Assembly: GCF_036237275.1 (NCBI RefSeq)
Contig: NZ_CP108352.1
Coordinates: forward strand, 6,758,001 to 6,822,000
DNA length: 64,000 bases
Reading direction: 5' to 3'
Origin: Streptomyces sp. NBC_01353
Lineage (GTDB): Bacteria; Actinomycetota; Actinomycetes; Streptomycetales; Streptomycetaceae
The position numbers and the translations under genes were made by a program. Shown in pieces: positions 1 to 64,000 of the stretch; the stretch's first letter is position 1, and the number at the start of each line of letters is the position of its first letter. The notes below the pieces were generated by a model that saw only the letters and a program-made list of their open reading frames with translations, was not told the DNA's origin and made no database searches.

Positions 1-186
1 CCCGGACGGTTGGTCAAGGCACTGCCTCCGCTGCGCGCCCGTGTCGACGTCGTCTTCGGTGACGCCTTCGAGGCCGGTGACGGCAGCGGCCGGCGCACCC
101 GCAAGGCGCTGGACGACGCCACCGTACGCATTCAGGAGCGGCTGACCGCCCACCTGAAAAACGCCAGGCGCCTCACCGGGCGCTGA
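1..186 (+). CDS. C-terminal fragment of a probable 1-acylglycerol-3-phosphate acyltransferase (PlsC family), 5' truncated
   Basis: The reading frame is open from base 1 to a TGA at 184-186 and gives 61 residues. It contains GDAFEAGDGSG and ends in a basic helix with RIQERLTAHL. The catalytic HX4D region lies outside the window, so the family call rests on my recollection that Streptomyces der is preceded by a PlsC-type lysophospholipid acyltransferase and on the similar tail of those proteins. The enzyme would acylate lysophosphatidic acid at the membrane. It ends 60 bases before der on the same strand, so co-transcription is plausible. Confidence 0.55.
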   Translation, partial: PGRLVKALPPLRARVDVVFGDAFEAGDGSGRRTRKALDDATVRIQERLTAHLKNARRLTGR

Positions 187-246
187 GTGAGACTCTGAGT
201 AGTGGGTTCGCACCCACCGACCACGAATGATCAAGGAACGGACTTC

Positions 247-1695
247 ATGAACGACCAGCACGACCACGGGGCACTTGGCGACGCCGAGTACGCGGAGTTC
301 ATGGAGCTCGCCGCGGAAGAGGGCTTCGACATCGAGGAGGTCGAAGGCGCGATCGAGGAGGCAGGGCACGGCCCGCTCCCCGTCCTCGCCGTCGTCGGCC
401 GCCCCAATGTCGGCAAGTCGACCCTGGTGAACCGGATCATCGGCCGCCGTGAGGCCGTCGTCGAGGACAAGCCCGGCGTCACCCGCGACCGCGTCACCTA
501 CGAGGCCGAGTGGGCCGGCCGCCGCTTCAAGGTCGTCGACACCGGCGGCTGGGAGCAGGACGTCCTCGGCATCGACGCCTCCGTCGCCGCCCAGGCCGAG
601 TACGCCATCGAGGCGGCCGACGCCTGTGTCTTCGTCGTGGACGCCACCGTCGGCGCCACCGACACCGACGAGGCCGTCGTCAAGCTGCTGCGCCGCGCCG
701 GCAAGCCCGTCGTGCTCTGCGCCAACAAGGTCGACGGCCCCTCCGGCGAGGCCGACGCCACCGCCCTGTGGTCGCTGGGTCTCGGCGAGCCGTACCCGGT
801 CTCCTCGCTGCACGGCCGCGGTACGGGCGACATGCTCGACGCCGTCCTGGAGGCCCTGCCCGAGGCCCCCGCGCAGACCTTCGGCAACGCGATCGGCGGC
901 CCCCGCCGTATCGCCCTCATCGGCCGCCCGAACGTCGGCAAGTCCTCGCTCCTGAACAAGGTCGCCAACGAGGACCGCGTGGTCGTCAACGAGCTGGCCG
1001 GCACCACCCGCGACCCGGTCGACGAGCTGATCGTGCTCGGTGGCAAGACCTGGAAGTTCGTGGACACCGCCGGTATCCGCAAGAAGGTCCACCTCCAGGA
1101 GGGCGCGGACTACTACGCCTCCCTGCGGACCGCCGCCGCGGTCGAGAAGGCCGAGGTCGCGGTCGTCCTGATCGACACCACCGACAACATCTCGGTCCAG
1201 GACCAGCGCATCATCACCATGGCGGTCGAGTCGGGCCGCGCGCTCGTCATCGCGTACAACAAGTGGGACGAGCTCGACGAGGAGCGGCGCTACTACCTGG
1301 AGCGCGAGATCGAGACAGAGATGCAGCAGGTCTCCTGGGCGCCCCGCGTCAACGTCTCCGCCAAGACCGGCCGTCACATGGACAAGCTCGTCCCGGCCAT
1401 CGAGACCGCGCTCGCCGGCTGGGAGACCCGCGTCCCCACCGGCCGGCTGAACGCCTTCCTCGGCGAGCTGGTCGCCGCCCACCCGCACCCGATCCGCGGC
1501 GGCAAGCAGCCCCGCATCCTCTTCGGTACGCAGGCGGGCACCAAGCCGCCCCGGTTCGTGCTCTTCGCCTCCGGCTTCCTCGAGGCCGGCTACCGCCGCT
1601 TCGTCGAGCGCCGACTGCGTGAGGAGTTCGGCTTCGAGGGCACCCCGATCCACATCTCCGTCCGCGTCCGCGAGAAGCGCGGCCGCAAGAAGTAG
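247..1695 (+). CDS. der: Ribosome biogenesis GTPase Der (EngA)
   Basis: Der has two GTPase domains and acts in maturation of the 50S subunit. Both domains are clear: GRPNVGKST at residues 51-59, then DTGG and NKVD, and a second GRPNVGKSS with DTAGI and NKWD. A C-terminal KH-like RNA-binding domain ends in a basic tail, EKRGRKK. The start chosen is ATG 247, with AAGGA nine bases upstream; an in-frame GTG at 202 has no such site. This gives 482 residues. The first 43 residues are an acidic extension ahead of the first G domain, which is usual in actinobacterial Der. A strong hairpin follows the stop. Confidence 0.97.
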
Positions 1696-1706
1696 TCGTG
1701 GCGTGA

Positions 1707-1751
1707 GTACGGCGGAGGGCCGGGGCGATGTGCCCCGGCCCTCCGCCGTAC
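1707..1751 (+). terminator. Strong hairpin terminator after der
   Basis: A perfect 20-bp inverted repeat (arms 1707-1726 and 1732-1751) encloses a 5-base loop, GATGT. It starts 11 bases after the der stop and precedes the end of the convergent gene at 1763, so it probably stops transcription from both sides. There is no T-run, as is common for terminators in this genus. Confidence 0.9.
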
Positions 1752-1762
1752 CGTGCTCCGTC

Positions 1763-2224
1763 CTACAGCCCCCTGCGGGGCCCCGGTGGCAGCGCCGCCG
1801 GGGTGTGATGCTGGGCCGACCACGCCGACGGATACGTTCCGTACCGGCTCCCGTGCCCGGACACGTGCCCGTGGAGCCCCGAACTCACCGGCGTACCGAA
1901 CGACCGGAAGTTCAGATCGTCCTCACCGCTGCGATCCCCGGGGAGAGCCCGGAACGACCGCCGGTACTCCGAGTACAGGGCGTCGTAGATCGGTGTGGCC
2001 GACTGGCCGTCCGCCGTGACGTCCTGCGCCGGGCGCATGGAGGGGATCTGACTCGGAAACTGCGGGCGGAGTGGGTCGTATGTGTGCACATACGTGCCAA
2101 CGACCTCGTGGTCCGTCGGATGCGGGCGGCTCTCGGAAACCGACGGCCGCCGCGGGCGGGGTACGACCGGAACCCAGGGGCCGTACCCCGGCGACCCTAT
2201 GCCGGTGCGCCCGTGCTCCCTCAC
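1763..2224 (-). CDS. Conserved hypothetical protein
   Basis: This encodes 153 residues with no domain I recognise. The best-conserved-looking part is the centre, IYDALYSEYRRSFRALPGD, followed by a Gly/His/Pro-rich tail. The GTG start at 2224 overlaps the stop of the upstream gene as GTGA, which suggests translational coupling. An internal ATG at 2038 is an alternative; it would give 91 residues and leave the 18-bp palindrome at 2077-2094 in the leader. About four fifths of the codons before 2038 end in G or C, slightly below the neighbourhood, so the longer form is favoured only weakly. I assign no function. Confidence 0.6.
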   Translation of the reverse strand: MREHGRTGIGSPGYGPWVPVVPRPRRPSVSESRPHPTDHEVVGTYVHTYDPLRPQFPSQIPSMRPAQDVTADGQSATPIYDALYSEYRRSFRALPGDRSGEDDLNFRSFGTPVSSGLHGHVSGHGSRYGTYPSAWSAQHHTPAALPPGPRRGL

Positions 2225-3003
2225 GTGCCGGCCAGCGGCATCGCGGCAGCCACCAGGCGGCCGTTGGCCGCCGCCTTCTCCAGGGCGTCACGGAGCAGGT
2301 CCTCGCGCGGCTGCTGACCGATCGAGCCGACCGGGGCGGCGAACACCAGGACCGTGTGCGACTTGTTGGCCGCCGCACGCCAGCCCTCGGTGACCTGGAG
2401 CGGCTGGTGCGCCTGCCACCAAGCGGCCTGGCCGGTGCCGCCCGTACCCGGCTGGAGTACGGAGTGCAGCTGGCCCATGGCGACGAGTACGGACCAGCCG
2501 GGCAGCACGCCCGGCTTCTGGTTCACATCGGAGATCGGCTGGAAGCCCTGCTCGATCAGGAGCGGCAGGAACTCGTCGCTGAGACCGTCCGAGCCCGGGC
2601 GGGCGACCGGCGCGGTCGGTTCGACGACCAGCGCCGGGTGCAGCTCGCCCTCGATCAGCACGAGTCCGCTGGTGACCCCGAGAACGGCCTGCTCGGGGTG
2701 GGCCGCGCCGAGCGCGTCGGCCGCGTCCGTCGCGGCGATGGAGCGGACGGCGCCCTGGAGCTGCTCCTCGGCGACCTGGACGACCTGGGACGGAATGCAG
2801 CTGGCGTGGGCGAACGCCAGGACGGCGGTCTCCTCGCCGACGAACAGCACCGTACTCGTGCGCTCCTGCTCGGAGTCGCCCGGCGTGCGGCAGGAGGTGC
2901 AGTCGTAGCTGCCCGGGGCGTTGTCGCCGGCGAGCAGCCGGTCCGCTTCTTCGTCGCCGATCTCGGCGCGTACGTCCTCGCTGACGTCGAGCATGCGCGG
3001 CAC
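2221..3003 (-). CDS. Conserved hypothetical cytosolic protein with an N-terminal CxxC motif
   Basis: The protein has 260 residues, no signal peptide and no membrane segment. Near the N terminus it carries YDCTSCRTPGD, which could bind a metal or be redox active, followed by a mixed alpha/beta region. I do not recognise a named family, although close relatives seem general in Streptomyces. The frame is open up to 3159, but GTG 3003 is chosen because AGGGAG lies six bases upstream (3010-3015). It is followed directly by the 153-residue gene through a GTGA overlap. Confidence 0.8.
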   Translation of the reverse strand: MPRMLDVSEDVRAEIGDEEADRLLAGDNAPGSYDCTSCRTPGDSEQERTSTVLFVGEETAVLAFAHASCIPSQVVQVAEEQLQGAVRSIAATDAADALGAAHPEQAVLGVTSGLVLIEGELHPALVVEPTAPVARPGSDGLSDEFLPLLIEQGFQPISDVNQKPGVLPGWSVLVAMGQLHSVLQPGTGGTGQAAWWQAHQPLQVTEGWRAAANKSHTVLVFAAPVGSIGQQPREDLLRDALEKAAANGRLVAAAMPLAGT

Positions 3004-3196
3004 GGGGGGCTCCCTGGACTCGGTACGTGCGACGCCGGGCGGTTCCCGGCTCGTCTCATACGAGTTCAACGGGGAAGGCTCGGCCGGGGTCACGCGTACC
3101 GGTCCGGCAACTTGTGTGACTCCGACCGGGTGGGGGATGCGGGCCGCCCCGCGCGGCACGGCGTCGGCGCCCGGGTGCGCTGCCTAGCCTGCCGCG

Positions 3197-3742
3197 ATGT
3201 CGAAGATCAGATTGTGGGCAGCCGGTGCGTCCGCCGCCGCGCTGATGGCCCTCGTCCCGGCGCCGGCCCAGGCACAGGTACCGCACCTGCCGGCCGCCCC
3301 CGCCTACGCCTGCGCCGAGGACCAGTGGCCGTGGGGGTGCGTCGCCGAGTGCGAGAGCAGCGGCCGGTGGAACCTCGACACCGGCAACGGCTACTACGGC
3401 GGACTCCAGTTCTGGCAGCCGACCTGGATCGAGCACGGCGGCCCGCGCTTCGCCGCGCGCGCCGACCTGGCGACCCGTCAGCAGCAGATCACCGTCGCGG
3501 AGGAGGTCCTGCGCACCCAGGGCTGGGAGGCCTGGCCGGTCTGCTCGACGCGGTACGGACTGAGCGGGCGGGTCCACACGGTCCAGGCGGGCGACACGCT
3601 GAGCACGATCGCCCGGCGGTTCGGGATCGCGGGCGGCTGGCAGGCGCTGTACGCGGCGAACCGGAGCCTGATCGGGCCGGACCCGAACCGGATCGTGATC
3701 GGGACGATGCTGCGCATCGCGCCCCTCACCGTCCGGCGGTGA
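3197..3742 (+). CDS. Secreted resuscitation-promoting-factor-like muralytic enzyme with LysM domain
   Basis: This encodes 181 residues. A signal peptide ends near APAQA (residue 26). An Rpf transglycosylase domain follows, with WGCVAECESSGRWN, the presumed catalytic Glu and the GYYGGLQF motif. The C-terminal LysM domain (VHTVQAGDTLSTIARRFG) would bind peptidoglycan. Rpf enzymes cleave glycan strands during spore germination and outgrowth. The short single-LysM design resembles smaller Streptomyces Rpf paralogues, but I cannot assign a specific letter. Its last 17 bases overlap the end of the convergent livF-like gene. Confidence 0.93.
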   Translation: MSKIRLWAAGASAAALMALVPAPAQAQVPHLPAAPAYACAEDQWPWGCVAECESSGRWNLDTGNGYYGGLQFWQPTWIEHGGPRFAARADLATRQQQITVAEEVLRTQGWEAWPVCSTRYGLSGRVHTVQAGDTLSTIARRFGIAGGWQALYAANRSLIGPDPNRIVIGTMLRIAPLTVRR

Positions 3743-4385
3743 ACTCCGCGGCCTCCCCGCTGAACGCGAGGGAGCCGCGCCGCAGTTCGTGCAGCAGCGT
3801 GCCGGGCGGCAGCCCGGGCGGGGGGCGCTGCTCGGCGAGGACCACGGCGGCGCCGCCCGCCCCGGCGAGGGCGGTGAGGAGCGCGTACGTACGGGAGGAG
3901 ACCGCGGGGGACATGCCGAGGGACGGCTCGTCGACCAGGACCACGCGGGCGGGGGTCAGCAGGGCCCGGGAGAGGGCGAGCATCCGGCGCTCGCCGCCGG
4001 AGAGGGTGCCGGCGTGGCGGGCGAGGAGGGGGGCGAGTTCGGGGTACGCCTCCAGGGCCCGATCGGGGTCCCCGGGGGCCAGCTCCAGGTTCTCGGCGAC
4101 GGTGAGCGTCGCGTACACCGCCCGTAGATCCGGTACGAAGCACAGGCCGCGCCGGGCTCGGTCGTGGGCGTGGAGGCGGGTCACGTCCGCGCCGCGCCAG
4201 AGGACCCTGCCGGAGGCCAGGGGCACGGTCCCGGCGAGTGCGCGCAGGGCGGTCGTACGGCCGGAGCCGTTGCGGCCGACGAGGACGGTGACGGTGGCGG
4301 AGGGGACGGGAAGGTCGAGACCGTGCAGGGCCTCCAGGGGTCCGTAGCGGACGTGGGCGGAACACACGGCGATCTCGACGCTCAT
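3726..4385 (-). CDS. LivF-type ABC transporter ATP-binding protein with a Walker-A Lys-to-Arg change
   Basis: This 219-residue ATPase is the second ATP-binding subunit of a branched-chain-amino-acid-type importer. It has the Walker A position (GRNGSGRTT), ABC signature LSGGERRMLALSRAL and Walker B VVLVDEPSLGMS. The Walker A lysine is replaced by arginine (codon CGT), so ATP hydrolysis at this site may be weak and the fused LivG domain may do most of the work. The ATG at 4385 overlaps the stop of the LivHMG fusion gene as ATGA. Its 3' end overlaps the rpf-like gene by 17 bases. Confidence 0.9.
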   Translation of the reverse strand: MSVEIAVCSAHVRYGPLEALHGLDLPVPSATVTVLVGRNGSGRTTALRALAGTVPLASGRVLWRGADVTRLHAHDRARRGLCFVPDLRAVYATLTVAENLELAPGDPDRALEAYPELAPLLARHAGTLSGGERRMLALSRALLTPARVVLVDEPSLGMSPAVSSRTYALLTALAGAGGAAVVLAEQRPPPGLPPGTLLHELRRGSLAFSGEAAEFTAGR

Positions 4386-6919
4386 GACACGATCCGGCCT
4401 CCCTCCATGGTGTGCACCGTGTGGGCGATGCCGGCGACGAGGTCCGGGTCGTGCTCGACGACGAGGAGGGTGAGGCCGTCGGCGGCGAGGGCGGCGAGGA
4501 CCCGGGCGAGGGCGTCGGTCTCGGCCGCGTCCAGGCCGGCGGAGGGCTCGTCCAGGAGGAGGGTGTGCGGGCCGCCGGCCAGCGCGCGGGCCAGCTCGAC
4601 CCGGCGCAGGGTCCCGGTCGGGAGGTCGGCGGCGGGCCGGTGGCGGACGGCTCCGGCGAGGCCGAGGAGACGGAGGGCCTGTTCGGTGGTGGCGGGGGAA
4701 CGGACGTGGCCCTGCTCGGCGCCGAGGCGGACGTTCTCCTCGACGGTGAGGGAGGGGAAGACGGCGAGCTGCTGGAACGAGCGGGCGACGCCGAGCCGGG
4801 TGCGGGCGTGGGCGGGGCGGGCGGTGATGTCGGAGCCGTCGAGGGTGACACGGCCGTCGGTGGGGCGCAGGGTGCCGGCGAGACAGTCGAAGAGGGTGCT
4901 CTTGCCGGCGCCGTTGGGGCCGACGAGGGCGGTGACGTGGCCGGGGGTGAGGGCGAGGGTGACGTCGGTGAGGGCGGTGAGGCCGCCGGGGTAGGTGACG
5001 GTGAGGTGGTGGGCGGCGAGGCGCGGGCGGGGCGGGGGCGAGGGGGCCGGTGCGGGGCGGTGGGGGTGCGGCTGGGGCCTGCCCGGCCTGGGATTTCCGC
5101 CCGCACCACCTACAGGTCCACTTGTGGGCGGCACGGCGCCGTCGGCGACCGCGGGTGCTCGCCGGGACGGGAGCCAGGACGTCAGTGGGGGTACCCGGCC
5201 CACCAGAGCCGCCAGGACGCCGACCGTCGCCGCTGCCACGCCACCCCTCGTGCCGGCGTCCAGGGCTACCAGGAGGGCCGCCGCGGCAAGCGGGGAGAGC
5301 AGGCTGTCGGCGCCCAGGACGATGATCGCGGCGAACCAGAGCAGGCCGCGGACCGGGTCGTAGGCCTCCGGGTCGAACGCGCGCAGGCCCATGCCCAGCA
5401 GGCCGCCGCCCAGGGCCGCCAGGGCCGCGCCCAGGACGAAGGCCAGGAGCTTGAGCAGGCTCACCCGTACCCCGGCCGCCTCCGCTCCCGCCTCGTGGTC
5501 GCGCAGCGCGGCGAGCGCCCGGCCCGTGCGGCCCCGGCGCAGCGCGGCGACCAGGAGCAGACAGCCGCTCAGGACCACGAGTTCCAGGGCGTAGTAGCCG
5601 CGGTCGTCCGAGAAGCCCGCCGGGCGGCCGAGGTCCAGGCCGGCGGTCGCGTACGGCTGCGCGAAGACGAACCGGCTCACCGCCACCCCGACCGCCAATG
5701 TCGCGAGCGCCAGGGCCAGGCCGTGCCGTCGGATCGCCGGCCACCCGGTGACCAGGCCCAGCGGGGCCACGAGCAGCACCGCCAGCGCGAGCGCCGGCAG
5801 CTCCGGCAGGCCCCCGGCCGCGAGGAGCGCCGTGAACAGGGCGCCCAGACCCGCGTATGCCGCCTGTCCCAGGGCGATCTGCCCGCCCCGGCCCGTCACC
5901 ACCACCAGCGACAGCAGCACGATCGCGAGCGCCGGCACCTGGACCGCGGTGTGCAGGTCCGTGCCGGCGAAGCCCAGCGGCAGCAGGAAGAGCACGGAGA
6001 CCGTCAGCCACACCCCCGGCGGAGTGCGGGGCGCGACGGCCGGCGGTGGCAGCGCGTCCTGCCCCCGCCCGCCGACCCCCGGCAGGACCAGCGCGGCCAC
6101 CAGCAGCGCAAGGACGAACAGGTTCGCCCCCACCGCCTGCACCAGCGGTCCCGCCCAGCCCTCCGGATGGAAGCGGGTCAGCTGCGCCTGTGCGACGCCC
6201 AGCGCGAGCGCGGTCACGATCGCGACCGGCAGGCTCCGCATCCGGGCCACCACCGCGACCGCGATCACCTCCAGGACCAGGAGCGGCATCCCGTACGGGT
6301 CGAGCCGTACGTACGGGGCGAGCAGCACCCCCGTCAGCCCGGCGGTGAACGAGCCGAACGCCCAGCCCGCCGCCGACACCCGGTCCGCGTCGATCCCGCC
6401 CAGCATCGCCAGCGGCCGGTTGTCTACCACCGCCCGCAGCTCCCGCCCGAACCGGGTCCACCGCGTCACCGCCCCCACCGCCACGGCCAGCAGGACCACC
6501 GCCGCGAGCTGGGCCCACGGATCGTCGCCCAGCAGCACCGGCGCGTCCGCCCGGGCCCCGCCGCCCCACACCAGCGCCGCCCCGCCGACCAGCAGGACGA
6601 AGACCCCGATGGAGGCCACCAGGGTCTGCGCCGGGTTGGAGCCGAGAAGCGCCAGCGGCCGGAAGAAGGCCCGGTCGAGGACCAGGCCGATCCCGGGAGC
6701 GACCACGAGCAGGGTCAGGAGCGCGCCGAGAGGCAGCGGCCAGCCCCACTCGACCACCAGCTGCCGCAGGACGTACGCGCAGACCATGGCGATCGCACCG
6801 TGCGCCAGATTGAGCACGCCGGTGGCGCGGTACGTGACGATCAGTCCGATGCCGGTGAGGGCTGCGGCGCTGCCGACCGCGAGTCCGGCGAGCGTGAGGT
6901 CGTACGTCAGCGAGGCCAC
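4382..6919 (-). CDS. Fused LivH-LivM-LivG ABC transporter (two permease domains plus ATPase)
   Basis: One 845-residue protein carries three modules that are usually separate. Residues about 1-285 are a LivH permease (TGIGLIVTYRATGVLNLAHG). Residues about 300-585 are a LivM permease (GQIALGQAAYAGLG). After a Pro-rich linker, residues about 640-845 are a LivG ATPase with GPNGAGKST, signature-like LPTGTLRRVELARAL and Walker B LLLDEPSAGLD. The family imports branched-chain amino acids, urea or related compounds; the substrate here is unknown. The GTG start at 6919 overlaps the upstream membrane-protein gene by 13 bases, and livF follows with ATGA overlap. The lipoprotein at 7931 is the likely binding partner. 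Confidence 0.93.
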   Translation of the reverse strand: MASLTYDLTLAGLAVGSAAALTGIGLIVTYRATGVLNLAHGAIAMVCAYVLRQLVVEWGWPLPLGALLTLLVVAPGIGLVLDRAFFRPLALLGSNPAQTLVASIGVFVLLVGGAALVWGGGARADAPVLLGDDPWAQLAAVVLLAVAVGAVTRWTRFGRELRAVVDNRPLAMLGGIDADRVSAAGWAFGSFTAGLTGVLLAPYVRLDPYGMPLLVLEVIAVAVVARMRSLPVAIVTALALGVAQAQLTRFHPEGWAGPLVQAVGANLFVLALLVAALVLPGVGGRGQDALPPPAVAPRTPPGVWLTVSVLFLLPLGFAGTDLHTAVQVPALAIVLLSLVVVTGRGGQIALGQAAYAGLGALFTALLAAGGLPELPALALAVLLVAPLGLVTGWPAIRRHGLALALATLAVGVAVSRFVFAQPYATAGLDLGRPAGFSDDRGYYALELVVLSGCLLLVAALRRGRTGRALAALRDHEAGAEAAGVRVSLLKLLAFVLGAALAALGGGLLGMGLRAFDPEAYDPVRGLLWFAAIIVLGADSLLSPLAAAALLVALDAGTRGGVAAATVGVLAALVGRVPPLTSWLPSRRAPAVADGAVPPTSGPVGGAGGNPRPGRPQPHPHRPAPAPSPPPRPRLAAHHLTVTYPGGLTALTDVTLALTPGHVTALVGPNGAGKSTLFDCLAGTLRPTDGRVTLDGSDITARPAHARTRLGVARSFQQLAVFPSLTVEENVRLGAEQGHVRSPATTEQALRLLGLAGAVRHRPAADLPTGTLRRVELARALAGGPHTLLLDEPSAGLDAAETDALARVLAALAADGLTLLVVEHDPDLVAGIAHTVHTMEGGRIVS

Positions 6920-7305
6920 GGCTCACACACCGGACAGGGGTCGAGCTCCGCGTCCCCCGCCGGTTCGGCGTCCTCCCGGCTCGCCACCAACGGGCAGTCG
7001 GGGCGGTGCGCGAGCGTCCCACCCGGCACCCGTACCGGCGGCTCCTCCGACGAGGGCGGCGCCGTGTCCTCCGGAGCCTCCGGAGCAGGCGCTGGCCCGC
7101 GCACCGGAATCCGGCCCGCCGCCCCGATCAGGACCGCCCCGGCCACGATCAGCGCGGCCCCCGGCACCGTGCACGAGGCGAGATAGGGCAGCTGGCGCTC
7201 GGCGAAGCGCTCGCCGGAGATCCCGTACCACCCCAGGACGCAGAGCACCGCACCCCCGGCGACCGCCGCGAGGCCGCCCCACAGCAGTACCCGGGATGTC
7301 GGCAC
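6907..7305 (-). CDS. Small membrane protein with a C-terminal His/Cys motif
   Basis: The protein has 132 residues with two predicted membrane helices (about 6-27 and 47-66), a Pro/Glu-rich linker, and a short cytosolic tail. The tail carries HRPDCPLV and, about 18 residues later, DPCPVC, which together could coordinate zinc or haem. The GTG start at 7305 has GGGAGG five bases upstream. The gene overlaps the LivHMG fusion start by 13 bases, so it is probably first in that operon. Whether it assists transport or senses something is unknown. Confidence 0.8.
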   Translation of the reverse strand: MPTSRVLLWGGLAAVAGGAVLCVLGWYGISGERFAERQLPYLASCTVPGAALIVAGAVLIGAAGRIPVRGPAPAPEAPEDTAPPSSEEPPVRVPGGTLAHRPDCPLVASREDAEPAGDAELDPCPVCEPWPR

Positions 7306-7437
7306 GGCACCTCCCTCGCTCGGGCCCCCCGACCGCCTTGCCCTTGAATGCCCTCTTCCTTTGCACTATGCCCGGAACCGGCCCACCCTGGAATCATCAG
7401 GCCGCCCGGCCTCGACGGACACCCGGTGGTGAGCCAG

Positions 7438-7953
7438 ATGGTTCTCAAGCGACACGGTGGACCCACTCGCCCTCGCTCTCGTCTCGCGGCCCTGGCGGCC
7501 GCGTCGGTTCTGGTGCTCGGGCCTGCCCTCGTGGCCTGCGGCGACGACGGCGGCGGTGAGTCGGAATCCCCCGGGACCCAGCCCGCCGCGACCGCGCCGT
7601 CCGACCCGGCCGCGGCCAGGGCGGAGATCACCAAGAACTGGACCGCCTTCTTCGACCCGAACACCCCCGCGGCCGAGCGGGCGAAGCTGCTGGAGAACGG
7701 CGAGCAGATGCGGCCGGCCCTTGAGGCCCTCCTGACCAACGATGCCGCGTCCCAGGCCACGGCGAAGGTCAAGACGATCGAGTTCACCTCGCCGAACGAC
7801 GCGAACGTGACCTACGACCTGCTGGTCGCCGGGGCCCCGGCCGTGCCCGACTCCAAGGGCACGTCGGTCTTCCAGGACGACACCTGGAAGGTGTCCGTGA
7901 AGACCCTCTGCGGCCTGGCACAGCTCAGCGGTGCGACCGTTCCGGGCTGTTGA
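7438..7953 (+). CDS. Lipoprotein, probably of the low-molecular-weight antigen MTB12-like family
   Basis: Starting at ATG 7438, this gives 171 residues with a basic N terminus, a hydrophobic helix and the lipobox LVAC (residues 25-28). A Gly/Ser/Pro/Thr linker follows, then a compact domain with NWTAFFDPNTPAAERAKLLENG. Domains of this kind occur in actinobacterial MTB12-like secreted antigens of unknown role; that assignment is from memory. It is divergent from the membrane-protein/LivHMG operon, and its 3' end overlaps the next lipoprotein gene by 23 bases, so the two are likely co-transcribed. Confidence 0.8.
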   Translation: MVLKRHGGPTRPRSRLAALAAASVLVLGPALVACGDDGGGESESPGTQPAATAPSDPAAARAEITKNWTAFFDPNTPAAERAKLLENGEQMRPALEALLTNDAASQATAKVKTIEFTSPNDANVTYDLLVAGAPAVPDSKGTSVFQDDTWKVSVKTLCGLAQLSGATVPGC

Positions 7954-9220
7954 GACCGCTGCGGCGCTGCTCCTCGCCGGGCTGCTCGCCCTGACCGCGG
8001 CCTGCGGCAGCCGGCTCCCGGAGCGCGCGTTCGAGACGCGGCCCACCGCCACTTTCCCCTCCGGCGGTGAGCCGCTCCGGATCGGCGTCATCACCAGCGC
8101 CACCAGCCCCGTCGGCGGCGACGCGTTCACCGGCACGCGCGACGGCGCCCGCGCCTGGTTCGACGCCCTCAACGCCCGCGGGGGTCTGAACGGACGCCGC
8201 GTCGAGGTCGTCACCTGCGACGACGGCGGCAGCGGCGTCGGCAACAACGAGTGCGTGCACAAGCTGCTCGACGAGCGGAAGGTCTTCGCCCTGGTCGCCA
8301 CCACCGCCCTCGACTACGCAGGAGCCCCGCTCGTCGCGAAGGCCGGCGTCCCCGACATCGGGGGGCAGCCGCTCACCCCGGCGTACGACACCTATCCTCA
8401 TCTGTACGGGATCTACGGCAGCCTCGCCCCGCGCGCCGGAAAGGCCCCCGGCTGGGACGGGGTGCTGTACGGCGGGACCGAGGTCTACCGCTGGTTCAAG
8501 CGCGAGCACGGTGCCCGTACCGCCGCGGTCGTCGCCTACAACCAGGCCGCCTCGACGGCGTACGCCCGGCTGATCTCCGACGGCCTGCGGGCCGAGGGAT
8601 ACAAGGTCGTCGACGAACAGGTGGACTTCGCCCTGCCCAACTTCCGCGCCGTGGCCGCGGATCTGAAGGCGCAGGGCGCCGACCTCGTCTTCGACGCGAT
8701 GGACACGCACGGCAACGCCCAGCTCTGCGAGGCGATGGAGGCGCTGGACGTCCGTGTCACCGCCAAGGTGACCAACGTGCAGAACTGGTCATCGACCGTG
8801 CCCCGCGACTACGCCGCGTCCCCCGCCTGCCGCGAGGCGCTCTTCGTGACCGGTTCCAGCCGCAACTACGAGGACACCGGGCATCCTGCGGTACGGGAGT
8901 TCCGGGCGGCGATGGGGGACCGGCCGCTCTCCCAGTGGCAACTGGAGGGCTGGGCAGCCGCCATGTGGTTCACGGACGCGGCGCTGTCCTGCGGCGACCG
9001 GCTCACCCGCGCCTGCGTCGAGGAGTTCGTGAATCGGCCGGAGCCTTACACCGCCCGCGGACTGCTGCTGCCGGTCCGCTTCGAGAAGCTCGTCGAGCCG
9101 CCGAAGACCCGTCACACCTGTCTGTCCGTGGCCCGTTGGCAGGACGGGCGGGGCTGGGTCAGCCAGGGAGAGATGACCACGAACTGTGCCACCGTTCCCC
9201 AGCTCGGCTACCGACCGTGA
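7931..9220 (+). CDS. LivK-type substrate-binding lipoprotein
   Basis: This encodes 429 residues with a lipoprotein signal peptide whose lipobox is LTAAC, Cys at about residue 25. The periplasmic-binding-protein type 1 fold is visible in LRIGVITSATSPVGGD and in RVEVVTCDDGG. It would capture the ligand outside the membrane and deliver it to the LivHMG/LivF transporter encoded divergently at 3.7-6.9 kb. GTG 7931 is the start that places the signal peptide correctly; it lies within the end of the preceding gene, and I see no clear ribosome-binding site, so coupling is likely. Confidence 0.9.
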   Translation: MRPFRAVETAAALLLAGLLALTAACGSRLPERAFETRPTATFPSGGEPLRIGVITSATSPVGGDAFTGTRDGARAWFDALNARGGLNGRRVEVVTCDDGGSGVGNNECVHKLLDERKVFALVATTALDYAGAPLVAKAGVPDIGGQPLTPAYDTYPHLYGIYGSLAPRAGKAPGWDGVLYGGTEVYRWFKREHGARTAAVVAYNQAASTAYARLISDGLRAEGYKVVDEQVDFALPNFRAVAADLKAQGADLVFDAMDTHGNAQLCEAMEALDVRVTAKVTNVQNWSSTVPRDYAASPACREALFVTGSSRNYEDTGHPAVREFRAAMGDRPLSQWQLEGWAAAMWFTDAALSCGDRLTRACVEEFVNRPEPYTARGLLLPVRFEKLVEPPKTRHTCLSVARWQDGRGWVSQGEMTTNCATVPQLGYRP

Positions 9221-9287
9221 AGCGAGCGCCGGGCGGGCAGTACAGTCGCCACAGTCCGACCACTTCACCGGGGGGAACCGGCACCCG

Positions 9288-10562
9288 ATGCGCATCTCCT
9301 TTCTGCTCCACAACGCCTACCACATCGGCGGAACCATCCGGACGACGTTCACCCTGGCGCAGGTCCTGGCGGAGCGTCACGAGGTGGAGATCGTGTCCGT
9401 CTTCCGGCACCGCGACGAGCCGATCCTGGGCCTGCCCGCCGGAGTGACCCTGCGTCACCTCGTGGACCTGCGGAAGGACAGCCCCGGCTACGACGGAGAG
9501 CACCGGGACTTCTCCCGGCCCGCCACGGTCTTCCCGCGCGGCGACGGCCGGTGGAAGCAGTACAGCGCGCTCACCGACGCCCGCATCGGCGAGCATCTCG
9601 CGGGCGTCGAGGCCGACGTGCTGGTCGCCACCCGCCCCGGACTCAACGTCCACCTCGCCAAGCAGGCCCGGCGCGGACCGGTCCTGGTCGGCCAGGAGCA
9701 TCTGGTGCTTGCCGGACACACCTTCCGGCTGCGCCGCGAGATCCGCCATCAGTACGCGCTCCTGGACGCCGTCACGACGGTCACCGAGGCCGACGCACGC
9801 GCCTACCGGTCCCGGCTGAAGCTGCCGGGCGTCCGGATCGACGCGGTGCCCAACAGCGTGCCCGCGCCGAGCGTGGCGCCCGCCGACCCCGTCGCGAAGA
9901 TCGTCGTCGCGGCGGGCCGACTGACCCGGGTGAAGCGGTACGACGTGCTGATCGACGCGTTCGCCGAGGTGACGGCGGCCCGGCCGGACTGGAAGCTGCG
10001 GATCTACGGCACCGGGGACGCCGTCGACGACATGAAGGCCACGCTCGCGCGGCGCATCAAGGACCGCGGTCTCGAGGAGAACGTCTTCCTCATGGGCTGG
10101 GCCAACCCGATGGAGCCGGAGTGGGCGAAGGGCTCGATCGCCGCCGTCACCTCGCTGCGCGAGTCCTTCGGCATGACCATCGTCGAGGCGATGCGGTGCG
10201 GACTCCCGGTCGTCTCCACCGACTGCCACGGCCCCCGCGAGATCATCGAGGACGGGGTCGACGGCCGCCTGGTGCCCGTCGACGACGTGGCCGCGATCGC
10301 CCGGGCGCTGCTCGACCTCATCGAGGACGACGAACTGCGCGCCAAGACCGCGCGCGCCGCGCTGACGGCGTCCGAACGCTTCGACCCGGTGCGCATCGCC
10401 GCCCGCCACGAGGAGATCTGGTCCGACCTGGTCGACCGAGGCGCGAGCGGCCGCACTCACGGCGGCGTCGGCGAGGCCGTCCACCGGACCGTCGGCGGCG
10501 CGATTGACGCCGTGTACGAGCTGAAGCGCCGGGCCGGAGTCCTGGTCCGCCGCTTCCGCTGA
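9288..10562 (+). CDS. Glycosyltransferase family 4
   Basis: This encodes 424 residues with the GT-B fold. The N-terminal domain begins ISFLLHNAYHIGGTIRTTFTLA. The C-terminal donor-binding domain has VVAAGRLTRVKRYDVLIDAF, LRIYGTGDAVDDM and the EX7E-type motif within ESFGMTIVEAMRCGLPVVSTD. Such enzymes transfer sugars from NDP donors to glycan or lipid acceptors; the acceptor is unknown. ATG 9288 has a G-rich GGGGGAA site about 10 bases upstream. The gene stands alone between the LivK-like gene and a WYL regulator. Confidence 0.93.
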   Translation: MRISFLLHNAYHIGGTIRTTFTLAQVLAERHEVEIVSVFRHRDEPILGLPAGVTLRHLVDLRKDSPGYDGEHRDFSRPATVFPRGDGRWKQYSALTDARIGEHLAGVEADVLVATRPGLNVHLAKQARRGPVLVGQEHLVLAGHTFRLRREIRHQYALLDAVTTVTEADARAYRSRLKLPGVRIDAVPNSVPAPSVAPADPVAKIVVAAGRLTRVKRYDVLIDAFAEVTAARPDWKLRIYGTGDAVDDMKATLARRIKDRGLEENVFLMGWANPMEPEWAKGSIAAVTSLRESFGMTIVEAMRCGLPVVSTDCHGPREIIEDGVDGRLVPVDDVAAIARALLDLIEDDELRAKTARAALTASERFDPVRIAARHEEIWSDLVDRGASGRTHGGVGEAVHRTVGGAIDAVYELKRRAGVLVRRFR

Positions 10563-10797
10563 GCGGACGGCGGGCGCCTCAGGGCCGGTCGGGGTCCCCG
10601 GTGGGCTCGGTGGTCGGGGTCCCGGAGGGCCCGGCTGTCGGGTCCCCGGTCGGTCCGGCCGTCCGGACGCCGTGCGGCCCGGTCGCGGGTGGGCTCGGCC
10701 GTGGGCCCCGTGCGGCCCGGCCGTCGCGCGGTACGGGCGCCGGTCCTCGTGCAGTCGAGGACCGTAGCTGTCCTCGGCTGCTGGCAGACTCGGGCCC
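10563..10797. repeat. Intergenic GGTC-rich low-complexity tract with a 9-bp hairpin
   Basis: From about 10580 to 10720 the DNA is a degenerate run of GGTC, GGTCCC and GGCCCGG units, which would read as Thr/Gly/Pro repeats on the minus strand but has no credible gene start. At 10741-10764 there is a perfect inverted repeat, CGGTCCTCG-6 bases-CGAGGACCG, 33 bases upstream of the WYL regulator. It may be an autoregulatory operator or the terminator of the glycosyltransferase gene. Confidence 0.6.
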
Positions 10798-11775
10798 ATG
10801 TTGGAGACCTCCGCACGACTGCTGCGTCTGCTCTCGCTGCTGCAGGCCCACCGCGAGTGGTCCGGGGCGGATCTCGCCGAGCGGCTCGGGGTCACCCCGC
10901 GGACCGTGCGACGGGACGTCGACCGGCTGCGCGAGCTCGGCTATCCGGTCAACGCCAGCCCCGGTACCGGCGGCGGGTACCAACTGGGCGCCGGTGCCGA
11001 GCTACCGCCGCTGCTGCTCGACGACGACGAAGCCGTCGCCGTGGCGGTCGGGCTGCGCACGGCTGCCGGCCAGGGCATCGAGGGCATCGGCGAGACCTCC
11101 GTACGCGCCCTGGCCAAACTGGAGCAGGTGCTGCCGGGCCGGCTGCAGCGCCGGGTGAGCACGCTCAACGCCTTCACCGTGCCGATGCTCCGCACCCCGC
11201 AGGCGCAGGTCGACCCCGCCGTCCTCACCGAGCTCGCGAACGCCTGCCGGGACAGCGAGCGGCTCCGTTTCGAGTACCGCGACCACGGCGGCACGGCCAC
11301 CCGCCGTACGGTCGAGCCGCACCGCCTCGTGTGCACCGAACGCCGCTGGTACCTGGTCGCCTGGGACCTCGACCGAGCCGACTGGCGTACGTTCCGGGCC
11401 GACCGGATCGAGCCGAAGCCACCGCACGGCCCCCGCTTCCCGCCCCGCGAGCCGCCCGCCGCGGACCTGGCCGCCTATGTCTCGGAGGGCGTCTCGACGG
11501 CGGCCTACGCGGCCGGGGCGACGATCCGGCTGCATGTCCCGCTCGCCGAGGCCGTCCAGGTCGTCGGGCCCATGGACGGCGTCCTGGAGGCGGACGGGGA
11601 CAGCTCCTCCCTGCTGCGCACGGGCGCGGGAACCCTGGAGTACCTCGTGATCCACTTGATGATGCTGGGCCTCGAGTTCGAGGTCGTCGAGCCGCGCGAG
11701 CTGGACGACTGGATCCGCAGCGTCAGGGACCGGCTTTCTCGCGCCCTGGAACGCTCGGAGCGCTCGAAGCGCTGA
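10798..11775 (+). CDS. YafY-type HTH/WYL-domain transcriptional regulator
   Basis: This encodes 325 residues. An N-terminal winged helix-turn-helix of the DeoR/HTH_11 type is seen in [38 protein letters not shown], split here by description only: helices lie in residues 5-45. A WYL domain follows around [21 protein letters not shown], residues 180-200, and then a WCX-type C-terminal extension. WYL regulators sense nucleic-acid or nucleotide ligands in several bacteria; the ligand here is unknown. Its 3' end overlaps the convergent ctaD gene by 53 bases. Confidence 0.92.
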
Positions 11776-13426
11776 TCCGGGCCCGCTCCAAGGCCACGAA
11801 CTCCGGGTGGTGCAGATCGAAGGCCGGCGACTCGGAGCGGATCCGCGGAACGGCGTCGAAGTTGTGGCGGGGCGGCGGGCACGACGTCGCCCACTCCAGC
11901 GAGCGCCCGAACCCCCACGGGTCGTCCGCCTCGACCTTCGCCCCGTACCGGGCCGTCAGCCAGACGTTGTACAGGAACGGCAGCGTGGAGGCGCCGAGCA
12001 GGAACGCGCCGATGGAGGAGACGGTGTTCAGCGCCGTGAAGCCGTCGGCGTCCAGATAGTCGGCGTACCGCCGTGGCATTCCCTCCGCGCCGAGCCAGTG
12101 CTGCACCAGGAACGTGAGGTGGAAGCCCACGAAGAGCGTCCAGAAGTGGATCTTGCCCAGGCGCTCGTCGAGCAGTTTGCCGGTGAACTTGGGCCACCAG
12201 AAGTAGAAGCCGGCGAACATCGCGAAGACGACCGTGCCGAAGACCGTGTAGTGGAAGTGGGCCACGACGAAGTACGAGTCGGTGACGGCGAAGTCCATCG
12301 GCGGCGAGGCGAGGACGACGCCGGTCAGCCCGCCGAAGAGGAACGACACGAGGAACCCGACCGACCACAGCATCGGGGTCTCGAAGGACAACGAGCCCTT
12401 GAGCATCGTGCCGGACCAGTTGAAGAACTTCACGCCGGTCGGCACCGCGATGAGGAACGACAGCAGGGAGAAGAAGGGCAGCAGGACCGCACCCGTGGCG
12501 AACATGTGGTGTGCCCACACCACCACCGAGAGTCCGGTGATGGTCATGGTGGCGGCGATCAGGGTCGCGTAGCCGAAGATCGGCTTGCGGGCGAAGACCG
12601 GGATGATCTCGCTGATGATGCCGAAGAACGGCAGGGCGATGATGTAGACCTCGGGGTGGCCGAAGAACCAGAAGAGATGCTGCCACAGCAGCGCCCCGCC
12701 GTTCTCCGGCTGGAAGACCAGCGAGCCGAACCGCCGGTCCGACTCCAGGACGAGCAGCGCCGCGGCGAGCACCGGGAAGGCCATCAGCACCAGGACCGTG
12801 GTGAAGAGGATGTTCCAGGTGAAGATCGGCATCCGGAACATGGTCATGCCCGGCGCGCGCATCCCGATGATCGTCGCCAGGAAGTTCACCGAGGTCAGGA
12901 TCGTGCCGAAGCCGGAGAGCGCGAGGCCCATGATCCACAGGTCGGCGCCGATGCCGGGGGAGTGCTCCAGGCTGTTGAGCGGGGCGTAGGCGGTCCAGCC
13001 GAAGGCGGGTGGCCCGCTCGGCACGAAGAGGGAGCCGATCACCATCAGGCCGCCGAAGAGGAACAGCCAGTACGAGAACATGTTCAGCCGCGGGAAGGCG
13101 ACGTCCGGGGCGCCGATCTGGAGCGGCACCAGCTCGTTGGCGAAGCCGGCGAAGGTAGGTGTCGCGAAGAGCAGCAGCATGATCGTGCCGTGCAGGGTGA
13201 ACGCCTGGTTGAACTGCTGGTTGTCGATCAGCTGCTGCCCGGGACGGGCCAGCTCCGCCCGCATCAGCATCGCCATGAGCCCGGCGGCCAGGAAGAAGAC
13301 GAACGAGGTCACCAGGTAGAGGTGGCCGATCTTCTTGTGGTCGGTCGTGGTGAGCCAGTCGATCAGGACCCGCCCATGCCGTTCCCGAGGTGATTCGACG
13401 GCCGCGTGCGCGGTGTCGATGCCCAT
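11723..13426 (-). CDS. ctaD: Cytochrome c oxidase subunit I (aa3 type), stand-alone copy
   Basis: This encodes 567 residues with about 12 membrane helices. The haem-copper ligands are present: HGTIM for haem a, GHPEVY with the Tyr cross-linked to a CuB His, WAHHM for CuB, and VAHFHY for haems a3 and a. The enzyme reduces oxygen and pumps protons. The start is ATG 13426 with GGAGG upstream (read on the minus strand); the frame is open further, but residues before MGIDTAHA look non-coding. No subunit II, III or bc1 genes are adjacent, so this is probably a second ctaD separate from the main operon. The C terminus overlaps the WYL gene. Confidence 0.95.
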
Positions 13427-13748
13427 CGATGCCTCCGGTTCCGAATCGTCCGGACATGATGCGCGCCGCCGGTCCAGGAGCTCGGGAGGCGGGCCGACGG
13501 CGCTGCTCCGATCAGCCGAACGTGTGCGCATCGTGCGGGGAAATCGTGAATACCGGACGGTCGTCCTCCGCCCTCTCAATTCCCTTGGGAGGCGGGTGGG
13601 AAGGAATTCCGGAGGTCTTTGTACGACCTGAGTGAGGGGGCCTGCAATTGCCGGATATTCGGCCGGAAAGTGCCCTCTCGGGTGACGGTGCTCGTGTCAA
13701 ACGTATGTCGAGAAGCTGTGACACAAGCGTGACCGGTAAGGGACTAAC
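13427..13748. other. Intergenic region between ctaD and the I78 gene
   Basis: This 322-base gap holds the promoters for divergent ctaD and the small inhibitor gene. It is locally AT-richer around 13550-13670, with GGAATTCCGG and GCCGGATATTCGGC-like palindromic stretches. Near its right end TGTCA at 13696-13700 and TGACA at 13719-13723 form a short inverted repeat upstream of the inhibitor gene. I see no gene in it. Confidence 0.45.
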
Positions 13749-13961
13749 GTGAGTTGCATGACACCGAAGCAGACCTCTCCCCAACCGCAGGACGACTATG
13801 TGGGGCTGGCCCGGGAGCGGGCCGAAGAGCTCGCCCGGGACCACGGCTGGAGCGTGGTGCGGTCCCTGCCGCCCGGCTCGATCATCACCATGGAGTACCT
13901 GGAGGGACGCATCAACTTCGAGGTGACGGAGGGCACTGTCACCCGCTGCTGGCTGGGGTAG
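13749..13961 (+). CDS. I78-type peptidase inhibitor family protein
   Basis: This encodes 70 residues with no signal peptide. The sequence DDYVGLARERAEELA, then GWSVVRSLPPGSIITMEYLEGRIN and final TRCWLG, matches the potato-inhibitor-I-like I78 fold seen in many Streptomyces small proteins. A role in inhibiting serine proteases is family knowledge only. GTG 13749 is preferred because AAGGGA lies five bases upstream; ATG 13758 would have a spacing of 14. The gene is monocistronic and is followed by a strong terminator. Confidence 0.85.
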   Translation: MSCMTPKQTSPQPQDDYVGLARERAEELARDHGWSVVRSLPPGSIITMEYLEGRINFEVTEGTVTRCWLG

Positions 13962-14005
13962 ACGCCCGTACGAGGAAGACGCCCGAATGGGGACGACGCG
14001 CGTAC

Positions 14006-14043
14006 GAGGAAGGGCCCCGGCCGTGAAGCCGGGGCCCTTCCTC
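14006..14043 (+). terminator. Strong hairpin terminator after the I78 gene
   Basis: A perfect 16-bp stem (14006-14021 with 14028-14043) has the 6-base loop CGTGAA. It lies between the I78 gene and the end of the convergent PAP2 gene at 14063, so it can serve both. A CGTACGAGGAAG direct repeat (about 13967 and 14001) flanks its left arm. Confidence 0.88.
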
Positions 14044-14062
14044 ATGCTGTCGTGACGGGCGA

Positions 14063-15079
14063 TCAGCCGCCGGTGAGCGGCCGCGAGTGCGGCGGGCGGC
14101 GGCTGCCGGCCGGAGTGACCGGTGTCCGCTCGGAGCGCACGGCATGGGCGGAGTGCGTGGTGTGCGTGCGGGGGGTGGTGAGCGGCGGAGCCAGTCGCCC
14201 CTCGCCGCGCGCGGCGGACCGCCCGCTCCTGACACCGATGATCTCCCGGACCGGCTCCTCGGCCCCCGCCGGACGCTGCGGGGGCATCGCGGGGCGCGGT
14301 CCACCGGTCGCGACGGGCAGCGAAGGCACCAGCCGGCGGCGGGCCCGCAACTGCTCGCGCAGGCGGTCGCGCAGGCTCAGGATCAGTGCCTCGGCCCGGG
14401 CGATCGGCGACTCGCACCACGGCAGGGCCAGCAGGATGAGGAGCCCCGCGGCCCAGCCGAGCATCACATCGCTCAGCCAGTGCGTACCGATGTAGACCGT
14501 GGTGAGGCCGACACCGAGCGCGACCACGGCCGAGAGGGCCGACAGATAGCGCCGGGCCCGCGGAGTGGTCGCCAGATAGGCCAGGATTCCCCAGGTCACG
14601 ACCGCGTTGGCGGTGTGGCCGGACGGAAATATATCGCCGCCCGCGAAGAGCTCGGCGGAGCCGACCTGCGTCGCGTAGTGGGGGCCGAGACGGCCGAGTC
14701 CGATCTTGACCGCGCCGACCGTCACGTTCAGCAGGAGCAGCGCCGCGCCGAGCGACAGCAGCGGGCGCAGCGTGTGCTGGCGCCAGGAGCGCCAGCCCAG
14801 CCAGGCCGCCACCATCACGGCGGTGGGACCGCGCTGGCCGAGGACGACGTAGTAGTCGAGGAAGCCGTGGATCTCCGGCCACTGCTGGTACGGCCGGAAG
14901 AGCATGATCTTCCAGTCGAGGGTCACCAGCCAGGTCGACAGGAGCACGGCCACGACGATGGCGAGATAGAACGCCAGCGTCCCGCCGAAGAGGGCGAGAC
15001 GCGTGCGGGTCATCCCCGGGACCTCTATCTTCGGCGGTTCCGGCTCCCGGTCCAGCCGGGCAAAGATGTCGGTTCGCAC
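14063..15079 (-). CDS. PAP2-family membrane phosphatase
   Basis: This encodes 338 residues with about five membrane helices in the first 250. The phosphatidic-acid-phosphatase motifs are present: KIGLGRLGP (variant of KX6RP), PSGHT, and GTHWLSDVMLG with the catalytic His. It probably removes phosphate from lipid phosphates or undecaprenyl diphosphate. A Pro/Arg-rich cytosolic tail of about 90 residues follows. The GTG start at 15079 has no ribosome-binding site. TAACGT, a good -10 (15087-15092 on the minus strand), ends seven bases before the GTG, which suggests a leaderless mRNA. Confidence 0.9.
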   Translation of the reverse strand: MRTDIFARLDREPEPPKIEVPGMTRTRLALFGGTLAFYLAIVVAVLLSTWLVTLDWKIMLFRPYQQWPEIHGFLDYYVVLGQRGPTAVMVAAWLGWRSWRQHTLRPLLSLGAALLLLNVTVGAVKIGLGRLGPHYATQVGSAELFAGGDIFPSGHTANAVVTWGILAYLATTPRARRYLSALSAVVALGVGLTTVYIGTHWLSDVMLGWAAGLLILLALPWCESPIARAEALILSLRDRLREQLRARRRLVPSLPVATGGPRPAMPPQRPAGAEEPVREIIGVRSGRSAARGEGRLAPPLTTPRTHTTHSAHAVRSERTPVTPAGSRRPPHSRPLTGG

Positions 15080-15483
15080 CCAATCGACGTTACAGGGAGT
15101 GAGTAGCGACCTTGGTCGATCCGGTGTCTTCGTGATGACGATGTGATGTGGAGTAGGTCTCAGACCGGTGTTTATTCCTGGCGTACGTCTGAGAATCCGA
15201 TGACCCTCCGCCTATTGCCGCCGGGTGACTTTCCGGAAGTCTGTTTGTACGTCACGGAAATACTTCAAACGTCTGTACGCATGGAATTCCATGCGACGCG
15301 CGGTGCGGACGGAGTGGCGTACGCCACAGTCCGTGGCCCGCCGGGGTGAGAGCTGCACCACGCGCTCGGGCCCTGAACTCGCGTACGCTGACGGCTCACT
15401 CGCCCGTCGATGCCGGGCCGCCCCGAGGCCCACGCCTCGGCCGGTGCCCGCCGAGCGCGAGGGATCCATTGGGAGGTACGTAC
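15080..15483. other. 404-base intergenic region upstream of the MFS exporter with palindromes
   Basis: No convincing gene is present. Three dyad elements stand out: GGTCTCAGACC at 15156-15166; an 8-bp inverted repeat TCTCAGAC (15158-15165) and GTCTGAGA (15187-15194) separated by 21 bases; and a perfect 16-bp palindrome at 15279-15294. The left end carries the PAP2 promoter. The region is AT-richer than its neighbours between 15120 and 15300 and probably holds operators for the exporter. Confidence 0.5.
15279..15294. promoter_or_regulatory. 16-bp perfect palindrome, candidate operator
   Basis: GCATGGAATTCCATGC is fully self-complementary and sits 190 bases upstream of the MFS exporter start. 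Drug exporters are usually repressed by TetR- or MarR-type regulators that bind such sites. No regulator gene is adjacent, so the binding protein is unknown. Confidence 0.45.
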
Positions 15484-17160
15484 ATGCAGCGGACGATCAC
15501 GGCCGGAGCACGGCTCCGCGCCGCCGGCGGCGGCGCCAACCGCTGGGTCGTCCTCGTCGTCCTCTGCGTCAGCCTGCTGCTGGTCGCGCTGGACGCGACC
15601 GTGCTCCATGTCGCCGTCCCCTCCCTCACCGAGGATCTGCGCCCCAGCTCCACCGCCCTGCTGTGGATCGTCGACGCCTATCCCCTCATCTGTGCCTCGC
15701 TGCTGATCCTCTTCGGCACGCTCGGCGACCGGGTGGGACGGCGGCGGGTGCTGCTCCTCGGTTACGCGCTGTTCGGCGTCGCCTCCGCGGTCGCCGCCCT
15801 CGCCACCGAACCCGAGGTCCTGATCGGCGCCCGCGCCCTGCTCGGCGTCGGCGGCGCGATGATCATGCCGGCCACCCTCTCGATCCTCCGGGCGGTCTTT
15901 CCCGACCGGCGTGAGCGGGCCACCGCCATCGGCATCTGGACGGCGGTCGCCGCCGTCGGCGCCGCCACCGGGCCCGTGCTCGGCGGCTTCCTGGTCGAGC
16001 ACTACTGGTGGGGCTCGGTCTTCCTGATCAACATCCCGCTGATGGCACTGATCCTGCCGCTCGGCCGCTGGCTGCTCCCCGAGTCCAAGGGCCGCGACGA
16101 CGGCCCCTGGGACGTCCTCGGCGCGCTGATGGCCGCGGCGGGCGTGCTCGGCATGGTCCTCGGGGTGAAGCGGATCGGCGCCGGCGAGAACCTCTTCGTC
16201 TACCCGACCGCGGGACCGCTGCTCATCGGGGCGGCCCTGCTGACCCTCTTCGTACGCAGGCAGCGGCGGCGGGCCCACCCGCTGATCGACGTGCGGCTGT
16301 TCTCCCGGGCCGCGTTCACCACCTCCGTCGGCTGCATCGTGCTCGCCATGCTGGCCCTGGTCGGTCTGGAGCTGATCGCGGTCCAGTACCTCCAGCTGGT
16401 CCTCGGACTCAGCCCGCTGGAGACCGGGCTCCGGCTGCTGCCGCTCACCTTCGCCGCCATGGCCGCCGGCGCCACCGGCTCGTACACACTGCGCCGGATC
16501 GGCCCACGCCGGATGGTCGGCTGGGGCTTCGTGCTCACCGCCGCCGCCGTCCTGCTCCTGGTCCTCATGGGCCAGCACGACCGGCCGCTCCTGCTCACCT
16601 GCGGCTTCGTGCTGCTCGGCTTCGGACTCCAGACGACGCTCTTCTCCGCCTACGAGTCGATGCTCAGCGAGGCCCCGCCGGAGAGCGCGGGCGGCGCGGC
16701 GGCCATCGGCGAGACCTCGTACCAGCTCGGCGCGGGCATGGGCATCGCACTGCTCGGCAGCGTCATGAACGCGGCGTACGCCCCCGGCCTCTCCGCCGTC
16801 CCCGGTGTTCCGGACGCGGCGAGCCGGGCCGCCGCGAACTCGCTGGGAGAGGCGTACCAGGAGGCCGACCAGCTGGGCGGCGCGGCCGGCAAGGCGCTGT
16901 ACCATGCGGCCCGGCACGCCTTCGTGGACGGACTGCATGTGACGCTTTTCGTCAGCGCGGGCCTGCTGCTCCTCGGCGCGCTGATGGCGCTGCGGCTGCC
17001 GCGGGTGATGGAGTGCCCGGTGGATCCGGAGGATCTGGTGGACCCGGCGGGAGGCCTGGTGGATCCCAAGAGCCTGGTGGCCCCGGCTCCCGAGGAGGTA
17101 CGGGTGCCTGCCACCCGCGAGCCGGTCGAACCGGCCCGCTCCGGACGCACGGCGCGCTGA
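15484..17160 (+). CDS. MFS drug exporter, DHA2 (EmrB/QacA) 14-helix family
   Basis: This encodes 558 residues with about 14 membrane helices. It carries the DHA2 motifs LDATVLHVAVPSLTEDL (helix 1), GDRVGRRRVLLLG (motif A) and GPVLGGFLVEHYWW (motif C). It would extrude hydrophobic or cationic compounds using the proton gradient. The C-terminal tail has a degenerate DPEDLVDP / GLVDPKSLVAP repeat. ATG 15484 has GGAGG seven bases upstream. The gene is followed by a hairpin with a short T-run and is convergent with sflA. Confidence 0.94.
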   Translation: MQRTITAGARLRAAGGGANRWVVLVVLCVSLLLVALDATVLHVAVPSLTEDLRPSSTALLWIVDAYPLICASLLILFGTLGDRVGRRRVLLLGYALFGVASAVAALATEPEVLIGARALLGVGGAMIMPATLSILRAVFPDRRERATAIGIWTAVAAVGAATGPVLGGFLVEHYWWGSVFLINIPLMALILPLGRWLLPESKGRDDGPWDVLGALMAAAGVLGMVLGVKRIGAGENLFVYPTAGPLLIGAALLTLFVRRQRRRAHPLIDVRLFSRAAFTTSVGCIVLAMLALVGLELIAVQYLQLVLGLSPLETGLRLLPLTFAAMAAGATGSYTLRRIGPRRMVGWGFVLTAAAVLLLVLMGQHDRPLLLTCGFVLLGFGLQTTLFSAYESMLSEAPPESAGGAAAIGETSYQLGAGMGIALLGSVMNAAYAPGLSAVPGVPDAASRAAANSLGEAYQEADQLGGAAGKALYHAARHAFVDGLHVTLFVSAGLLLLGALMALRLPRVMECPVDPEDLVDPAGGLVDPKSLVAPAPEEVRVPATREPVEPARSGRTAR

Positions 17161-17176
17161 GGCGCCCCGTCGCCGT

Positions 17177-17203
17177 CCGTTCCGGTGAACGGCGAGCTTT
17201 TCC
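17177..17203 (+). terminator. Hairpin with T-run after the MFS gene
   Basis: CCGTTC (17177-17182), the loop CGGT and GAACGG (17187-17192) form a 6-bp stem. It is followed by CGAGCTTTT, one of the few T-runs in this window. It lies 16 bases after the MFS stop and 32 bases before the end of sflA. Confidence 0.6.
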
Positions 17204-17234
17204 CCCAGCGCTGCCGCCGGGAGGTGCTCGCGGC

Positions 17235-17669
17235 TCAGCTCTGGTTGAAGAAACCGTCCTGCGCACGGCCCGCGGAGTCCCCGCTGATGATCTGGGTGTC
17301 GGCGGGGGTCAGCAGGAAGACCCGCGTCGCCACCCGCTCGATCGATCCACGCAGACCGAAGGCGAGACCGGCGGCGAAGTCCACCACGCGCTTGGCGTCG
17401 GAGGGCTCCATGGCCGTGAGGTTCACGATGACCGGGACGCCGTCCCGGAAGAGCTCGCCGATGCCCCGGGCGTCCCGGAACCCGTCCGGGGAGACGGTCG
17501 CGATCCGGCGGCCCTGCTCCTGCGCCGAGTCGGACGCCACCCGGACCCGCGGGTCCGTCACCCAGGCGTCGCCGCTCTCGGCACCCTCGGCGTACTCGTC
17601 GTCGTAGTAACGCTCGTCGCTGTCCTCGACGAGTCCCAGCCAGGCGCTCGCCTTGCGCACCGATCCCAT
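17235..17669 (-). CDS. sflA: SepF-like cell-division protein (SflA type)
   Basis: This encodes 144 residues. The N terminus has the membrane-targeting-like [16 protein letters not shown] seen in SepF. It is followed by an acidic linker and a SepF core domain with [25 protein letters not shown] and [14 protein letters not shown]. SepF anchors FtsZ; in Streptomyces the paralogues SflA and SflB modulate FtsZ assembly in aerial and vegetative hyphae. The choice of SflA rather than SflB or SepF rests on gene neighbourhood (near der) and the absence of ftsZ/ylm genes. AAAGGAGG lies six bases before ATG 17669. An 8-bp inverted repeat lies 35 bases upstream. Confidence 0.87.
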
Positions 17670-17990
17670 GGACGCCTCCTTTCAGCGCGGTCACTTGTGG
17701 TTCCGCAATCCCTATCGTCGTCCATGATGCGGATTGCGCGCCAAGTGGATAGTCGGCGCGCGCGGGTTTCGTGACGGTACTGGTGCAGAACGTGAGGTCT
17801 GTTTTCTGGCGAATCGTCAGGAATCTTGCGGTATACGGGGCCTGACGGAGGTTCCGGAGGGGGTGTGCAACTTAAAATATGAAAGTCGGGCCAGAAGGGT
17901 GACGGTCGGAGCGTACGGGTGAACGAGCGGGCTCGATACGATGTCCGCGGAGCGCTGAAGCACACGCGCACGACTCACGGGGGAGTCTCT
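17670..17990. other. Divergent promoter region between sflA and the DUF5685 gene
   Basis: This 321-base region holds both promoters. CGCAATCC (17704-17711) and GGATTGCG (17731-17738) form an 8-bp inverted repeat with 19-base spacing just upstream of sflA, a plausible regulator site. A markedly AT-rich patch, CTTAAAATATGAAAG (about 17872-17886), is the best candidate for a promoter towards the right-hand gene. No gene is evident. Confidence 0.5.
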
Positions 17991-19250
17991 TTGTTCGGAA
18001 TCGTCAGGCCCTGCACGCACCGGCTCACGGACGGCCTCAAGACCGAGTGGATGGCCCATCTCTGCGGCCTCTGCCTGGCACTTCGGGCCGACCACGGGCA
18101 GTTCGCCCGGGTGGTCACGAACTACGACGGCCTCATAGTCTCCGTTCTGACGGAGGCTCAGACCGGCGCGGTCCCCGGCGGGCGGCGCACCGCGGGACCC
18201 TGTCCACTGCGCCAGATGAAGAGCGCGCCGGTCGCCCAGGGCGAGGGTGCGCGGCTCGCCGCGGCGGTCTCGCTCGTCCTCGCCTCGGCGAAGGTACGGG
18301 ACCACGTCGCCGACCGGGACGGGCTGTTGGCCCGCAGGCCGGTCGCCGCGGCGGCCCGCCGGGTCGCCCGGTCCTGGGACCGGGCGGGCGCGCGCACCGG
18401 ACGCGAGCTCGGCTTCGACACGGCGGTCCTGGTGGACGCCGTCGACCGGCAGACCGGGATCGAGACGCTCGCCGGGCCCGGCACACCGCTTCTCGTCGTG
18501 ACGGAGCCGACCGAGACGGCGACGGCCGCGGCCTTCGCCCACACCGCGCTCCTGGCGGGCCGGCCCGAGAACGTGGAGCCGCTGGCCGAGGCGGGCCGGC
18601 TCTTCGGGCGGCTCGCGCACCTGCTGGACGCCGTGGAGGACCGCGAGGCCGACGCCGCGTCGGGTGCCTGGAACCCGCTCACCGCGACGGGCACGTCGCT
18701 GGAGGAGGCGCGCCGCCTCGCGGACGACGCGCTGCACGGGATCCGGCTGGCGCTGCGGGACGCGGAGTTCGTGAACGGGAAGCTGGCGCACGTGCTGCTC
18801 GCGCACGAGCTCCGCACCTCGGTGGACCGTGCCTTCGGCACGACGACCTGCGCGCACGGGACGCCCGGGCCGGGGCAGGGTCCCGTGCCCGGAAATCCGT
18901 ACGCGGGCGGCAATCAGTACGGGGGAGGCGGCAGCCCGTACGGGGGTGGGGGCGGCCCTTACGGCGGCGGTCCCTACGGCGGCGGGGGATTCGGTGGGCC
19001 TGGTGGCCCCGGCGGGCCTGGTGGGCTGCCGCCGCAGTTCGGCGGCGGTGAGCCCCCGAAGCCCAAGCCGCGCTCGTTCCTGGGTGGCTGTGCCGCGTTC
19101 ACCTGGCTCTTCTGCACCTGCCAGATCTGCTGCGCGAAGGAGTACGAGGGCCCCTGGTCCCGGAAGAAGCGCGAGGGCTGCTGCCGGGACTGCGACTGCA
19201 ACTGTGACGGCAACGCCTGCGACTGCTGCTGCCCCTGCGACGGCTGCTGA
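17991..19250 (+). CDS. DUF5685 family protein with Gly/Tyr-rich linker and cysteine-rich tail
   Basis: This encodes 419 residues from a TTG start at 17991. GGGGGAG lies seven bases upstream, and the resulting N terminus MFGIVRPCTHRL is what I recall for the family. The N-terminal domain (about 1-290) is helical and carries HLCGLCLALRADHG, a CxxC motif. A Gly/Pro/Tyr-rich linker follows (about 300-355). The last 53 residues hold 16 cysteines, including CTCQICC, CCRDCDCNCD and CDCCCPCDGC. A metal-binding or redox role is likely for the tail, but the function of the family is unknown. Confidence 0.88.
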   Translation: MFGIVRPCTHRLTDGLKTEWMAHLCGLCLALRADHGQFARVVTNYDGLIVSVLTEAQTGAVPGGRRTAGPCPLRQMKSAPVAQGEGARLAAAVSLVLASAKVRDHVADRDGLLARRPVAAAARRVARSWDRAGARTGRELGFDTAVLVDAVDRQTGIETLAGPGTPLLVVTEPTETATAAAFAHTALLAGRPENVEPLAEAGRLFGRLAHLLDAVEDREADAASGAWNPLTATGTSLEEARRLADDALHGIRLALRDAEFVNGKLAHVLLAHELRTSVDRAFGTTTCAHGTPGPGQGPVPGNPYAGGNQYGGGGSPYGGGGGPYGGGPYGGGGFGGPGGPGGPGGLPPQFGGGEPPKPKPRSFLGGCAAFTWLFCTCQICCAKEYEGPWSRKKREGCCRDCDCNCDGNACDCCCPCDGC

Positions 19251-19269
19251 CGGACCGTCGGAGACCGCA

Positions 19270-19307
19270 GGTACGGGCCGGGGCGCGCGGAGCCCCCGGC
19301 GCGTACC
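19270..19307. terminator. Bidirectional hairpin between DUF5685 and binding-protein genes
   Basis: GGTACG pairs with CGTACC (19302-19307), and inside it CCGGGG (19278-19283) pairs with CCCCGG (19294-19299), separated by small symmetric internal loops. It occupies nearly the whole 58-base gap between two converging genes, so it probably terminates both. Confidence 0.65.
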
Positions 19308-19308
19308 G

Positions 19309-20277
19309 TCACTTCGTCGGCGCCGGGATCTCCGGCGGGGAGATCCGGGACTCGGCGATGGCCGAGTCCGTCAGGCCCCACTTCTTCAGGATCCGGTCGT
19401 ACGTGCCGTCCGCCTTCAGCTTGTTCACCGCCGCCTGGAACGCCGGGGCCAGCGCAGTGCCCTTCTTGAAGGCGAAGCCCACGTCCAGGCGGCGGTACTC
19501 GTTGAGGAACGTCACGTTCTCCTGCTGGGTCACCGCGTACCGCAGGCCGTTGACCGTGCTCATCAGCACATCGCTGCGGCCCTGCTGGAGCGACATCCAC
19601 TGGGCGCCCAGGTCGTTGAAGACCTGTACGTCGTACGGCTTCCTGCCGGCCGCCGCGCAGCGCGGCCGGTTCTTCTCCAGCGTCGCCTCGAACGTCGTAC
19701 CGCCGCCCGTCGCCACGTTCAGACCGCACAGCTGTGTCAGGTCGGTGACCTCCTTCAGCGGGCTGTCCGCGCGCGCCGCGAACCCCTGCCCGTCGTTGAT
19801 GTAGGTCACGAAGTCGATCGTCCTGCGCCGCTCCTCCGTCACCCCGAAGTTCCCCGTGCCGACGTCGTACTTCCCGCTGCCGAGAGCCGGCAGGATCGCC
19901 TCCCAACTCACCACCTCGCGCTTCACCCGGAGCCCGAGCACCTTCGCCACCGCGTCCGTGATGTCGACGTCCCCGCCGACCAGGGTCCTCCCGTCCGGGA
20001 GGTAGGCCGCGCCGGGCAGGGTGCCGGACGCGGAGGCGACGGAGATCGTGCCCCGCTGCCGTACGTCCGCGGGCAGCAGCCTCGCCGCCGCCTCGTCCTT
20101 CGCGATCGTCGAGACCACGTCGGCCGTCGGCACCGCGCCCTTCTTCGCACCCGCCGCACCGGCCGGCGCGGGCAGCGTCGGCGCGGGCGTTCCCGAGCCG
20201 CAGGCCGTGAGGGTGAGCGCGGCCGCGGTGATCAGGGCGAAGGCGACCGTGTGGCGCTGTGTACTGGTGAGGCTCAT
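19309..20277 (-). CDS. Amino-acid ABC transporter substrate-binding lipoprotein (family 3)
   Basis: This encodes 322 residues with a lipobox LTAC (Cys about residue 26). A family 3 solute-binding fold follows: GTISVASASGTLPGAAYLPDG, GGDVDITDAVAKVLGL and YDVGTGNFGVTEERR. Such proteins bind polar amino acids, cystine or similar compounds. Its ATG overlaps the stop of the GNAT gene as ATGA. The matching permease and ATPase are encoded divergently at 21.2-24.6 kb, and a cysteine-ending leader peptide lies upstream, so a sulphur amino acid or other sulphur source is a reasonable guess for the ligand. Confidence 0.92.
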   Translation of the reverse strand: MSLTSTQRHTVAFALITAAALTLTACGSGTPAPTLPAPAGAAGAKKGAVPTADVVSTIAKDEAAARLLPADVRQRGTISVASASGTLPGAAYLPDGRTLVGGDVDITDAVAKVLGLRVKREVVSWEAILPALGSGKYDVGTGNFGVTEERRRTIDFVTYINDGQGFAARADSPLKEVTDLTQLCGLNVATGGGTTFEATLEKNRPRCAAAGRKPYDVQVFNDLGAQWMSLQQGRSDVLMSTVNGLRYAVTQQENVTFLNEYRRLDVGFAFKKGTALAPAFQAAVNKLKADGTYDRILKKWGLTDSAIAESRISPPEIPAPTK

Positions 20278-20771
20278 GGCTTCGGGGTCTCCAGGTGCTT
20301 CTCGAACGGCAGCAGGCCGATCGACTCCGGATCCGCGGACGGATCGAACAGCGGGCGGTAACCGGCCGCCAGATAGAGGCCCTTGGCCTCGGGCTGGCGC
20401 GGGCCGGTGGTGAGGTACACGCGGGAGTAGCCGCGGTCGGCGGCCTCCCGTTCGAGGACGGTCAGAACCCGGCGCGCGAGGCCGCGGCGGCGGTGCGCGG
20501 AGTGCGTCCAGATCCTCTTCAGCTCGACGGTGTGCGGGTTGCGACGGCGGTACGCGCCACCGGCGACGGGCCTGCCGTGCTCCAGGAGCAGCAGGAACGC
20601 GCCCTGCGGAGGGGCGAACTCCTCGGGCGGGTAGCGCCGGAGGTCGGCGTCGGAGCCGTAGCGGGTGAGGTACTCGTGCGCCAGCTCGTCGAGAAGCGGG
20701 CGCGCCAAAGGGTCGTCGACCGTGGTCCGGCGCACGGACAGCGCGGATCCACGGCTGGGCGTGGAGGTCAT
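20274..20771 (-). CDS. GNAT family N-acetyltransferase
   Basis: This encodes 165 residues. The acetyl-CoA-binding motif A is clear: VELKRIWTHSAHRRRGLARRVLTVLE, with RRRGLA at the pyrophosphate loop, followed by YSRVYLTTGPRQPEAKGLYLAAGY. It transfers acetyl groups to an unknown amine. It is the first structural gene after the leader peptide and is translationally coupled to the binding-protein gene by ATGA, so it may modify the imported compound. Confidence 0.9.
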   Translation of the reverse strand: MTSTPSRGSALSVRRTTVDDPLARPLLDELAHEYLTRYGSDADLRRYPPEEFAPPQGAFLLLLEHGRPVAGGAYRRRNPHTVELKRIWTHSAHRRRGLARRVLTVLEREAADRGYSRVYLTTGPRQPEAKGLYLAAGYRPLFDPSADPESIGLLPFEKHLETPKP

Positions 20772-20885
20772 ACGTGTCCCTCAGGAGGAGGACAAGGCAG
20801 GGCGGAGCGAGGGGAGTCGAGCTCGGCTACACAGGTGAAGGCGCCGCGCGGAAGAGTGCGGGCAGGCGATACGCAGGGGGTCGGC

Positions 20886-20957
20886 TCAACAGGAAGAGGA
20901 CCACACGCGACCGAAGTCGATGTGGGAGCGCGTGACCAGCCACTGCTGCGAATGCAT
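20886..20957 (-). CDS. Putative cysteine-responsive leader peptide (23 aa)
   Basis: ATG 20957 to TGA 20886 encodes a peptide whose core, LVTRSHIDFGRV, fits the recurrent actinobacterial leader-peptide pattern L-V-[ST]-R-x-H-[VI]-D-[LF]-G-R. It ends in SSSC immediately before the stop. Peptides of this type precede sulphur-assimilation and sulphur amino acid transport operons, and the terminal Cys is where ribosomes would stall when charged tRNA-Cys is short. A weak -35/-10 pair (TTGACG, 17 bases, TCCACT) would place the transcript start on the ATG itself, giving a leaderless message. It lies 114 bases upstream of the GNAT gene on the same strand. Confidence 0.75.
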   Translation of the reverse strand: MHSQQWLVTRSHIDFGRVWSSSC

Positions 20958-21028
20958 GGCCCAAGTGGAACAGGTATCCGATTGCCCGTCAACCACGATG
21001 AGACGTACGGCTCATCCTTCGGACAGCC

Positions 21029-21059
21029 TTGACAAGGCGGCGCTCTGCCGCCGTAGCCT
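21029..21059 (+). promoter_or_regulatory. Promoter of the permease operon
   Basis: TTGACA (21029-21034) and TAGCCT (21054-21059) are separated by 19 bases and match the vegetative -35 and the Streptomyces -10 pattern TAGNNT. The spacer contains an inverted repeat GGCGG/CCGCC. The predicted transcript start is about 93 bases before the permease ATG. Confidence 0.6.
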
Positions 21060-21158
21060 CAAGGGGCGGATCGAGCTGAGGGGCTCGGATCCGTGCTCGC
21101 CGCGCGTGAAGGCGCACACCCGTGTTCGATCCGTCTCTGGAATCCACGGAGCCTTCGC

Positions 21159-22004
21159 ATGTCCGCGACCCTCACCAAGACCCCCTCCGCGGCCCCGCCG
21201 GCCGCCCCCCTCCGCATCGTCCCCGCCCGCCGCACCGGCCAATGGGCCGCGGCCGCCGTCGTTCTGGCGCTGCTCGCGCTCGGAATCGTCTCGGTCGTCC
21301 GCAACAGAGCCTTCCAGTGGGACGTCGTCGGCGACTACTTCACCTCGACCGCCGTCCTGCGCGGACTGGGCCTCACCCTCTGGCTGACCGCCCTCGTCAT
21401 GGTCCTCGGCTTCACCCTCGGCACCCTGCTCGCCGTCTTCAGACTCTCCGCCAACCCCGTGCTCCGCGCGGTCAGTTGGGGCTACATCTGGTTCTTCCGC
21501 TCCACGCCGATCCTGGTCCAGCTGCTCTTCTGGTTCAACATCGGGGCGCTCTACCCGACCATCCTCGGCGTCGACACGGTCAACCTCCTCGACCCCGTCG
21601 CGGTCGCCATCATCGGACTGACCCTGCACGAGGCCGCGTACGCCGCCGAGGTGGTGCGCGGCGGCATCCTGTCCGTCGACCGCGGCCAGATCGAGGCCGC
21701 CCAGTCCCTCGGCCTCGGGCGGTGGCGCCGGCTCACCCGGATCGTGCTCCCGCAGGCCATGCGCTCGATCGTCCCGCCCGCAGGGAACATGCTGATCGGC
21801 ACGCTCAAGGGCACCTCCATCGTCTCCGTCATCGCCGTCCAGGACCTGCTCTACTCCGTGCAGCTCGTCTACCACCGCACCTACCAGGTCGTGCCGCTCC
21901 TCCTGGTCGCCACGATCTGGTACGTCCTCGTCACCTCGGTCCTCGGCGTCGGACAGCACTACGTCGAGCGGTACTACGCCCGCGGCACGGCCGGTGCACG
22001 ATGA
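21159..22004 (+). CDS. Amino-acid ABC transporter permease (HisM/GlnP type)
   Basis: This encodes 281 residues with about five membrane helices. The His/Glu/Gln/Arg/opine permease signature is present (GLGLTLWLTALVMVLGF near residue 68) and the coupling EAA loop reads EAAQSLGLGRWRRLTRIVLPQA. It forms the channel of the importer with the ATPase at 23875 and the lipoprotein at 19309. ATG 21159 places the first helix at residues 28-46. It overlaps the FAD/NAD(P) gene by ATGA. Confidence 0.93.
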   Translation: MSATLTKTPSAAPPAAPLRIVPARRTGQWAAAAVVLALLALGIVSVVRNRAFQWDVVGDYFTSTAVLRGLGLTLWLTALVMVLGFTLGTLLAVFRLSANPVLRAVSWGYIWFFRSTPILVQLLFWFNIGALYPTILGVDTVNLLDPVAVAIIGLTLHEAAYAAEVVRGGILSVDRGQIEAAQSLGLGRWRRLTRIVLPQAMRSIVPPAGNMLIGTLKGTSIVSVIAVQDLLYSVQLVYHRTYQVVPLLLVATIWYVLVTSVLGVGQHYVERYYARGTAGAR

Positions 22005-23800
22005 CGCGGAACCCGTCCGTCGTGATCGTGGGCGCCGGGCCGAGAGGAACCGGCCTCCTGGAACGGCTCGCCGCCAACCTGCCGGAGCTGTACGGGGACC
22101 GGCCCCTGGACGTCCATCTCGTCGACCCGCACCCGGCCGGCGGCGGACGCATCTGGCGCACCGAGCAGTCACCGCTGCTCTGGATGAACTCGCAGGCCGA
22201 GGACGTCACCATGTTCACCGACGAGACGGTGGACATCGACGGCCCGGTGCGGCCGGGACCCACCCTCGCCGAGTGGGCCGGACTCGACGGCCGCACCTTC
22301 CCCAGCCGCCCCCAGCAGGGCGCCTACCTGCGCTGGGTGTACGAGCGGACCCGCGCCGCGCTGCCCGCCTCGGTCACCGTCCATGAGCACCGCACCCACG
22401 CGGTCCGGGTCGGCGGCCCGCGCGAAGGGCGCCAGCGGGTCTGGCTGGAGGACCGCTCCGTGCCGCTCGTCGCCGACCTTGTCGTGCTCACCCTCGGCCA
22501 TCTCGACGCCGAACCCGACGACGAACAGCGCCGGTCGGCCGACTTCGCCAAGCGCCACGGGCTGCTCCACCTCCCGCCCGACTTCACCGCCGACACCGAC
22601 CTGTCCGCGCTGCCCGCCGGTGAACCGGTGCTCGTACGCGGCTTCGGTCTCGCCTTCGTCGACCTGATGGTGCTGCTCACCGAGGGCCGCGGCGGGCGCT
22701 ACGAGGAGCGGGGCGAGCGGCTGGAGTACGTACCGTCCGGGCGTGAGCCGGTCCTGTACGTCGGATCCCGGCGCGGGTTGCCGTACCACTCCAAGATCGG
22801 GTACACGCTGGAGGGCGAACGGCCTCCGCTGCCCCGGTTCTTCGGCCCCGCCCAGGTCGACGAGCTGCTGAGGCGGCCCGGGCGGCTCGACTTCCGCCGC
22901 GACATCTGGCCCCTCGTCGACAAGGAGCTCGGCTGGGCCCACTACCACCGGCTCTTCGCAGCCCACCCCGAGCGGACCACCGCCGCGTGGACCGACTTCG
23001 AGGAGAAGTACGCGGCCGCGGCTCCCGGCGGGGCCGAGCTGGACGCCCTCGTCGCCGCCGCCGTCCCCGACCCCGCCGACCGGCTCGACCTGGACGCCCT
23101 CGACCACCCCCTGGACGGGGTGCGCTTCGCCTCGCCCGAGGCCCTCCAGGACGGGCTACGCCGCCACATCGCCGACGACCTGGCCCGGCGCCACGACCCC
23201 GAACACAGCCCGGACCTGGCGGTCTTCACCGCGCTGCTCTCGGTCTACGGGCAGCTCGTCCGGCTCGGCGACACCGGCGACCCGCGCGACTGGTGGCACG
23301 GCTTCTTCAGCTTCCTCGCCTCCGGACCGCCCGGCCCCCGGCTCCACCAGCTGCTCGCGCTCTCCCGTGCCGGGATCGTCCGCTTCCTCGGCGCCGGGAC
23401 GACCGTGGTGGCCGACGAGGAACGCGGGGTCTTCCGGGCCCACTCCATGAGCGTGCCGGGGGAGTGGACCGACGCCCGCGCCCTGGTCGAGGCCCGGCTC
23501 CCCGACCCGACCCTGGAACGCACCGGCAGCCCCCTGCTCCGCGCCCTCCACGAGGACGGCGCCCGGGCCACCGCGGCCGGACTGCTCGCCGTCGACCCCG
23601 CCGACGGGCGGATCCTGGAGCGCGGTGGGCGCCCGCACCCGCGCCGTTTCGCGCTCGGCCCGCACACCACCTCCCGGGCCGGTGGCGCCTTCACCCGTCC
23701 GCGCACCGGCGGTGCCGCCTTCCGCCAGAACGACGCGACCGCACGGACCGCGCTGGCCTTCCTGCACGACCTGTCCTGCCGTGCCCAGCTCAGCGCCTGA
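22001..23800 (+). CDS. FAD/NAD(P)-binding protein, NAD_binding_9 type
   Basis: This encodes 599 residues. The N-terminal Rossmann motif is VVIVGAGPRGTGLLERLAA (GxGxxG form), with an aromatic/acidic stretch LLWMNSQAEDVTMFTD, and a second nucleotide-binding region near EPVLVRGFGLAFVDLMVLL. The family is annotated as a flavin- or NAD(P)-binding oxidoreductase; its reaction is not known to me. Its position between permease and ATPase genes, with ATGA overlap to the former, suggests that it processes the imported compound, perhaps by oxidation or N-hydroxylation. No membrane segment or signal peptide is seen. Confidence 0.88.
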   Translation: MTRNPSVVIVGAGPRGTGLLERLAANLPELYGDRPLDVHLVDPHPAGGGRIWRTEQSPLLWMNSQAEDVTMFTDETVDIDGPVRPGPTLAEWAGLDGRTFPSRPQQGAYLRWVYERTRAALPASVTVHEHRTHAVRVGGPREGRQRVWLEDRSVPLVADLVVLTLGHLDAEPDDEQRRSADFAKRHGLLHLPPDFTADTDLSALPAGEPVLVRGFGLAFVDLMVLLTEGRGGRYEERGERLEYVPSGREPVLYVGSRRGLPYHSKIGYTLEGERPPLPRFFGPAQVDELLRRPGRLDFRRDIWPLVDKELGWAHYHRLFAAHPERTTAAWTDFEEKYAAAAPGGAELDALVAAAVPDPADRLDLDALDHPLDGVRFASPEALQDGLRRHIADDLARRHDPEHSPDLAVFTALLSVYGQLVRLGDTGDPRDWWHGFFSFLASGPPGPRLHQLLALSRAGIVRFLGAGTTVVADEERGVFRAHSMSVPGEWTDARALVEARLPDPTLERTGSPLLRALHEDGARATAAGLLAVDPADGRILERGGRPHPRRFALGPHTTSRAGGAFTRPRTGGAAFRQNDATARTALAFLHDLSCRAQLSA

Positions 23801-23874
23801 GCCCCGTCACGCGCGCCGCAGGCGCCCGTCCTCCACCACTCCGTCGAACGCCACCATCCGAAGGGGAGCGCCCG

Positions 23875-24636
23875 ATGAGCTCCATGGTCGAAGTCCGGTC
23901 CGTCCACAAGTCCTTCGGCGCGCTCGACGTGCTCCGGGGCGTCGACCTCGACGTCCGGGCCGGGGAGGTCGCCGTCGTCCTCGGCCCGTCCGGCTCCGGC
24001 AAGTCCACCCTGCTGCGGACCATCAACCACCTGGAGAAGGTCGACAGCGGCCGGATCAGCGTCGACGGCACCCTCGTCGGCTACCGCCGCTCCGGGAACA
24101 AGCTCCACGAACTGCGTGAACGCGAGATCCTCAAACAGCGCACCAGGATCGGCTTCGTCTTCCAGAACTTCCATCTCTTCCCGCACCTCACGGTGGTCGA
24201 GAACATCGTCGAGGCACCCGTCTGGGCCCTGAAGCGCCCACGCAAGGACGCCGTCGCCGCCGCCGAGAAGCTCCTCGACCGGGTCGGGCTCGCCGACAAG
24301 GCGGAGGCGTACCCCGGGCAGCTCTCCGGAGGCCAGCAGCAACGGGTCGCGATCGCCCGTGCGCTCGCCCTCGAACCGACGCTGCTGCTCTTCGACGAGC
24401 CGACCTCCGCACTCGACCCCGAGCTGGTCGGCGAGGTCCTCGACGTCATCAAGGACCTCGCCGCCTCCGGCACCACGATGATCGTCGTCACGCACGAGAT
24501 CGGCTTCGCACGCGAGGTCGCGGACACCGTCGTCTTCATGGACGAGGGCCGGATCGTCGAGCAGGGCCCACCCGCAGAGGTGCTCGACAGCCCCCGCCAC
24601 GAGCGCACCCGCGCCTTCCTCTCCAAGGTCCTCTGA
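23875..24636 (+). CDS. Amino-acid ABC transporter ATP-binding protein
   Basis: This encodes 253 residues with Walker A GPSGSGKST, Q-loop region GFVFQNFHLFPHLTV, signature LSGGQQQRVAIARAL, Walker B LLLFDEPTSALDPE and the switch His in VVTHEIGFA. It closely matches the GlnQ/HisP group. AAGGGGAG lies six bases upstream of ATG 23875. It completes the permease operon. Confidence 0.95.
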   Translation: MSSMVEVRSVHKSFGALDVLRGVDLDVRAGEVAVVLGPSGSGKSTLLRTINHLEKVDSGRISVDGTLVGYRRSGNKLHELREREILKQRTRIGFVFQNFHLFPHLTVVENIVEAPVWALKRPRKDAVAAAEKLLDRVGLADKAEAYPGQLSGGQQQRVAIARALALEPTLLLFDEPTSALDPELVGEVLDVIKDLAASGTTMIVVTHEIGFAREVADTVVFMDEGRIVEQGPPAEVLDSPRHERTRAFLSKVL

Positions 24637-24708
24637 CCAGCCGTACCCGACGACCCGCACGGCCAGCCACGTACCAGGAGCTGACGCCCTGTGGAAAGGT
24701 TGAACACC

Positions 24709-25509
24709 ATGAGCACGGATCCCCGACAGGGCGCACAGCAGGACTGGCAGCACTGGCACGAACAGCGCACGGCGGCGGTCGCCTCGTCGTACGGCCCGCT
24801 CTCCCTCACCGGTACGTACTGGCTCTCCGACTACCCGGAGGGGCGAATTCCGGCCGTTCCCGGACGGTGGCACGACGGCGGGGACGAGGTGGTCCTGACG
24901 GGGGACGCCGAGGACGCGATCACCGTCGACGGCAAGCCCCTGATCGGCAGTGTCCGGCTCACCGCGGACCACGCCCCGATCCACGAGTCCCGGGCCGAGT
25001 CCGCCGGCCGGCGTCTTGTCGTGCTGCGCCGCGAAGGTCTTTGGGCCGTACGGGACTTCGACCCCGAGTCGCAGGAGCGCCGCACCTTCCGGGGCATCGA
25101 GGCGACCCCGTACGACGAGCGCTGGGTGGTGCCCGGAACCTTCCGCGCCTACGAGCGGTCCCGCAGCGTCCGGGTGGAGAACGCCGACGGGAAGGAGCGC
25201 GGGCTCGGTCTCGCCGGCGAGCTCTCCTTCGAACTGCACGGCGTCGAGCACACGCTCCAGGTCGCGGTGGAGGACGACGGCACGCTGTGGGCGGTCTTCG
25301 CTGACCTCACCAGCGGCCGGGACAGCTACCGGTTCCGCTTTCTGCGTCCCCCCGCGCCGACGGCGGACGGCACGGTCACGGTCGACTTCAACCGCGCTCT
25401 GCTGCCGCCGTGCGCCTTCGCGGACCACTTCATCTGCCCCTTCCCGCCACCGGGGAACACCCTGGACACCGCGGTGCCGGCCGGGGAGCGACGGCTGGTC
25501 GAGGGCTGA
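24709..25509 (+). CDS. DUF1684 family protein
   Basis: This encodes 266 residues with no signal peptide. Family features are WQHWHEQRTAAVASSYGPLSL near the N terminus, a beta-rich middle, and the C-terminal CAFADHFICPFPPPGN, which has conserved Cys, Asp and His. The function of DUF1684 is unknown. ATG 24709 has AAAGG nine bases upstream and is chosen over GTG 24691. It starts 72 bases after the ATPase gene and could be a last gene of that operon. Confidence 0.88.
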   Translation: MSTDPRQGAQQDWQHWHEQRTAAVASSYGPLSLTGTYWLSDYPEGRIPAVPGRWHDGGDEVVLTGDAEDAITVDGKPLIGSVRLTADHAPIHESRAESAGRRLVVLRREGLWAVRDFDPESQERRTFRGIEATPYDERWVVPGTFRAYERSRSVRVENADGKERGLGLAGELSFELHGVEHTLQVAVEDDGTLWAVFADLTSGRDSYRFRFLRPPAPTADGTVTVDFNRALLPPCAFADHFICPFPPPGNTLDTAVPAGERRLVEG

Positions 25510-25692
25510 CCGGCCCCTTTGCACATGCCTCGCACCGGGCGGTAGTTGAGCGTCGTACGGTACGGCCGAAAGGCGCCCTTGCGGCAGTGGTACGGGCGGC
25601 CCGAGACTCCCCCACAGCGCCGGCCCCGGGCCGCGCCTCACGGGCCCGACACCCCACGTCGGGCCCCCGATTCCCCTCTGGAGGAACGCGAA

Positions 25693-26583
25693 GTGAGGAT
25701 CAAGCGCACCACCCCCACGAGAACCGTCCGACTGCTCGCCGTCGCCACCGGCCTCGCCGCCGCGGCCGCGGTCGCCGTCCCCGCCGCGAACGCCGACACC
25801 GCACAGACCTTCGGCGCGACGCAGCTCGCCGCCGCGGGCGACGCCGTGCTCGCCGCCGACGTGGCCGGAACCGCCTGGCACGTCGACCAGGCCACCAACA
25901 CCCTGGTCGTGACCGCCGACTCCACCGTGTCGCAGGCCGAGATCACCAAGATCAAGCGCCAGGCGGGCGCCAACGCCGGCGCGATCCGCGTCGAGCGCAG
26001 CCCCGGAAAGTTCAACAAGCTGATCTCCGGCGGCGACGCCATCTACGCCAGCAGCTGGCGCTGCTCCCTCGGCTTCAACGTCCGCGACAGCGCGGGCAAC
26101 TACTACTTCCTCACCGCCGGACACTGCACCGACGGTGCGGGCACCTGGTACTCCAACTCCGGTCGGACCACCGTGCTCGGCTCCACCTCGGGATCCAGCT
26201 TCCCGACCAACGACTACGGCATCGTCCGGTACACCAACAGCTCCGTCACCAAGTCCGGCACGGTCGGCAGCGTCGACATCACCAGCGCGGCCAACGCCAC
26301 CGTCGGCATGTCCGTGACGCGCCGCGGCTCCACCACCGGCACCCACAGCGGTTCGGTGACCGGCCTCAACGCCACGGTCAACTACGGCGGCGGCGACATC
26401 GTGTACGGCATGATCCGCACCAACGTGTGCGCCGAGCCCGGCGACTCCGGCGGTCCGCTCTACTCGGGCAGCCGCGCCATCGGCCTCACCTCCGGCGGCA
26501 GCGGCAACTGCTCCTCGGGCGGTACGACCTTCTTCCAGCCGGTCACCGAGGCGCTGAGCGCCTACGGAGTCAGCGTGTACTAG
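25693..26583 (+). CDS. Secreted streptogrisin-type serine protease (S1E) preproprotein
   Basis: This encodes 296 residues. It has a signal peptide (to about residue 34), an alpha-lytic-type propeptide (about 35-110), and a 186-residue mature protease starting at ISGGDAIY. The catalytic triad is H144 (TAGHC), D174 (TNDYGIV) and S252 (GDSGGP). Disulfides C124-C145 and C246-C273 match streptogrisins A and B. The propeptide would act as a folding chaperone before self-cleavage. GTG 25693 is chosen, with GGAGG nine bases upstream; ATG-proximal sequence further upstream has no signal peptide. Two hairpins follow. Confidence 0.95.
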
Positions 26584-26584
26584 C

Positions 26585-26601
26585 CGGAGGCGGCGCCTCC
26601 G
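26585..26601 (+). terminator. Short hairpin after the protease gene
   Basis: CGGAGGC and GCCTCCG form a 7-bp stem with the loop GGC, starting two bases after the stop codon. It may act with the larger hairpin at 26623. Confidence 0.5.
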
Positions 26602-26622
26602 TAGCACGATGATCCGAACGAT

Positions 26623-26659
26623 GTCAGGTCCCCGGGCACGCCGTGCCCGGGGACCTGAC
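26623..26659 (+). terminator. Strong hairpin terminator after the protease gene
   Basis: A perfect 17-bp stem (26623-26639 with 26643-26659) has a 3-base loop. It lies 40 bases after the protease stop and ends 27 bases before the next gene, separating the two transcription units. Confidence 0.85.
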
Positions 26660-26686
26660 GCATGGACTCGTGGCGGGGGAGAGCGC

Positions 26687-27385
26687 GTGACGTCAAGGCC
26701 CGGAGCGATACACGCCTCACGCGCCCAGCGCCGCGTCCGGCGCAGTCCGCTGCTCTACACGGCGCCGATCGTGCTGCTCGTGCTGCTCACCGCCGTCCTC
26801 GGCTGGGAGATCGTGCGCGCCAACATGACGGAGGAGGCCAGGACCGACTGGCCCTGGCGGCTGCAACTCCTGGACATGGAGCCGCTGGGCAGCCTGCTCG
26901 CGGTCGCCGCGGCCGCGGTTCTGGGACGGGCGCAGTACGCCCGCACCGTACGGCCCTACCTCGGGCTGCGGGCCGACTGGGCGAGCGGGAACCTGGGGAG
27001 CGGCGCGGCCGAATGGCGGGTCGGACTGCTCAACGGAGGGCAGCACACCGCCGTGATCGAGGGGTACGAGTGCGGGGTCGTCCTTCCCGGAGAGTCCGCC
27101 CCCGCCTCCTGGACCGATGTCGCCGGCGCGGTGGACGTGCTGACCGCGGCCGGACTGATCGTCAAGGAGGACTTCCAGATCGTCTCCTTCGGCCGGTTCC
27201 CGCTGGTGGGCACGGGAAGTTACGACACCCTGACGGTCGCCTCCTTCTCCCGGCGCTTCGTCGCCGAGGTCGACGCCTTCTACATCCGGGTGCGGGTCGT
27301 CGACACGGCGGGCGACAGCCATGAGCGGATCATGAACTGTCTCGAGGGCGCCCGGGCGAGCGGCTACGCGCCGCCGTCCGCCTGA
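26687..27385 (+). CDS. Conserved membrane protein of unknown function
   Basis: This encodes 232 residues with two N-terminal membrane helices (about 21-43 and 66-84). A soluble beta-rich C-terminal domain follows (WRVGLLNGGQHTAVIEGYECGVVL). GTG 26687 follows GGGGGAGAG. The frame is open further upstream, but that part is the terminator hairpin. I do not recognise a family. The last 22 bases overlap the end of the convergent hydrolase gene. Confidence 0.8.
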   Translation: MTSRPGAIHASRAQRRVRRSPLLYTAPIVLLVLLTAVLGWEIVRANMTEEARTDWPWRLQLLDMEPLGSLLAVAAAAVLGRAQYARTVRPYLGLRADWASGNLGSGAAEWRVGLLNGGQHTAVIEGYECGVVLPGESAPASWTDVAGAVDVLTAAGLIVKEDFQIVSFGRFPLVGTGSYDTLTVASFSRRFVAEVDAFYIRVRVVDTAGDSHERIMNCLEGARASGYAPPSA

Positions 27386-28245
27386 GCCCGCAGCCACTCC
27401 AGGACACGAGGCAGCGCGTACTGCGCCGCGAAATGACCGGCGCCCGGCTCCAGGACGAGGGTGGATCCGGCGATTCGTCCGGCCAGCCAACGGGTGTGGG
27501 AGGGCGGCGAGAACGCGTCGTCGAGGCCGTGCCAGAGCAGGACCGGGGTAGTCACGTCGGAGACCTCGAAGCCCCATGGCCGGGTGAAGGCCAGGCAGTC
27601 GTCGGTCCAGCCGTGGTGCGAGGTGCCGAGAGCCTCGCGGTAGGTGCCCAGCAGCGTGGCGCGCACGGCGGGGTCGGAGACGATCGGCAGGTCGTACTCG
27701 GACAGCTCCGCCCGCAGGTCCTCGATGAGCCCCTCCGGATCCTTCCGGACGGCCGCGGCCCGCGCCGCGAGGTCCTCGTCGAGCAGCTCGGGCGACTCGG
27801 TGGCCAGTCCGTACTCGCGGACGTTGAACGGTGTCATGCCGGCGAACCAGTCGAGGCCCGCCGCGTCCCGGGGCGCGATGCCCACCAGCGCAGCGGCCGC
27901 CCGGACGCGGCCGGGCAGCAGGGCGGCGCAGGCGAGCGCGTGCGGGGCGCCGCCGGAGCGTCCGACAACGGCGAAGCGCTCGACCCCCAGCGCGTCGGCG
28001 ACGGCCGCGGCGTCCCGGGCCGCGTCGGCGACGCGGCGGCCGGGGAGCCGGTCCGAGCCGCCGTACCCGGGACGGTCGTAGGCGAAGAACCGCACGTCGG
28101 GATGGTGGGTCGCGAGGTCGGGCAGCGCGGTGCCCAGCCGGCTGCCCGGCGTGCCGTGCAGCAGCAGTACGGGGGTGCCCGAGGGGTTCCCCCATTCCTC
28201 GGCCGTCAGCAGGCGGCCGTCGTCGGTGCGCACATGCTTGCCCAT
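27364..28245 (-). CDS. Alpha/beta hydrolase
   Basis: This encodes 293 residues, cytosolic. The oxyanion region is LLLHGTPGSRLG, the nucleophile elbow GRSGGAPHA gives the catalytic Ser, an acid is in HGLDDAFSP, and the His is in PGAGHFAAQ. The substrate is unknown; proline-iminopeptidase-like and epoxide-hydrolase-like enzymes share this form. It is probably monocistronic and is divergent from nothing, since a GNAT gene precedes it on the same strand 43 bases upstream. Confidence 0.92.
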   Translation of the reverse strand: MGKHVRTDDGRLLTAEEWGNPSGTPVLLLHGTPGSRLGTALPDLATHHPDVRFFAYDRPGYGGSDRLPGRRVADAARDAAAVADALGVERFAVVGRSGGAPHALACAALLPGRVRAAAALVGIAPRDAAGLDWFAGMTPFNVREYGLATESPELLDEDLAARAAAVRKDPEGLIEDLRAELSEYDLPIVSDPAVRATLLGTYREALGTSHHGWTDDCLAFTRPWGFEVSDVTTPVLLWHGLDDAFSPPSHTRWLAGRIAGSTLVLEPGAGHFAAQYALPRVLEWLRAQADGGA

Positions 28246-28288
28246 GGCCTCGCAGCGTACTGGCCGGGGTGGCCGCCCGTACCTCGTC

Positions 28289-29230
28289 TCAGAGGGTGCG
28301 GGCGAACTCCAGGCGGTCGGCGAAGTTCACGTATCCGGCTCGCTCGAAGGCCCTCGCCATCGCCACGTTGGCGGCGTCGCAGTCCCCGCGGATCTCGGTG
28401 GCGCCCGCGGCGGCCAGGACACGGGTGCCCCGGATCACGACCGAGGTCGCGTACCCCTTGCCGCGGTGGGCCGGTGCGACGCCGACGAAGCCGATCACCG
28501 GAACGCTGGGGTTCTCGGCGGGCAGGCTGATCACGGCGACGGTGCCGTCCGCGTCAAAACCGAGCTCCCACCACTCGGGCTCGTGCTTCAGCTCGGCCGT
28601 CTCCTCGAAGAGCAGCTCCGCCGCGCGCCGGGCGCCGTGCTGCCGGACGTCCGCCGCGAGCCGGGCGTCCGCGGTGTCCGCGAGCAGCTCGGCCAGGACG
28701 GCGACGAAGGGCTCGGGGCCGAGTTCGGCGAGCGAGCGGAAGGTCAGACGGGGGTCGTCGGCGGGCAGGTCGACGGGTTCGCCGGGGTTCTGGAGGCTGA
28801 ACCGGCGTCCGTCGCGGACCACTTCGTAGCCGGCGTTCCGCAGCAGCTCGCCCCGGCGCTCCGGGCCCCGCTGGAACTGCGGGGCCTGCGCGGGGGAGTC
28901 GACGACATGCTCCAGATCCGTCGCGCCCAGCTCCCTCGCCTTGGCGGCCGCCGCGTCGAGCAGCGCGGTCCCGGTCTCCGGCGAGTCCGCCGGAGCTTCG
29001 AACAGCACGACGGCGAGGGGGACTTCGTGCCCCGGTATGGTCCACAGCACCACGCTGCCGGTGAGCCGTCCGTCGCCGTCCTCGGCCACCAGACACCATT
29101 CGGGCCGGGTGCACGCGTTGTCGAGAAGCTGGGTGAGGTACGCACGGGTTGCGGCGTTGCGCTCGGTGTCACCGGAGTGCTCGACCAGGGCGGGGAGTTC
29201 GTCGGGACGGGCGGGGCGAACGAATGTCAC
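28289..29230 (-). CDS. Tandem GNAT N-acetyltransferase
   Basis: This encodes 313 residues with two GNAT folds, as in mycothiol synthase-like proteins. The C-terminal domain has the acetyl-CoA motif VIGFVGVAPAHRGKGYATSV and the NVAMARAFERAGYV motif B. The N-terminal domain (about 1-130) is degenerate. GTG 29230 gives MTFVRPARPDELP, with AAGG upstream. It has no close partner; the substrate is unknown. Confidence 0.88.
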   Translation of the reverse strand: MTFVRPARPDELPALVEHSGDTERNAATRAYLTQLLDNACTRPEWCLVAEDGDGRLTGSVVLWTIPGHEVPLAVVLFEAPADSPETGTALLDAAAAKARELGATDLEHVVDSPAQAPQFQRGPERRGELLRNAGYEVVRDGRRFSLQNPGEPVDLPADDPRLTFRSLAELGPEPFVAVLAELLADTADARLAADVRQHGARRAAELLFEETAELKHEPEWWELGFDADGTVAVISLPAENPSVPVIGFVGVAPAHRGKGYATSVVIRGTRVLAAAGATEIRGDCDAANVAMARAFERAGYVNFADRLEFARTL

Positions 29231-29327
29231 AGAGAGCCTTGTCGGTTCGGAGGGGGTCTACCTCGCGAACCTAACCGTCGAGTGGCCGACGGGCCAGGGG
29301 ATTTCGCGGTCGGTCGGCCGCGGGCTC

Positions 29328-30365
29328 TCACGCGGTGGCCGCGCCGGTCTCCTCGGCCGTCGGCTCCGGCCCCGGCTTGTGCTTCAGCGAGGACATCACC
29401 AGCGTGATCGAGCTGCCGACGACCGCCCAGGCGGAGAGCACCAGCAGCGAGCCGGTGACGTCGTTGCCCTTGAAATACGCGATCGAGCGCGCCACCCAGG
29501 TCCCGGCGCCCGGGGGCAGGGCGGGGCCGATCGCGTTCCAGAACGGTGGCAGCATCGGCAGCGGGAAGGCGCCGCCGGCGCTCGGGTTGCCCGCGACCAC
29601 GATCAGCAGGATCGCGAGACCGATGCCGACGATGCCGAAGACCGACTGCAGGGCCAGGGTCGCCGCGCCGACCGCGAAGACGACGAGGGCGCCCAGGCCC
29701 CACAGCGCCGCGACACTGCCCGGCAGGGCGCCGAGGATCGGACCCACGATGACCGCGCCGCCGAGGCCGCCGAGGATCGCGTAGACCGTGAGCACCCCGA
29801 GCCGGATGATCGCGCGCTCCGGGTTGGCGGGTCGCGCGCCCGAGCTGATGGCGAGGATCGCGGCACAGATGTAGCCGCCGACGCACCAGCCGACGACCAG
29901 GTAGAAGGCAGAGAGGCCGTCGAAGTCCTCGGGAGAGGCGGGGGCCACGTCGACGGTCCTGATGGTGCGCTGGTTGGCGCCCTCGAGCCTGGTGAAGAGG
30001 GTGTCCAGGGCGGAGGAGAGCACGGTGCCGCCGCCGGAGGCGACGAGCAGGGTGTCGGTGGTCCTGGCCGGGTGCACCACCAGGGCGCCGTCGATCTCCC
30101 GGTTCAGGATCTGCTTCCGGGCCTCGGCCTCGTCCGTGACCGTGCGGGGGTCCAGCGGCTCGCCCGGGAGTCCCTCCAGCTGCCCGACGAGCTGGGCGGA
30201 GACCTGCGGCGGTGCGACCACACCGAAGGGCACGTCCCTCGGCTTCGGGTTGTGCAGCGCCCCGACGTACGAGGTGATGAACAGCAGCTGGAGGGCGAAC
30301 ACACCGATGACGAGCAGGGCTGCTCGCGGGGTGACGGCACTCTTCAGTTCAGCGGCGAGACTCAT
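29328..30365 (-). CDS. DUF3533-like membrane protein (ABC-2/YhgE-type)
   Basis: This encodes 345 residues. A first membrane helix (about 16-37) is followed by an extracytoplasmic domain of about 140 residues, and then by five more helices, a layout shared with YhgE/Pip and DUF3533 ABC-2-type permease proteins. No ATPase gene is adjacent. ATG 30365 is chosen over an in-frame upstream start at 30446 because the first helix then begins at residue 16 and GGAG lies upstream. The gene is divergent from dnaE2. A role in export of small molecules is only inferred. Confidence 0.78.
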   Translation of the reverse strand: MSLAAELKSAVTPRAALLVIGVFALQLLFITSYVGALHNPKPRDVPFGVVAPPQVSAQLVGQLEGLPGEPLDPRTVTDEAEARKQILNREIDGALVVHPARTTDTLLVASGGGTVLSSALDTLFTRLEGANQRTIRTVDVAPASPEDFDGLSAFYLVVGWCVGGYICAAILAISSGARPANPERAIIRLGVLTVYAILGGLGGAVIVGPILGALPGSVAALWGLGALVVFAVGAATLALQSVFGIVGIGLAILLIVVAGNPSAGGAFPLPMLPPFWNAIGPALPPGAGTWVARSIAYFKGNDVTGSLLVLSAWAVVGSSITLVMSSLKHKPGPEPTAEETGAATA

Positions 30366-30436
30366 GCCCCCACGCTCCGGGGCGGGTGGTGTTTGCGCAG
30401 GTGGGATAGGTCCGAACGGATGATGCGCGCGGCGTA

Positions 30437-30452
30437 TCGTACGCACGTTCGA
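30437..30452. promoter_or_regulatory. LexA-type SOS box upstream of dnaE2
   Basis: TCGTACGCACGTTCGA matches the actinobacterial LexA pattern TCGAACNNNNGTTCGA at all but one position; the right half GTTCGA is perfect. A -10 of the form TAGGGT (30460-30465) begins eight bases downstream, so bound LexA would block the promoter. The dnaE2 start is at 30515. DnaE2 is a known SOS gene in mycobacteria. Confidence 0.7.
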
Positions 30453-30514
30453 AATGGGTTAGGGTGAGGAGGAGGGGGTGGGAACGTACGTACGAATCGA
30501 TGCGGGAGGTGCAC

Positions 30515-33500
30515 ATGCCGGGGTTCGCGCATCTGCACACCGCATCGGGCTTCTCCCTGCGCTACGGCGCCTCGCACCCCGAGCGGCTGGCCCAGCGCGC
30601 CGCCGAACGTGGCATGGACGCCCTGGCGCTCACGGACCGGGACACGGTCGCGGGCGTGGTCCGCTTCGCGAAGGCCTGCGCGGAGGCGGGGGTGCGCCCT
30701 CTGTTCGGCGTGGACCTCGCGATCGCGGATCCGGCGCCGGCGGGGCAGGGGCAGGGCGGTGGCGGTGCGCGCGTGTACGCCGTGAACGGGCTCGGCGGTG
30801 CGGGGGTGGCCGGGTCCGGCGGCTCGGGTGCGCGCGCCGCGAACGGCTCCGGCCCGGCGGGGCGCGCGTCGGACGGGTCCGTCCCGTCCGTCCCGTCAGC
30901 TTCCGGCGGTGGCGAGCCCGCCTCCGGGGCGGGAGCGGCCGGGTCCGGCGGTGGCGGAGGATCCGTCCGGGGCTCCGGTGCGGCCGGGTGGCCGGTACGG
31001 GCGGCCGGAACCTCCGCGCGGCGGGTGCCCGTGCGGGGTGGCGCCTTCGTCGACGAGTCCCCGTCCCGTGTCGTCCTCCTCGCCCGCTCCGCGGCCGGCT
31101 GGGCCGCGCTCTGCCGGATGATCACCGCCGCTCACGCGGAGGGGGAGCAGCCGCGGCTGCCCTGGGACGCCAACCACGGCGACGACCTGACCGTGCTCCT
31201 CGGCCCCGCGTCCGACGTCGGCCGGGCCCTCGCCGCCGGCCGCCCCGACCGGGCCGCCCGGCTCCTCGTCCCCTGGCGCGAGCGCTACGGCGACGCCCTG
31301 CGTCTGGAGGCGGTCCACCACGGCCGCTCCGGCACCGGGCCGGGCTCGCTCCGGCTCGCCGCCCGCACCGTCGGCTTCGCCGCCGAGCAGGGTGTCCGCC
31401 CGGTCCTCAGCAACGCGGTCCGGTACGCGGACTCCGGCCAGGGCCCCGTCGCCGACGTCCTCGACTCCGCCCGCCGTCTCGTCCCCATCGACCCCCGCAA
31501 GGAACTCGACAGTGGCGAGGCCTGGCTCAAGGGCGCCGGCGACATGCTGGCCGGCGCCGAGCGGGTCGTCGAGGCGGCCGGCTTCCGCAGGGACGCCGCG
31601 CACCGGCTGCTCGACCAGACCATGGCGGTCGCCGACGGCTGCGTGATCGACCCCCAGGACGACCTCGGCATGGGCTCCGCCCACTTCCCCGAGCCGTACC
31701 TTGTCGGCGCCGCACACCGCACCGCCCAGCGCGTGCTGGCCTCCCGGGCCTCCGCCGGCATGGTCCTGCGGGGGTACGACCGCGGTCCCGGCCGGCGCGT
31801 GTACTGGGACCGGATGCACCGCGAGCTCGACATCATCGCCCACCACGGCTTCGCCACCTACTTCCTGACGGTCGCCCAGGTCGTCGACGACGTGAAGAGC
31901 ATGGGGATCAGGGTCGCCGCGCGCGGCTCCGGTGCGGGCTCGTTCGTCAACCACCTCCTCGGCATCGCCCACGCCGACCCGGTCGAGCACGGACTCCTCA
32001 TGGAGCGCTTCCTCTCCAAGAACCGCACCGCACTGCCCGACATCGACATCGACGTGGAGTCCGCCCGCCGTCTGGAGGTCTACCGCGCGATCATGGACCG
32101 CTTCGGCACCGAGCGGGTCGCCACCGTCGCCATGCCGGAGACCTATCGGGTCCGCCACGCGGTACGGGACGTGGGCGCCGCCCTCTCCATGGATCCGGCC
32201 GAGATCGACCGGATCGCCAAGGCGTTCCCGCACATCCGGGCCCGGGATGCGCTCGCCGCCCTCGACGAACTGCCCGAGCTGCGCGAACTCGCGGGCGAGA
32301 AGCAGGCGTACGGCAAGCTCTGGGAGCTGGTCGAGGCCCTCGACGCGCTGCCGCGCGGGATCGCCATGCACCCGTGCGGGGTGCTGCTCTCGGACGCCTC
32401 GCTGCTCACCCGTACCCCTGTCGTGCCCACCAGCGGCGAGGGATTCCCCATGGCCCAGTTCGACAAGGAGGACGTGGAGGACCTCGGGCTGCTCAAGCTC
32501 GACGTCCTCGGGGTGCGGATGCAGTCCGCGATGGCCCATGCCGTCGCGGAGGTGCAGCGGGCCACGGGCGAACGGCTGGACATCGACGACCCGGCGCAGG
32601 TGCCGGCCGGCGACCCCGCGACGTACCGGCTCATCCAGTCCACCGAGACCCTCGGCTGCTTCCAGATCGAGTCGCCGGGCCAGCGCGACCTGGTCGGCCG
32701 GCTTCAGCCGGCCACCTTCCACGACCTCGTCGTCGACATCTCGCTCTTCCGGCCGGGGCCGGTCGCCGCCGACATGGTCCGCCCGTTCATCGAGGCCCGC
32801 CACGGCCGGGCCCCCGTCCGCTATCCGCACCCGGACCTGGAGGGAGCGCTGAAGGAGACGTACGGCGTCGTCGTCTTCCACGAGCAGATCATCGAGATCG
32901 TGCGGATCATGACCGGCTGCGGCCGGGGCGAGGCCGACCAGGTCCGGCGCGGGCTCTCGCATCCCGAGTCGCAGGGCCGGATCAAGATCTGGTTCGCCCG
33001 GCGGGCCGAGGAACGGGGGTACGACTACGAGGTCATCGCCCGCGCCTGGGAGATCGTGGAGGCCTTCGGCTCGTACGGCTTCTGCAAGGCGCACGCGGTC
33101 GCCTTCGCCGTTCCCACCTACCAGTCGGCCTGGCTCAAGGCGCACCACCCGGCGGCCTTCTACGCCGGGCTGCTCACTCACGACCCGGGGATGTACCCGA
33201 AGCGGCTGCTGCTCGCGGACGCGCGGCGGCGCGGGGTGCCGGTGCTGCCGCTGGATGTGAACCGGTCGGCAGCAGCCCATCGAATCGAACTGGTGTCCGG
33301 TCCGCCGAAACGGTGGGGTCTGCGGCTCGCCCTCGCCGACGTCCACGGCATCAGCGAGGCGGAGAGTGCGCGGATCGAGGCCGGCCAGCCGTACGCCTCG
33401 CTGCTCGACTTCTGGGAGCGGGCCCGCCCGCGCAAACCGGTCGCCGAACGACTTGCGCAGGTCGGCGCGTTGGACGCCTTCGGTGCCAACCGCCGTGATC

Positions 33501-34216
33501 TGCTCCTGCACTTGACCGAACTCCACCGCACCCAGCGCGGAGCCGCCTCCTACGGCGGTCAACTCCCGCTCGCCCAGGGCCGGAAGACCGCCCCCATCGG
33601 TCTGCCCGACCTCGACGAGTCGGAGCGGCTCAGTGCCGAGCTGGGCGTCCTCGGCATGGACGCCTCGCGCCACCTCATGGGCGACCACCACGCCTTCCTG
33701 CGCGAACTCGGCGTGGTCTCCGCCAAGCGGCTGCGCGAGGCCCCGCACGGGCAGACCGTGCTGGTCGCGGGCGCCAAGGCGGCCACCCAGACCCCGCCGA
33801 TCCGCTCCGGAAAGCGGGTCATCTTCACCACGCTCGACGACGGTACGGGCCTGGTCGACCTCGCCTTCTTCGACGACTCCCACGAGGCCTGCGCCCACAC
33901 CGTCTTCCACTCCTGGCTGCTCCTCGTCCGGGGTGTGGTGCAGCGGCGCGGCCCGCGCAGCCTCAGCGTGGTCGGATCCGCGGCCTGGAACCTCGCCGAG
34001 CTGGTGGAGCTGCGGGCCACCGGCGGCCTGGAAGCGGTGGGCGCACGGCTCGCGGAGCCCACGCCGACGCCCACCGGAAACGGCGACGGCGGTCGCCGGA
34101 TCACGATGGAGACCGGTTACGAGATGAACGCCTGGGCGGACCTGAAGCCGGCCGGCGAAGGCGCGGCGACGCCGGCCAGGAAGCTGTGGCACCAGAGTCC
34201 GGGGAGCGCGGGATGA
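30515..34216 (+). CDS. dnaE2: Error-prone DNA polymerase III alpha subunit DnaE2
   Basis: This encodes 1233 residues. It has a PHP domain (FAHLHTASGFS at residues 5-15), C-family polymerase core with catalytic aspartates in PDIDIDVES and KLDVLG, a helix-hairpin-helix region and a C-terminal OB domain (RVIFTTLDDGTGLVDL). DnaE2 performs mutagenic translesion synthesis with ImuB. ATG 30515 has GGGAGGT five bases upstream. A Gly/Ser/Ala-rich insert of about 105 residues (73-178) interrupts the PHP domain. A LexA-type box precedes the gene, and the Y-family gene follows by ATGA overlap. Confidence 0.95.
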   Translation: MPGFAHLHTASGFSLRYGASHPERLAQRAAERGMDALALTDRDTVAGVVRFAKACAEAGVRPLFGVDLAIADPAPAGQGQGGGGARVYAVNGLGGAGVAGSGGSGARAANGSGPAGRASDGSVPSVPSASGGGEPASGAGAAGSGGGGGSVRGSGAAGWPVRAAGTSARRVPVRGGAFVDESPSRVVLLARSAAGWAALCRMITAAHAEGEQPRLPWDANHGDDLTVLLGPASDVGRALAAGRPDRAARLLVPWRERYGDALRLEAVHHGRSGTGPGSLRLAARTVGFAAEQGVRPVLSNAVRYADSGQGPVADVLDSARRLVPIDPRKELDSGEAWLKGAGDMLAGAERVVEAAGFRRDAAHRLLDQTMAVADGCVIDPQDDLGMGSAHFPEPYLVGAAHRTAQRVLASRASAGMVLRGYDRGPGRRVYWDRMHRELDIIAHHGFATYFLTVAQVVDDVKSMGIRVAARGSGAGSFVNHLLGIAHADPVEHGLLMERFLSKNRTALPDIDIDVESARRLEVYRAIMDRFGTERVATVAMPETYRVRHAVRDVGAALSMDPAEIDRIAKAFPHIRARDALAALDELPELRELAGEKQAYGKLWELVEALDALPRGIAMHPCGVLLSDASLLTRTPVVPTSGEGFPMAQFDKEDVEDLGLLKLDVLGVRMQSAMAHAVAEVQRATGERLDIDDPAQVPAGDPATYRLIQSTETLGCFQIESPGQRDLVGRLQPATFHDLVVDISLFRPGPVAADMVRPFIEARHGRAPVRYPHPDLEGALKETYGVVVFHEQIIEIVRIMTGCGRGEADQVRRGLSHPESQGRIKIWFARRAEERGYDYEVIARAWEIVEAFGSYGFCKAHAVAFAVPTYQSAWLKAHHPAAFYAGLLTHDPGMYPKRLLLADARRRGVPVLPLDVNRSAAAHRIELVSGPPKRWGLRLALADVHGISEAESARIEAGQPYASLLDFWERARPRKPVAERLAQVGALDAFGANRRDLLLHLTELHRTQRGAASYGGQLPLAQGRKTAPIGLPDLDESERLSAELGVLGMDASRHLMGDHHAFLRELGVVSAKRLREAPHGQTVLVAGAKAATQTPPIRSGKRVIFTTLDDGTGLVDLAFFDDSHEACAHTVFHSWLLLVRGVVQRRGPRSLSVVGSAAWNLAELVELRATGGLEAVGARLAEPTPTPTGNGDGGRRITMETGYEMNAWADLKPAGEGAATPARKLWHQSPGSAG

Positions 34217-35172
34217 TCCTCTGTGTACGGTTCCGGCTGGAATCCACGGGGGAGGCGCTTCTCCCTCAACTGGTCGGGCTGCTCGGTGAGTTCACCCCGG
34301 TCGTCGAGGCCGCCCCGCCCGACACCCTGCTCGCCGACGTCCGCGGCGCGCTGCGCTACTTCGGCTGGAGCCCGGTCGAACTGGCCTCGGTGGTCCGGGT
34401 CAGGGCGCTCGCCCTGTACGGCGTCGACTGCGTCATCGGGGCCGGACCGAACCCGATGCTGGCCCGGATGGCGGCCCGCGAGGCCCGCCCCGGCGTCACC
34501 CTGGTCGTCGAGGACCCGGCCGCCTTCCTGCGGGAACGCCCGGTCGTCGCGCTCGACGGGGTCGGCCGCGCCACCGCCCGTACCCTCTGCGCGTACGGAC
34601 TCGACTCCATCGGCCGGGTCGCCGACGCGCCGCTCGCCGTGCTCCAGCGGCTCGTCGGCGCGAAGGCCGGCCGCGAGCTGGTGGAGCGGGCCCGGGGGAT
34701 CGACCGCAGCGCCGTCGTGCCGAACGCGCTCTCCCGGTCGATGGCAGCCGAACAAACCTTCTCCCAGGACGAGTTGGACCACTCGGCGCATCGCAGGGCG
34801 CTGCTCGCGCTCGCCGGGGAGCTGGGCGCCAGGATGCGTACGGAGAAGCAGGTGTGCCGCTCCCTCACGGTGACCGTGCGGTACGCGGACCGGTCCACCA
34901 CCACCCGTACCCGTACCCTGCCCGAGCCGACCGCCCACTCGGCGGCGCTCACCGCTCTCGCGTACGCGATCCTTGGCTCGTTCGGGCTGCAGCGGGCCCG
35001 GGTGCGGGGGATCGCGCTGCGTGCGGAGGGGCTCGCGCCCGCGGAGGGGGCCGCGCAACAGCTGACCTTCGACCCGGCGGACGAGAAGGCCCGTCGGATC
35101 GAGGCGGTGGCGGACCGGGCGCGGGCGAAGTTCGGCCCGGGGGCGATCGTGCCGGGCTCGCTGGCGGCCTGA
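34213..35172 (+). CDS. ImuB-like Y-family DNA polymerase homologue, probably non-catalytic
   Basis: This encodes 319 residues. Y-family traits are the finger/palm region (LADVRGALRYFG), a thumb HhH with ALDGVGRATARTLCAYG, and a little-finger domain. The acidic residues needed for catalysis are missing: the N terminus reads MILCVRFRLES where Pol IV has a DxD motif, and PDTLLADVRG stands where SxDE is expected. This fits ImuB, which recruits DnaE2 to the clamp. QLTFD near residue 287 is a candidate clamp-binding motif. No imuA gene is present. The start overlaps the dnaE2 stop as ATGA. Confidence 0.82.
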   Translation: MILCVRFRLESTGEALLPQLVGLLGEFTPVVEAAPPDTLLADVRGALRYFGWSPVELASVVRVRALALYGVDCVIGAGPNPMLARMAAREARPGVTLVVEDPAAFLRERPVVALDGVGRATARTLCAYGLDSIGRVADAPLAVLQRLVGAKAGRELVERARGIDRSAVVPNALSRSMAAEQTFSQDELDHSAHRRALLALAGELGARMRTEKQVCRSLTVTVRYADRSTTTRTRTLPEPTAHSAALTALAYAILGSFGLQRARVRGIALRAEGLAPAEGAAQQLTFDPADEKARRIEAVADRARAKFGPGAIVPGSLAA

Positions 35173-35211
35173 CGTGCACCTGTACCGCCTGCGGCTACTC
35201 CTTATTGACGA

Positions 35212-35240
35212 GAAGTCACTTTTTACCGACGCGTAACTTC
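35212..35240. promoter_or_regulatory. Imperfect inverted repeat upstream of the secreted lipase
   Basis: GAAGTCAC (35212-35219) and GTAACTTC (35233-35240) are inverted copies with one mismatch, 13 bases apart, in an AT-richer stretch. TTGACG at 35205 and TAGCTT at 35252 could be promoter elements, but their spacing is not standard. Regulated lipase expression would fit an operator here. Confidence 0.4.
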
Positions 35241-35363
35241 CCAGTCGAGGCTACTCGTGCGTAGCTTGGCTTGAAGCAGAGCATCCCCACTTGTGGTCCG
35301 GACCGCAGGGCTCGCTGTCATCGTTCGTCACAGATTTCCCTTGAGCCGCAAGGAGATCGCACG

Positions 35364-36224
35364 ATGCTGCCCTGGAAACACGCGCTCAGAACCCTCTCGG
35401 TCCTCCTGCTGACCGCCGCCGCCACCCTCGCGCCCACCGCATCGGCCCAGGCCACCGCCGCCCCGAGCCGAGGCTGGAACGACTTCTCCTGCAAGCCCTC
35501 CGCCGCCCACCCGCGTCCGGTCGTCCTCGTCCACGGCACCTTCGGCAACTCCGTGGACAACTGGCTGGCCCTCGCGCCCTACCTGGTCAACCGTGGCTAC
35601 TGCGTCTTCTCGCTCGACTACGGCCAGCTGCCGAACGTGCCGTTCTTCCACGGCCTTGGCCCGATCGAGAAGTCGGCCGAGCAGCTCGACGTATACGTCG
35701 ACAAGGTGCTCGCCGCCACCGGTGCCGCCGAGGCCGACCTCGTCGGTCACTCGCAGGGTGGCATGATGCCGCGCCACTACATCAAGTTCCTCGGCGGGGC
35801 CGAGAAGGTCAACGCGCTCGTCGGGATCGCTCCCGACAACCACGGCACGACCCTCCTCGGCCTCACCAAGCTGCTGCCGTACTTCCCCGGTGTCGAGGAC
35901 TTCATCACCGCGAACACACCGGGCCTCGCCGACCAGATGGCCGGATCACCGTTCATCACCCGGCTCAACGAGGGCGGGGACACGGTTCCGGGCGTCACGT
36001 ACACGGTCATCGCGACCAAGTACGACGAGGTCGTCACCCCGTACCGCTCGGGGTTCCTCGACGGTCCGAACGTCACCAACGTCGTCATCCAGGACAAGTG
36101 CGCGCTGGACCTCTCGGAGCACGTGGCGATCGGGACGCTGGACCGGATCACGTTCCACGAGGTGACGAACGCTCTCGACCCGGCCCGTGCGACCCCGACC
36201 ACCTGCGCGTCCGTGATCGGCTGA
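35364..36224 (+). CDS. Secreted lipase/esterase, actinobacterial alpha/beta hydrolase (lipase class 2 type)
   Basis: This encodes 286 residues with a Sec signal peptide (cleavage near residue 32). The oxyanion motif is VVLVHGTFGN, the nucleophile is S130 in GHSQGG, the acid is in KYDEVVTP and the His in DLSEHVAIG. Cys43/Cys80 and a C-terminal Cys pair probably form disulfides. It would hydrolyse extracellular triglycerides or esters. AAGGAG lies eight bases upstream of ATG 35364. Only 10 bases separate its stop from the end of the convergent LPMO gene. Confidence 0.93.
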   Translation: MLPWKHALRTLSVLLLTAAATLAPTASAQATAAPSRGWNDFSCKPSAAHPRPVVLVHGTFGNSVDNWLALAPYLVNRGYCVFSLDYGQLPNVPFFHGLGPIEKSAEQLDVYVDKVLAATGAAEADLVGHSQGGMMPRHYIKFLGGAEKVNALVGIAPDNHGTTLLGLTKLLPYFPGVEDFITANTPGLADQMAGSPFITRLNEGGDTVPGVTYTVIATKYDEVVTPYRSGFLDGPNVTNVVIQDKCALDLSEHVAIGTLDRITFHEVTNALDPARATPTTCASVIG

Positions 36225-36234
36225 CCCTACGGCG

Positions 36235-37239
36235 TCAGCGGCTGTGCCGGCCCGCGGGCACGGCCTTGCGGCGGACGGCCGCGAACAGCAGCGACGCACC
36301 GAGCGCCAGGACGGCGGCGCCGCCGACCGCGATGTACGGGGTCGCGGCGTCGCCCCCGGTCGCGGCGAGGCTCTCGCCCGGACCGGAACCGGCGGCGGCG
36401 GGCGCGTTGGGCGCGGCCGGCTCCGAGGACGCGGGCGCCGTCGTGGCGGCCGGGGCGGCAGCCGTCGCCTCCGCCCCGGTCTCGGCCTTGTCGTCACCGT
36501 GCCCGCCGTGCTCCACGGACGACTTGTCCTCACCGTCCTTGATCTCCTCGTCGGTCGGCGCGGACGCCGTCGGCGCCGGGGCGCCGCCCGTGTTGCCGCT
36601 GTCCTTCCCGAACACGACGTCGGAGCAGGTGTAGAACGCCTCGGGGGAGTCGGAGCGCTGCCAGATCGAGTAGATCAGGTGGCGGCCGGACTTGTCGGGC
36701 ACGGTGCCGTCGAAGACGTAGTCGCCGTTCTCCATCCGCGGGTCGGTGACCGTCGCGAACGGCTTCCCCTCCAGGTCCGACCACGTCAGCGGCTTCGAGG
36801 GGTCGTAGCCGTCCTTGGTGACGTACAGCTCGAAGGAACCCCTGTGCGGGGCGGTCCCCTTGTAGCGGAAGGTGTGCTTGCCGGAGGCGAGCGTGCTCGC
36901 CGGCCAGTCGCCCCGGGCCAGGTCGAGCCCGCGGTACTTGTCGTTGCCGGCGCTGCACAGCTTGCCGTCCGGGATCAGCTCGCGGTGCTTCCCGGCGGCG
37001 TTGGCGATGTTCACCGCGTTCCAGTCGTAGAACGCCTGCGTCCCACTGGCCGCGACCGCCGCCTTGCACGCCGCCGACTTCGGACTCTCCGGCCCCTCGG
37101 CGTAACAGGCCGAGACCCGACTCACCGGATCGGTCATCGACCCGTGCGCGGAGGCCGGCGCGGCGGCGAGCCCGGCGAGCGCGAGCGGCGCGACACCGAG
37201 GGCGAGAACGGTGGCGGCCGTACGGCGGCGAGAGGTCAT
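36235..37239 (-). CDS. Cell-wall-anchored AA10 lytic polysaccharide monooxygenase
   Basis: This encodes 334 residues. The signal peptide ends ASA at residue 31, so His32 becomes the N-terminal copper ligand (HGSM); the second ligand is H132 (APHRGSF), and F210 (DVVF) is the axial residue. Together these form the histidine brace of an oxidative chitin- or cellulose-cleaving enzyme. An Ala/Pro/Thr/Glu linker (about 212-285) leads to LAATG (291-295), a hydrophobic helix and a basic tail, which is a class E sortase signal. The product would therefore be tethered to the wall. GAAGGAG lies upstream of ATG 37239. Confidence 0.93.
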   Translation of the reverse strand: MTSRRRTAATVLALGVAPLALAGLAAAPASAHGSMTDPVSRVSACYAEGPESPKSAACKAAVAASGTQAFYDWNAVNIANAAGKHRELIPDGKLCSAGNDKYRGLDLARGDWPASTLASGKHTFRYKGTAPHRGSFELYVTKDGYDPSKPLTWSDLEGKPFATVTDPRMENGDYVFDGTVPDKSGRHLIYSIWQRSDSPEAFYTCSDVVFGKDSGNTGGAPAPTASAPTDEEIKDGEDKSSVEHGGHGDDKAETGAEATAAAPAATTAPASSEPAAPNAPAAAGSGPGESLAATGGDAATPYIAVGGAAVLALGASLLFAAVRRKAVPAGRHSR

Positions 37240-37770
37240 GGGGGGACAACTCCTTCACGAGGGTGGTGTGGGGTTGCCGAGAAAGCTAGCCGCCGCGAAG
37301 GCCGAAAAGACCGGTGGAGAGGGGGAGACGGCGATCCTTAGGATGCCTTTAAGGCGGAGGTAAGAGGGGGCTCAGAAAGCACCCGGGGCCCTGCGTCGCA
37401 GGGCTGGTGGGACCAGCCCTTCCCGTCCGCGAGCGTCCGCCGGCGTCCGGCTGGTGTCGTGTCCGTTGGCTCTCTGTGTGGCTCCCCTGGGGAGCCACAC
37501 GGCGGCGGCGTCGACATCTGCTTTGTAAGTTCGACCAGCCGCGCCGCTCACCTAGCCCCCGAGGCAATGGCTTGGCCCTGTGCATGCCTCGGGAGTCGTT
37601 CAAAGCCGTTCAAGTGCACTGACGTTGCCGTCAGATACTGCCGTCACCGGAACCTGCTGCGGCAGCGGAGGTCAGCAGGGCGCAGCCGACACTCGCCGGC
37701 CCCCTGCTGCACGCTGGGGCGTTCTCTCCCTCGACTCTGCGCTCCTGGGGTTGCGGCATGATGATCCGTC
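37240..37770. other. 531-base region without genes, left edge of an accessory patch
   Basis: The left part is the LPMO promoter region. A hairpin lies at 37476-37500. The right part is less GC-rich and lacks third-position bias in any frame. I looked for a tRNA here because an integrated element might adjoin one, but no T-arm or acceptor pairing was convincing. No gene is called. Confidence 0.5.
37476..37500. terminator. Hairpin GTGTGGCTCC/GGAGCCACAC
   Basis: A perfect inverted repeat with a stem of 10-11 bp and a 3-5-base loop lies 236 bases upstream of the LPMO gene and 270 bases before the next plus-strand gene. It may mark the end of a lost transcription unit, or it may be a relic of the accessory region. 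Confidence 0.5.
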
Positions 37771-38298
37771 ATGGAATCAGAGGTCATAGCCGCGATTGTG
37801 GCCGCAAGTGTCAGTATTCCCACCGGGCTCGTCGCTGCTGGTGCCGCCTATCTGGGAGCCCGGGCCCAAGCGCGCGGTGCCCACCTCGGCCCTATCAACT
37901 CGATACGCCGCGCCGCCCAACGTGACGCGTATGCCCAGCTCCTCACCTCATGGCGTGCCGTCTGGAGGCTCACGCACGACGTGGACGGGGTCGGGACCTC
38001 GCCCACGGAGCAAGACCTGCTCGAATCGCGCGTCAACAGCGCCTACGAGACCCTCGACGGAGCTATCGCACTGGTGATCCTCGAAGGACCCGATCACATC
38101 GCACAGCTGGCCCGAGACCTCGAAGACGTGAACGACGAACTGCACTTTCAGGCCTGCGGTGTCATCACGCGCGCTCGCGGCGGGGACTTGTCGGGGTACC
38201 TGCGCCTCGACTTCTACCGCTATCAACAAGCGGGCATGCGCGCGGCGGACGAGTTCGTCAAAGCCGCTCAAGCCCACCTCAACGGCGACGGTGTGTAA
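37771..38298 (+). CDS. Hypothetical protein with one N-terminal membrane helix
   Basis: This encodes 175 residues. Residues about 5-28 form a Gly/Ala-rich membrane helix, and the rest is a helical cytosolic domain with DAYAQLLTSWRAVWRLTHDVD. Codons use more A and T in third position than the flanking core genes, which suits acquired DNA. No ribosome-binding site is seen before ATG 37771, so the mRNA may be leaderless. Similar proteins occur as singletons in Streptomyces; the function is unknown. Confidence 0.7.
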   Translation: MESEVIAAIVAASVSIPTGLVAAGAAYLGARAQARGAHLGPINSIRRAAQRDAYAQLLTSWRAVWRLTHDVDGVGTSPTEQDLLESRVNSAYETLDGAIALVILEGPDHIAQLARDLEDVNDELHFQACGVITRARGGDLSGYLRLDFYRYQQAGMRAADEFVKAAQAHLNGDGV

Positions 38299-38883
38299 GG
38301 CGCGCGGCTCAGGAGGCCGCCTCTGCTCAGCGCATCTCAGCTGGTTTGGCGACTGTGAGCTCCTATCGCTGCGCTCCAGTCCATTGGGCCCCCTGAAATG
38401 ACGGACTGCCATCGTCCACCATGAAGGTCGGCGGAGCGGCTTTGGGCTGGAGCTGCCATGGGGCGAGAGATCGGGGCCCGTACGCTGGTCAGCGAAATCG
38501 GGCAGTCTGTGGACCTGCCCGTTAAGGCCCGATGTGGGCCCCGATCTTCGAGGCTCGCCCCATGGTGGCTGCCTAAAGCCGTGGAGCCGACCGGGCCCAG
38601 CCACAGCGGGCTTTCGTCCACTGCATCAGGTGTTCTCGCTTCAGCCGCGCGGCAGGCGGAGCCGGGGCCCGGAGCGGGGCGGAGAGAGGACCTACCCCCG
38701 CTACCGGCCCGCGCCCCCACAGGCCGGGCCGGTAGCGGACACATCCGCTACCGCTACCCCTATCCGCTACCTCGATCATGCCCCTGACCAGGGCGGTAGC
38801 GGAGGTAGCGGAAGTAGCGGACCTGACAGGAAGGGGGCCAGACGGCCCCACCTGCGTCGCCGCCTGGCCAGGAGAGGAAGTCC
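38299..38883. other. 585-base region with GGTAGCGG iterons, probable integrative-element remnant
   Basis: No gene is supported in this stretch; open frames have no coding bias or family match. A short inverted repeat GCGGC/GCCGC lies just after the 175-residue gene. The right part contains the iterons at 38698-38820. The excisionase-like gene follows at once. Confidence 0.55.
38698..38820. repeat. Eight iterons of GGTAGCGG/CCGCTACC
   Basis: CCGCTACC occurs at 38698, 38745, 38751 and 38764. Its complement GGTAGCGG occurs at 38731, 38795 and 38804, with a one-mismatch copy at 38813. Clusters of this octamer next to excisionase and replication genes are a feature of Streptomyces integrative conjugative elements, where they may bind a replication or excision protein. 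Here they lie 64 bases upstream of the excisionase-like gene. Confidence 0.75.
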
Positions 38884-39099
38884 ATGACCACGGCCCCTGT
38901 CACGTCTTCATCTGAGCACCGCCTGCACCGCGTTGAAGCTGCCGCCGAATCGCTCAACATCAAGCGGACCACGGCGTACGAGGAGATCCGTCTCGGACGC
39001 CTCCGCACCGTCCGTATCGGGCGACGGCGCCTCGTGCCGACTGAGTACATCGACGACTACGTCGAACTCCTCAAGCGCGAAGCCGAAGCTGCCGCCTGA
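38884..39099 (+). CDS. Excisionase-like HTH DNA-binding protein
   Basis: This encodes 71 residues with a MerR-like winged helix (HTH_17): HRVEAAAESLNIKRTTAYEEIRLGRL, residues 14-39, then VRIGRRRLVPTEYIDDYVELL, split around residue 43-63. Small proteins of this form are excisionases (Xis) of actinobacterial integrative elements and normally precede an integrase gene. No integrase follows; instead its last 29 bases overlap the end of the convergent signal-peptidase-like gene. AGGAGAGGAAG precedes ATG 38884. Confidence 0.82.
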   Translation: MTTAPVTSSSEHRLHRVEAAAESLNIKRTTAYEEIRLGRLRTVRIGRRRLVPTEYIDDYVELLKREAEAAA

Positions 39100-39799
39100 A
39101 AGGCCGTCGCCGGCGCAGCACCAACGCCCAGACCCCCAGCCCGCCCCCGACCACGCACATGACGGCCCCGCCCACCACGGCTCCGCCCGCGACGATGAAA
39201 TCCGTCGGCCTGCGGACGTCTTCGCCGCGCACTGCTGAAATGTGGATGGTGCCCTGGTCCTCCCCGAGGTGCAGTGAGGAGTCCACTGAGTTGTTGCGGT
39301 TGTCGCCCAACAGGAAGATCCGCTGCTCGGGCACGGTCACGTCGAAGGGAACGATGGACGGCACGGACCGGTCCAGGATGTACGGCTCGTCCAGCGGCTG
39401 CCCGTTGAGCCTGAGCGTGCTCTCGCCCTGCCGGTACTCGATCCGGTCGCCGCCGAACGCCACCACCCGCGACAGCACGAGCCCGTCCGGCACCCACTCC
39501 GGAACCGATACGAGCACCACGTCGCCCCGCGAGACCTCGAAGTTCTCGCTGTCGGCGCCCATCGAGAACCAGGCCGTGTCCCCCGGCTCGTACGTCGGCC
39601 GCATGTTTTCGCCGCGGATGTTCTCCTTCTGGTAGACCACCTCCGGGTGGTCTCCGGGCGCCGACATCGCCCCCCAGGCCGACCCGCCGAGCACCAGCAG
39701 CCCACCCGCTGCCAGCAGCACGATCGCCCAGATACCCCGTCCCCGCCCCCGCCTGCGCTCCATCACTCGCGCAGAATACGGATGCGGCCCCGTCACCAC
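39071..39799 (-). CDS. S26 signal-peptidase-family membrane protein lacking both catalytic residues
   Basis: This encodes 242 residues from GTG 39799, or 230 from ATG 39763. There is a membrane helix at about residues 23-45, the S26 fold with GENMRPTYEPGD, then RVVAFGGDRIEYR and box E GDNRNNSVDS, and a C-terminal helix. The catalytic Ser of SMxPT is Asn (codon AAC), and the catalytic Lys of the KRVVG motif is Ser (codon TCG). It therefore keeps the fold but probably cannot cleave signal peptides. A binding or regulatory role is possible. It sits within the accessory patch. Confidence 0.82.
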   Translation of the reverse strand: MVTGPHPYSARVMERRRGRGRGIWAIVLLAAGGLLVLGGSAWGAMSAPGDHPEVVYQKENIRGENMRPTYEPGDTAWFSMGADSENFEVSRGDVVLVSVPEWVPDGLVLSRVVAFGGDRIEYRQGESTLRLNGQPLDEPYILDRSVPSIVPFDVTVPEQRIFLLGDNRNNSVDSSLHLGEDQGTIHISAVRGEDVRRPTDFIVAGGAVVGGAVMCVVGGGLGVWALVLRRRRPFRRQLRLRA

Positions 39800-39993
39800 C
39801 AGGGTGCTGAGGGGCCTGAACGGGACGTAGTCGTGCCTTCGCCGAGCGAAGAGGCCCAGTTTGGAAGACCGCGTATGCGGATGGGGGCTGACCTGCTGGT
39901 TCGCTGGCCCGGGGAAGAACAGCTAGATCACTGAGGTTCCCCGTGGTTCCCCGCCCAGCACCGACCGATCGGGCACGCACGGGGCCCGGCGAT

Positions 39994-40182
39994 TCAACGC
40001 TTCTGGGCCCTGTACCTCTTGAGAAGGGCCGTGATCTTCGCGTAGTCGGCGGCGCCATTCAGCTCAACCAGGAGATCATCGGGACAGAGCTCGTAGTGGT
40101 CGCCCCACCATCGCCGTCCCTTGTTGTCCCAGATGCGGTAACCCCCGGGTACGCCTCTAGCCACGTACCGCCTTCTGCTCAT
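39994..40182 (-). CDS. Small hypothetical protein typical of integrative elements
   Basis: This encodes 62 residues: a basic N terminus, RGVPGGYRIWDNKGRRWWG, and then CPDDLLVELN. I recall near-identical short proteins in Streptomyces integrative elements, but no function is known. ATG 40182 is chosen over the upstream open frame because GGAGGGGGAG lies about six bases before it. It supports the view that 37.5-40.3 kb contains pieces of an acquired element. Confidence 0.65.
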   Translation of the reverse strand: MSRRRYVARGVPGGYRIWDNKGRRWWGDHYELCPDDLLVELNGAADYAKITALLKRYRAQKR

Positions 40183-40354
40183 GCCGCTCCCCCTCCTGCC
40201 GCGATGGCCTCCGGCACGGTACATCGCGGGTGGCGACGAGCTGCCGGAAGACGAATGAACGACGCGCTCATCAGTACGGAACGTCCTCAACGTGTGCCAT
40301 GGCCGTCATCGTAGGAGTCGGGCCCGACAGTGAGGACGTCGACGAGGAGGACGG

Positions 40355-40969
40355 ATGACCGACGACACCCCCCTCTTCCGGGAGGGCCTGCGGGCGCTTC
40401 CGGACAGCTGGGGCCACTGGCCCGACGAGGAGACCCCCGAACGGTGGGCCCTGGTCCGCGGCGTCCTGGAGGCCGGGCTGCCGCCCGCACGCCTCGACGA
40501 GCCGGAGCCGCGCATCCATCCCAAGGACAAGTTCTTCGCGGACGACGAGTACCCGCCCGACGACTGGCACTGCAACGAGATCCTGCGCGAACTCGTGAAG
40601 GACCTGCCCCGCCTCACCGTCGGACAGCTGGCCGAGGTCGAGGCCGCCTGCGCCGCCGACGGCCTCGACACCACCGACTTCCCGCGGACATGGACGTGGC
40701 GGATCGCCGGCCGGCTCGTCGAACCCGCGCTGAACTGGTGCGGCATCGCCGACGACATCGACGCCCTCGACCGCTGGTTCCCGGAGCTCGCCGCGCTGTA
40801 CATCCGGCGGCGGATGGCCGTCGAGCAGGCGACCCTCTCCCTCCTCGCCGTCCGCGAACTCCCCAGCGCCCGCGCCGCGCTCACCGCCCTCGCTGTCGAC
40901 GAGGACGTCGACGAGGAGACCCGTGTGTGGATTGCGAAGCGCCTGAAGGAGGACGAGAGTTCGGCCTGA
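40355..40969 (+). CDS. Conserved hypothetical protein
   Basis: This encodes 204 residues, acidic, cytosolic and mostly helical. The N-terminal part has LPDSWGHWPDEETPERWALV and the middle DWHCNEILRELVKDL. I do not recognise a domain. GAGGAGG lies nine bases upstream of ATG 40355. The stop is 10 bases before the end of the convergent response-regulator gene. Coding bias is strong, so it is a real gene. Confidence 0.8.
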   Translation: MTDDTPLFREGLRALPDSWGHWPDEETPERWALVRGVLEAGLPPARLDEPEPRIHPKDKFFADDEYPPDDWHCNEILRELVKDLPRLTVGQLAEVEAACAADGLDTTDFPRTWTWRIAGRLVEPALNWCGIADDIDALDRWFPELAALYIRRRMAVEQATLSLLAVRELPSARAALTALAVDEDVDEETRVWIAKRLKEDESSA

Positions 40970-40978
40970 GCCGAGCGC

Positions 40979-41647
40979 CTACCCCAGCCGTCGGTAGCGC
41001 CGCTCCGGGCGCCCCGTGCCTCCGTACCGCAGTGTGATCTCCGCGCGGCCCGTCTCCGCGAAGTACTCCAGATAGCGGCGCGCGCTGACCCGGGAGAGGG
41101 AGCCCGCCTCCGCGCACTCCGTCGCCGACAGGCCCTCCGGGTGCGCACGCAGGATGCCGTCCACCAGTTCCGCCGTGTGCGCGGCGAGGCCCTTCGGGAG
41201 TTCGCGCGAGCCCGGCGGGCGGGTCCCGAAGATCTGGTCCACATCCTCCTGGCGGGCCTCGTCCAGCGCGTCCAGGCGCGTGCGCAGCGAGGCCACGTGC
41301 CGCAGCTGCTCCTGCAGGGCGGCCTGGTTGAACGGCTTGATCAGATAGTGCAGCGCCCCCGCCCGCAGCGCCGAGCGGATCATGGCGGCGTCCCGAGCCG
41401 CCGTGATGAACAGGGCGTCGACGGCCAGACCGGTCCCGCGCAGCTCCCGCAGCACACTGATCCCGTCCATGTCGGGCAGGAAGATGTCGAGCAGCACCAG
41501 ATCCGGGCGCAGCCGGTCGGCCAGACGCAGCGCGTCCGCGCCGCTGTGCGCGACCCCGACGACGGAGAAACCGTCCACGGCCGACACATAACGGCTGTGC
41601 AGCTTCGCGACCATGAAGTCGTCGTCCACCACCAGCACCTTTGTCAC
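40979..41647 (-). CDS. CitB/DcuR-family response regulator without an adjacent kinase
   Basis: This encodes 222 residues. The receiver domain has acidic residues D8-D10, phosphoacceptor D54 (LLDIFLPD), a Thr in FITAARD and Lys in YLIKPFN. The C-terminal DNA-binding domain has GLSATECAEAGSLSRVSARRYLEYFA. This family controls uptake of citrate and other di- or tricarboxylates. The gene is divergent from tctCBA, which it probably regulates. A CitA/DcuS-type sensor kinase gene normally adjoins, but none is present on either side. Confidence 0.92.
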   Translation of the reverse strand: MTKVLVVDDDFMVAKLHSRYVSAVDGFSVVGVAHSGADALRLADRLRPDLVLLDIFLPDMDGISVLRELRGTGLAVDALFITAARDAAMIRSALRAGALHYLIKPFNQAALQEQLRHVASLRTRLDALDEARQEDVDQIFGTRPPGSRELPKGLAAHTAELVDGILRAHPEGLSATECAEAGSLSRVSARRYLEYFAETGRAEITLRYGGTGRPERRYRRLG

Positions 41648-41665
41648 CCCGACACGCTAGGTCGC

Positions 41666-41683
41666 GACCACAAGGACCACAAC
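41666..41683. promoter_or_regulatory. Tandem 9-bp direct repeat between the regulator and tctC
   Basis: GACCACAAG (41666-41674) and GACCACAAC (41675-41683) lie side by side in the 122-base divergent intergenic region. This is where the response regulator would be expected to bind to control the tct operon and perhaps itself. The 9-bp period is not a full helical turn, so the assignment is tentative. Confidence 0.4.
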
Positions 41684-41769
41684 GTCCGTTGATTGCGGAA
41701 GAGAGACAGCTTCTTAACGCGCAGGCAACATGTGGGCCACTTCACATCCCTTATCGAGAGGCGGCACAC

Positions 41770-42753
41770 GTGCGTCTGCGCACCCCCCTCGCCCTGCTCG
41801 GGGCCGCGCTGCTGGTGTTGGTGGGGCCGCCCCTGCTCTCCACCGGCGGCGGCTCCGACACCGGCACCCAGATACCGGGCCTGCGGTTCATGGTTCCCAA
41901 CACGCCCGGCGGCGGATACGACATCACCGCCCGCACCGCGGCCAAGAACGCCGAGGACGCCGGTCTCACCACCGACATCGAGGTCTTCAACCTGCCCGGC
42001 GCCGGCGGCACCGTCGGTCTGACCCGGCTCGTCGGCGAGCACGGCAACGGCCGGCTCGCCATGTCCATGGGCCTCGGCGTCGTCGGAGCGGTCCACACCA
42101 ACAAGACCCCGAAGACGCTCGCCGACACCACCCCGATCGCCCGGCTCACCATGGAGCAGGACATCGTCGTGGTCGGCAAGAACTCCCCGTACAAGACCAT
42201 CCAGGACCTGCTCGCCGCCTGGAAGAAGGACCCCGGGAAGCTGCCCGTCGGCGGCGGCTCCTCCCCCGGCGGACCCGACCACCTCGCCCCCATGCTGATG
42301 GCCCAGGCCGCCGGCATCGCGCCGAAGAGCGTCAACTACATCCCCTTCGACGGCGGCGGCGAGCTCCTCGCCTCCATCCTCGGCAACAAGGTCGCCTTCG
42401 GCGTCTCGGGCGTCGGCGAGTACCTCGACCAGATCCAGTCCGGCGAACTGCGGCTCCTCGCCGTCACCGGCGCCGAGCGGATCCCCGGCCTGGACGCCCC
42501 CACCCTGCGCGAGGCAGGACTCGACACCGAGTTCATCAACTGGCGGGGGATCGTCGCCCCGCCCGGCCTCTCCGACGCCGAGCGCGACAAACTCGTCGGC
42601 CTGGTGAAGAAGCTGCACGACTCCCCGGAGTGGCGCGAGTCGCTGAAGAAGAACAACTGGAACGACGCCTTCCTGCCCGGCGAGGAGTTCGGCACCTTCC
42701 TCACCGAGCAGGACGAGCGGGTCGGCTCGGTACTGAAGGAGCTCGGACTGTGA
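41770..42753 (+). CDS. tctC: Tripartite tricarboxylate transporter substrate-binding protein TctC
   Basis: This encodes 327 residues from GTG 41770, with an N-terminal hydrophobic helix (about 5-22) serving as signal peptide. TctC motifs are FMVPNTPGGGYDITARTAA and NLPGAGGTVGLTRL. The protein binds tricarboxylates or related organic acids and feeds TctAB. The frame is open upstream, but those residues do not form a signal peptide. GAGAGG lies upstream. The next gene overlaps by GTGA. Confidence 0.92.
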   Translation: MRLRTPLALLGAALLVLVGPPLLSTGGGSDTGTQIPGLRFMVPNTPGGGYDITARTAAKNAEDAGLTTDIEVFNLPGAGGTVGLTRLVGEHGNGRLAMSMGLGVVGAVHTNKTPKTLADTTPIARLTMEQDIVVVGKNSPYKTIQDLLAAWKKDPGKLPVGGGSSPGGPDHLAPMLMAQAAGIAPKSVNYIPFDGGGELLASILGNKVAFGVSGVGEYLDQIQSGELRLLAVTGAERIPGLDAPTLREAGLDTEFINWRGIVAPPGLSDAERDKLVGLVKKLHDSPEWRESLKKNNWNDAFLPGEEFGTFLTEQDERVGSVLKELGL

Positions 42754-43292
42754 CGAACACAGCGACGACCAAGGAGACGACGGAAGCGACCACGGAGAAG
42801 AAGTCCTGGCTGCGCGAGCACTCCGAGCTCGGCGTCAGCCTCCTCCTCTTCGCCATCGGCGTCCTCGTCCTCACCGACGCCCTCACCATGACCGTCGACA
42901 TCGCCCAGCGCGGTCCCGTCGGCCCCAAGACCGTCCCGGTCCTGGTCGGCGCCGGCCTGCTCGTCGTCGCCGTCCTCCTCGCGATCGACGTCCTGCGCGG
43001 CGGCCGCGGCGAGTCCGAGGGCGGCGAGGACATCGACCTCTCCGAGCCCAGCGACTGGCGTACGGTCCTGCTCCTCGCCGGAGTCTTCCTCGCCTTCGCG
43101 GTCCTGATCGGACCGGTCGGCTTCCCCGTCTCCGGAGCCCTCCTCTTCTGGGGCGCGGCCTACGCCCTCGGCAGCCGCCACCTCCACCGAGACCCGCTGA
43201 TCGCCGCCGGACTCTCCCTGATCACCTATGTCATCTTCAACAACCTGCTCGGAGTTCCGCTGCCCGGCGGCCCGCTGATGGGAGTGCTCTGA
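42750..43292 (+). CDS. tctB: Tripartite tricarboxylate transporter small membrane subunit TctB
   Basis: This encodes 180 residues with four membrane helices in the TctB arrangement, after a Thr/Glu-rich cytosolic N terminus. The start is GTG 42750, which overlaps the tctC stop (GTGA). The small subunit is poorly conserved in sequence, so position and topology are the main evidence. It pairs with TctA. Confidence 0.9.
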   Translation: MTNTATTKETTEATTEKKSWLREHSELGVSLLLFAIGVLVLTDALTMTVDIAQRGPVGPKTVPVLVGAGLLVVAVLLAIDVLRGGRGESEGGEDIDLSEPSDWRTVLLLAGVFLAFAVLIGPVGFPVSGALLFWGAAYALGSRHLHRDPLIAAGLSLITYVIFNNLLGVPLPGGPLMGVL

Positions 43293-43295
43293 CCC

Positions 43296-44792
43296 ATGGA
43301 CTCACTGAACTCCCTGATCGACGGATTCGGCACCGCCCTCACCCCGATCAACCTGCTCTGGGCCGCCATCGGCGTGCTCCTCGGCACCGCCATCGGCGTC
43401 CTGCCCGGCATCGGCCCGGCCATGGCGGTCGCGCTGCTGCTGCCGGTGACGTACGGACTCGAACCGACCGGCGCCTTCATCATGTTCGCCGGCATCTACT
43501 ACGGAGCCATGTTCGGCGGCTCCACCACCTCGATCCTGCTCAACACCCCCGGCGAGAGCGCGGCCGTCGTCGCCGCCATGGAGGGCAACCCCATGGCCAA
43601 GGCGGGTCGCGGCGCACAGGCGCTCGCGGCCGCCGCCATCGGCCACTTCGCCGGCGGCATGATCGGCACGCTCCTGCTCGTCGCGCTCGCCCCGACCGTC
43701 GCCGCACTCGCCGTCGACATCGGCGCGCCCGACTACTTCGCCATCATGGTCCTCGCGTTCATCGCGGTGACCTCCGTCCTCGGCTCCTCCCGCATCCGCG
43801 GCCTCGCCTCGCTCCTCATCGGCCTCACCCTCGGCCTGGTCGGCCTCGACCAGATGACCGGCCAGCAGCGCCTCACCTTCGGCTCGCTCCAGCTCGCCGA
43901 CGGCATCGACGTCGTGATCGTCGCGGTGGGCCTCTTCGCCATCGGCGAGGCCCTGTGGGTCGCCGCCCATCTTCGCCGCACCGCGGGGGAGGCCATCCCG
44001 GTCGGACGTCCGTGGCTCGGCAAGGACGATGTGCGGCGCACCTGGAAGTCCTGGCTGCGCGGCCCCGTCATCGGCTTCCCGTTCGGCGCCATCCCGGCCG
44101 GCGGCGCGGAGATCCCGACCTTCCTGTCGTATGTCACCGAGAAGCGGCTCTCCAAGCACAAGGACCAGTTCGGCAAGGGCGCCATCGAGGGCGTCGCGGG
44201 ACCCGAGTCCGCCGCCTCCGCCTCCGCCGCGGGCACCCTCGTCTCCATGCTGACCCTGGGCCTGCCGACGACGGCCGTCGCCGCCGTCATGCTCGCCGCC
44301 TTCCAGCAGTACGGCATCCAGCCCGGCCCGCTGCTCTTCGAGCGCGAACCCGACCTGGTCTGGGGCCTGATCGCCTCGCTCTTCGTCGGCATGGTCCTGC
44401 TGCTCGCGCTCAACCTGCCGCTCGCGCCCGTCTGGGCCAAGCTCCTGCGCATCCCGCGTCCGTACCTCTACGCCGGCATCCTGTTCTTCGCCGCCGTCGG
44501 CGCGTACGCGGTGGGCGGCGAGGCGCTCGACCTGGTCATTCTGCTGATCATCGGCCTGATCGGCTTCGGTATGCGGCGCTACGGCCTCCCGGTCCTGCCC
44601 GCCGTGATCGGCGTCATCCTCGGCCCGGCCGCCGAACAGCAGTTGCGCCGCGCCCTGCAGATCAGCGACGGATCGCTGACCGGCCTGGTGAACACGCCGT
44701 TCTCGGTGACGGTCTACGCCGTGGTGGTGCTCCTTCTGGCCTGGCCCCTGCTGAGGAAGGTGATCGTTCGCCGCCGTAACGTGTCGGCATGA
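43296..44792 (+). CDS. tctA: Tripartite tricarboxylate transporter large permease TctA
   Basis: This encodes 498 residues with about 12 membrane helices. Family motifs are [17 protein letters not shown], the conserved loop [20 protein letters not shown] (residues about 68-87), and [18 protein letters not shown]. It is the sodium- or proton-driven transport subunit. It begins three bases after tctB and overlaps the following GNAT gene by ATGA. Confidence 0.95.
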
Positions 44793-45250
44793 CACCGGAC
44801 ATCCGCCTCGCAGTGGCCACAGACGTCCCCCGGGTGAAGGCCGTGACCGACGCGGCCTACCACCACTACATCGGACGGATCGGCCTTGTGCCGGCCCCGA
44901 TGGAGGCGGACCACGCGGCGGACGTGGCCGCGGGGAGGGTGTTCGTCGCCGGTGACCCGGTGGTCGGTCTCGTGGTCCTCAGGACCGAGGCCGACCACCT
45001 GTATCTCGACAACATCGCCGTCCACCCCGACGTGCAGGGCACCGGTCTCGGCCGCCGTCTTCTCGCCTTCGTGGAGTCCCGGGCCCGCGAACTCGGGCTC
45101 CCCGAGGTGCGGCTGCTCACCAACGCGATGATGTGGGAGAACCAGAAGATGTACGAGCGGTACGGCTACGAGGTCGTCGAACGGAGGCTGGACGGCCCGT
45201 ACGACCGTATTCATTACCGCAAGCGCCTCAACTCGCCCCCGATAGGGTGA
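44789..45250 (+). CDS. GNAT family N-acetyltransferase
   Basis: This encodes 153 residues. Motif A is [26 protein letters not shown], residues 71-96, with QGTGLG as the acetyl-CoA loop, and then [23 protein letters not shown]. The start overlaps the tctA stop as ATGA, so it is part of the tct operon, which is unusual for a tct cluster. The substrate is unknown. Confidence 0.92.
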
Positions 45251-45326
45251 GTTTCGGACAGCGGGCGGCTTGATCCGGTATCCCTGGCGGGCGACACCAC
45301 CCCCCACCCCCGAAGGGACATCCCCG

Positions 45327-45740
45327 ATGCGACTCCGCCTCGCCCTCGCCGTCGGCACCTTGCTGGTCGCCGCCGCCGCGTCCTCCGCCCACGCCGGCCC
45401 CGGCGACGAGCTCTCCGTCGCCGGCCACGGAACCGTCGCCGGCGACGGCACGGTCACCGTCTCCGGCACGTACCGTTGCCTCGACGACAGCGCCGGCCCG
45501 GTCTTCGTGAGCAGCACGCTCGTCCAGGAGGAGCACTCCGCCGGGATCGGCGGCACCCGTGCCGTCTGCGACGGCCTGGAGCGCACCTGGTCCAACACGG
45601 CCGTCGTGAAGGAGCCCGCCTACCGTGCGGGCGACGCCCGGGTGAAGGCCACCCTGATGCAGCTCACGCCCACCGGCCCGCTGGGCCTGCCGCTGCCCGG
45701 CTTCCTCGCCACCAGGGACTCGGCCGTGACCCTGAGGTAG
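45327..45740 (+). CDS. Small secreted protein, probable DUF6299 family
   Basis: This encodes 137 residues with a signal peptide ending in SSAHA (about residue 23). The mature beta-rich domain has GTVTVSGTYRCLDDSAGPVFVSST and two cysteines, probably one disulfide. I recall similar Streptomyces proteins under DUF6299, with no known function. GAAGGGA lies upstream of ATG 45327. Confidence 0.75.
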   Translation: MRLRLALAVGTLLVAAAASSAHAGPGDELSVAGHGTVAGDGTVTVSGTYRCLDDSAGPVFVSSTLVQEEHSAGIGGTRAVCDGLERTWSNTAVVKEPAYRAGDARVKATLMQLTPTGPLGLPLPGFLATRDSAVTLR

Positions 45741-45864
45741 GGATCCGGCACGTCTCCGCCCGGTCCGGAGGCCGGGTCCAGCCCGCCGCCCCGTGACGAT
45801 GGGCTCGAGCACCTGCTCGGGCGTCGGACCGAAGCCGGTGTCCGGGCCGTCCGGGGGACAGGGC

Positions 45865-46344
45865 TCAGCCGAGCAGCTCCCTCAGCCCCGCACGGCCGAG
45901 GAGTTCGAGCTCGTCGAGGGCCGCGACCGCGCAGGCCGCCGCCTCCGGGTCGGAGGCGGCCAGGCCGCTCGCCTCGAACTCGTCCTCGTCGAGCCGCAGC
46001 ACCTCGCTGCCGTCCGCCGACACCCACAGATCCAGGTCCAGGTCCTCGACCACGACCTCGGCGCCGTCGATCACGGCCGGCCGGGTCACATCGCAGTACC
46101 AGCCCTTGAGCGTCCCGTCGGCGGAACGGACCTCCTTCACCGCGTACCAGCGGTCCCGCCAGTAGTGCTCCACGAACACGTCACCCGGCTCGAACCGTAC
46201 GAAGCCGAAGTCCCGCACCCCCTCGGCCGCCCACGGAGCGCGGACCGACAGCCGGGTGCCGGCGTCGGTGAGGACCTCGGCGGGATAGCGGATCTTCGTG
46301 CGACCCGCCTTCACGAGCACAACCTCAACCGAGCGTGCGGGCAT
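45865..46344 (-). CDS. DUF402 family protein (FomD-like)
   Basis: This encodes 159 residues. The DUF402 core is VEHYWRDRWYAVKEVR, then GWYCDVTRPA and DLDLDLWV, whose clustered Asp residues bind metal in related nucleoside-diphosphate hydrolases such as FomD. Its substrate here is unknown. The first 20 bases overlap the end of the upstream GNAT gene, so the two are co-transcribed. Confidence 0.88.
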   Translation of the reverse strand: MPARSVEVVLVKAGRTKIRYPAEVLTDAGTRLSVRAPWAAEGVRDFGFVRFEPGDVFVEHYWRDRWYAVKEVRSADGTLKGWYCDVTRPAVIDGAEVVVEDLDLDLWVSADGSEVLRLDEDEFEASGLAASDPEAAACAVAALDELELLGRAGLRELLG

Positions 46345-47245
46345 GACGTACCTCCGTTGCGCAGATGTCGTAGCCGAACCACTTGTTGATCGCCAGCATC
46401 GGCTCGTTGCCGGCGTCGTTCCCGGTGAACGCCTCCGTGCACCCGGCCGCCCGCGCCCGGTGCAGAGAGTGGTTCTTGGCGAGCTTGGCCAGCCCGCGCC
46501 CGCGGAAGGCCGGGTCGGTGCCGGTCATCCCGGAGCTGTACCGCCCCTGTCCGTCGGTCTGGGCGGCGCTGAACGCGGCGGGGCGGCCGTCGACGACCGC
46601 GACGACGGTCAGCTCGGGGTCGAACAGCGGGTGGTGCCACGTGGTCGCCAGCCAGTGCTCGTAGTCCGTCAGCTCGGCGCCGACGTCGCCGGGCTCGTCG
46701 GCCGTGGTCAGCGCGTCGAGCACGAAGAGCGGACGGGGATCGGCGGCGAACTCGGCGGCAATCCGCAGCTCGACACCGGCCGGCGGCTCCTGGAGCGGCG
46801 GCAGGTCGGCAGTGGTGAGGTCGAGGCGGAGGAAGTGCGCGGAACGGCGGGCGGCGTACCCGTGCCGCTCGGCGAAGGCACGGAACCCCGGCTCGTCGAG
46901 CACCCAGCTGTAGAGCACGGTCGCGCCGTGCTGCGCGAGATGCTCCTCGGAGGCCCGTACCAGCAGCGTGCCGGCACCGAGCCCCCGCTTCTCCGGGTGG
47001 ACGTAGACGTTGACCGATCCGACCCCGGCCTCGGGCGCGTCGTGCGCGATACGGAGCTGGGAGGTGCCGACGATCTCCCCGTCGATCTCGGCGACCAGCG
47101 GACGCTCGTGCGCGTCAGGATGGGAGTGGGCCCAGTCGAAGGCCACCTGGGCGGCGTTCGCCAGCATGAACGGGATGGCAGCGCGCCGTACGCGGGCGAA
47201 TCCCTCGGCGTCCTCAGGTCGTACATCACGGACGATCACAGTCAT
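46325..47245 (-). CDS. Tandem-GNAT N-acetyltransferase
   Basis: This encodes 306 residues with two GNAT domains. The N-terminal one has GSVNVYVHPEKRGLGAGTLLV and the C-terminal one has SGMTGTDPAFRGRGLAKLAKN. The C-terminal pattern NDAGNEPMLAINKWFGY is typical of mycothiol-synthase-like tandem GNATs. ATG 47245 is chosen because the frame upstream lacks coding character. It overlaps the DUF402 gene by 20 bases and is divergent from a GntR gene. Confidence 0.9.
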   Translation of the reverse strand: MTVIVRDVRPEDAEGFARVRRAAIPFMLANAAQVAFDWAHSHPDAHERPLVAEIDGEIVGTSQLRIAHDAPEAGVGSVNVYVHPEKRGLGAGTLLVRASEEHLAQHGATVLYSWVLDEPGFRAFAERHGYAARRSAHFLRLDLTTADLPPLQEPPAGVELRIAAEFAADPRPLFVLDALTTADEPGDVGAELTDYEHWLATTWHHPLFDPELTVVAVVDGRPAAFSAAQTDGQGRYSSGMTGTDPAFRGRGLAKLAKNHSLHRARAAGCTEAFTGNDAGNEPMLAINKWFGYDICATEVRHARTLG

Positions 47246-47318
47246 GGTGTCGCACGGTACGGGCCGAAGTGGCGCGGCCGCCTCCCCTTTTTCCCGGGGG
47301 CGGGGGCAGAATCGGGCC

Positions 47319-47693
47319 GTGACATTGCGAATCACCGTGGACACGGACTCGTCGACCGCCCCGTACGAACAACTGCGCGCCCAGATCGCGAGGCGCGCCC
47401 GCTCCGGTGCCCTGCCGGTGGGCTACAAGCTGCCGACGGTACGTGGCCTGGCGGAGGAGCTGGGCCTCGCGGCGAACACGGTCGCCAAGGCGTACAAGTC
47501 GCTGGAGGCGGACGGGGTGATCGAGACGCGCGGCCGCAACGGCACGTTCGTCGCGGCGGCGGGCGACGCGGCGGAGCGCCTGGCGGCGTACGCGGCGGCG
47601 ACGTACGCGGCGGAGGCGAGGCGTCTGGGCCTGACCCGCGAGGCGGCGGCCTCGGCGGTGACGGACGCGCTTCGGGCGGCGTACGGCGCTTGA
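47319..47693 (+). CDS. Short GntR-family regulator (YtrA type)
   Basis: This encodes 124 residues. The wHTH domain is PYEQLRAQIARRARSGALPVG, then LPTVRGLAEELGLAANTVAKAYKSL, and a short helical tail replaces a ligand domain, as in YtrA-type regulators. GTG 47319 gives MTLRITVDTDS. The gene is divergent from the tandem GNAT. The usual YtrA partner, an ABC transporter operon, is not adjacent. Confidence 0.88.
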   Translation: MTLRITVDTDSSTAPYEQLRAQIARRARSGALPVGYKLPTVRGLAEELGLAANTVAKAYKSLEADGVIETRGRNGTFVAAAGDAAERLAAYAAATYAAEARRLGLTREAAASAVTDALRAAYGA

Positions 47694-47733
47694 TCTCCCC
47701 GTTGAGCCCACCCGTCCCACCCGTCACGCAGGG

Positions 47734-47776
47734 CTGGGGTCCCCCGGACGGAGTCCGGGGGAGGGTGGGCACCCCC
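47734..47776. terminator. Extragenic palindromic repeat, copy A, between convergent genes
   Basis: After GCTGGGGT, CCCCCGGAC (47741-47749) pairs perfectly with GTCCGGGGG (47753-47761), followed by AGGGTGGGCACCCCCG. The same opening and closing motifs recur at 55320-55391. It lies between the GntR gene and the AAA ATPase gene, so it probably terminates both. Confidence 0.7.
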
Positions 47777-47820
47777 GCCGAGCGCTGCCGTTTCCGGGGG
47801 AGTACACCCCAGGCCCGTGG

Positions 47821-48927
47821 CTACAGGTACATCCCCGCATCGGGGATCCGGGGCTCCGGGAGCCCCGGGGCCGACGTGCCGCGTCGCAGCGCGAAGAGCT
47901 CCGCCAGCGTTGCACCGTCGTGCGGAATCCCCTCCTCCGTGCCCAGCCACCCCACCGCCTCGTTCCGCGTGAGACCGCCCACCTCGATCCGCGCCAGACA
48001 CCGCCCCGGGCGGACCACCGCCGGGTGCAGCCGCTCCAGGTCCTCGTTGGTCGTGACGCCGACGAGGACGTTGCGGCCCTGGCCGAGCAGCCCGTCCGTC
48101 AGGTTCAGGAGCCGGGACAGCGCCTGGCCCGCCGTGTGCTTCGCCTCACCGCGGATCAGCTCGTCGCAGTCCTCCAGGAGCAGCAGCCGCCACCGCCCCT
48201 TCGCCGTGCCCTCGTCCTCGCCGATCGCGATGTCCATCAGATAGCCGACGTCGTTGAAGAGCCGCTCCGGGTCCAGGACGCAGTCCACCTGGCACCAGTC
48301 CCGCCACGACCGGGCGAGCGTGCGCAGCGCGGAGGTCTTGCCCGTTCCCGGCGGCCCGTGGAGCAGCAGCAGCCGCCCCGCGATGTCGTCCGGGGTGACC
48401 TTCATCAGCCGGTCCATCGCGTCGGCCACCGGCGCCGTGTAGTTGGGCCGGATCTCCTCCCACGTTCCCGCGCTGATCTGACGGGTCGTACGGTGCGGGC
48501 CGCGCCGCGGCGACACGTACCAGAAGCCCATCGTCACGTTCTCGGGCTGAGGCTCGGGCTCGTCCTTCGCCCCGTCCGTCGCCTCCTTGAGGACCTTCTC
48601 CGCCAGCTCCGCCCCGGTCGCCGTGACGGTGACGTCCGCGCCCCGGTTCCAGCGGGAGATCAGCAGAGTCCAGCCCTCGCCCTCGGCGAGCACCGCGCTG
48701 CGGTCGTCGTCCTTGGCGGCACGCAGCACCTTCGCCCCGGCCGGCAGGAGCGTCGCGGCGGGCTTCACCCGGTCCAGGGTGGTGCTGTGGGAGTGCGGCT
48801 GCTCGCCGGTCGCGAAGCGGCCGAGGAACAGCGCGTCGACGACGTCGGCGGGTGAGTCGCTGTCGTCGACGTTGAGGCGCATCGGCAGTGCTTGATGCGG
48901 CTCGGACGGCGGCATGGTGGCAGACAT
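47821..48927 (-). CDS. AAA ATPase with N-terminal DUF5925-like domain
   Basis: This encodes 368 residues. The N-terminal domain (about 1-125) resembles DUF5925, and the C-terminal AAA domain has Walker A GPPGTGKTS, Walker B RLLLLEDCDEL, a sensor region VLVGVTTNEDL and an arginine-finger-like RPGRC. Its target is unknown. The start is uncertain: ATG 48927 is chosen, but ATG 48963, 48936 and 48915 are in frame and none has a clear ribosome-binding site. A palindromic repeat follows its stop. Confidence 0.88.
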   Translation of the reverse strand: MSATMPPSEPHQALPMRLNVDDSDSPADVVDALFLGRFATGEQPHSHSTTLDRVKPAATLLPAGAKVLRAAKDDDRSAVLAEGEGWTLLISRWNRGADVTVTATGAELAEKVLKEATDGAKDEPEPQPENVTMGFWYVSPRRGPHRTTRQISAGTWEEIRPNYTAPVADAMDRLMKVTPDDIAGRLLLLHGPPGTGKTSALRTLARSWRDWCQVDCVLDPERLFNDVGYLMDIAIGEDEGTAKGRWRLLLLEDCDELIRGEAKHTAGQALSRLLNLTDGLLGQGRNVLVGVTTNEDLERLHPAVVRPGRCLARIEVGGLTRNEAVGWLGTEEGIPHDGATLAELFALRRGTSAPGLPEPRIPDAGMYL

Positions 48928-49025
48928 GACGGCCATGATCCGGCAATCGGGCATTCCGTGCACGGTGTTTTGAACGGGACGATCCCGCGGGTCGCGGCGG
49001 TGGCGGCCACCGCGACCCCTCGGGG

Positions 49026-49823
49026 TCAGGCCGCGTGCCGACCGGCCGCCCGCAGGGCCCCCCGCGCCCTGCGCACCACCGCGTACCCCTTGGTCAGCGC
49101 CCGGTCCGCGGCGAAGGTGCGTCCGATCGCCCGGCCCTCCACCAGTCGCTCGAACTCCTCGATGCCGGTGGACCGCCGCACGGTCACCCGCTCCAGGGCG
49201 TACGGTCCCTGGCAGCGCCTCGCCGTCGCGTTGCCGACGGCGAGGGCCTGGGCGTATCCGGCCGCCCGGACCGTCCGCCGGACGCGGCGGTTGGAGTATC
49301 CGTACGGGTAGGCGAAGGACACCGGCGCCCTGCCCAGCTCCTCGCGGACGATCTCCTTGCAGCGCAGGGTCTCGTACCAGAGCCGTCGGTCGTCGACCTG
49401 GTCGAGCTGCGGATGCGTGTGGGTGTGCCCGCCGATCTCCGTACCGGCGGCGGCCAGTTCACGGACCTGGTCCCAGTCGAGCATGGTGTCCAGGGCCCCG
49501 CCCCCGTCGTACGCGCCGCGCAGCCAGCCCGTGGAGACGAAGAGCGTCGAGGCGAAGCCGTGTTTGGACAGCACCGGCAGGGCGTGCCGGTGCACCCCCT
49601 CGTAGCCGTCGTCGAAGGTGATCAGGACCGGGCGCGCGGGCAGGGCTCCGCCCCTGCGCCAGGCCGTGGCCAGTTCGGCGGTGGTGAGCGGGGTGAGACC
49701 GCGGTCGGCCACCACCGCCATCTGCTCGGCGAACGCCTCGGGCGAGACGGACAGCCGGTGAGTCGCCGGAGCGGGCCGGTGGTCCACCGCGTGGTACATC
49801 AGGATCGGTACGGGTTCGGTCAC
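49026..49823 (-). CDS. Polysaccharide deacetylase (NodB-type, CE4)
   Basis: This encodes 265 residues with no signal peptide. NodB motifs are ILMYHAVDH, VLITFDDGYEG (catalytic Asp and metal-binding Asp), GGHTHTHPQLD (metal-binding His pair), and VSFAYPYGYSN. It would remove acyl groups from a glycan. The GTG start at 49823 overlaps the stop of the upstream glycosyltransferase as GTGA. It is the last gene of a three-gene envelope-glycan operon. Confidence 0.92.
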   Translation of the reverse strand: MTEPVPILMYHAVDHRPAPATHRLSVSPEAFAEQMAVVADRGLTPLTTAELATAWRRGGALPARPVLITFDDGYEGVHRHALPVLSKHGFASTLFVSTGWLRGAYDGGGALDTMLDWDQVRELAAAGTEIGGHTHTHPQLDQVDDRRLWYETLRCKEIVREELGRAPVSFAYPYGYSNRRVRRTVRAAGYAQALAVGNATARRCQGPYALERVTVRRSTGIEEFERLVEGRAIGRTFAADRALTKGYAVVRRARGALRAAGRHAA

Positions 49824-50842
49824 GCGGCCACCTCCGGAGCCGACGCCTGGTCGGACCACGTCGGGATCGGGCCCGAGGAGAACGTCGCCCCACCCCGGCG
49901 CACCCGCAGCGCGCCCTGTACGAACCCGCCAACGGCCACCACCACGCCCGCCACGATCGCGCCCGCCCGGCCCGCGCCGCCGGGGCGGCCGAGCACGGCG
50001 TCGCGCAGTCCGCGCGCGACTCCCGCGGGCAACACCCGGGTGGTGTAGCGCCGTTCGGCCTCCAGGCCCTCGTTCGCGCCGACGCTCCTGGACACCAGCG
50101 CCTTGGAGATCCCCTCGGCGTACGTCCGACTGCGGAAGTAGCCGAATCGCTCGCGGGCGGCCGGGACCTTGTGGTGGATGACGGACCGGTCGTCGATCAG
50201 CAGCACCGCCTCGGGGAGCGCCTGGGAGAGCCGGATGCACAGCTCCGTCTCCTCGCAGCCCAGCGGCCGCTTGTCGCCGTCCCGCCCGATGCCCGTGGCG
50301 AAGCCGCCCGCGACGTCGAAGGCCGTACGCCGGAAGGAGGCGTTGCCTCCCAGGACATTGCGTACCCGGACCAGTCCCGGTGGCAGGCCCCGGTACGTGC
50401 AGCCGACGACCCAGTCGAACTCCTCGGGAAACCAGTCCGGCCGCTTTCCCGACGCCCAGGCGGCCAGGGTCCGGCCGCCGACGGCCATCACGTCCGGGTC
50501 CTCGTACCCCGCGGCGAAGTACCGCAGCCAGTCCCGCTCGGCGACGGCGTCGTCGTCGAGGAAGGCCACGAACTCGCCGCGGGACGCGGAGATTCCGGTG
50601 TTGCGGCCGGAGGAGAGGCCGCGGGGGCCCGCGTTCGCGAGCACCCGCACCTCCTCACGTACCGCCTCGTCCTTGAACTCCTCGGTCAGCCGGGCGAGGA
50701 GCCGCTCGTTGTGGTCGACAACGAGCAGGATCTCCAGCGCCGGATGCGACTGCGTCCGTACGGAGTCGACCGCCGCGAGGATGTCCTCCCAGCGCTCCTC
50801 CGTGTAGACGCAGATCACGACCGAGAACCGGCGGTCGCTCAA
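49820..50842 (-). CDS. Glycosyltransferase family 2
   Basis: This encodes 340 residues. GT2 features are FSVVICVYTEERWEDILAAVDSV, an SSGRNTGISASRGEFVAFLDDDA segment with the DxD-type metal site, and GCEETELCIRL. A C-terminal hydrophobic segment (about 295-315) could tether it to the membrane. It starts at TTG 50842: AGGAGAGG lies four bases upstream and TTGA overlaps the stop of the previous gene. The sugar donor and acceptor are unknown; the neighbouring deacetylase suggests an exported polymer. Confidence 0.9.
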   Translation of the reverse strand: MSDRRFSVVICVYTEERWEDILAAVDSVRTQSHPALEILLVVDHNERLLARLTEEFKDEAVREEVRVLANAGPRGLSSGRNTGISASRGEFVAFLDDDAVAERDWLRYFAAGYEDPDVMAVGGRTLAAWASGKRPDWFPEEFDWVVGCTYRGLPPGLVRVRNVLGGNASFRRTAFDVAGGFATGIGRDGDKRPLGCEETELCIRLSQALPEAVLLIDDRSVIHHKVPAARERFGYFRSRTYAEGISKALVSRSVGANEGLEAERRYTTRVLPAGVARGLRDAVLGRPGGAGRAGAIVAGVVVAVGGFVQGALRVRRGGATFSSGPIPTWSDQASAPEVAA

Positions 50843-51669
50843 GACGCCTCTCCTCGGGGGACATTGACGGAGAAGGCGGTGGGCCGGCGGCGCGCCGCAC
50901 GTCTCACGCCCTTCTCCCTGAGGATGACCTTGAGGACCCGGATGCCGTCGCGGACGGCGTTGAGGTTGCTGACGCCGTGGATGCGCAGGTACTCGTGGCT
51001 CGGCACCTCCTGGACCTTCAGGCCGGCCTTGACGACCCGGATGTTGATGAGGGTCTCGATCTCGAAGCCGGTGCAGTCCAGGGTGATCTCGTCGAGGCAG
51101 CGGCGCCAGAAGGCGTTGTACCCGTAGCAGAGATCGGTGTAGCGGGCGCCGAACTTCCGGTTGACCAGGGCGCACAGCGCCCAGTTGCCGAGCCGGCGGA
51201 TCGGCGTCATGTCGTCCGTGCCGCCGCCGTTGGCGAAGCGGGATCCCTTGGCGAAGTCTGCGCCGCCGACCAGGGCGGAGACGTAGGAGACGATCTCCTG
51301 GCCGTCGGCCGAGCCGTCCGCGTCGACCATCACGATGATGTCGCCGGTGCAGGCGGCGAATCCGCTGATGAGGGCGTCCCCCTTGCCCTTGCCGACCTGC
51401 TTGACGACCTTGACGTCGGGCCACAGTTCACGGGCGACCCGAACGGTGTCGTCGGTGGAGTTTCCGTCGACCAGAACGACTTCGTGGATCCAGTCCGGAA
51501 GCGTCTTGAAGACGTAGGGAAGATTTTCCGCTTCGTTCATCGCGGGGATGACCACACTAACCGGCGGTGTGATCGCCAAATGCGAGGTGATCGCCTTGTA
51601 TTGAGCGGCTATCAGGCTCTGGTCCGCGGAATCATGGCCGGTGACGGCCGGGCGCAGGAATGAGCTCAT
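50839..51669 (-). CDS. DPM1/DPG-type glycosyltransferase family 2
   Basis: This encodes 276 residues. It has VSVVIPAMNEAENLPYVFKTLP, VVLVDGNSTDDTVRVARE and DIIVMVDADGSADGQE with the catalytic DxD, plus GTDDMTPIRRLGNWALCALVNR. The form resembles dolichol- or polyprenyl-phosphate glycosyltransferases without the membrane tail, so it may charge a lipid carrier. ATG 51669 is chosen, with GAGGGA upstream; the frame extends but loses coding character. It is first in the three-gene operon. Confidence 0.92.
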   Translation of the reverse strand: MSSFLRPAVTGHDSADQSLIAAQYKAITSHLAITPPVSVVIPAMNEAENLPYVFKTLPDWIHEVVLVDGNSTDDTVRVARELWPDVKVVKQVGKGKGDALISGFAACTGDIIVMVDADGSADGQEIVSYVSALVGGADFAKGSRFANGGGTDDMTPIRRLGNWALCALVNRKFGARYTDLCYGYNAFWRRCLDEITLDCTGFEIETLINIRVVKAGLKVQEVPSHEYLRIHGVSNLNAVRDGIRVLKVILREKGVRRAARRRPTAFSVNVPRGEAS

Positions 51670-52308
51670 GGCTGGTGTTTCCCTCTCGTCCGGTGGACCG
51701 CCCGCCCCCGGGCTGTCCGGTGGTCTGTCCGGTTCGAAAGGGGGGTCCTCACCCCGTCCGCACGGCAGCAATCGCCGTATGGCATGGGTGAGTTGGCATC
51801 TCAAGCCGCGCGGCACGCGACTCGGCGACACACGTGTGTACGCCGAGTACAGCACCCCCCTACCGCGCCCCGCTCCGGGACCATCGCGACGCTAGAGCCC
51901 TCCCCTGAGCCGCTTTGCCGATGGACCGATGCGGGTGAGATGTACGACGGTATTGATGAATGCGACTGTATGGCAAGTCCTGGATCGACGACTCCCGTTT
52001 CTGCTAATTGGCGAGCCTTCGGCGGTCAGATACGGAACCGTCCCGATCGGATTTTCGCAATCCGTTTGCCCAATGTTGCTATTGGGGTTGGATGAAACTT
52101 CTGAGTAATGCCGTGCGAATTCATTTCGGGTCGCGTTCGACCGTTCGCGGCCGCCGGCTCCGCATGATCCATCAGCTGGCTTGATTCCGACGGTCTCTGA
52201 CGGGGGGTCGGCAACTTCTCGCCAAGGATTCTTGGCATGGACACTTCCAGCGCGCCGGATGCGCTGCTACTACCAAGTAACGCAGAGATCCTGCTACAGG
52301 GAGGTTCC
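51670..52308. other. 639-base intergenic region with AT-rich core
   Basis: This long divergent region precedes the glycosyltransferase operon (left) and the GDSL lipase (right). The part from about 51940 to 52130 is much AT-richer than the rest of the window, with TATTGATGAATG, ATTTTCGCAATCC and TGTTGCTATTGGGG. A perfect 12-bp palindrome, ACACACGTGTGT, lies at 51828-51839. No open frame has coding bias. Both flanking operons look regulated, and a small RNA is possible. Confidence 0.5.
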
Positions 52309-53115
52309 ATGAAACTGTCCCGATTCGCGGCTTTCTCGTCCTCACTGATGCTCGGCGCCGTCCTCGCCCTGACCGGGGCGGGAGCCGCGCAGGCCGCCGA
52401 AACCGCGGCGCTCGACTATGTGGCGCTCGGCGACTCGTACTCCTCCGGTGTGGGTGCCGGGAGTTACGACAGCGCCAGCGGCGACTGCAAGCGCTCCACC
52501 AAGGCCTTCCCCGTCCTCTGGAAGAACGCCAACGCACCCTCGTCGTTCGCGTTCACGGCTTGCTCGGGCGCCCGAACGGGTGATGTCACGAGCGGGCAGC
52601 TCGGACCCCTCTCCACCGCCACCGACCTGGTCTCCCTCACGATCGGCGGCAATGACGCCGGCTTCGCGGACGTCATGACCACCTGCGTCCTCCAGTCGGA
52701 ATCGTCCTGCATCAACCGTGTGAATCAGGCCAAGGGCTACGTCGACACGACCCTGCCCGGGAAGCTCGACGCGGTGTATTCGGCCATCGCGTCCAAGGCA
52801 CCGAACGCCCGGGTCGTCGTCCTCGGCTATCCGCGCTTCTACAAGCTCGGTGGCGGCTGCATCGCCGGGCTGAGCGAGAACGAGCGCCGCGCCATCAACG
52901 ACGCGGCCGACTATCTCAACGCGGCCACCGCCAAGCGCGCGGCCGACCACGGCTACACCTTCGCCAGCGTCGTTCCCTCGTTCACCGGGCACGAGATCTG
53001 CTCCGGCTCGGCGTGGCTGCACAGCGTCAACTGGCTCAACATCGGGGAGTCGTACCACCCCACCGCCGCCGGACAGTCCGGCGGCTACCTGCCCAGCTTC
53101 AGGGCTGTGGCGTAG
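52309..53115 (+). CDS. Secreted GDSL-family lipase (SGNH hydrolase)
   Basis: This encodes 268 residues with a Sec signal peptide ending AAQAA (about residue 30). SGNH blocks are GDSYSSGVG (S43), a Gly block near TACSGARTGDV, IGGNDAGF (Asn), and ESYHPTAAGQ (H250, with the acid three residues before replaced by the Glu/Tyr context usual here). Six cysteines can form three disulfides. It resembles the characterised S. coelicolor GDSL lipase (SCO1725, from memory). AGGGAGG lies upstream of ATG 52309. Its end overlaps the convergent kinase gene by 17 bases. Confidence 0.93.
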   Translation: MKLSRFAAFSSSLMLGAVLALTGAGAAQAAETAALDYVALGDSYSSGVGAGSYDSASGDCKRSTKAFPVLWKNANAPSSFAFTACSGARTGDVTSGQLGPLSTATDLVSLTIGGNDAGFADVMTTCVLQSESSCINRVNQAKGYVDTTLPGKLDAVYSAIASKAPNARVVVLGYPRFYKLGGGCIAGLSENERRAINDAADYLNAATAKRAADHGYTFASVVPSFTGHEICSGSAWLHSVNWLNIGESYHPTAAGQSGGYLPSFRAVA

Positions 53116-54682
53116 CTGACCCGCCCGGGGAGGTGACCCCGCCCGTCGGGGTCGCCTGCTCACAGGTCACCGAGAACTCCACCCAGTTCGAGCGCTTCTC
53201 GACCGGGGCGCGCACCTCCAGCCGGATGCGGTCGCGAAGGGTCTCGTCCGCCCGGTACGTCAGTTCGGTGTGCTCCACCCGCTTCTCCCGCGGGCCGTCC
53301 GCGGCGAACTCCAGTGTCTGCCAGTCCGTCGCCGAGCTCTCGCCGCTCTCCGTCACCCAGCGGTACTCCACCGAGACCGGCGTACGCCCCACGGTGAGCA
53401 CCCCGGCGAACGCGGGGGCCGAGGCCTCCGGCGGCGGACAGGCCCCGCTGTAGCTGTCGCGCAGGGCCCGCACATGCACCAGCACCGTCTGCGCCGGTGG
53501 CGGCGTGGTGTGGGTCGTGGGCGGGCTGCTCGGGGCTGCCGTGGTCATGGTGGGGCTGGTCGAGGGAGTCGCCGAACTCGTCACCGGGGCGCTGCTCGTC
53601 GGTACGCCTCCCGGGTCCTTGTCGTCGCCCTGGTTCCGCAGCAGCGCGTACGTCAGTCCGCCCACGGCCAGCAGCAGAAGGGCGACCCCGGCGGCGAGCA
53701 CCGTACCGGCCCGGCTCGTGCGCTCCTGGGGCGGTGCCTCGCCCGAGGGGCCGTCAGGGAGCGGGCCGTACGGAAGGGGCATGGGCGGCGTCGACCCGGC
53801 GGACCCGGTCGGGCTGCCCTGGCCGTGTGGCTCCGGGGGCGCGGGCACGGACCGCACCGGCCCCGAGCGCGGCGCGCCGCCCGCCGCCACCAGTCTCAAC
53901 TCGCGCTCCGCCTCGGTGGCTCGGAGACGTTCCTGCGGATCCTTGCGGAGCAGTCCCTCGATCACCGGGGTCAGCGGGCCGGCTCTGTGGGGTGGCGGCA
54001 GCTCCTCGTCCACCACGGCCCGCAGGGTGCTCAGCGGAGTCTCCTGACGGAAGGGTGAGTTGCCCTCCACCGCCGCGTAGAGGAGCACGCCGAGCGACCA
54101 CAGGTCCGACGCGGGTCCCGGTGTGCGGCCCAACGCCCGCTCAGGCGCGAGGAATTCGGGCGAGCCGACCAGCTCGCCGGTCATCGTGAGGTTGGAGGTT
54201 CCCTCCACCGCCGCGATGCCGAAGTCGGTGAGGACCACCCGGCCGTCGTTGGCGAGCAGCACGTTGCCCGGCTTCACGTCCCGGTGCAGCACCCCGGCCT
54301 CGTGTGCGGCGCGCAGCGCGGCCAGTACGTCGGCTCCGACGCTCGCGGCGCGCTGCGGGGACATGGGGCCCTCCGCGTCGAGGACGTCGGAGAGCGTGAG
54401 CCCGCGGATCAGCTCCATCACGATCCAGGGCCGGCCGTCCTCGGTGGCCACGTCGTACACCGTCACCACGTTGCGGTGCGAGATCCGGGCGGCCGCCCAC
54501 GCCTCCCGCTCCAGGCGGGCGTAGAGCCGCCGCTCGTCGTCCCCGGCGAGCCCGACCGGGGCGCGGACCTCCTTGACGGCGACGTCGCGGGCCAGGACCT
54601 CGTCCCTGGCCCGCCAGACGGTGCCCATGCCGCCCTGGCCCAGGACGTCGAGGAGTCGGTACCGCCCCGCGATCACGGTCAT
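53099..54682 (-). CDS. Membrane Ser/Thr protein kinase with extracytoplasmic domain
   Basis: This encodes 527 residues. The kinase domain (about 8-265) has LGQGGMG (15-20), catalytic Lys37, HRDVKPGN (D135), DFG (D153) and APE. A Pro/Gly-rich juxtamembrane stretch leads to a single membrane helix (about 326-348), a Ser/Thr/Pro linker and a C-terminal external domain of about 110 residues with two Cys. It lacks PASTA repeats. The external domain presumably senses a ligand. ATG 54682 is chosen because upstream residues are not kinase-like. Confidence 0.93.
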   Translation of the reverse strand: MTVIAGRYRLLDVLGQGGMGTVWRARDEVLARDVAVKEVRAPVGLAGDDERRLYARLEREAWAAARISHRNVVTVYDVATEDGRPWIVMELIRGLTLSDVLDAEGPMSPQRAASVGADVLAALRAAHEAGVLHRDVKPGNVLLANDGRVVLTDFGIAAVEGTSNLTMTGELVGSPEFLAPERALGRTPGPASDLWSLGVLLYAAVEGNSPFRQETPLSTLRAVVDEELPPPHRAGPLTPVIEGLLRKDPQERLRATEAERELRLVAAGGAPRSGPVRSVPAPPEPHGQGSPTGSAGSTPPMPLPYGPLPDGPSGEAPPQERTSRAGTVLAAGVALLLLAVGGLTYALLRNQGDDKDPGGVPTSSAPVTSSATPSTSPTMTTAAPSSPPTTHTTPPPAQTVLVHVRALRDSYSGACPPPEASAPAFAGVLTVGRTPVSVEYRWVTESGESSATDWQTLEFAADGPREKRVEHTELTYRADETLRDRIRLEVRAPVEKRSNWVEFSVTCEQATPTGGVTSPGGSATPQP

Positions 54683-55016
54683 GGCGTGTCCCCGTCCGTC
54701 GTCCACCGGTGGAACATTCCTGCCCCCGCCCCGGCCGTTTCGAACACGGCTCCGCGAGCCCGAGGTGATCTTGGTGGTGGAGATCACATACCGTCGGACG
54801 ACCGCGGCCGACGGGCTTGCGTGCAGGATGGTTCGTGACGGTTCGCCAGGTGTTCGAGCGCTGTCCAACTCGCCCTGGAATCAGATGAATTCGGACAGTA
54901 ACCGTCAACCCCCGTACGAGTGCGGTGAATCCTGCCGCCGGGATACACGAGTGTCACAGCGGGGCGATAGGGTTAACCTGCCCGGGCTGGGTGCCCTCGT
55001 TAGGGTGGGGAGTGAC
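54683..55016. other. Divergent intergenic region upstream of the kinase and a small ORF
   Basis: This 334-base region holds the two promoters. Two TAGGGT sequences (54968-54973 and 55001-55006) fit the Streptomyces -10 pattern for the right-hand gene; the left of the two has the better spacing to ATG 55017. No gene is evident here. Confidence 0.45.
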
Positions 55017-55280
55017 ATGGAACAGATAGCAATGCGCAGCAGGCCGCGAGTGCCTGCCATCACATGCGGGAGCAGTGCGACCAGTTCGCGACTCGACCGT
55101 CATCTCGCGGTGCTCGGCGGTCCCGTCGTGCCACAGCGCGACGCGGCCGAGGCGACTCTGCTGATGCGGGAGCTGACGTCGCGTGACATCGCGCACAGCC
55201 GTCGCAGCAAGAGCGCGCGCGTCTCGCTCTTCGCCCCCCTGCGCCGCCTGCGGCGCTCGCTCTTCGGCAGCCGCGGCTAG
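55017..55280 (+). CDS. Small conserved hypothetical protein
   Basis: This encodes 87 residues, basic, with RSRPRVPAITCGSSATSSRLDRHLAVLGG at the N terminus (single Cys), a helix EATLLMRELTSRDIAHSRRS, and a basic C terminus LRRLRRSLFGS. I recall near-identical short proteins across Streptomyces but no function. ATG 55017 has GGGGAG about six bases upstream. The high net charge suggests nucleic-acid or membrane binding. It ends before an extragenic palindromic repeat. Confidence 0.78.
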   Translation: MEQIAMRSRPRVPAITCGSSATSSRLDRHLAVLGGPVVPQRDAAEATLLMRELTSRDIAHSRRSKSARVSLFAPLRRLRRSLFGSRG

Positions 55281-55319
55281 CCGGCGTTCCTTCGGGGTCG
55301 TGGGCATCTGATCCGCGGG

Positions 55320-55391
55320 GCTGGGGTCCCCCTGGGGGCCCTCCAGGCGAAGCTCTGGGGGAGAAGCCCTGGGGAAGGTGGGCACACCCCC
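55320..55391. terminator. Extragenic palindromic repeat, copy B, between convergent genes
   Basis: GCTGGGGTCCCCC opens the element, two nested G/C palindromes follow (TCCCCC pairs with GGGGGA), and it closes with GGTGGGCACACCCCCG. The opening and closing motifs match copy A at 47734-47776. It separates the small ORF from the end of the CoA-transferase gene and probably terminates both. Confidence 0.65.
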
Positions 55392-55433
55392 GACGGCGGC
55401 GGCTGCCCCACCCCGCTCACCCCCGCGGCCCCG

Positions 55434-56630
55434 TCACGCCACGACACCGTCCCCTCGTAGCGACTCCAGCTCCGCCGGCCCCACCCCGAGCTCACTGAGC
55501 ACCGCATCCGTGTCCTCCCCCAACGTCGGGATGCGGCCCATCCGGGCTTCGGGTCCGTCCGGGAACGTGACCGGCGGCAGCAGGGTCCGCAGCGGCCCGG
55601 CCGCCGAGTCCACGAACCGCCAGCGGTCCCGCGCTGCCAGCTGCGGATGCTCCGCCAGATCCGCGACCGTGTTCAGCCGCGCGCAGGCGACTCCCGCCGC
55701 GTCCAGCCGCGCCAGCGCCTCCGCGGCCGTCAGCGGCGCCAGCGCGTCGGCCACCACCGCGTCCGTCTTCGCGCGGCCGGCCACCCGGGCCGTGTTCGTG
55801 GCGAAGGCCGGATCGTCCGCCAGATCCGGCCGGTCCAGGACCTGTTCGGCGAGCCGCCGCCACTCACGGTCGTTCTGGACCGACAGCAGGACCAGGCTCC
55901 CGTCGGCCGTGGGATAGGCGTCGTACGGTGCGATGACGGCGTGCGCCAGACCCGTGCGCGCCGGTGCCGTGCCCCCGTGCATCCCGTGGTGCAGCGGATG
56001 CCCCATCCACTCGGCCAGCGAGTCGAGCAGCGACACCTCCACAGGCCCGCCCCGCCCGGTCGTCCCCCGTCGCACCAGCGCGGCGAGGACGCCCGTGTAG
56101 GCGTACATCCCCGCCGCGATGTCGGCCGCCGGAATCCCCGACTTGACCGGCTGCTCCTCCGTCCCGGTCACCGAGACCAGCCCCGCCTCGCACTGCACGA
56201 GCATGTCGTAGGCCCGCTTGTGCGCGTACGGTCCGCCCGGCCCGTACCCCGAGACGTCCACCGCGATCAGCCGCGGATGCGCGGCGCAGAGCGTGGCCGC
56301 GTCCAGGCCGAGCCGGGCCGCCGCGCCCTGCGCCAGGTTCTGTACGAAGACGTCGGCGCCGGCCACCAGTCGGCGGACCAGGTCGAGCCCCCGGGCGTCC
56401 TTGAGGTCGACGGCCACCGACTCCTTGCCGCGGTTGCACCACACGAAGTGCGAGGCCAGGCCCCGCGCAGCCGTGTCGTAGCCCCGGGCGAAGTCGCCGC
56501 CGTCCGGACGCTCGATCTTGACGACGCGGGCGCCCAGGTCCGCGAGCTGGCGGGTGGCGAAGGGGGCGGCGACGGCCTGCTCGACCGCCACGACCGTGAT
56601 CCCCTCCAGGGGGAGTGGCTGAGTGCTCAT
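55434..56630 (-). CDS. CaiB/BaiF-type CoA transferase (family III)
   Basis: This encodes 398 residues. Family III features are ITVVAVEQAVAAPFATRQLADLGARVVKIE near the N terminus, GYDTAARG, and the catalytic Asp142 in AYDMLVQCEAGL. The enzyme moves CoA between carboxylic acids; the acids are unknown. It is the last of a minus-strand group with the DrrAB-type genes, 70 bases downstream of the permease stop, but may have its own promoter. Confidence 0.92.
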   Translation of the reverse strand: MSTQPLPLEGITVVAVEQAVAAPFATRQLADLGARVVKIERPDGGDFARGYDTAARGLASHFVWCNRGKESVAVDLKDARGLDLVRRLVAGADVFVQNLAQGAAARLGLDAATLCAAHPRLIAVDVSGYGPGGPYAHKRAYDMLVQCEAGLVSVTGTEEQPVKSGIPAADIAAGMYAYTGVLAALVRRGTTGRGGPVEVSLLDSLAEWMGHPLHHGMHGGTAPARTGLAHAVIAPYDAYPTADGSLVLLSVQNDREWRRLAEQVLDRPDLADDPAFATNTARVAGRAKTDAVVADALAPLTAAEALARLDAAGVACARLNTVADLAEHPQLAARDRWRFVDSAAGPLRTLLPPVTFPDGPEARMGRIPTLGEDTDAVLSELGVGPAELESLRGDGVVA

Positions 56631-56700
56631 GACAGCCCTGCCTACCCTGCGGGCGGCGCCTTGTCACCGTCGCCCTCGTCACCGTCGCCCTCGGGCGGTG

Positions 56701-57477
56701 TCATCTGCGGGCGTAGCGCCGTACCGCCAGTGGGGCGAAGACCGTGATCAGCGCCAGCGACCAGAGCAGCGCCCCGGCCACCGGATGAGCCACCGGCCAC
56801 GCGGCGTCCGCCGGCACGGTCGCGTTGTCGAAGAGCTCCCGTACGGCCGTGGTCACCGCCGAGATCGGATTCCACTCGGCGACCGTCCGCAGCCAGTCGG
56901 CCATGTTCTCCGTCGGGATGTACGCGTTCGAGAGCAGCGGCAGCATGAACGTGGCGCTGCCCAACTGGCCGGCCGCCTCCTCGCTCTGCGAGGCGAGGCC
57001 CAGCAGGATGCCCACCCAGGTCGTCGCGAAGCGGAAGAGCAGCAGCAGACCGAAGGCGCCCAGCGCCTCAAGGGCCGTGCCCTCGATCCGCCAGCCCATC
57101 GCGAGCCCGACCAGGATCATCGGGACCATGCCGACCGCGCTGGTCACCAGATCGGCGAGCGCCTGCCCCAGTGGGACGGCGGCCCGGCTCATCGGCATGG
57201 TCCGGAAGCGGTCCATCACGCCACGGTGCGCGTCCTGGGCGGCCTGGAACATCCCCGTCATCAGCCCGCCCGCCGCCGTCGCCACGAGCAGGCCGGGCAC
57301 CAGATACGCCCGGTACTCGGTGCCCGGCATCGCGAGCGCGCTGCCGAAGACGTACCCGAAGAAGAGCAGGAAGACGATCGGCATGGTCTGCGTCATGACG
57401 ACGATCGCCGGGGCTCGACGGACCTTCTGCAGGTGGCGGCCCAGTACTGCGGTTCCGTCGTGGACCAGTGCGCTCAT
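56701..57477 (-). CDS. ABC-2 type exporter permease (DrrB type)
   Basis: This encodes 258 residues with six membrane helices. The ABC-2 family feature FGSALAMPGTEYRAYLVPGLL is followed by DRFRTMPMSRAAVPLGQ and a C-terminal WNPISAVTTAVRELF, as in daunorubicin-resistance DrrB. It forms the export channel with the ATPase, whose stop overlaps its ATG (ATGA). Confidence 0.93.
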   Translation of the reverse strand: MSALVHDGTAVLGRHLQKVRRAPAIVVMTQTMPIVFLLFFGYVFGSALAMPGTEYRAYLVPGLLVATAAGGLMTGMFQAAQDAHRGVMDRFRTMPMSRAAVPLGQALADLVTSAVGMVPMILVGLAMGWRIEGTALEALGAFGLLLLFRFATTWVGILLGLASQSEEAAGQLGSATFMLPLLSNAYIPTENMADWLRTVAEWNPISAVTTAVRELFDNATVPADAAWPVAHPVAGALLWSLALITVFAPLAVRRYARR

Positions 57478-58412
57478 GCGGCGAGCTCCTTCCGGTCGGT
57501 GAGGCGCAGGAACACCTCGTCGAGCGTGGGCGGACGCAGGGACGCGTCGACGATGTGGACCCCGGCCGCGTCGATCTCGCGGACGATCCGGGGGAGGGTG
57601 ATGGTGGTGTCGGTGGTCACCGCGCCGACCGTGCGCCGCTCGGCGTCGAGCACGGGTGCCGAGCCGGTCAGCTGGTCGAGCACGGCGGCCGCCGCGTCGA
57701 GCAGAACCGGGTCGGCGACCACCACCTCGGCCCAACTGCCGATCATCGCCTTGAGTTCGGACGGGGTGCCGCGGTGCGCGGCCCGGCCCTCGTCGATCAG
57801 CACGATGTCGTCGGCGAGCTGATCGGCCTCCTCCAGGTACTGCGTGGTCAGCAGCACGGTCGTGCCCTGGGACGCCAACCCCCGTACGGCGTCCCAGATC
57901 CCGTTCCGGCTGTGCGGGTCGAGCCCCGTCGTCGGCTCGTCGAGGAAGAGGACCCGCGGCGGGACGAGCAGGCTCGCCGCGAGATCGAGCCGGCGGCGCA
58001 TCCCGCCCGAGTAGGTCCGGGCGGGCCGGCCGGCCGCCTCCGTGAGGCCGAACCGCTCCAGGAGTTCGTCGGCCCGGGCGCGCGGTGCGCGCAGCAGCCT
58101 GGCGAAGAGCCGCAGGTTCTCGGCGCCGGAGAGGTCCCCGTCGACCGAGGCGTACTGCCCGGTGACCGCGATCCGCCTCCGTACCCCCGCCGGGTCGCGC
58201 ACCACGTCGTGTCCCGCGACCCGCGCGCTGCCCGCGTCCGGGGCGACCAGCGTGGTCAGGACCCGGACGGCGGTCGTCTTGCCCGCGCCGTTGGGGCCGA
58301 GGACTCCGCAGACCGTGCCCTCGGGGACGGCCAGATCGAGTCCGCGCAGCGCGTGGACCTCCCCGAACCGTTTCCGCAGACCCTCACTAAGTACAGCGTA
58401 CGTAGTAGTCAT
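57474..58412 (-). CDS. ABC exporter ATP-binding protein (DrrA type)
   Basis: This encodes 312 residues with Walker A GPNGAGKTT, Q-loop GQYASVDGDLSGAENL, signature YSGGMRRRLDLAASL, Walker B VLFLDEPTTGLD and a C-terminal DrrA extension. It would power export of a drug or antibiotic. ATG 58412 is chosen. The gene is divergent from a TetR regulator, with palindromic operator-like sites in the 62-base gap. Confidence 0.95.
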   Translation of the reverse strand: MTTTYAVLSEGLRKRFGEVHALRGLDLAVPEGTVCGVLGPNGAGKTTAVRVLTTLVAPDAGSARVAGHDVVRDPAGVRRRIAVTGQYASVDGDLSGAENLRLFARLLRAPRARADELLERFGLTEAAGRPARTYSGGMRRRLDLAASLLVPPRVLFLDEPTTGLDPHSRNGIWDAVRGLASQGTTVLLTTQYLEEADQLADDIVLIDEGRAAHRGTPSELKAMIGSWAEVVVADPVLLDAAAAVLDQLTGSAPVLDAERRTVGAVTTDTTITLPRIVREIDAAGVHIVDASLRPPTLDEVFLRLTDRKELAA

Positions 58413-58447
58413 GATTCGACCATACCGCACTACGTACGGTGTACGTA
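58391..58447. promoter_or_regulatory. Nested palindromic operators between DrrA-type and TetR genes
   Basis: TACGTAC-GGT-GTACGTA (58431-58447) is a perfect 7-3-7 inverted repeat. GTAC-AGC-GTAC (58391-58401) is a second, shorter one. In addition GTACGTAGT (58398-58406) and ACTACGTAC (58429-58437) are inverted copies of each other. All lie in the divergent promoter region and the first codons of the ATPase gene, so the TetR protein probably represses both directions. Confidence 0.75.
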
Positions 58448-58474
58448 ACTACGATGGTGGGGAGGTGATGATCA

Positions 58475-59191
58475 ATGGCGGGCCGAGCGGCCGAACCGGA
58501 AGTGATCTGGGCGCGCCCCGAGCGCACGGGCCGCGGCCCGAAACCGGCGTACAGCAGGGCCGACATCGTGGCCGCCGCGGTGCGGATCGCCGACGCCGAC
58601 GGGATCGACGCGCTCTCGATGCGCCGGATCGCGGCCGACATCGGCTGCGGCACGATGTCGCTCTACAACTACGTCCCGCGCAAGGAGGATCTGTACGAGC
58701 TGATGGTCGACGCCGTCAGCGGCGAGTACGACCTCCCCGACGCTCCGAGCGGTGACTGGCGTGCGGACATGCTCCATGTGGCCCGCGAGGCCCGGGGCAT
58801 CCTGCGCCGCCACCCCTGGGTGATCAGGCTGATGACGACCGGGTACGCCTTCGGCCCCAACGCGCTGCGCTTCCTCGAAGGGTGTCTGGCCTGCCTGGAC
58901 GGCCTCGACCTGCCCGGCGGCACCAAGATGGAGCTGATCGCGACGGTGAACGGCACCGTGATGACGATCGTCGCCAACGAACTCGCCATCGCCGAGCGCG
59001 CCCGCGGGCTGCCCTGGTCGGAGGAGCAGGAGCAGGCGGTGCGCGGGGCCTATCTGACGGAGCGGCTCGCGGGCGGTGCCTACCCCAGGCTGGCCGCGGT
59101 GTTCGGCGCGGCCGGGGCCGGCCCCCTCGACCCCGACGAGATCTTCGACCGGACGCTGGGGCGGGTCCTCGACTCCTTCGTCCCGGGCTAG
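58475..59191 (+). CDS. TetR-family transcriptional repressor
   Basis: This encodes 238 residues. The N-terminal HTH is IVAAAVRIADADGIDALSMRRIAADIGCGTMSLYNYVPRKEDLYELM in residues 30-77, given here by its fixed elements IGCGTMSLYNYV and a TetR_C-type ligand domain. GGAGG lies nine bases before ATG 58475. It is divergent from the DrrAB-type exporter and probably responds to a compound that the pump exports. Confidence 0.94.
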   Translation: MAGRAAEPEVIWARPERTGRGPKPAYSRADIVAAAVRIADADGIDALSMRRIAADIGCGTMSLYNYVPRKEDLYELMVDAVSGEYDLPDAPSGDWRADMLHVAREARGILRRHPWVIRLMTTGYAFGPNALRFLEGCLACLDGLDLPGGTKMELIATVNGTVMTIVANELAIAERARGLPWSEEQEQAVRGAYLTERLAGGAYPRLAAVFGAAGAGPLDPDEIFDRTLGRVLDSFVPG

Positions 59192-59200
59192 ACCGCCGCC

Positions 59201-60403
59201 CTAGAGCAGCGCGAACTGGCCTTCCGGCCCTTCCTCCTGATGGTCCAGTACGGAGGCGGGGCGGCGCGCCGCGTCGGGTACGGGCAGTACTCCCGCCTCC
59301 CGCAGCGCGGCCCGGGTCAGTGTCGCGCCGGGCGTGAGCGCCTCCCGCTCCGGCTCCCGCTGGGCCAGGAGCGCGAGGACCGTGATCAGCTCCAGGAGCT
59401 CCGAGGTCCACTCCTGCGGCCAGGCCGCCGGGCCGATGGCCTCCAGACCGCCGGGCTCGGCGGGCGCCGTCCGGTGCGCGAACCACTGCTCGAGCATCCG
59501 CACCCCGCCGACATGGAACTCCCACGCCTCGGCCGGGACGGGCGAGATCCTGCCGTCGTCGAGGGTCAGGGTCTCCTCCTCCGGCTCGTACGCGAGCACG
59601 GTCGGCCGGGCCGGGATCGGTGCCCGTACATAGGGCCGCCGGCCACCGGGCAGCCGGGGCCGCTCGCCACCACGGGAGCCCCGCAGCTGGATGTCGGTGA
59701 GCCGCCGGCCCAGCTCCACGCCCGCGACCCAGAGGTCCGGGTCCGCGGGGAGCGGGACGCGACAGCCGGCGGCGGAGGGGCGGGCGGCGGCAACGGCCCA
59801 GGCCAGTACGGACTCCGGGGCGACCGGCCGTCCGTACCGCTCGCTCAGCAGCGGGAGCAGACCGGGTGCGAGGTTGGGCTCCTCGCCCCCGGGGCGACGG
59901 AAGAGCGGCCGGATCCGCCCCGGGCGCCCCGCGGGGGAGCGGCCGGCGGGCAGTGCCGCGGTCACCAGGAGCGCGGGACCGGCCGCCCCCGGCACGTACC
60001 CCTGCTCCACGGCGAAGAGCTGCCGCTCGTCGGCGACCCGCCAGAGCTCCGGGCGGGCGGTGTCGATGAGCCGGTGATCAGGGAGCAGCCACTGCTCGTC
60101 GAACGGGCCGTGGGCCAGCCGTACCGGCTCCGGGCACGGTCCCGACTCACGGACGAACCGGACGGTGCCGGTCCGCTGTCCGGGCAGCGCGGCCACCGAA
60201 CTCGACGGCGTACGCGCCCGACTGGGCCGGAACAGCTCCTCGCGCTCGGTCCCCTCCGCCCGGACGAGACGGTCCCAGCGCGCCCGCAGCGTACGGACGT
60301 CGGGCGCCACGATCCAGGAACGGCCGAGCCGCAACGGCGCGACGGACCACGGCATCAGCTCGTCCAGGAGAGGCACGTCGTCCAGCGGCACGTCTTCGGT
60401 CAC
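59201..60403 (-). CDS. Free-standing type ISP restriction-modification specificity-domain-like protein
   Basis: This encodes 400 residues with no nuclease, helicase or methylase motifs. FDEQWLLPDHRLIDTARPELW resembles the target-recognition domain of type ISP enzymes (Type_ISP_C), and WEFHVGGVRMLEQWFAHRT resembles its end. In full type ISP enzymes this domain reads the DNA target for a single-chain restriction-methylation enzyme. Here the rest of the enzyme is absent, so its role is unknown. GTG 60403 is the start; the stop is nine bases from the end of the tetR gene. Confidence 0.72.
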   Translation of the reverse strand: MTEDVPLDDVPLLDELMPWSVAPLRLGRSWIVAPDVRTLRARWDRLVRAEGTEREELFRPSRARTPSSSVAALPGQRTGTVRFVRESGPCPEPVRLAHGPFDEQWLLPDHRLIDTARPELWRVADERQLFAVEQGYVPGAAGPALLVTAALPAGRSPAGRPGRIRPLFRRPGGEEPNLAPGLLPLLSERYGRPVAPESVLAWAVAAARPSAAGCRVPLPADPDLWVAGVELGRRLTDIQLRGSRGGERPRLPGGRRPYVRAPIPARPTVLAYEPEEETLTLDDGRISPVPAEAWEFHVGGVRMLEQWFAHRTAPAEPGGLEAIGPAAWPQEWTSELLELITVLALLAQREPEREALTPGATLTRAALREAGVLPVPDAARRPASVLDHQEEGPEGQFALL

Positions 60404-60426
60404 GCCCCGGATGCTAGCGAGCGGGC

Positions 60427-61176
60427 TCAGTGCGCCTCCACCGTCACGGTGAACGAGAACCGGTCACCCCGGTAGCGGATCCGGGCCACGTCGACCACCC
60501 GGCCGTCCTCGTCGTAGGTCACGCCGGTGTAGTGGAGGATCGGGGAGAGCAGCGGCACCTCGAGGAGCGCGGCCGTCTCCGGGTCGGCGAGGCGGGCCTC
60601 GACGGTGTCCGTGATCCGGCTGATCCGGACCCCCATCACGTCCCGCAGCACCTTCGTCATCGGCCAGCGCTCCAGATCGGCGGGGTCGAGACCGGCCGCG
60701 ATCTCCGTCCGTACCGCGTTCTGTGCCCAGTTGGTCGGCTCGCCGGTCTCCCCGTCGCGCCGCAGCCGCCGGTACGCGACGACCTCCGTCACATCGGGGA
60801 AGTACTCGGCCAGCTCGCCCGGCACCGGCTCGGTGCCGTGGCCGAGGACGGTGGTCCGCTCGCCGGACTGCTGGGCCACGATCGCGTCGATCGAGCCGAG
60901 CAGCCGGCGCGGGCTGGAGCGCCGGGCGCCCGGTTCGATGAAGGTGCCGCGCCGCCGGTGCCTGCTGATCAGGCCCTCCTCCTCCAGCTCCTTGAGGGCC
61001 TGGCGCATGGTCAGCACGCTCACGCCGTAGTGCGCGGCGAGCTGCTCCTCGGTGGGCAGCCGCAGCGAGGCGTCGGGCGTGCGGCCCAGTATGGAGGCGC
61101 GCAACGACTGCGAGACCTGATACCAGAGCGGCAGCTTGCGGTTCAGGACCAGCGAGTCGGGAGCGAAGGCGGTCAC
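60427..61176 (-). CDS. GntR/HutC-family regulator with UTRA domain
   Basis: This encodes 249 residues. The wHTH is PLWYQVSQSLRASILGR then LPTEEQLAAHYGVSVLTMRQAL, and a UTRA ligand-binding domain follows (about 90-245). GTG 61176 has GGAGAA six bases upstream. It lies 54 bases downstream of hmgA on the same strand, so it is probably co-transcribed with it and may regulate tyrosine or homogentisate catabolism. A short CTACGA-rich repeat separates the two genes (about 61187-61228). Confidence 0.93.
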   Translation of the reverse strand: MTAFAPDSLVLNRKLPLWYQVSQSLRASILGRTPDASLRLPTEEQLAAHYGVSVLTMRQALKELEEEGLISRHRRRGTFIEPGARRSSPRRLLGSIDAIVAQQSGERTTVLGHGTEPVPGELAEYFPDVTEVVAYRRLRRDGETGEPTNWAQNAVRTEIAAGLDPADLERWPMTKVLRDVMGVRISRITDTVEARLADPETAALLEVPLLSPILHYTGVTYDEDGRVVDVARIRYRGDRFSFTVTVEAH

Positions 61177-61230
61177 GGCGTTCTCCGTACGACGACTACG
61201 ACTACGACGAGACTCGACGGCTACGAGACT

Positions 61231-62556
61231 CTACGGCCGGAAGTGGCGCTCCAGACCCTGCCACACGTCGTCGTACCCCTTCTGCAGATGGTCGGCGTTC
61301 GCGGCCTGGCCGGTGGCGGTGACGGGCCAGCGGGTCTCGAACATGAAGGCAAGACCGTCGTCGATCCGCTGCGGCTTCAGCTCCGCCGCGCTCGCCTTGT
61401 CGAAGGTCTCCCGGTCCGGGCCGTGCGCGGACATCATGTTGTGCAGCGAGCCTCCGCCGGGCACGAAGCCCTCCGCCTTGGCGTCGTAGGCGCCCTCGAT
61501 CAGGCCCATGTACTCGCTCATCACATTGCGGTGGAAGTACGGCGGGCGGAAGGTGTCCTCGCCGACCAGCCAGCGCGGCGCGAAGACCACGAAGTCGACA
61601 CCCGCCAGGCCCGGGGTGTCGGACGGCGAGGTGAGGACCGTGAAGATCGACGGGTCCGGGTGGTCGTACGAGATCGTCCCGATGACGTTGAAACGGTGCA
61701 GGTCGTAGACGTACGGGGTGTGGTTGCCGTGCCAGGCGACGACATCGAGCGGGGAGTGGCCGTACGTCGCCGACCAGAGGTTTCCGCAGTACTTGTTGAC
61801 GACCTCGACCGGGCCCTCGACGTCCTCGTAGGCGGCGACGGGCGCGCGGAAGTCACGGGCGTTGGCCAGGCCGTTGGCGCCGATCGGGCCGAGATCGGGG
61901 AGCTGGAAGGGCGCCCCGTAGTTCTCGCAGACGTATCCGCGGGCGCTCTCGTCCAGGAGCTCGACGCGGAAGCGGACGCCGCGCGGGATCAGCGCGACCT
62001 CGCCGGGGCGGGCGGCGAGCAGACCCAGCTCGGTGCGGAGCAGGAGTCCGCCGCGCTCGGGGACGATCAGCAGCTCGCCGTCGGCGTCGCTGAAGACCCG
62101 GTCCATGGAGGCGTTCGCGTGGTACAGGTGCACGGCCATGCCGGCGCGCTGGGTGGCGTCGCCGTTGCCACCGAGGGTCCACAGGCCGGCGAGCCAGTCC
62201 GTGCCCGGCGCCGGGTCGGGCAGCGGGTTCCAGCGCAGCCGGTTGGGGTCGGGGACGGTCTCGGTGAAGGGTGCCGAACGCAACGCGCCGTTGTCGACCC
62301 GGGCGAACGGCGGGTGCGCGGCCGAGGGCCGGATGCGGTAGAGCCACGAGCGGCGGTTGTGCGCGCGGGGCTCGGTGAAGGCGCTGCCGCTGAGCTGCTC
62401 GGCGTAGAGCCCGAGGGGGGCGCGCTGCGGCGAGTTGCGGCCGTGCGGCAGCGCGCCGGGCACCGCCTCCGAGCTGTGCTCGTTGCCGAAGCCGGTGCTG
62501 TAGTCCAGCGCCTCGGCCACTTTCCTGGCCTGCTCCGTCGGCTGTTCCGTGGTCAT
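61231..62556 (-). CDS. hmgA: Homogentisate 1,2-dioxygenase
   Basis: This encodes 441 residues. The enzyme opens the aromatic ring of homogentisate in tyrosine and phenylalanine catabolism, giving maleylacetoacetate. Iron ligands are in FHRN, SEYMG and SAHGPD, and the fold opens with [17 protein letters not shown] lies eight bases upstream of ATG 62556. A 9-bp inverted-repeat operator overlaps a -10-like TAGGAT in its promoter. The later pathway genes are not in this window. Confidence 0.97.
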
Positions 62557-62583
62557 CGCCCGCTCCTGTCCTGAGCCCGCAAA

Positions 62584-62611
62584 GGAATCCTATGCATGAC
62601 CGTAGGATTCC
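62584..62611. promoter_or_regulatory. Operator-like inverted repeat in the hmgA promoter
   Basis: GGAATCCTA (62584-62592) and TAGGATTCC (62603-62611) form a perfect 9-bp inverted repeat with a 10-base spacer. On the minus strand TAGGAT in one arm could be the hmgA -10. A repressor bound here would block transcription. The GntR/UTRA protein encoded just downstream of hmgA is the obvious candidate. Confidence 0.65.
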
Positions 62612-62698
62612 GCGACCGCTCGCGTCAACGGGTCACGGTTCGACGTGATGCGTGCAGAAGGGGTTCCAAAAGATGAACATTGCTCTACTCTCACGCGC

Positions 62699-64000
62699 AT
62701 GTCGTGGACCCGTAGGCTCCTTGTCGCGCTCTCGGTCGTTCTCGCGGCGCTCGCCGCCGCCCTCGTCACCGCTCCCGGGGCCCAGGCCCACGAGGAGCGG
62801 CCCGTCACCTTCCCCGACGGCTCCGGCAGTGTGCCGACGCTGCGCACCGGGGAACCCGATCTGCTGGTCTGCAAGACCGACCGGGCCGACTTCACCCGCC
62901 GCGTCTCCGGCTTCCCGGCCGAGGTGAAGGCCCGGAACCTGACCCTGTTCGAGCGCTGTACGCGGGCCGGCTATCGCCATCTCCAACAGGCCGTCGACGC
63001 CGTCGACCGACCCGGCATGACCATCGCCGTCCTGCCCGGCCTGTACGAGGAGGAGCCCTCACAGCCCGCTCCGACCGGCGCCTGCGCCTCGCTCAAGGCG
63101 CCGAACTCCGCGCTCGGCTACCAGATCCTGTCGTACGAGCAGCAGAAGCAGTGCCCCCACAACCAGAACCTGGTCGCGATCCTCGGCAAGAGGAACCTCC
63201 AGATCGAGGGCACCGGCGCCTCGCGTCTCGACGTCGTCTTCGACGCCAAGTACACCAAGCTCAACGCGATACGGGCCGACGAGTCCGACGGGATCTACTT
63301 CCGTAACTTCACCGCCCAGCGCACCACCTTCAACTCGCTGTACGTGCTCGCCGGCGACGGCTTCGTCATCGACGACGTGCTGACCCGGTGGAACGACGAG
63401 TACGGCTTCCTGACCTTCGCCTCCGACCACGGCCTGTACAAGAACTGCGAGTCGTACGGAAACGGGGACTCCGGCATCTACCCCGGTTCGGCCTCCGACA
63501 TCAACGACGGCCGCGGCTACGACGTCCCGCGCTACTCCATCGAGATCACCGGCTGCCGCAGCCACCACAACATGGTCGGCTACTCGGGCACGGCAGGGGA
63601 CTCGGTCTACGTCCACGACAACGAGTTCGACCACAACATGGGCGGCGCGTCGATGGACTCCGCCTTCCCCGGCCACCCCGGACTCCCGCAGAACCACGCC
63701 CGCTTCGAGCGGAACCTGATCCACGACAACAACCAGAACTACTACCGGTACGTCGCCGACGGGACCTGCGCCGAGCCGCCCGTCGAGCGCGGCTACGAAC
63801 AGGGCGTCGTCTGTCCGCAGATCTCCATGCCGCCCGGCACCGGCATCATCACGGCGGGCGGCAACTGGAACCTGTACGAGAACAACTGGGTGTACGGGCA
63901 CCAGCGCGCCGCCTTCTTCCTGAGCGCCGTCCCCGCCTTCATCCGCGGCGAGTCCGACTGGGGCAAGCAGACCGACACCTCCCACCACAATCGCTACGCC
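62699..64000 (+). CDS. Secreted right-handed beta-helix protein, 3' truncated by the window edge
   Basis: The first 434 codons run to the end of the window with no stop. A signal peptide (residues about 1-32, ending APGAQA) is followed by a domain with Cys pairs, then a parallel beta-helix region with motifs such as IYFRNFTAQRTTF, GLYKNCESYGNGDSGIY and VYVHDNEFDHNMGG, typical of PF13229 carbohydrate-active or adhesive proteins. Its substrate is unknown. ATG 62699 is chosen: TACTCT (62686-62691) ends seven bases upstream, so the mRNA may be leaderless. It is divergent from hmgA. Confidence 0.87.
   Translation, partial: MSWTRRLLVALSVVLAALAAALVTAPGAQAHEERPVTFPDGSGSVPTLRTGEPDLLVCKTDRADFTRRVSGFPAEVKARNLTLFERCTRAGYRHLQQAVDAVDRPGMTIAVLPGLYEEEPSQPAPTGACASLKAPNSALGYQILSYEQQKQCPHNQNLVAILGKRNLQIEGTGASRLDVVFDAKYTKLNAIRADESDGIYFRNFTAQRTTFNSLYVLAGDGFVIDDVLTRWNDEYGFLTFASDHGLYKNCESYGNGDSGIYPGSASDINDGRGYDVPRYSIEITGCRSHHNMVGYSGTAGDSVYVHDNEFDHNMGGASMDSAFPGHPGLPQNHARFERNLIHDNNQNYYRYVADGTCAEPPVERGYEQGVVCPQISMPPGTGIITAGGNWNLYENNWVYGHQRAAFFLSAVPAFIRGESDWGKQTDTSHHNRYA

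Follow-up and report, generated by a model that had tools for sequence, protein, structure and literature searches.

A putative cysteine-responsive leader peptide preceding an acetyltransferase and binding-protein operon of Streptomyces sp. NBC_01353

Introduction

Cysteine leaders have been described in mycobacteria, for which Seliverstov 2005, in the part of that work available, found no conserved terminator hairpins and suggested the involvement of Rho, calling the prediction weak. Mycobacterial cysteine leaders are named cysteine-responsive attenuators in the title of another study, and leaderless sORFs encoding polycysteine peptides (Canestrari 2020) are grouped here with the type of leader modelled in NCBIfam as NF042936 (leader_Ms4527A, 'Cys-rich leader peptide'). 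A second NCBIfam model, NF042934 (cis_reg_atten), is annotated as 'putative leader peptide'. The available part of the reannotation of S. lividans gives eight leaders, including metL, which has Cys codons and precedes a methionine importer, and places none of them before cysteine genes. With regard to gene content, the accessible portions of two papers describe the Bacillus yxe operon (S-succinocysteine), composed of genes for a GNAT acetyltransferase, an ABC importer and a monooxygenase (PMC9706529), and S-alkylcysteine salvage, which also uses acetylation and flavoenzymes (PMC10863075).

The present work concerns a 64,000-nucleotide stretch of Streptomyces sp. NBC_01353 (contig NZ_CP108352.1, positions 6,758,001 to 6,822,000), hereafter the window, where a short ORF precedes the genes for a GNAT acetyltransferase and a solute-binding protein. 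The promoter spacing before the window leader may point to a leaderless start, as would be expected of a cysteine-responsive leaderless attenuator of the mycobacterial type. The TnaC leader peptide of E. coli provides another comparison; it responds to tryptophan excess and differs in sequence from the window leader, but the two would be alike in a stall beside the stop codon, in a Rho-type terminator region and, if the Cys is the residue awaited in the window leader, in an Asp located about eight residues from the P-site residue.

Results

Leader ORF and its conservation

The first-pass annotation had reported a 23-codon ORF on the minus strand, ending in SSSC just before the stop, upstream of the GNAT and binding-protein genes. 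Translation of minus-strand positions 20957–20886 agrees, yielding a peptide of 23 aa with SSSC at its C-terminus; the leader stop lies 114 nt before the GNAT ATG, and the binding-protein gene is next (Table 1).

Table 1. Features of the leader locus and of the divergent genes (window coordinates)
Feature	Position	Strand	Evidence or remark
Solute-binding protein family 3, start overlapping GNAT end	19309..20277	minus	PF00497, E 5.1e-26; lipobox by eye
GNAT N-acetyltransferase, first gene behind leader	20274..20771	minus	PF00583, E 6.4e-16
C-rich untranslated gap, leader stop to GNAT; 53 C, 27 G of 114	20772..20885	minus	without terminator-like site
Leader peptide ORF, MHSQQWLVTRSHIDFGRVWSSSC and stop	20886..20957	minus	translation and conservation, 64/67 GNAT loci
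TGT codon of the key Cys (His+11), directly followed by the TGA stop	20889..20891	minus	UGU fixation in relatives
Promoter-like TTGACG-17 nt-TCCACT, 6 nt before ATG	20964..20992	minus	probable leaderless transcript
Conserved 5' element of divergent permease, separate from leader	21058..21161	plus	alignment of loci
Amino-acid-type ABC permease	21159..22004	plus	PF00528; best NCBIfam model cystine permease, under cut-off
FAD-NAD(P)-binding protein	22001..23800	plus	PF13454, E 1.3e-37
ABC ATPase	23875..24636	plus	best NCBIfam model L-cystine TcyN, under cut-off
DUF1684 protein	24691..25509	plus	PF07920

The pattern was also found upstream of orthologues. The GNAT was searched for in 295 genomes of the same genus and matched at E<=1e-25 in 70 of them; 67 of the 73 match rows were fetched, omitting a second copy in genome G271 and five matches at 42–50% identity. 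A leader core, sought upstream of the GNAT with the pattern [LIVM][VLIT]xRx[HY]ID[FL]xRVxSxxC, was present in 60 of the 67 loci at first pass, and extra upstream DNA for six of the seven misses revealed it in four more, giving 64 of 67; it is absent in two loci, and one begins at a contig start and is not judgeable. Most orthologues carry the window-type subfamily LVTR[SD]HIDFGRVWS[SA][SA]C. Across the 39 distinct DNA sequences of the core, entropy averages 0.33, 0.09 and 0.56 at the first, second and third codon position, respectively; synonymous sites are thus the most variable, which fits a translated peptide. Another genome's GNAT locus (L214, about position 2324, minus strand count) contains a second, divergent family leader, LVRRRHVDFGHVVSAACCRV.

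Relation to the modelled leader families

By its sequence, the window leader belongs to a family that NCBI already models (NF042934, NF042936), though it lies below both cut-offs. It shares with NF042934 the core L-[VT]-x-R-x-H-[VI]-D-[LF]-x-R-...-C and the arrangement of a short ORF before sulphur genes, but the peptide is not among the listed matches of this model (curated cut-off 27 bits) even at E<=10; NF042936 has the same core and a UGU Cys codon at His+11, but the window peptide scores 21.7 bits against a curated cut-off of 45 and contains a single Cys, where that family has at least three. The grouping of both models, namely R-x-H-x-D leaders with Cys at His+11, is matched in the core motif and in the Cys near the stop, and the location before sulphur-related genes is seen in the orthologous operons and appears probable, by extension, for the window genes themselves. 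In nine of the ten loci above the NF042936 cut-off, a sulfite-reductase-like N-terminus was recognised by eye after the leader.

Scoring with NF042934 and NF042936 covered 150 of 215 and 150 of 287 first-look candidates, respectively. NF042934 matched in all 150 family genomes, belonging to 17 genera, with 3 to 14 matches each, and in none of 14 controls (E<=0.001); at E<=10 the two models also match in 9 and 10 of the 14 control genomes, so weak matches mean little.

From the NF042934 and NF042936 matches in the genome of strain NBC_01353, 17 leaders were picked by motif and position; eight NF042934 matches are above the cut-off, and the weak picks among the 17 are uncertain, above all L017 (E 0.5 and 1.05 in the two models). 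The description of the leader as a recurrent pattern applies genome-wide, but not within the window, where, among the candidates scored, it is the sole listed match of either model. Twelve of the 17, the window leader included, precede genes that we take, partly from general knowledge, to be sulphur-linked, among them those for sulfite reductase, sulfonate-type binding proteins and permease, two sulfatases, rhodanese, flavin reductase, a luciferase-type monooxygenase, a ThiS protein with a PLP enzyme of the cysteine-synthase kind, and a ROK gene followed by a binding protein. The other five, without a clear sulphur link, precede a 2OG-Fe oxygenase, a DUF1684 protein, a GST-like protein, a dicarboxylate symporter and, in one case, no gene that was found. 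The two operon monooxygenases also have relatives elsewhere in this genome: the five strong ones (E<=7.5e-28) all lie 247–5359 nt downstream of a same-strand leader, and two weak ones (E ~5e-12) are 24 kb and 1.7 Mb from a leader.

The DUF1684 protein among these genes (L113:3201-4085) is encoded directly behind its leader, and another DUF1684 protein belongs to the window locus, hinting at a sulphur role for the domain.

Codon usage and conserved residues

UGU occupies the position eleven residues past the conserved His (His+11) in 107 of the 109 unique leaders, and the other two, both from strain NBC_01353, encode no Cys there (AGU for Ser and UGA), so that 2 of its 17 leaders are without Cys at His+11. 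The 109 are the distinct leader DNAs from the 17 leaders of this genome, 60 loci of GNAT orthologues and 50 parsed of 60 other family loci; the last were the top-ranked among the matches listed and so lean towards the model consensus, and many of them precede the same cysteine-synthase-like gene. Among the ten unparsed loci, outside the 109, eight have UGU at His+11 and two have Ala for His, with the codon unread. A class-wide set, 29 loci read out of 40 match rows, contains UGU in 27, UGC in one and no Cys in one. The other Cys codons of the same 109 leaders are mostly UGC (79, with 14 UGU, of 93; Fisher p 1.4e-41, not to be taken literally because the leaders share descent), but in these lineages Cys codons at other positions have changed to UGC. 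UGU is a disfavoured codon: the window genes contain 194 Cys codons, of which 34 are UGU. A simple custom ORF caller supplied both the gene calls and the codon backgrounds.

A fixed sequence context as the cause of UGU was considered and rejected: the flanks vary, and across 109 contexts, themselves chosen for TGT, nothing but TGT is constant. Within the GNAT orthologues some further codons, such as ATC and GAC, are uniform too, and GGT encodes each of the 36 Gly; the nucleotide-level constraint there is consequently not confined to Cys.

At the amino-acid level, Arg(-2) is found in all 17 leaders of this genome with five codons, Arg(+5) in 16 with three, His in 16 with two and Asp(+2) in all 17, with GAC in 16. 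Since these residues are kept across 17 leaders of different genes, the peptide is conserved and not only the codon; such a pattern would fit a peptide read in the exit tunnel together with one codon read at the decoding centre. The leader located before the ThiS and PLP-enzyme genes (L016/L116) has UGA at the site of the relatives' UGU Cys codon (LLVARLHVDLCRLASAM followed by the stop).

No publication on Streptomyces members of the family or on the UGU rule was found in the literature searched, which is a weak negative, as subscription papers were mostly outside the search; the codon rule appears to be new here, and the leader family itself was already known.

Promoter and the gap after the leader stop

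TTGAC is located 33–39 nt before an in-frame ATG or GTG in 71 of 122 unique family members, compared with 0 of 99 control positions. Its distribution is uneven: the spacing occurs in 56/56 GNAT orthologues, 9/50 other family loci and 6/16 other leaders of this genome, i.e., in only 15 of 66 leaders outside the GNAT orthologues. On the basis of this spacing a leaderless start is probable for the window leader and, beyond it, for only part of the wider family; a generic sigma-70 scan called no site at the window leader.

Over the first 100 nt past the leader stop, C is more frequent than G in all 60 loci; a few of these have short gaps, so that the count reaches into the gene. The mean C minus G difference in these loci is 0.202 (rounded 0.20), against 0.27 in the window and 0.057 in 46 control regions, about 4% of which reach the window value; the RNA after the leader stop is thus C-rich and G-poor, as in a tna-like Rho-dependent arrangement. 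The terminator hairpin and U-tract of a classical trp-type attenuator were not found at the window leader: no terminator-like site was detected in window positions 20700–21250, and the predicted folding of the window RNA does not surpass that of shuffled sequences (z 0.0 and 0.32). In Rfam searches the window had no match that reached a gathering score, and seven loci and the permease leader had weak matches only, to one microRNA and one lncRNA family, far under the gathering scores. A CGCCTTCAC stretch recurs in the gap of window-type loci and could pair with GA[AG]GG sequences.

In loci of the L051–L089 type, with monooxygenase-type operons, the first ~60 nt past the leader stop contain a strongly conserved RNA, CTCGGCAGCGGGCC..GGCCC-TTCCCTCCCTCGGTGACCCCGTCGCGGGCCGAG, for which mutually exclusive helices are possible. 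A consensus fold of 25 of the 29 monooxygenase-type loci has changes on both sides in only 2 of 19 pairs. RNA alignment A3 was made without four loci with insertions, and RNA alignment A4 without L032.

Operon genes and likely substrate

In 20 of the 67 GNAT loci the permease is divergent, as in the window, and in at least one more (G294) it lies just past the first stretch. In 29 loci a protein starting with MPVEFLGIAAT is encoded between the leader and the GNAT; the single one tested of these 29 (L093) is of the Bac_luciferase type and resembles alkanesulfonate and dimethylsulfone monooxygenases, under the cut-offs of those models. Another luciferase-type enzyme occupies this place in G294, and in L102 a second monooxygenase is encoded behind the importer genes, with its best match (E 7.5e-52) to B. 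subtilis YtnJ, which we take to be CmoJ. The orthologous loci thereby resemble the yxe and ytm/Cmo operons of Bacillus subtilis in combining a GNAT, an ABC importer and an FMN monooxygenase; unlike these, the window locus has no adjacent monooxygenase or deacetylase that could be seen.

In loci L046–L049, the N-terminal residues of an SsuD-like monooxygenase (MSVEFLGTAATDDG...) persist between the leader and the GNAT, apparently in frame with the latter in three of the four, an arrangement displayed as a single ORF in L096; the remnant looks as if it were a relic of the loss of the monooxygenase gene.

Since the orthologous operons are like the Bacillus salvage operons, an organosulphur compound, perhaps an S-substituted cysteine, is proposed as the substrate, and the operon may serve uptake and N-acetylation of such a compound as a sulphur source. 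The window GNAT matched no characterised cysteine acetyltransferase (its best solved match, YsnE, is weak) and the binding protein matched general amino-acid binders only, so the substrate stays a matter of inference. The sulphur-related substrate of the first-pass annotation is nevertheless likely, given the sulphur genes of the family in this genome and the orthologous operons with SsuD-like and YtnJ-like enzymes; the ligand, which it had left otherwise unknown, can tentatively be narrowed as above.

The divergent permease arm

The permease arm has its own promoter-like sequence TTGACA...TAGCCT and a 5' element kept in all 20 loci compared (L026–L039, L042–L044, L090–L092). The element comprises a hairpin with a TGAGG loop, followed by GTGTGAAGGC, which is able to pair with GCCTTCGC-ATG; in 19 aligned sequences the predicted helix covers the start codon, and for 4 of the 21 pairs predicted a sequence with changes on both sides exists. 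It has one strong match in this genome (the next is at 26 bits, E 0.24) and corresponds to no Rfam family, being a candidate for an unnamed regulatory RNA, which could also be a DNA site. No second family leader was seen by eye on the permease strand of the alignment. As this arm lies on the other strand with a separate promoter-like site and 5' element, the leader would directly govern only the GNAT and binding-protein genes; the earlier proposal that it controls a divergent transporter locus may thus hold for those two genes, but is not supported for the permease, the FAD protein and the ATPase.

Discussion

The locus is best explained as a cysteine-responsive leader-peptide attenuator of the transcript for the GNAT and the binding protein, which we consider likely; as judged from sequence, comparison with related loci gives good support to the view that a sulphur locus is here under the control of cysteine. 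Transcription would probably start at or beside the leader ATG, as the promoter spacing suggests, and ribosomes would translate the 23-codon leader. With scarce Cys-tRNA, the ribosome would stall at the single UGU Cys codon beside the stop, and the core R-x-H-I-D-..-R, then in the exit tunnel, would probably reinforce the stall, which would permit expression of the GNAT and the binding protein. With ample cysteine, the ribosome would finish the leader and leave the C-rich gap open to repression, for which Rho-dependent termination is the likeliest mechanism and a loss of GNAT translation the alternative. Rho-dependent control is the first choice because the gap is C-rich, no terminator-like site is present and the fold is no better than that of shuffles.

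The competing explanations differ in how much of this scheme they replace. G+C-rich DNA often has short ORFs, but a chance ORF without function is contradicted by the cross-species conservation, the promoter spacing and the UGU fixation, and its probability is negligible. A classical attenuator, in which hairpins compete and transcription ends at an intrinsic terminator, could draw on the conserved post-leader RNA with its possible alternative helices in the 25 of 29 monooxygenase-type loci folded; the lack of a terminator-like site in the region searched and the scarcity of two-sided changes among the consensus pairs of these loci make it improbable. Attenuation at the level of translation is a close rival of Rho-dependent control, because a 2026 paper, in the part available, cites the cysteine genes of M. 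smegmatis as so regulated; here, leader RNA would pair with the GNAT ribosome-binding region and the stall would free the GNAT start, with no early termination. The recurring CGCCTTCAC stretch, with its potential partners, suits such pairing, but shuffled sequences fold as well as the window RNA does, and we lean against this alternative while regarding it as a serious one.

The role of the nascent chain can be read differently as well. The core might be a true arrest peptide, the nascent chain being essential and the effector being cysteine or another sulphur metabolite, not only a shortage of Cys-tRNA. The retention of Arg(-2), His and Arg(+5) with varying codons, and of Asp(+2), across leaders of different genes speaks for this, but the fixation of UGU at the Cys points towards decoding, and the relatives above the NF042936 cut-off carry several Cys codons, which codon counting would predict; we regard a true arrest peptide as possible, with the balance somewhat against it. 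Perhaps both properties are combined and read separately: an actinobacteria-wide hybrid of an arrest core (R-x-H-[VI]-D-..-R) lodged in the exit tunnel and an almost invariant UGU at His+11 gauging Cys-tRNA by slow wobble decoding is a tentative proposal, to which we give a little less than an even chance.

If the hybrid proposal is true, each genome would reuse the same module before several to more than 12 operons, many of which concern sulphur, the window locus among them. In either reading, the leader would tie an unassigned importer and acetyltransferase to cysteine supply, and the sulphur operons of these bacteria could be listed from sequence by means of it. The UGU rule and the conservation of the core at the amino-acid level frame the question of whether the ribosome counts Cys-tRNA, reads the nascent chain, or both.
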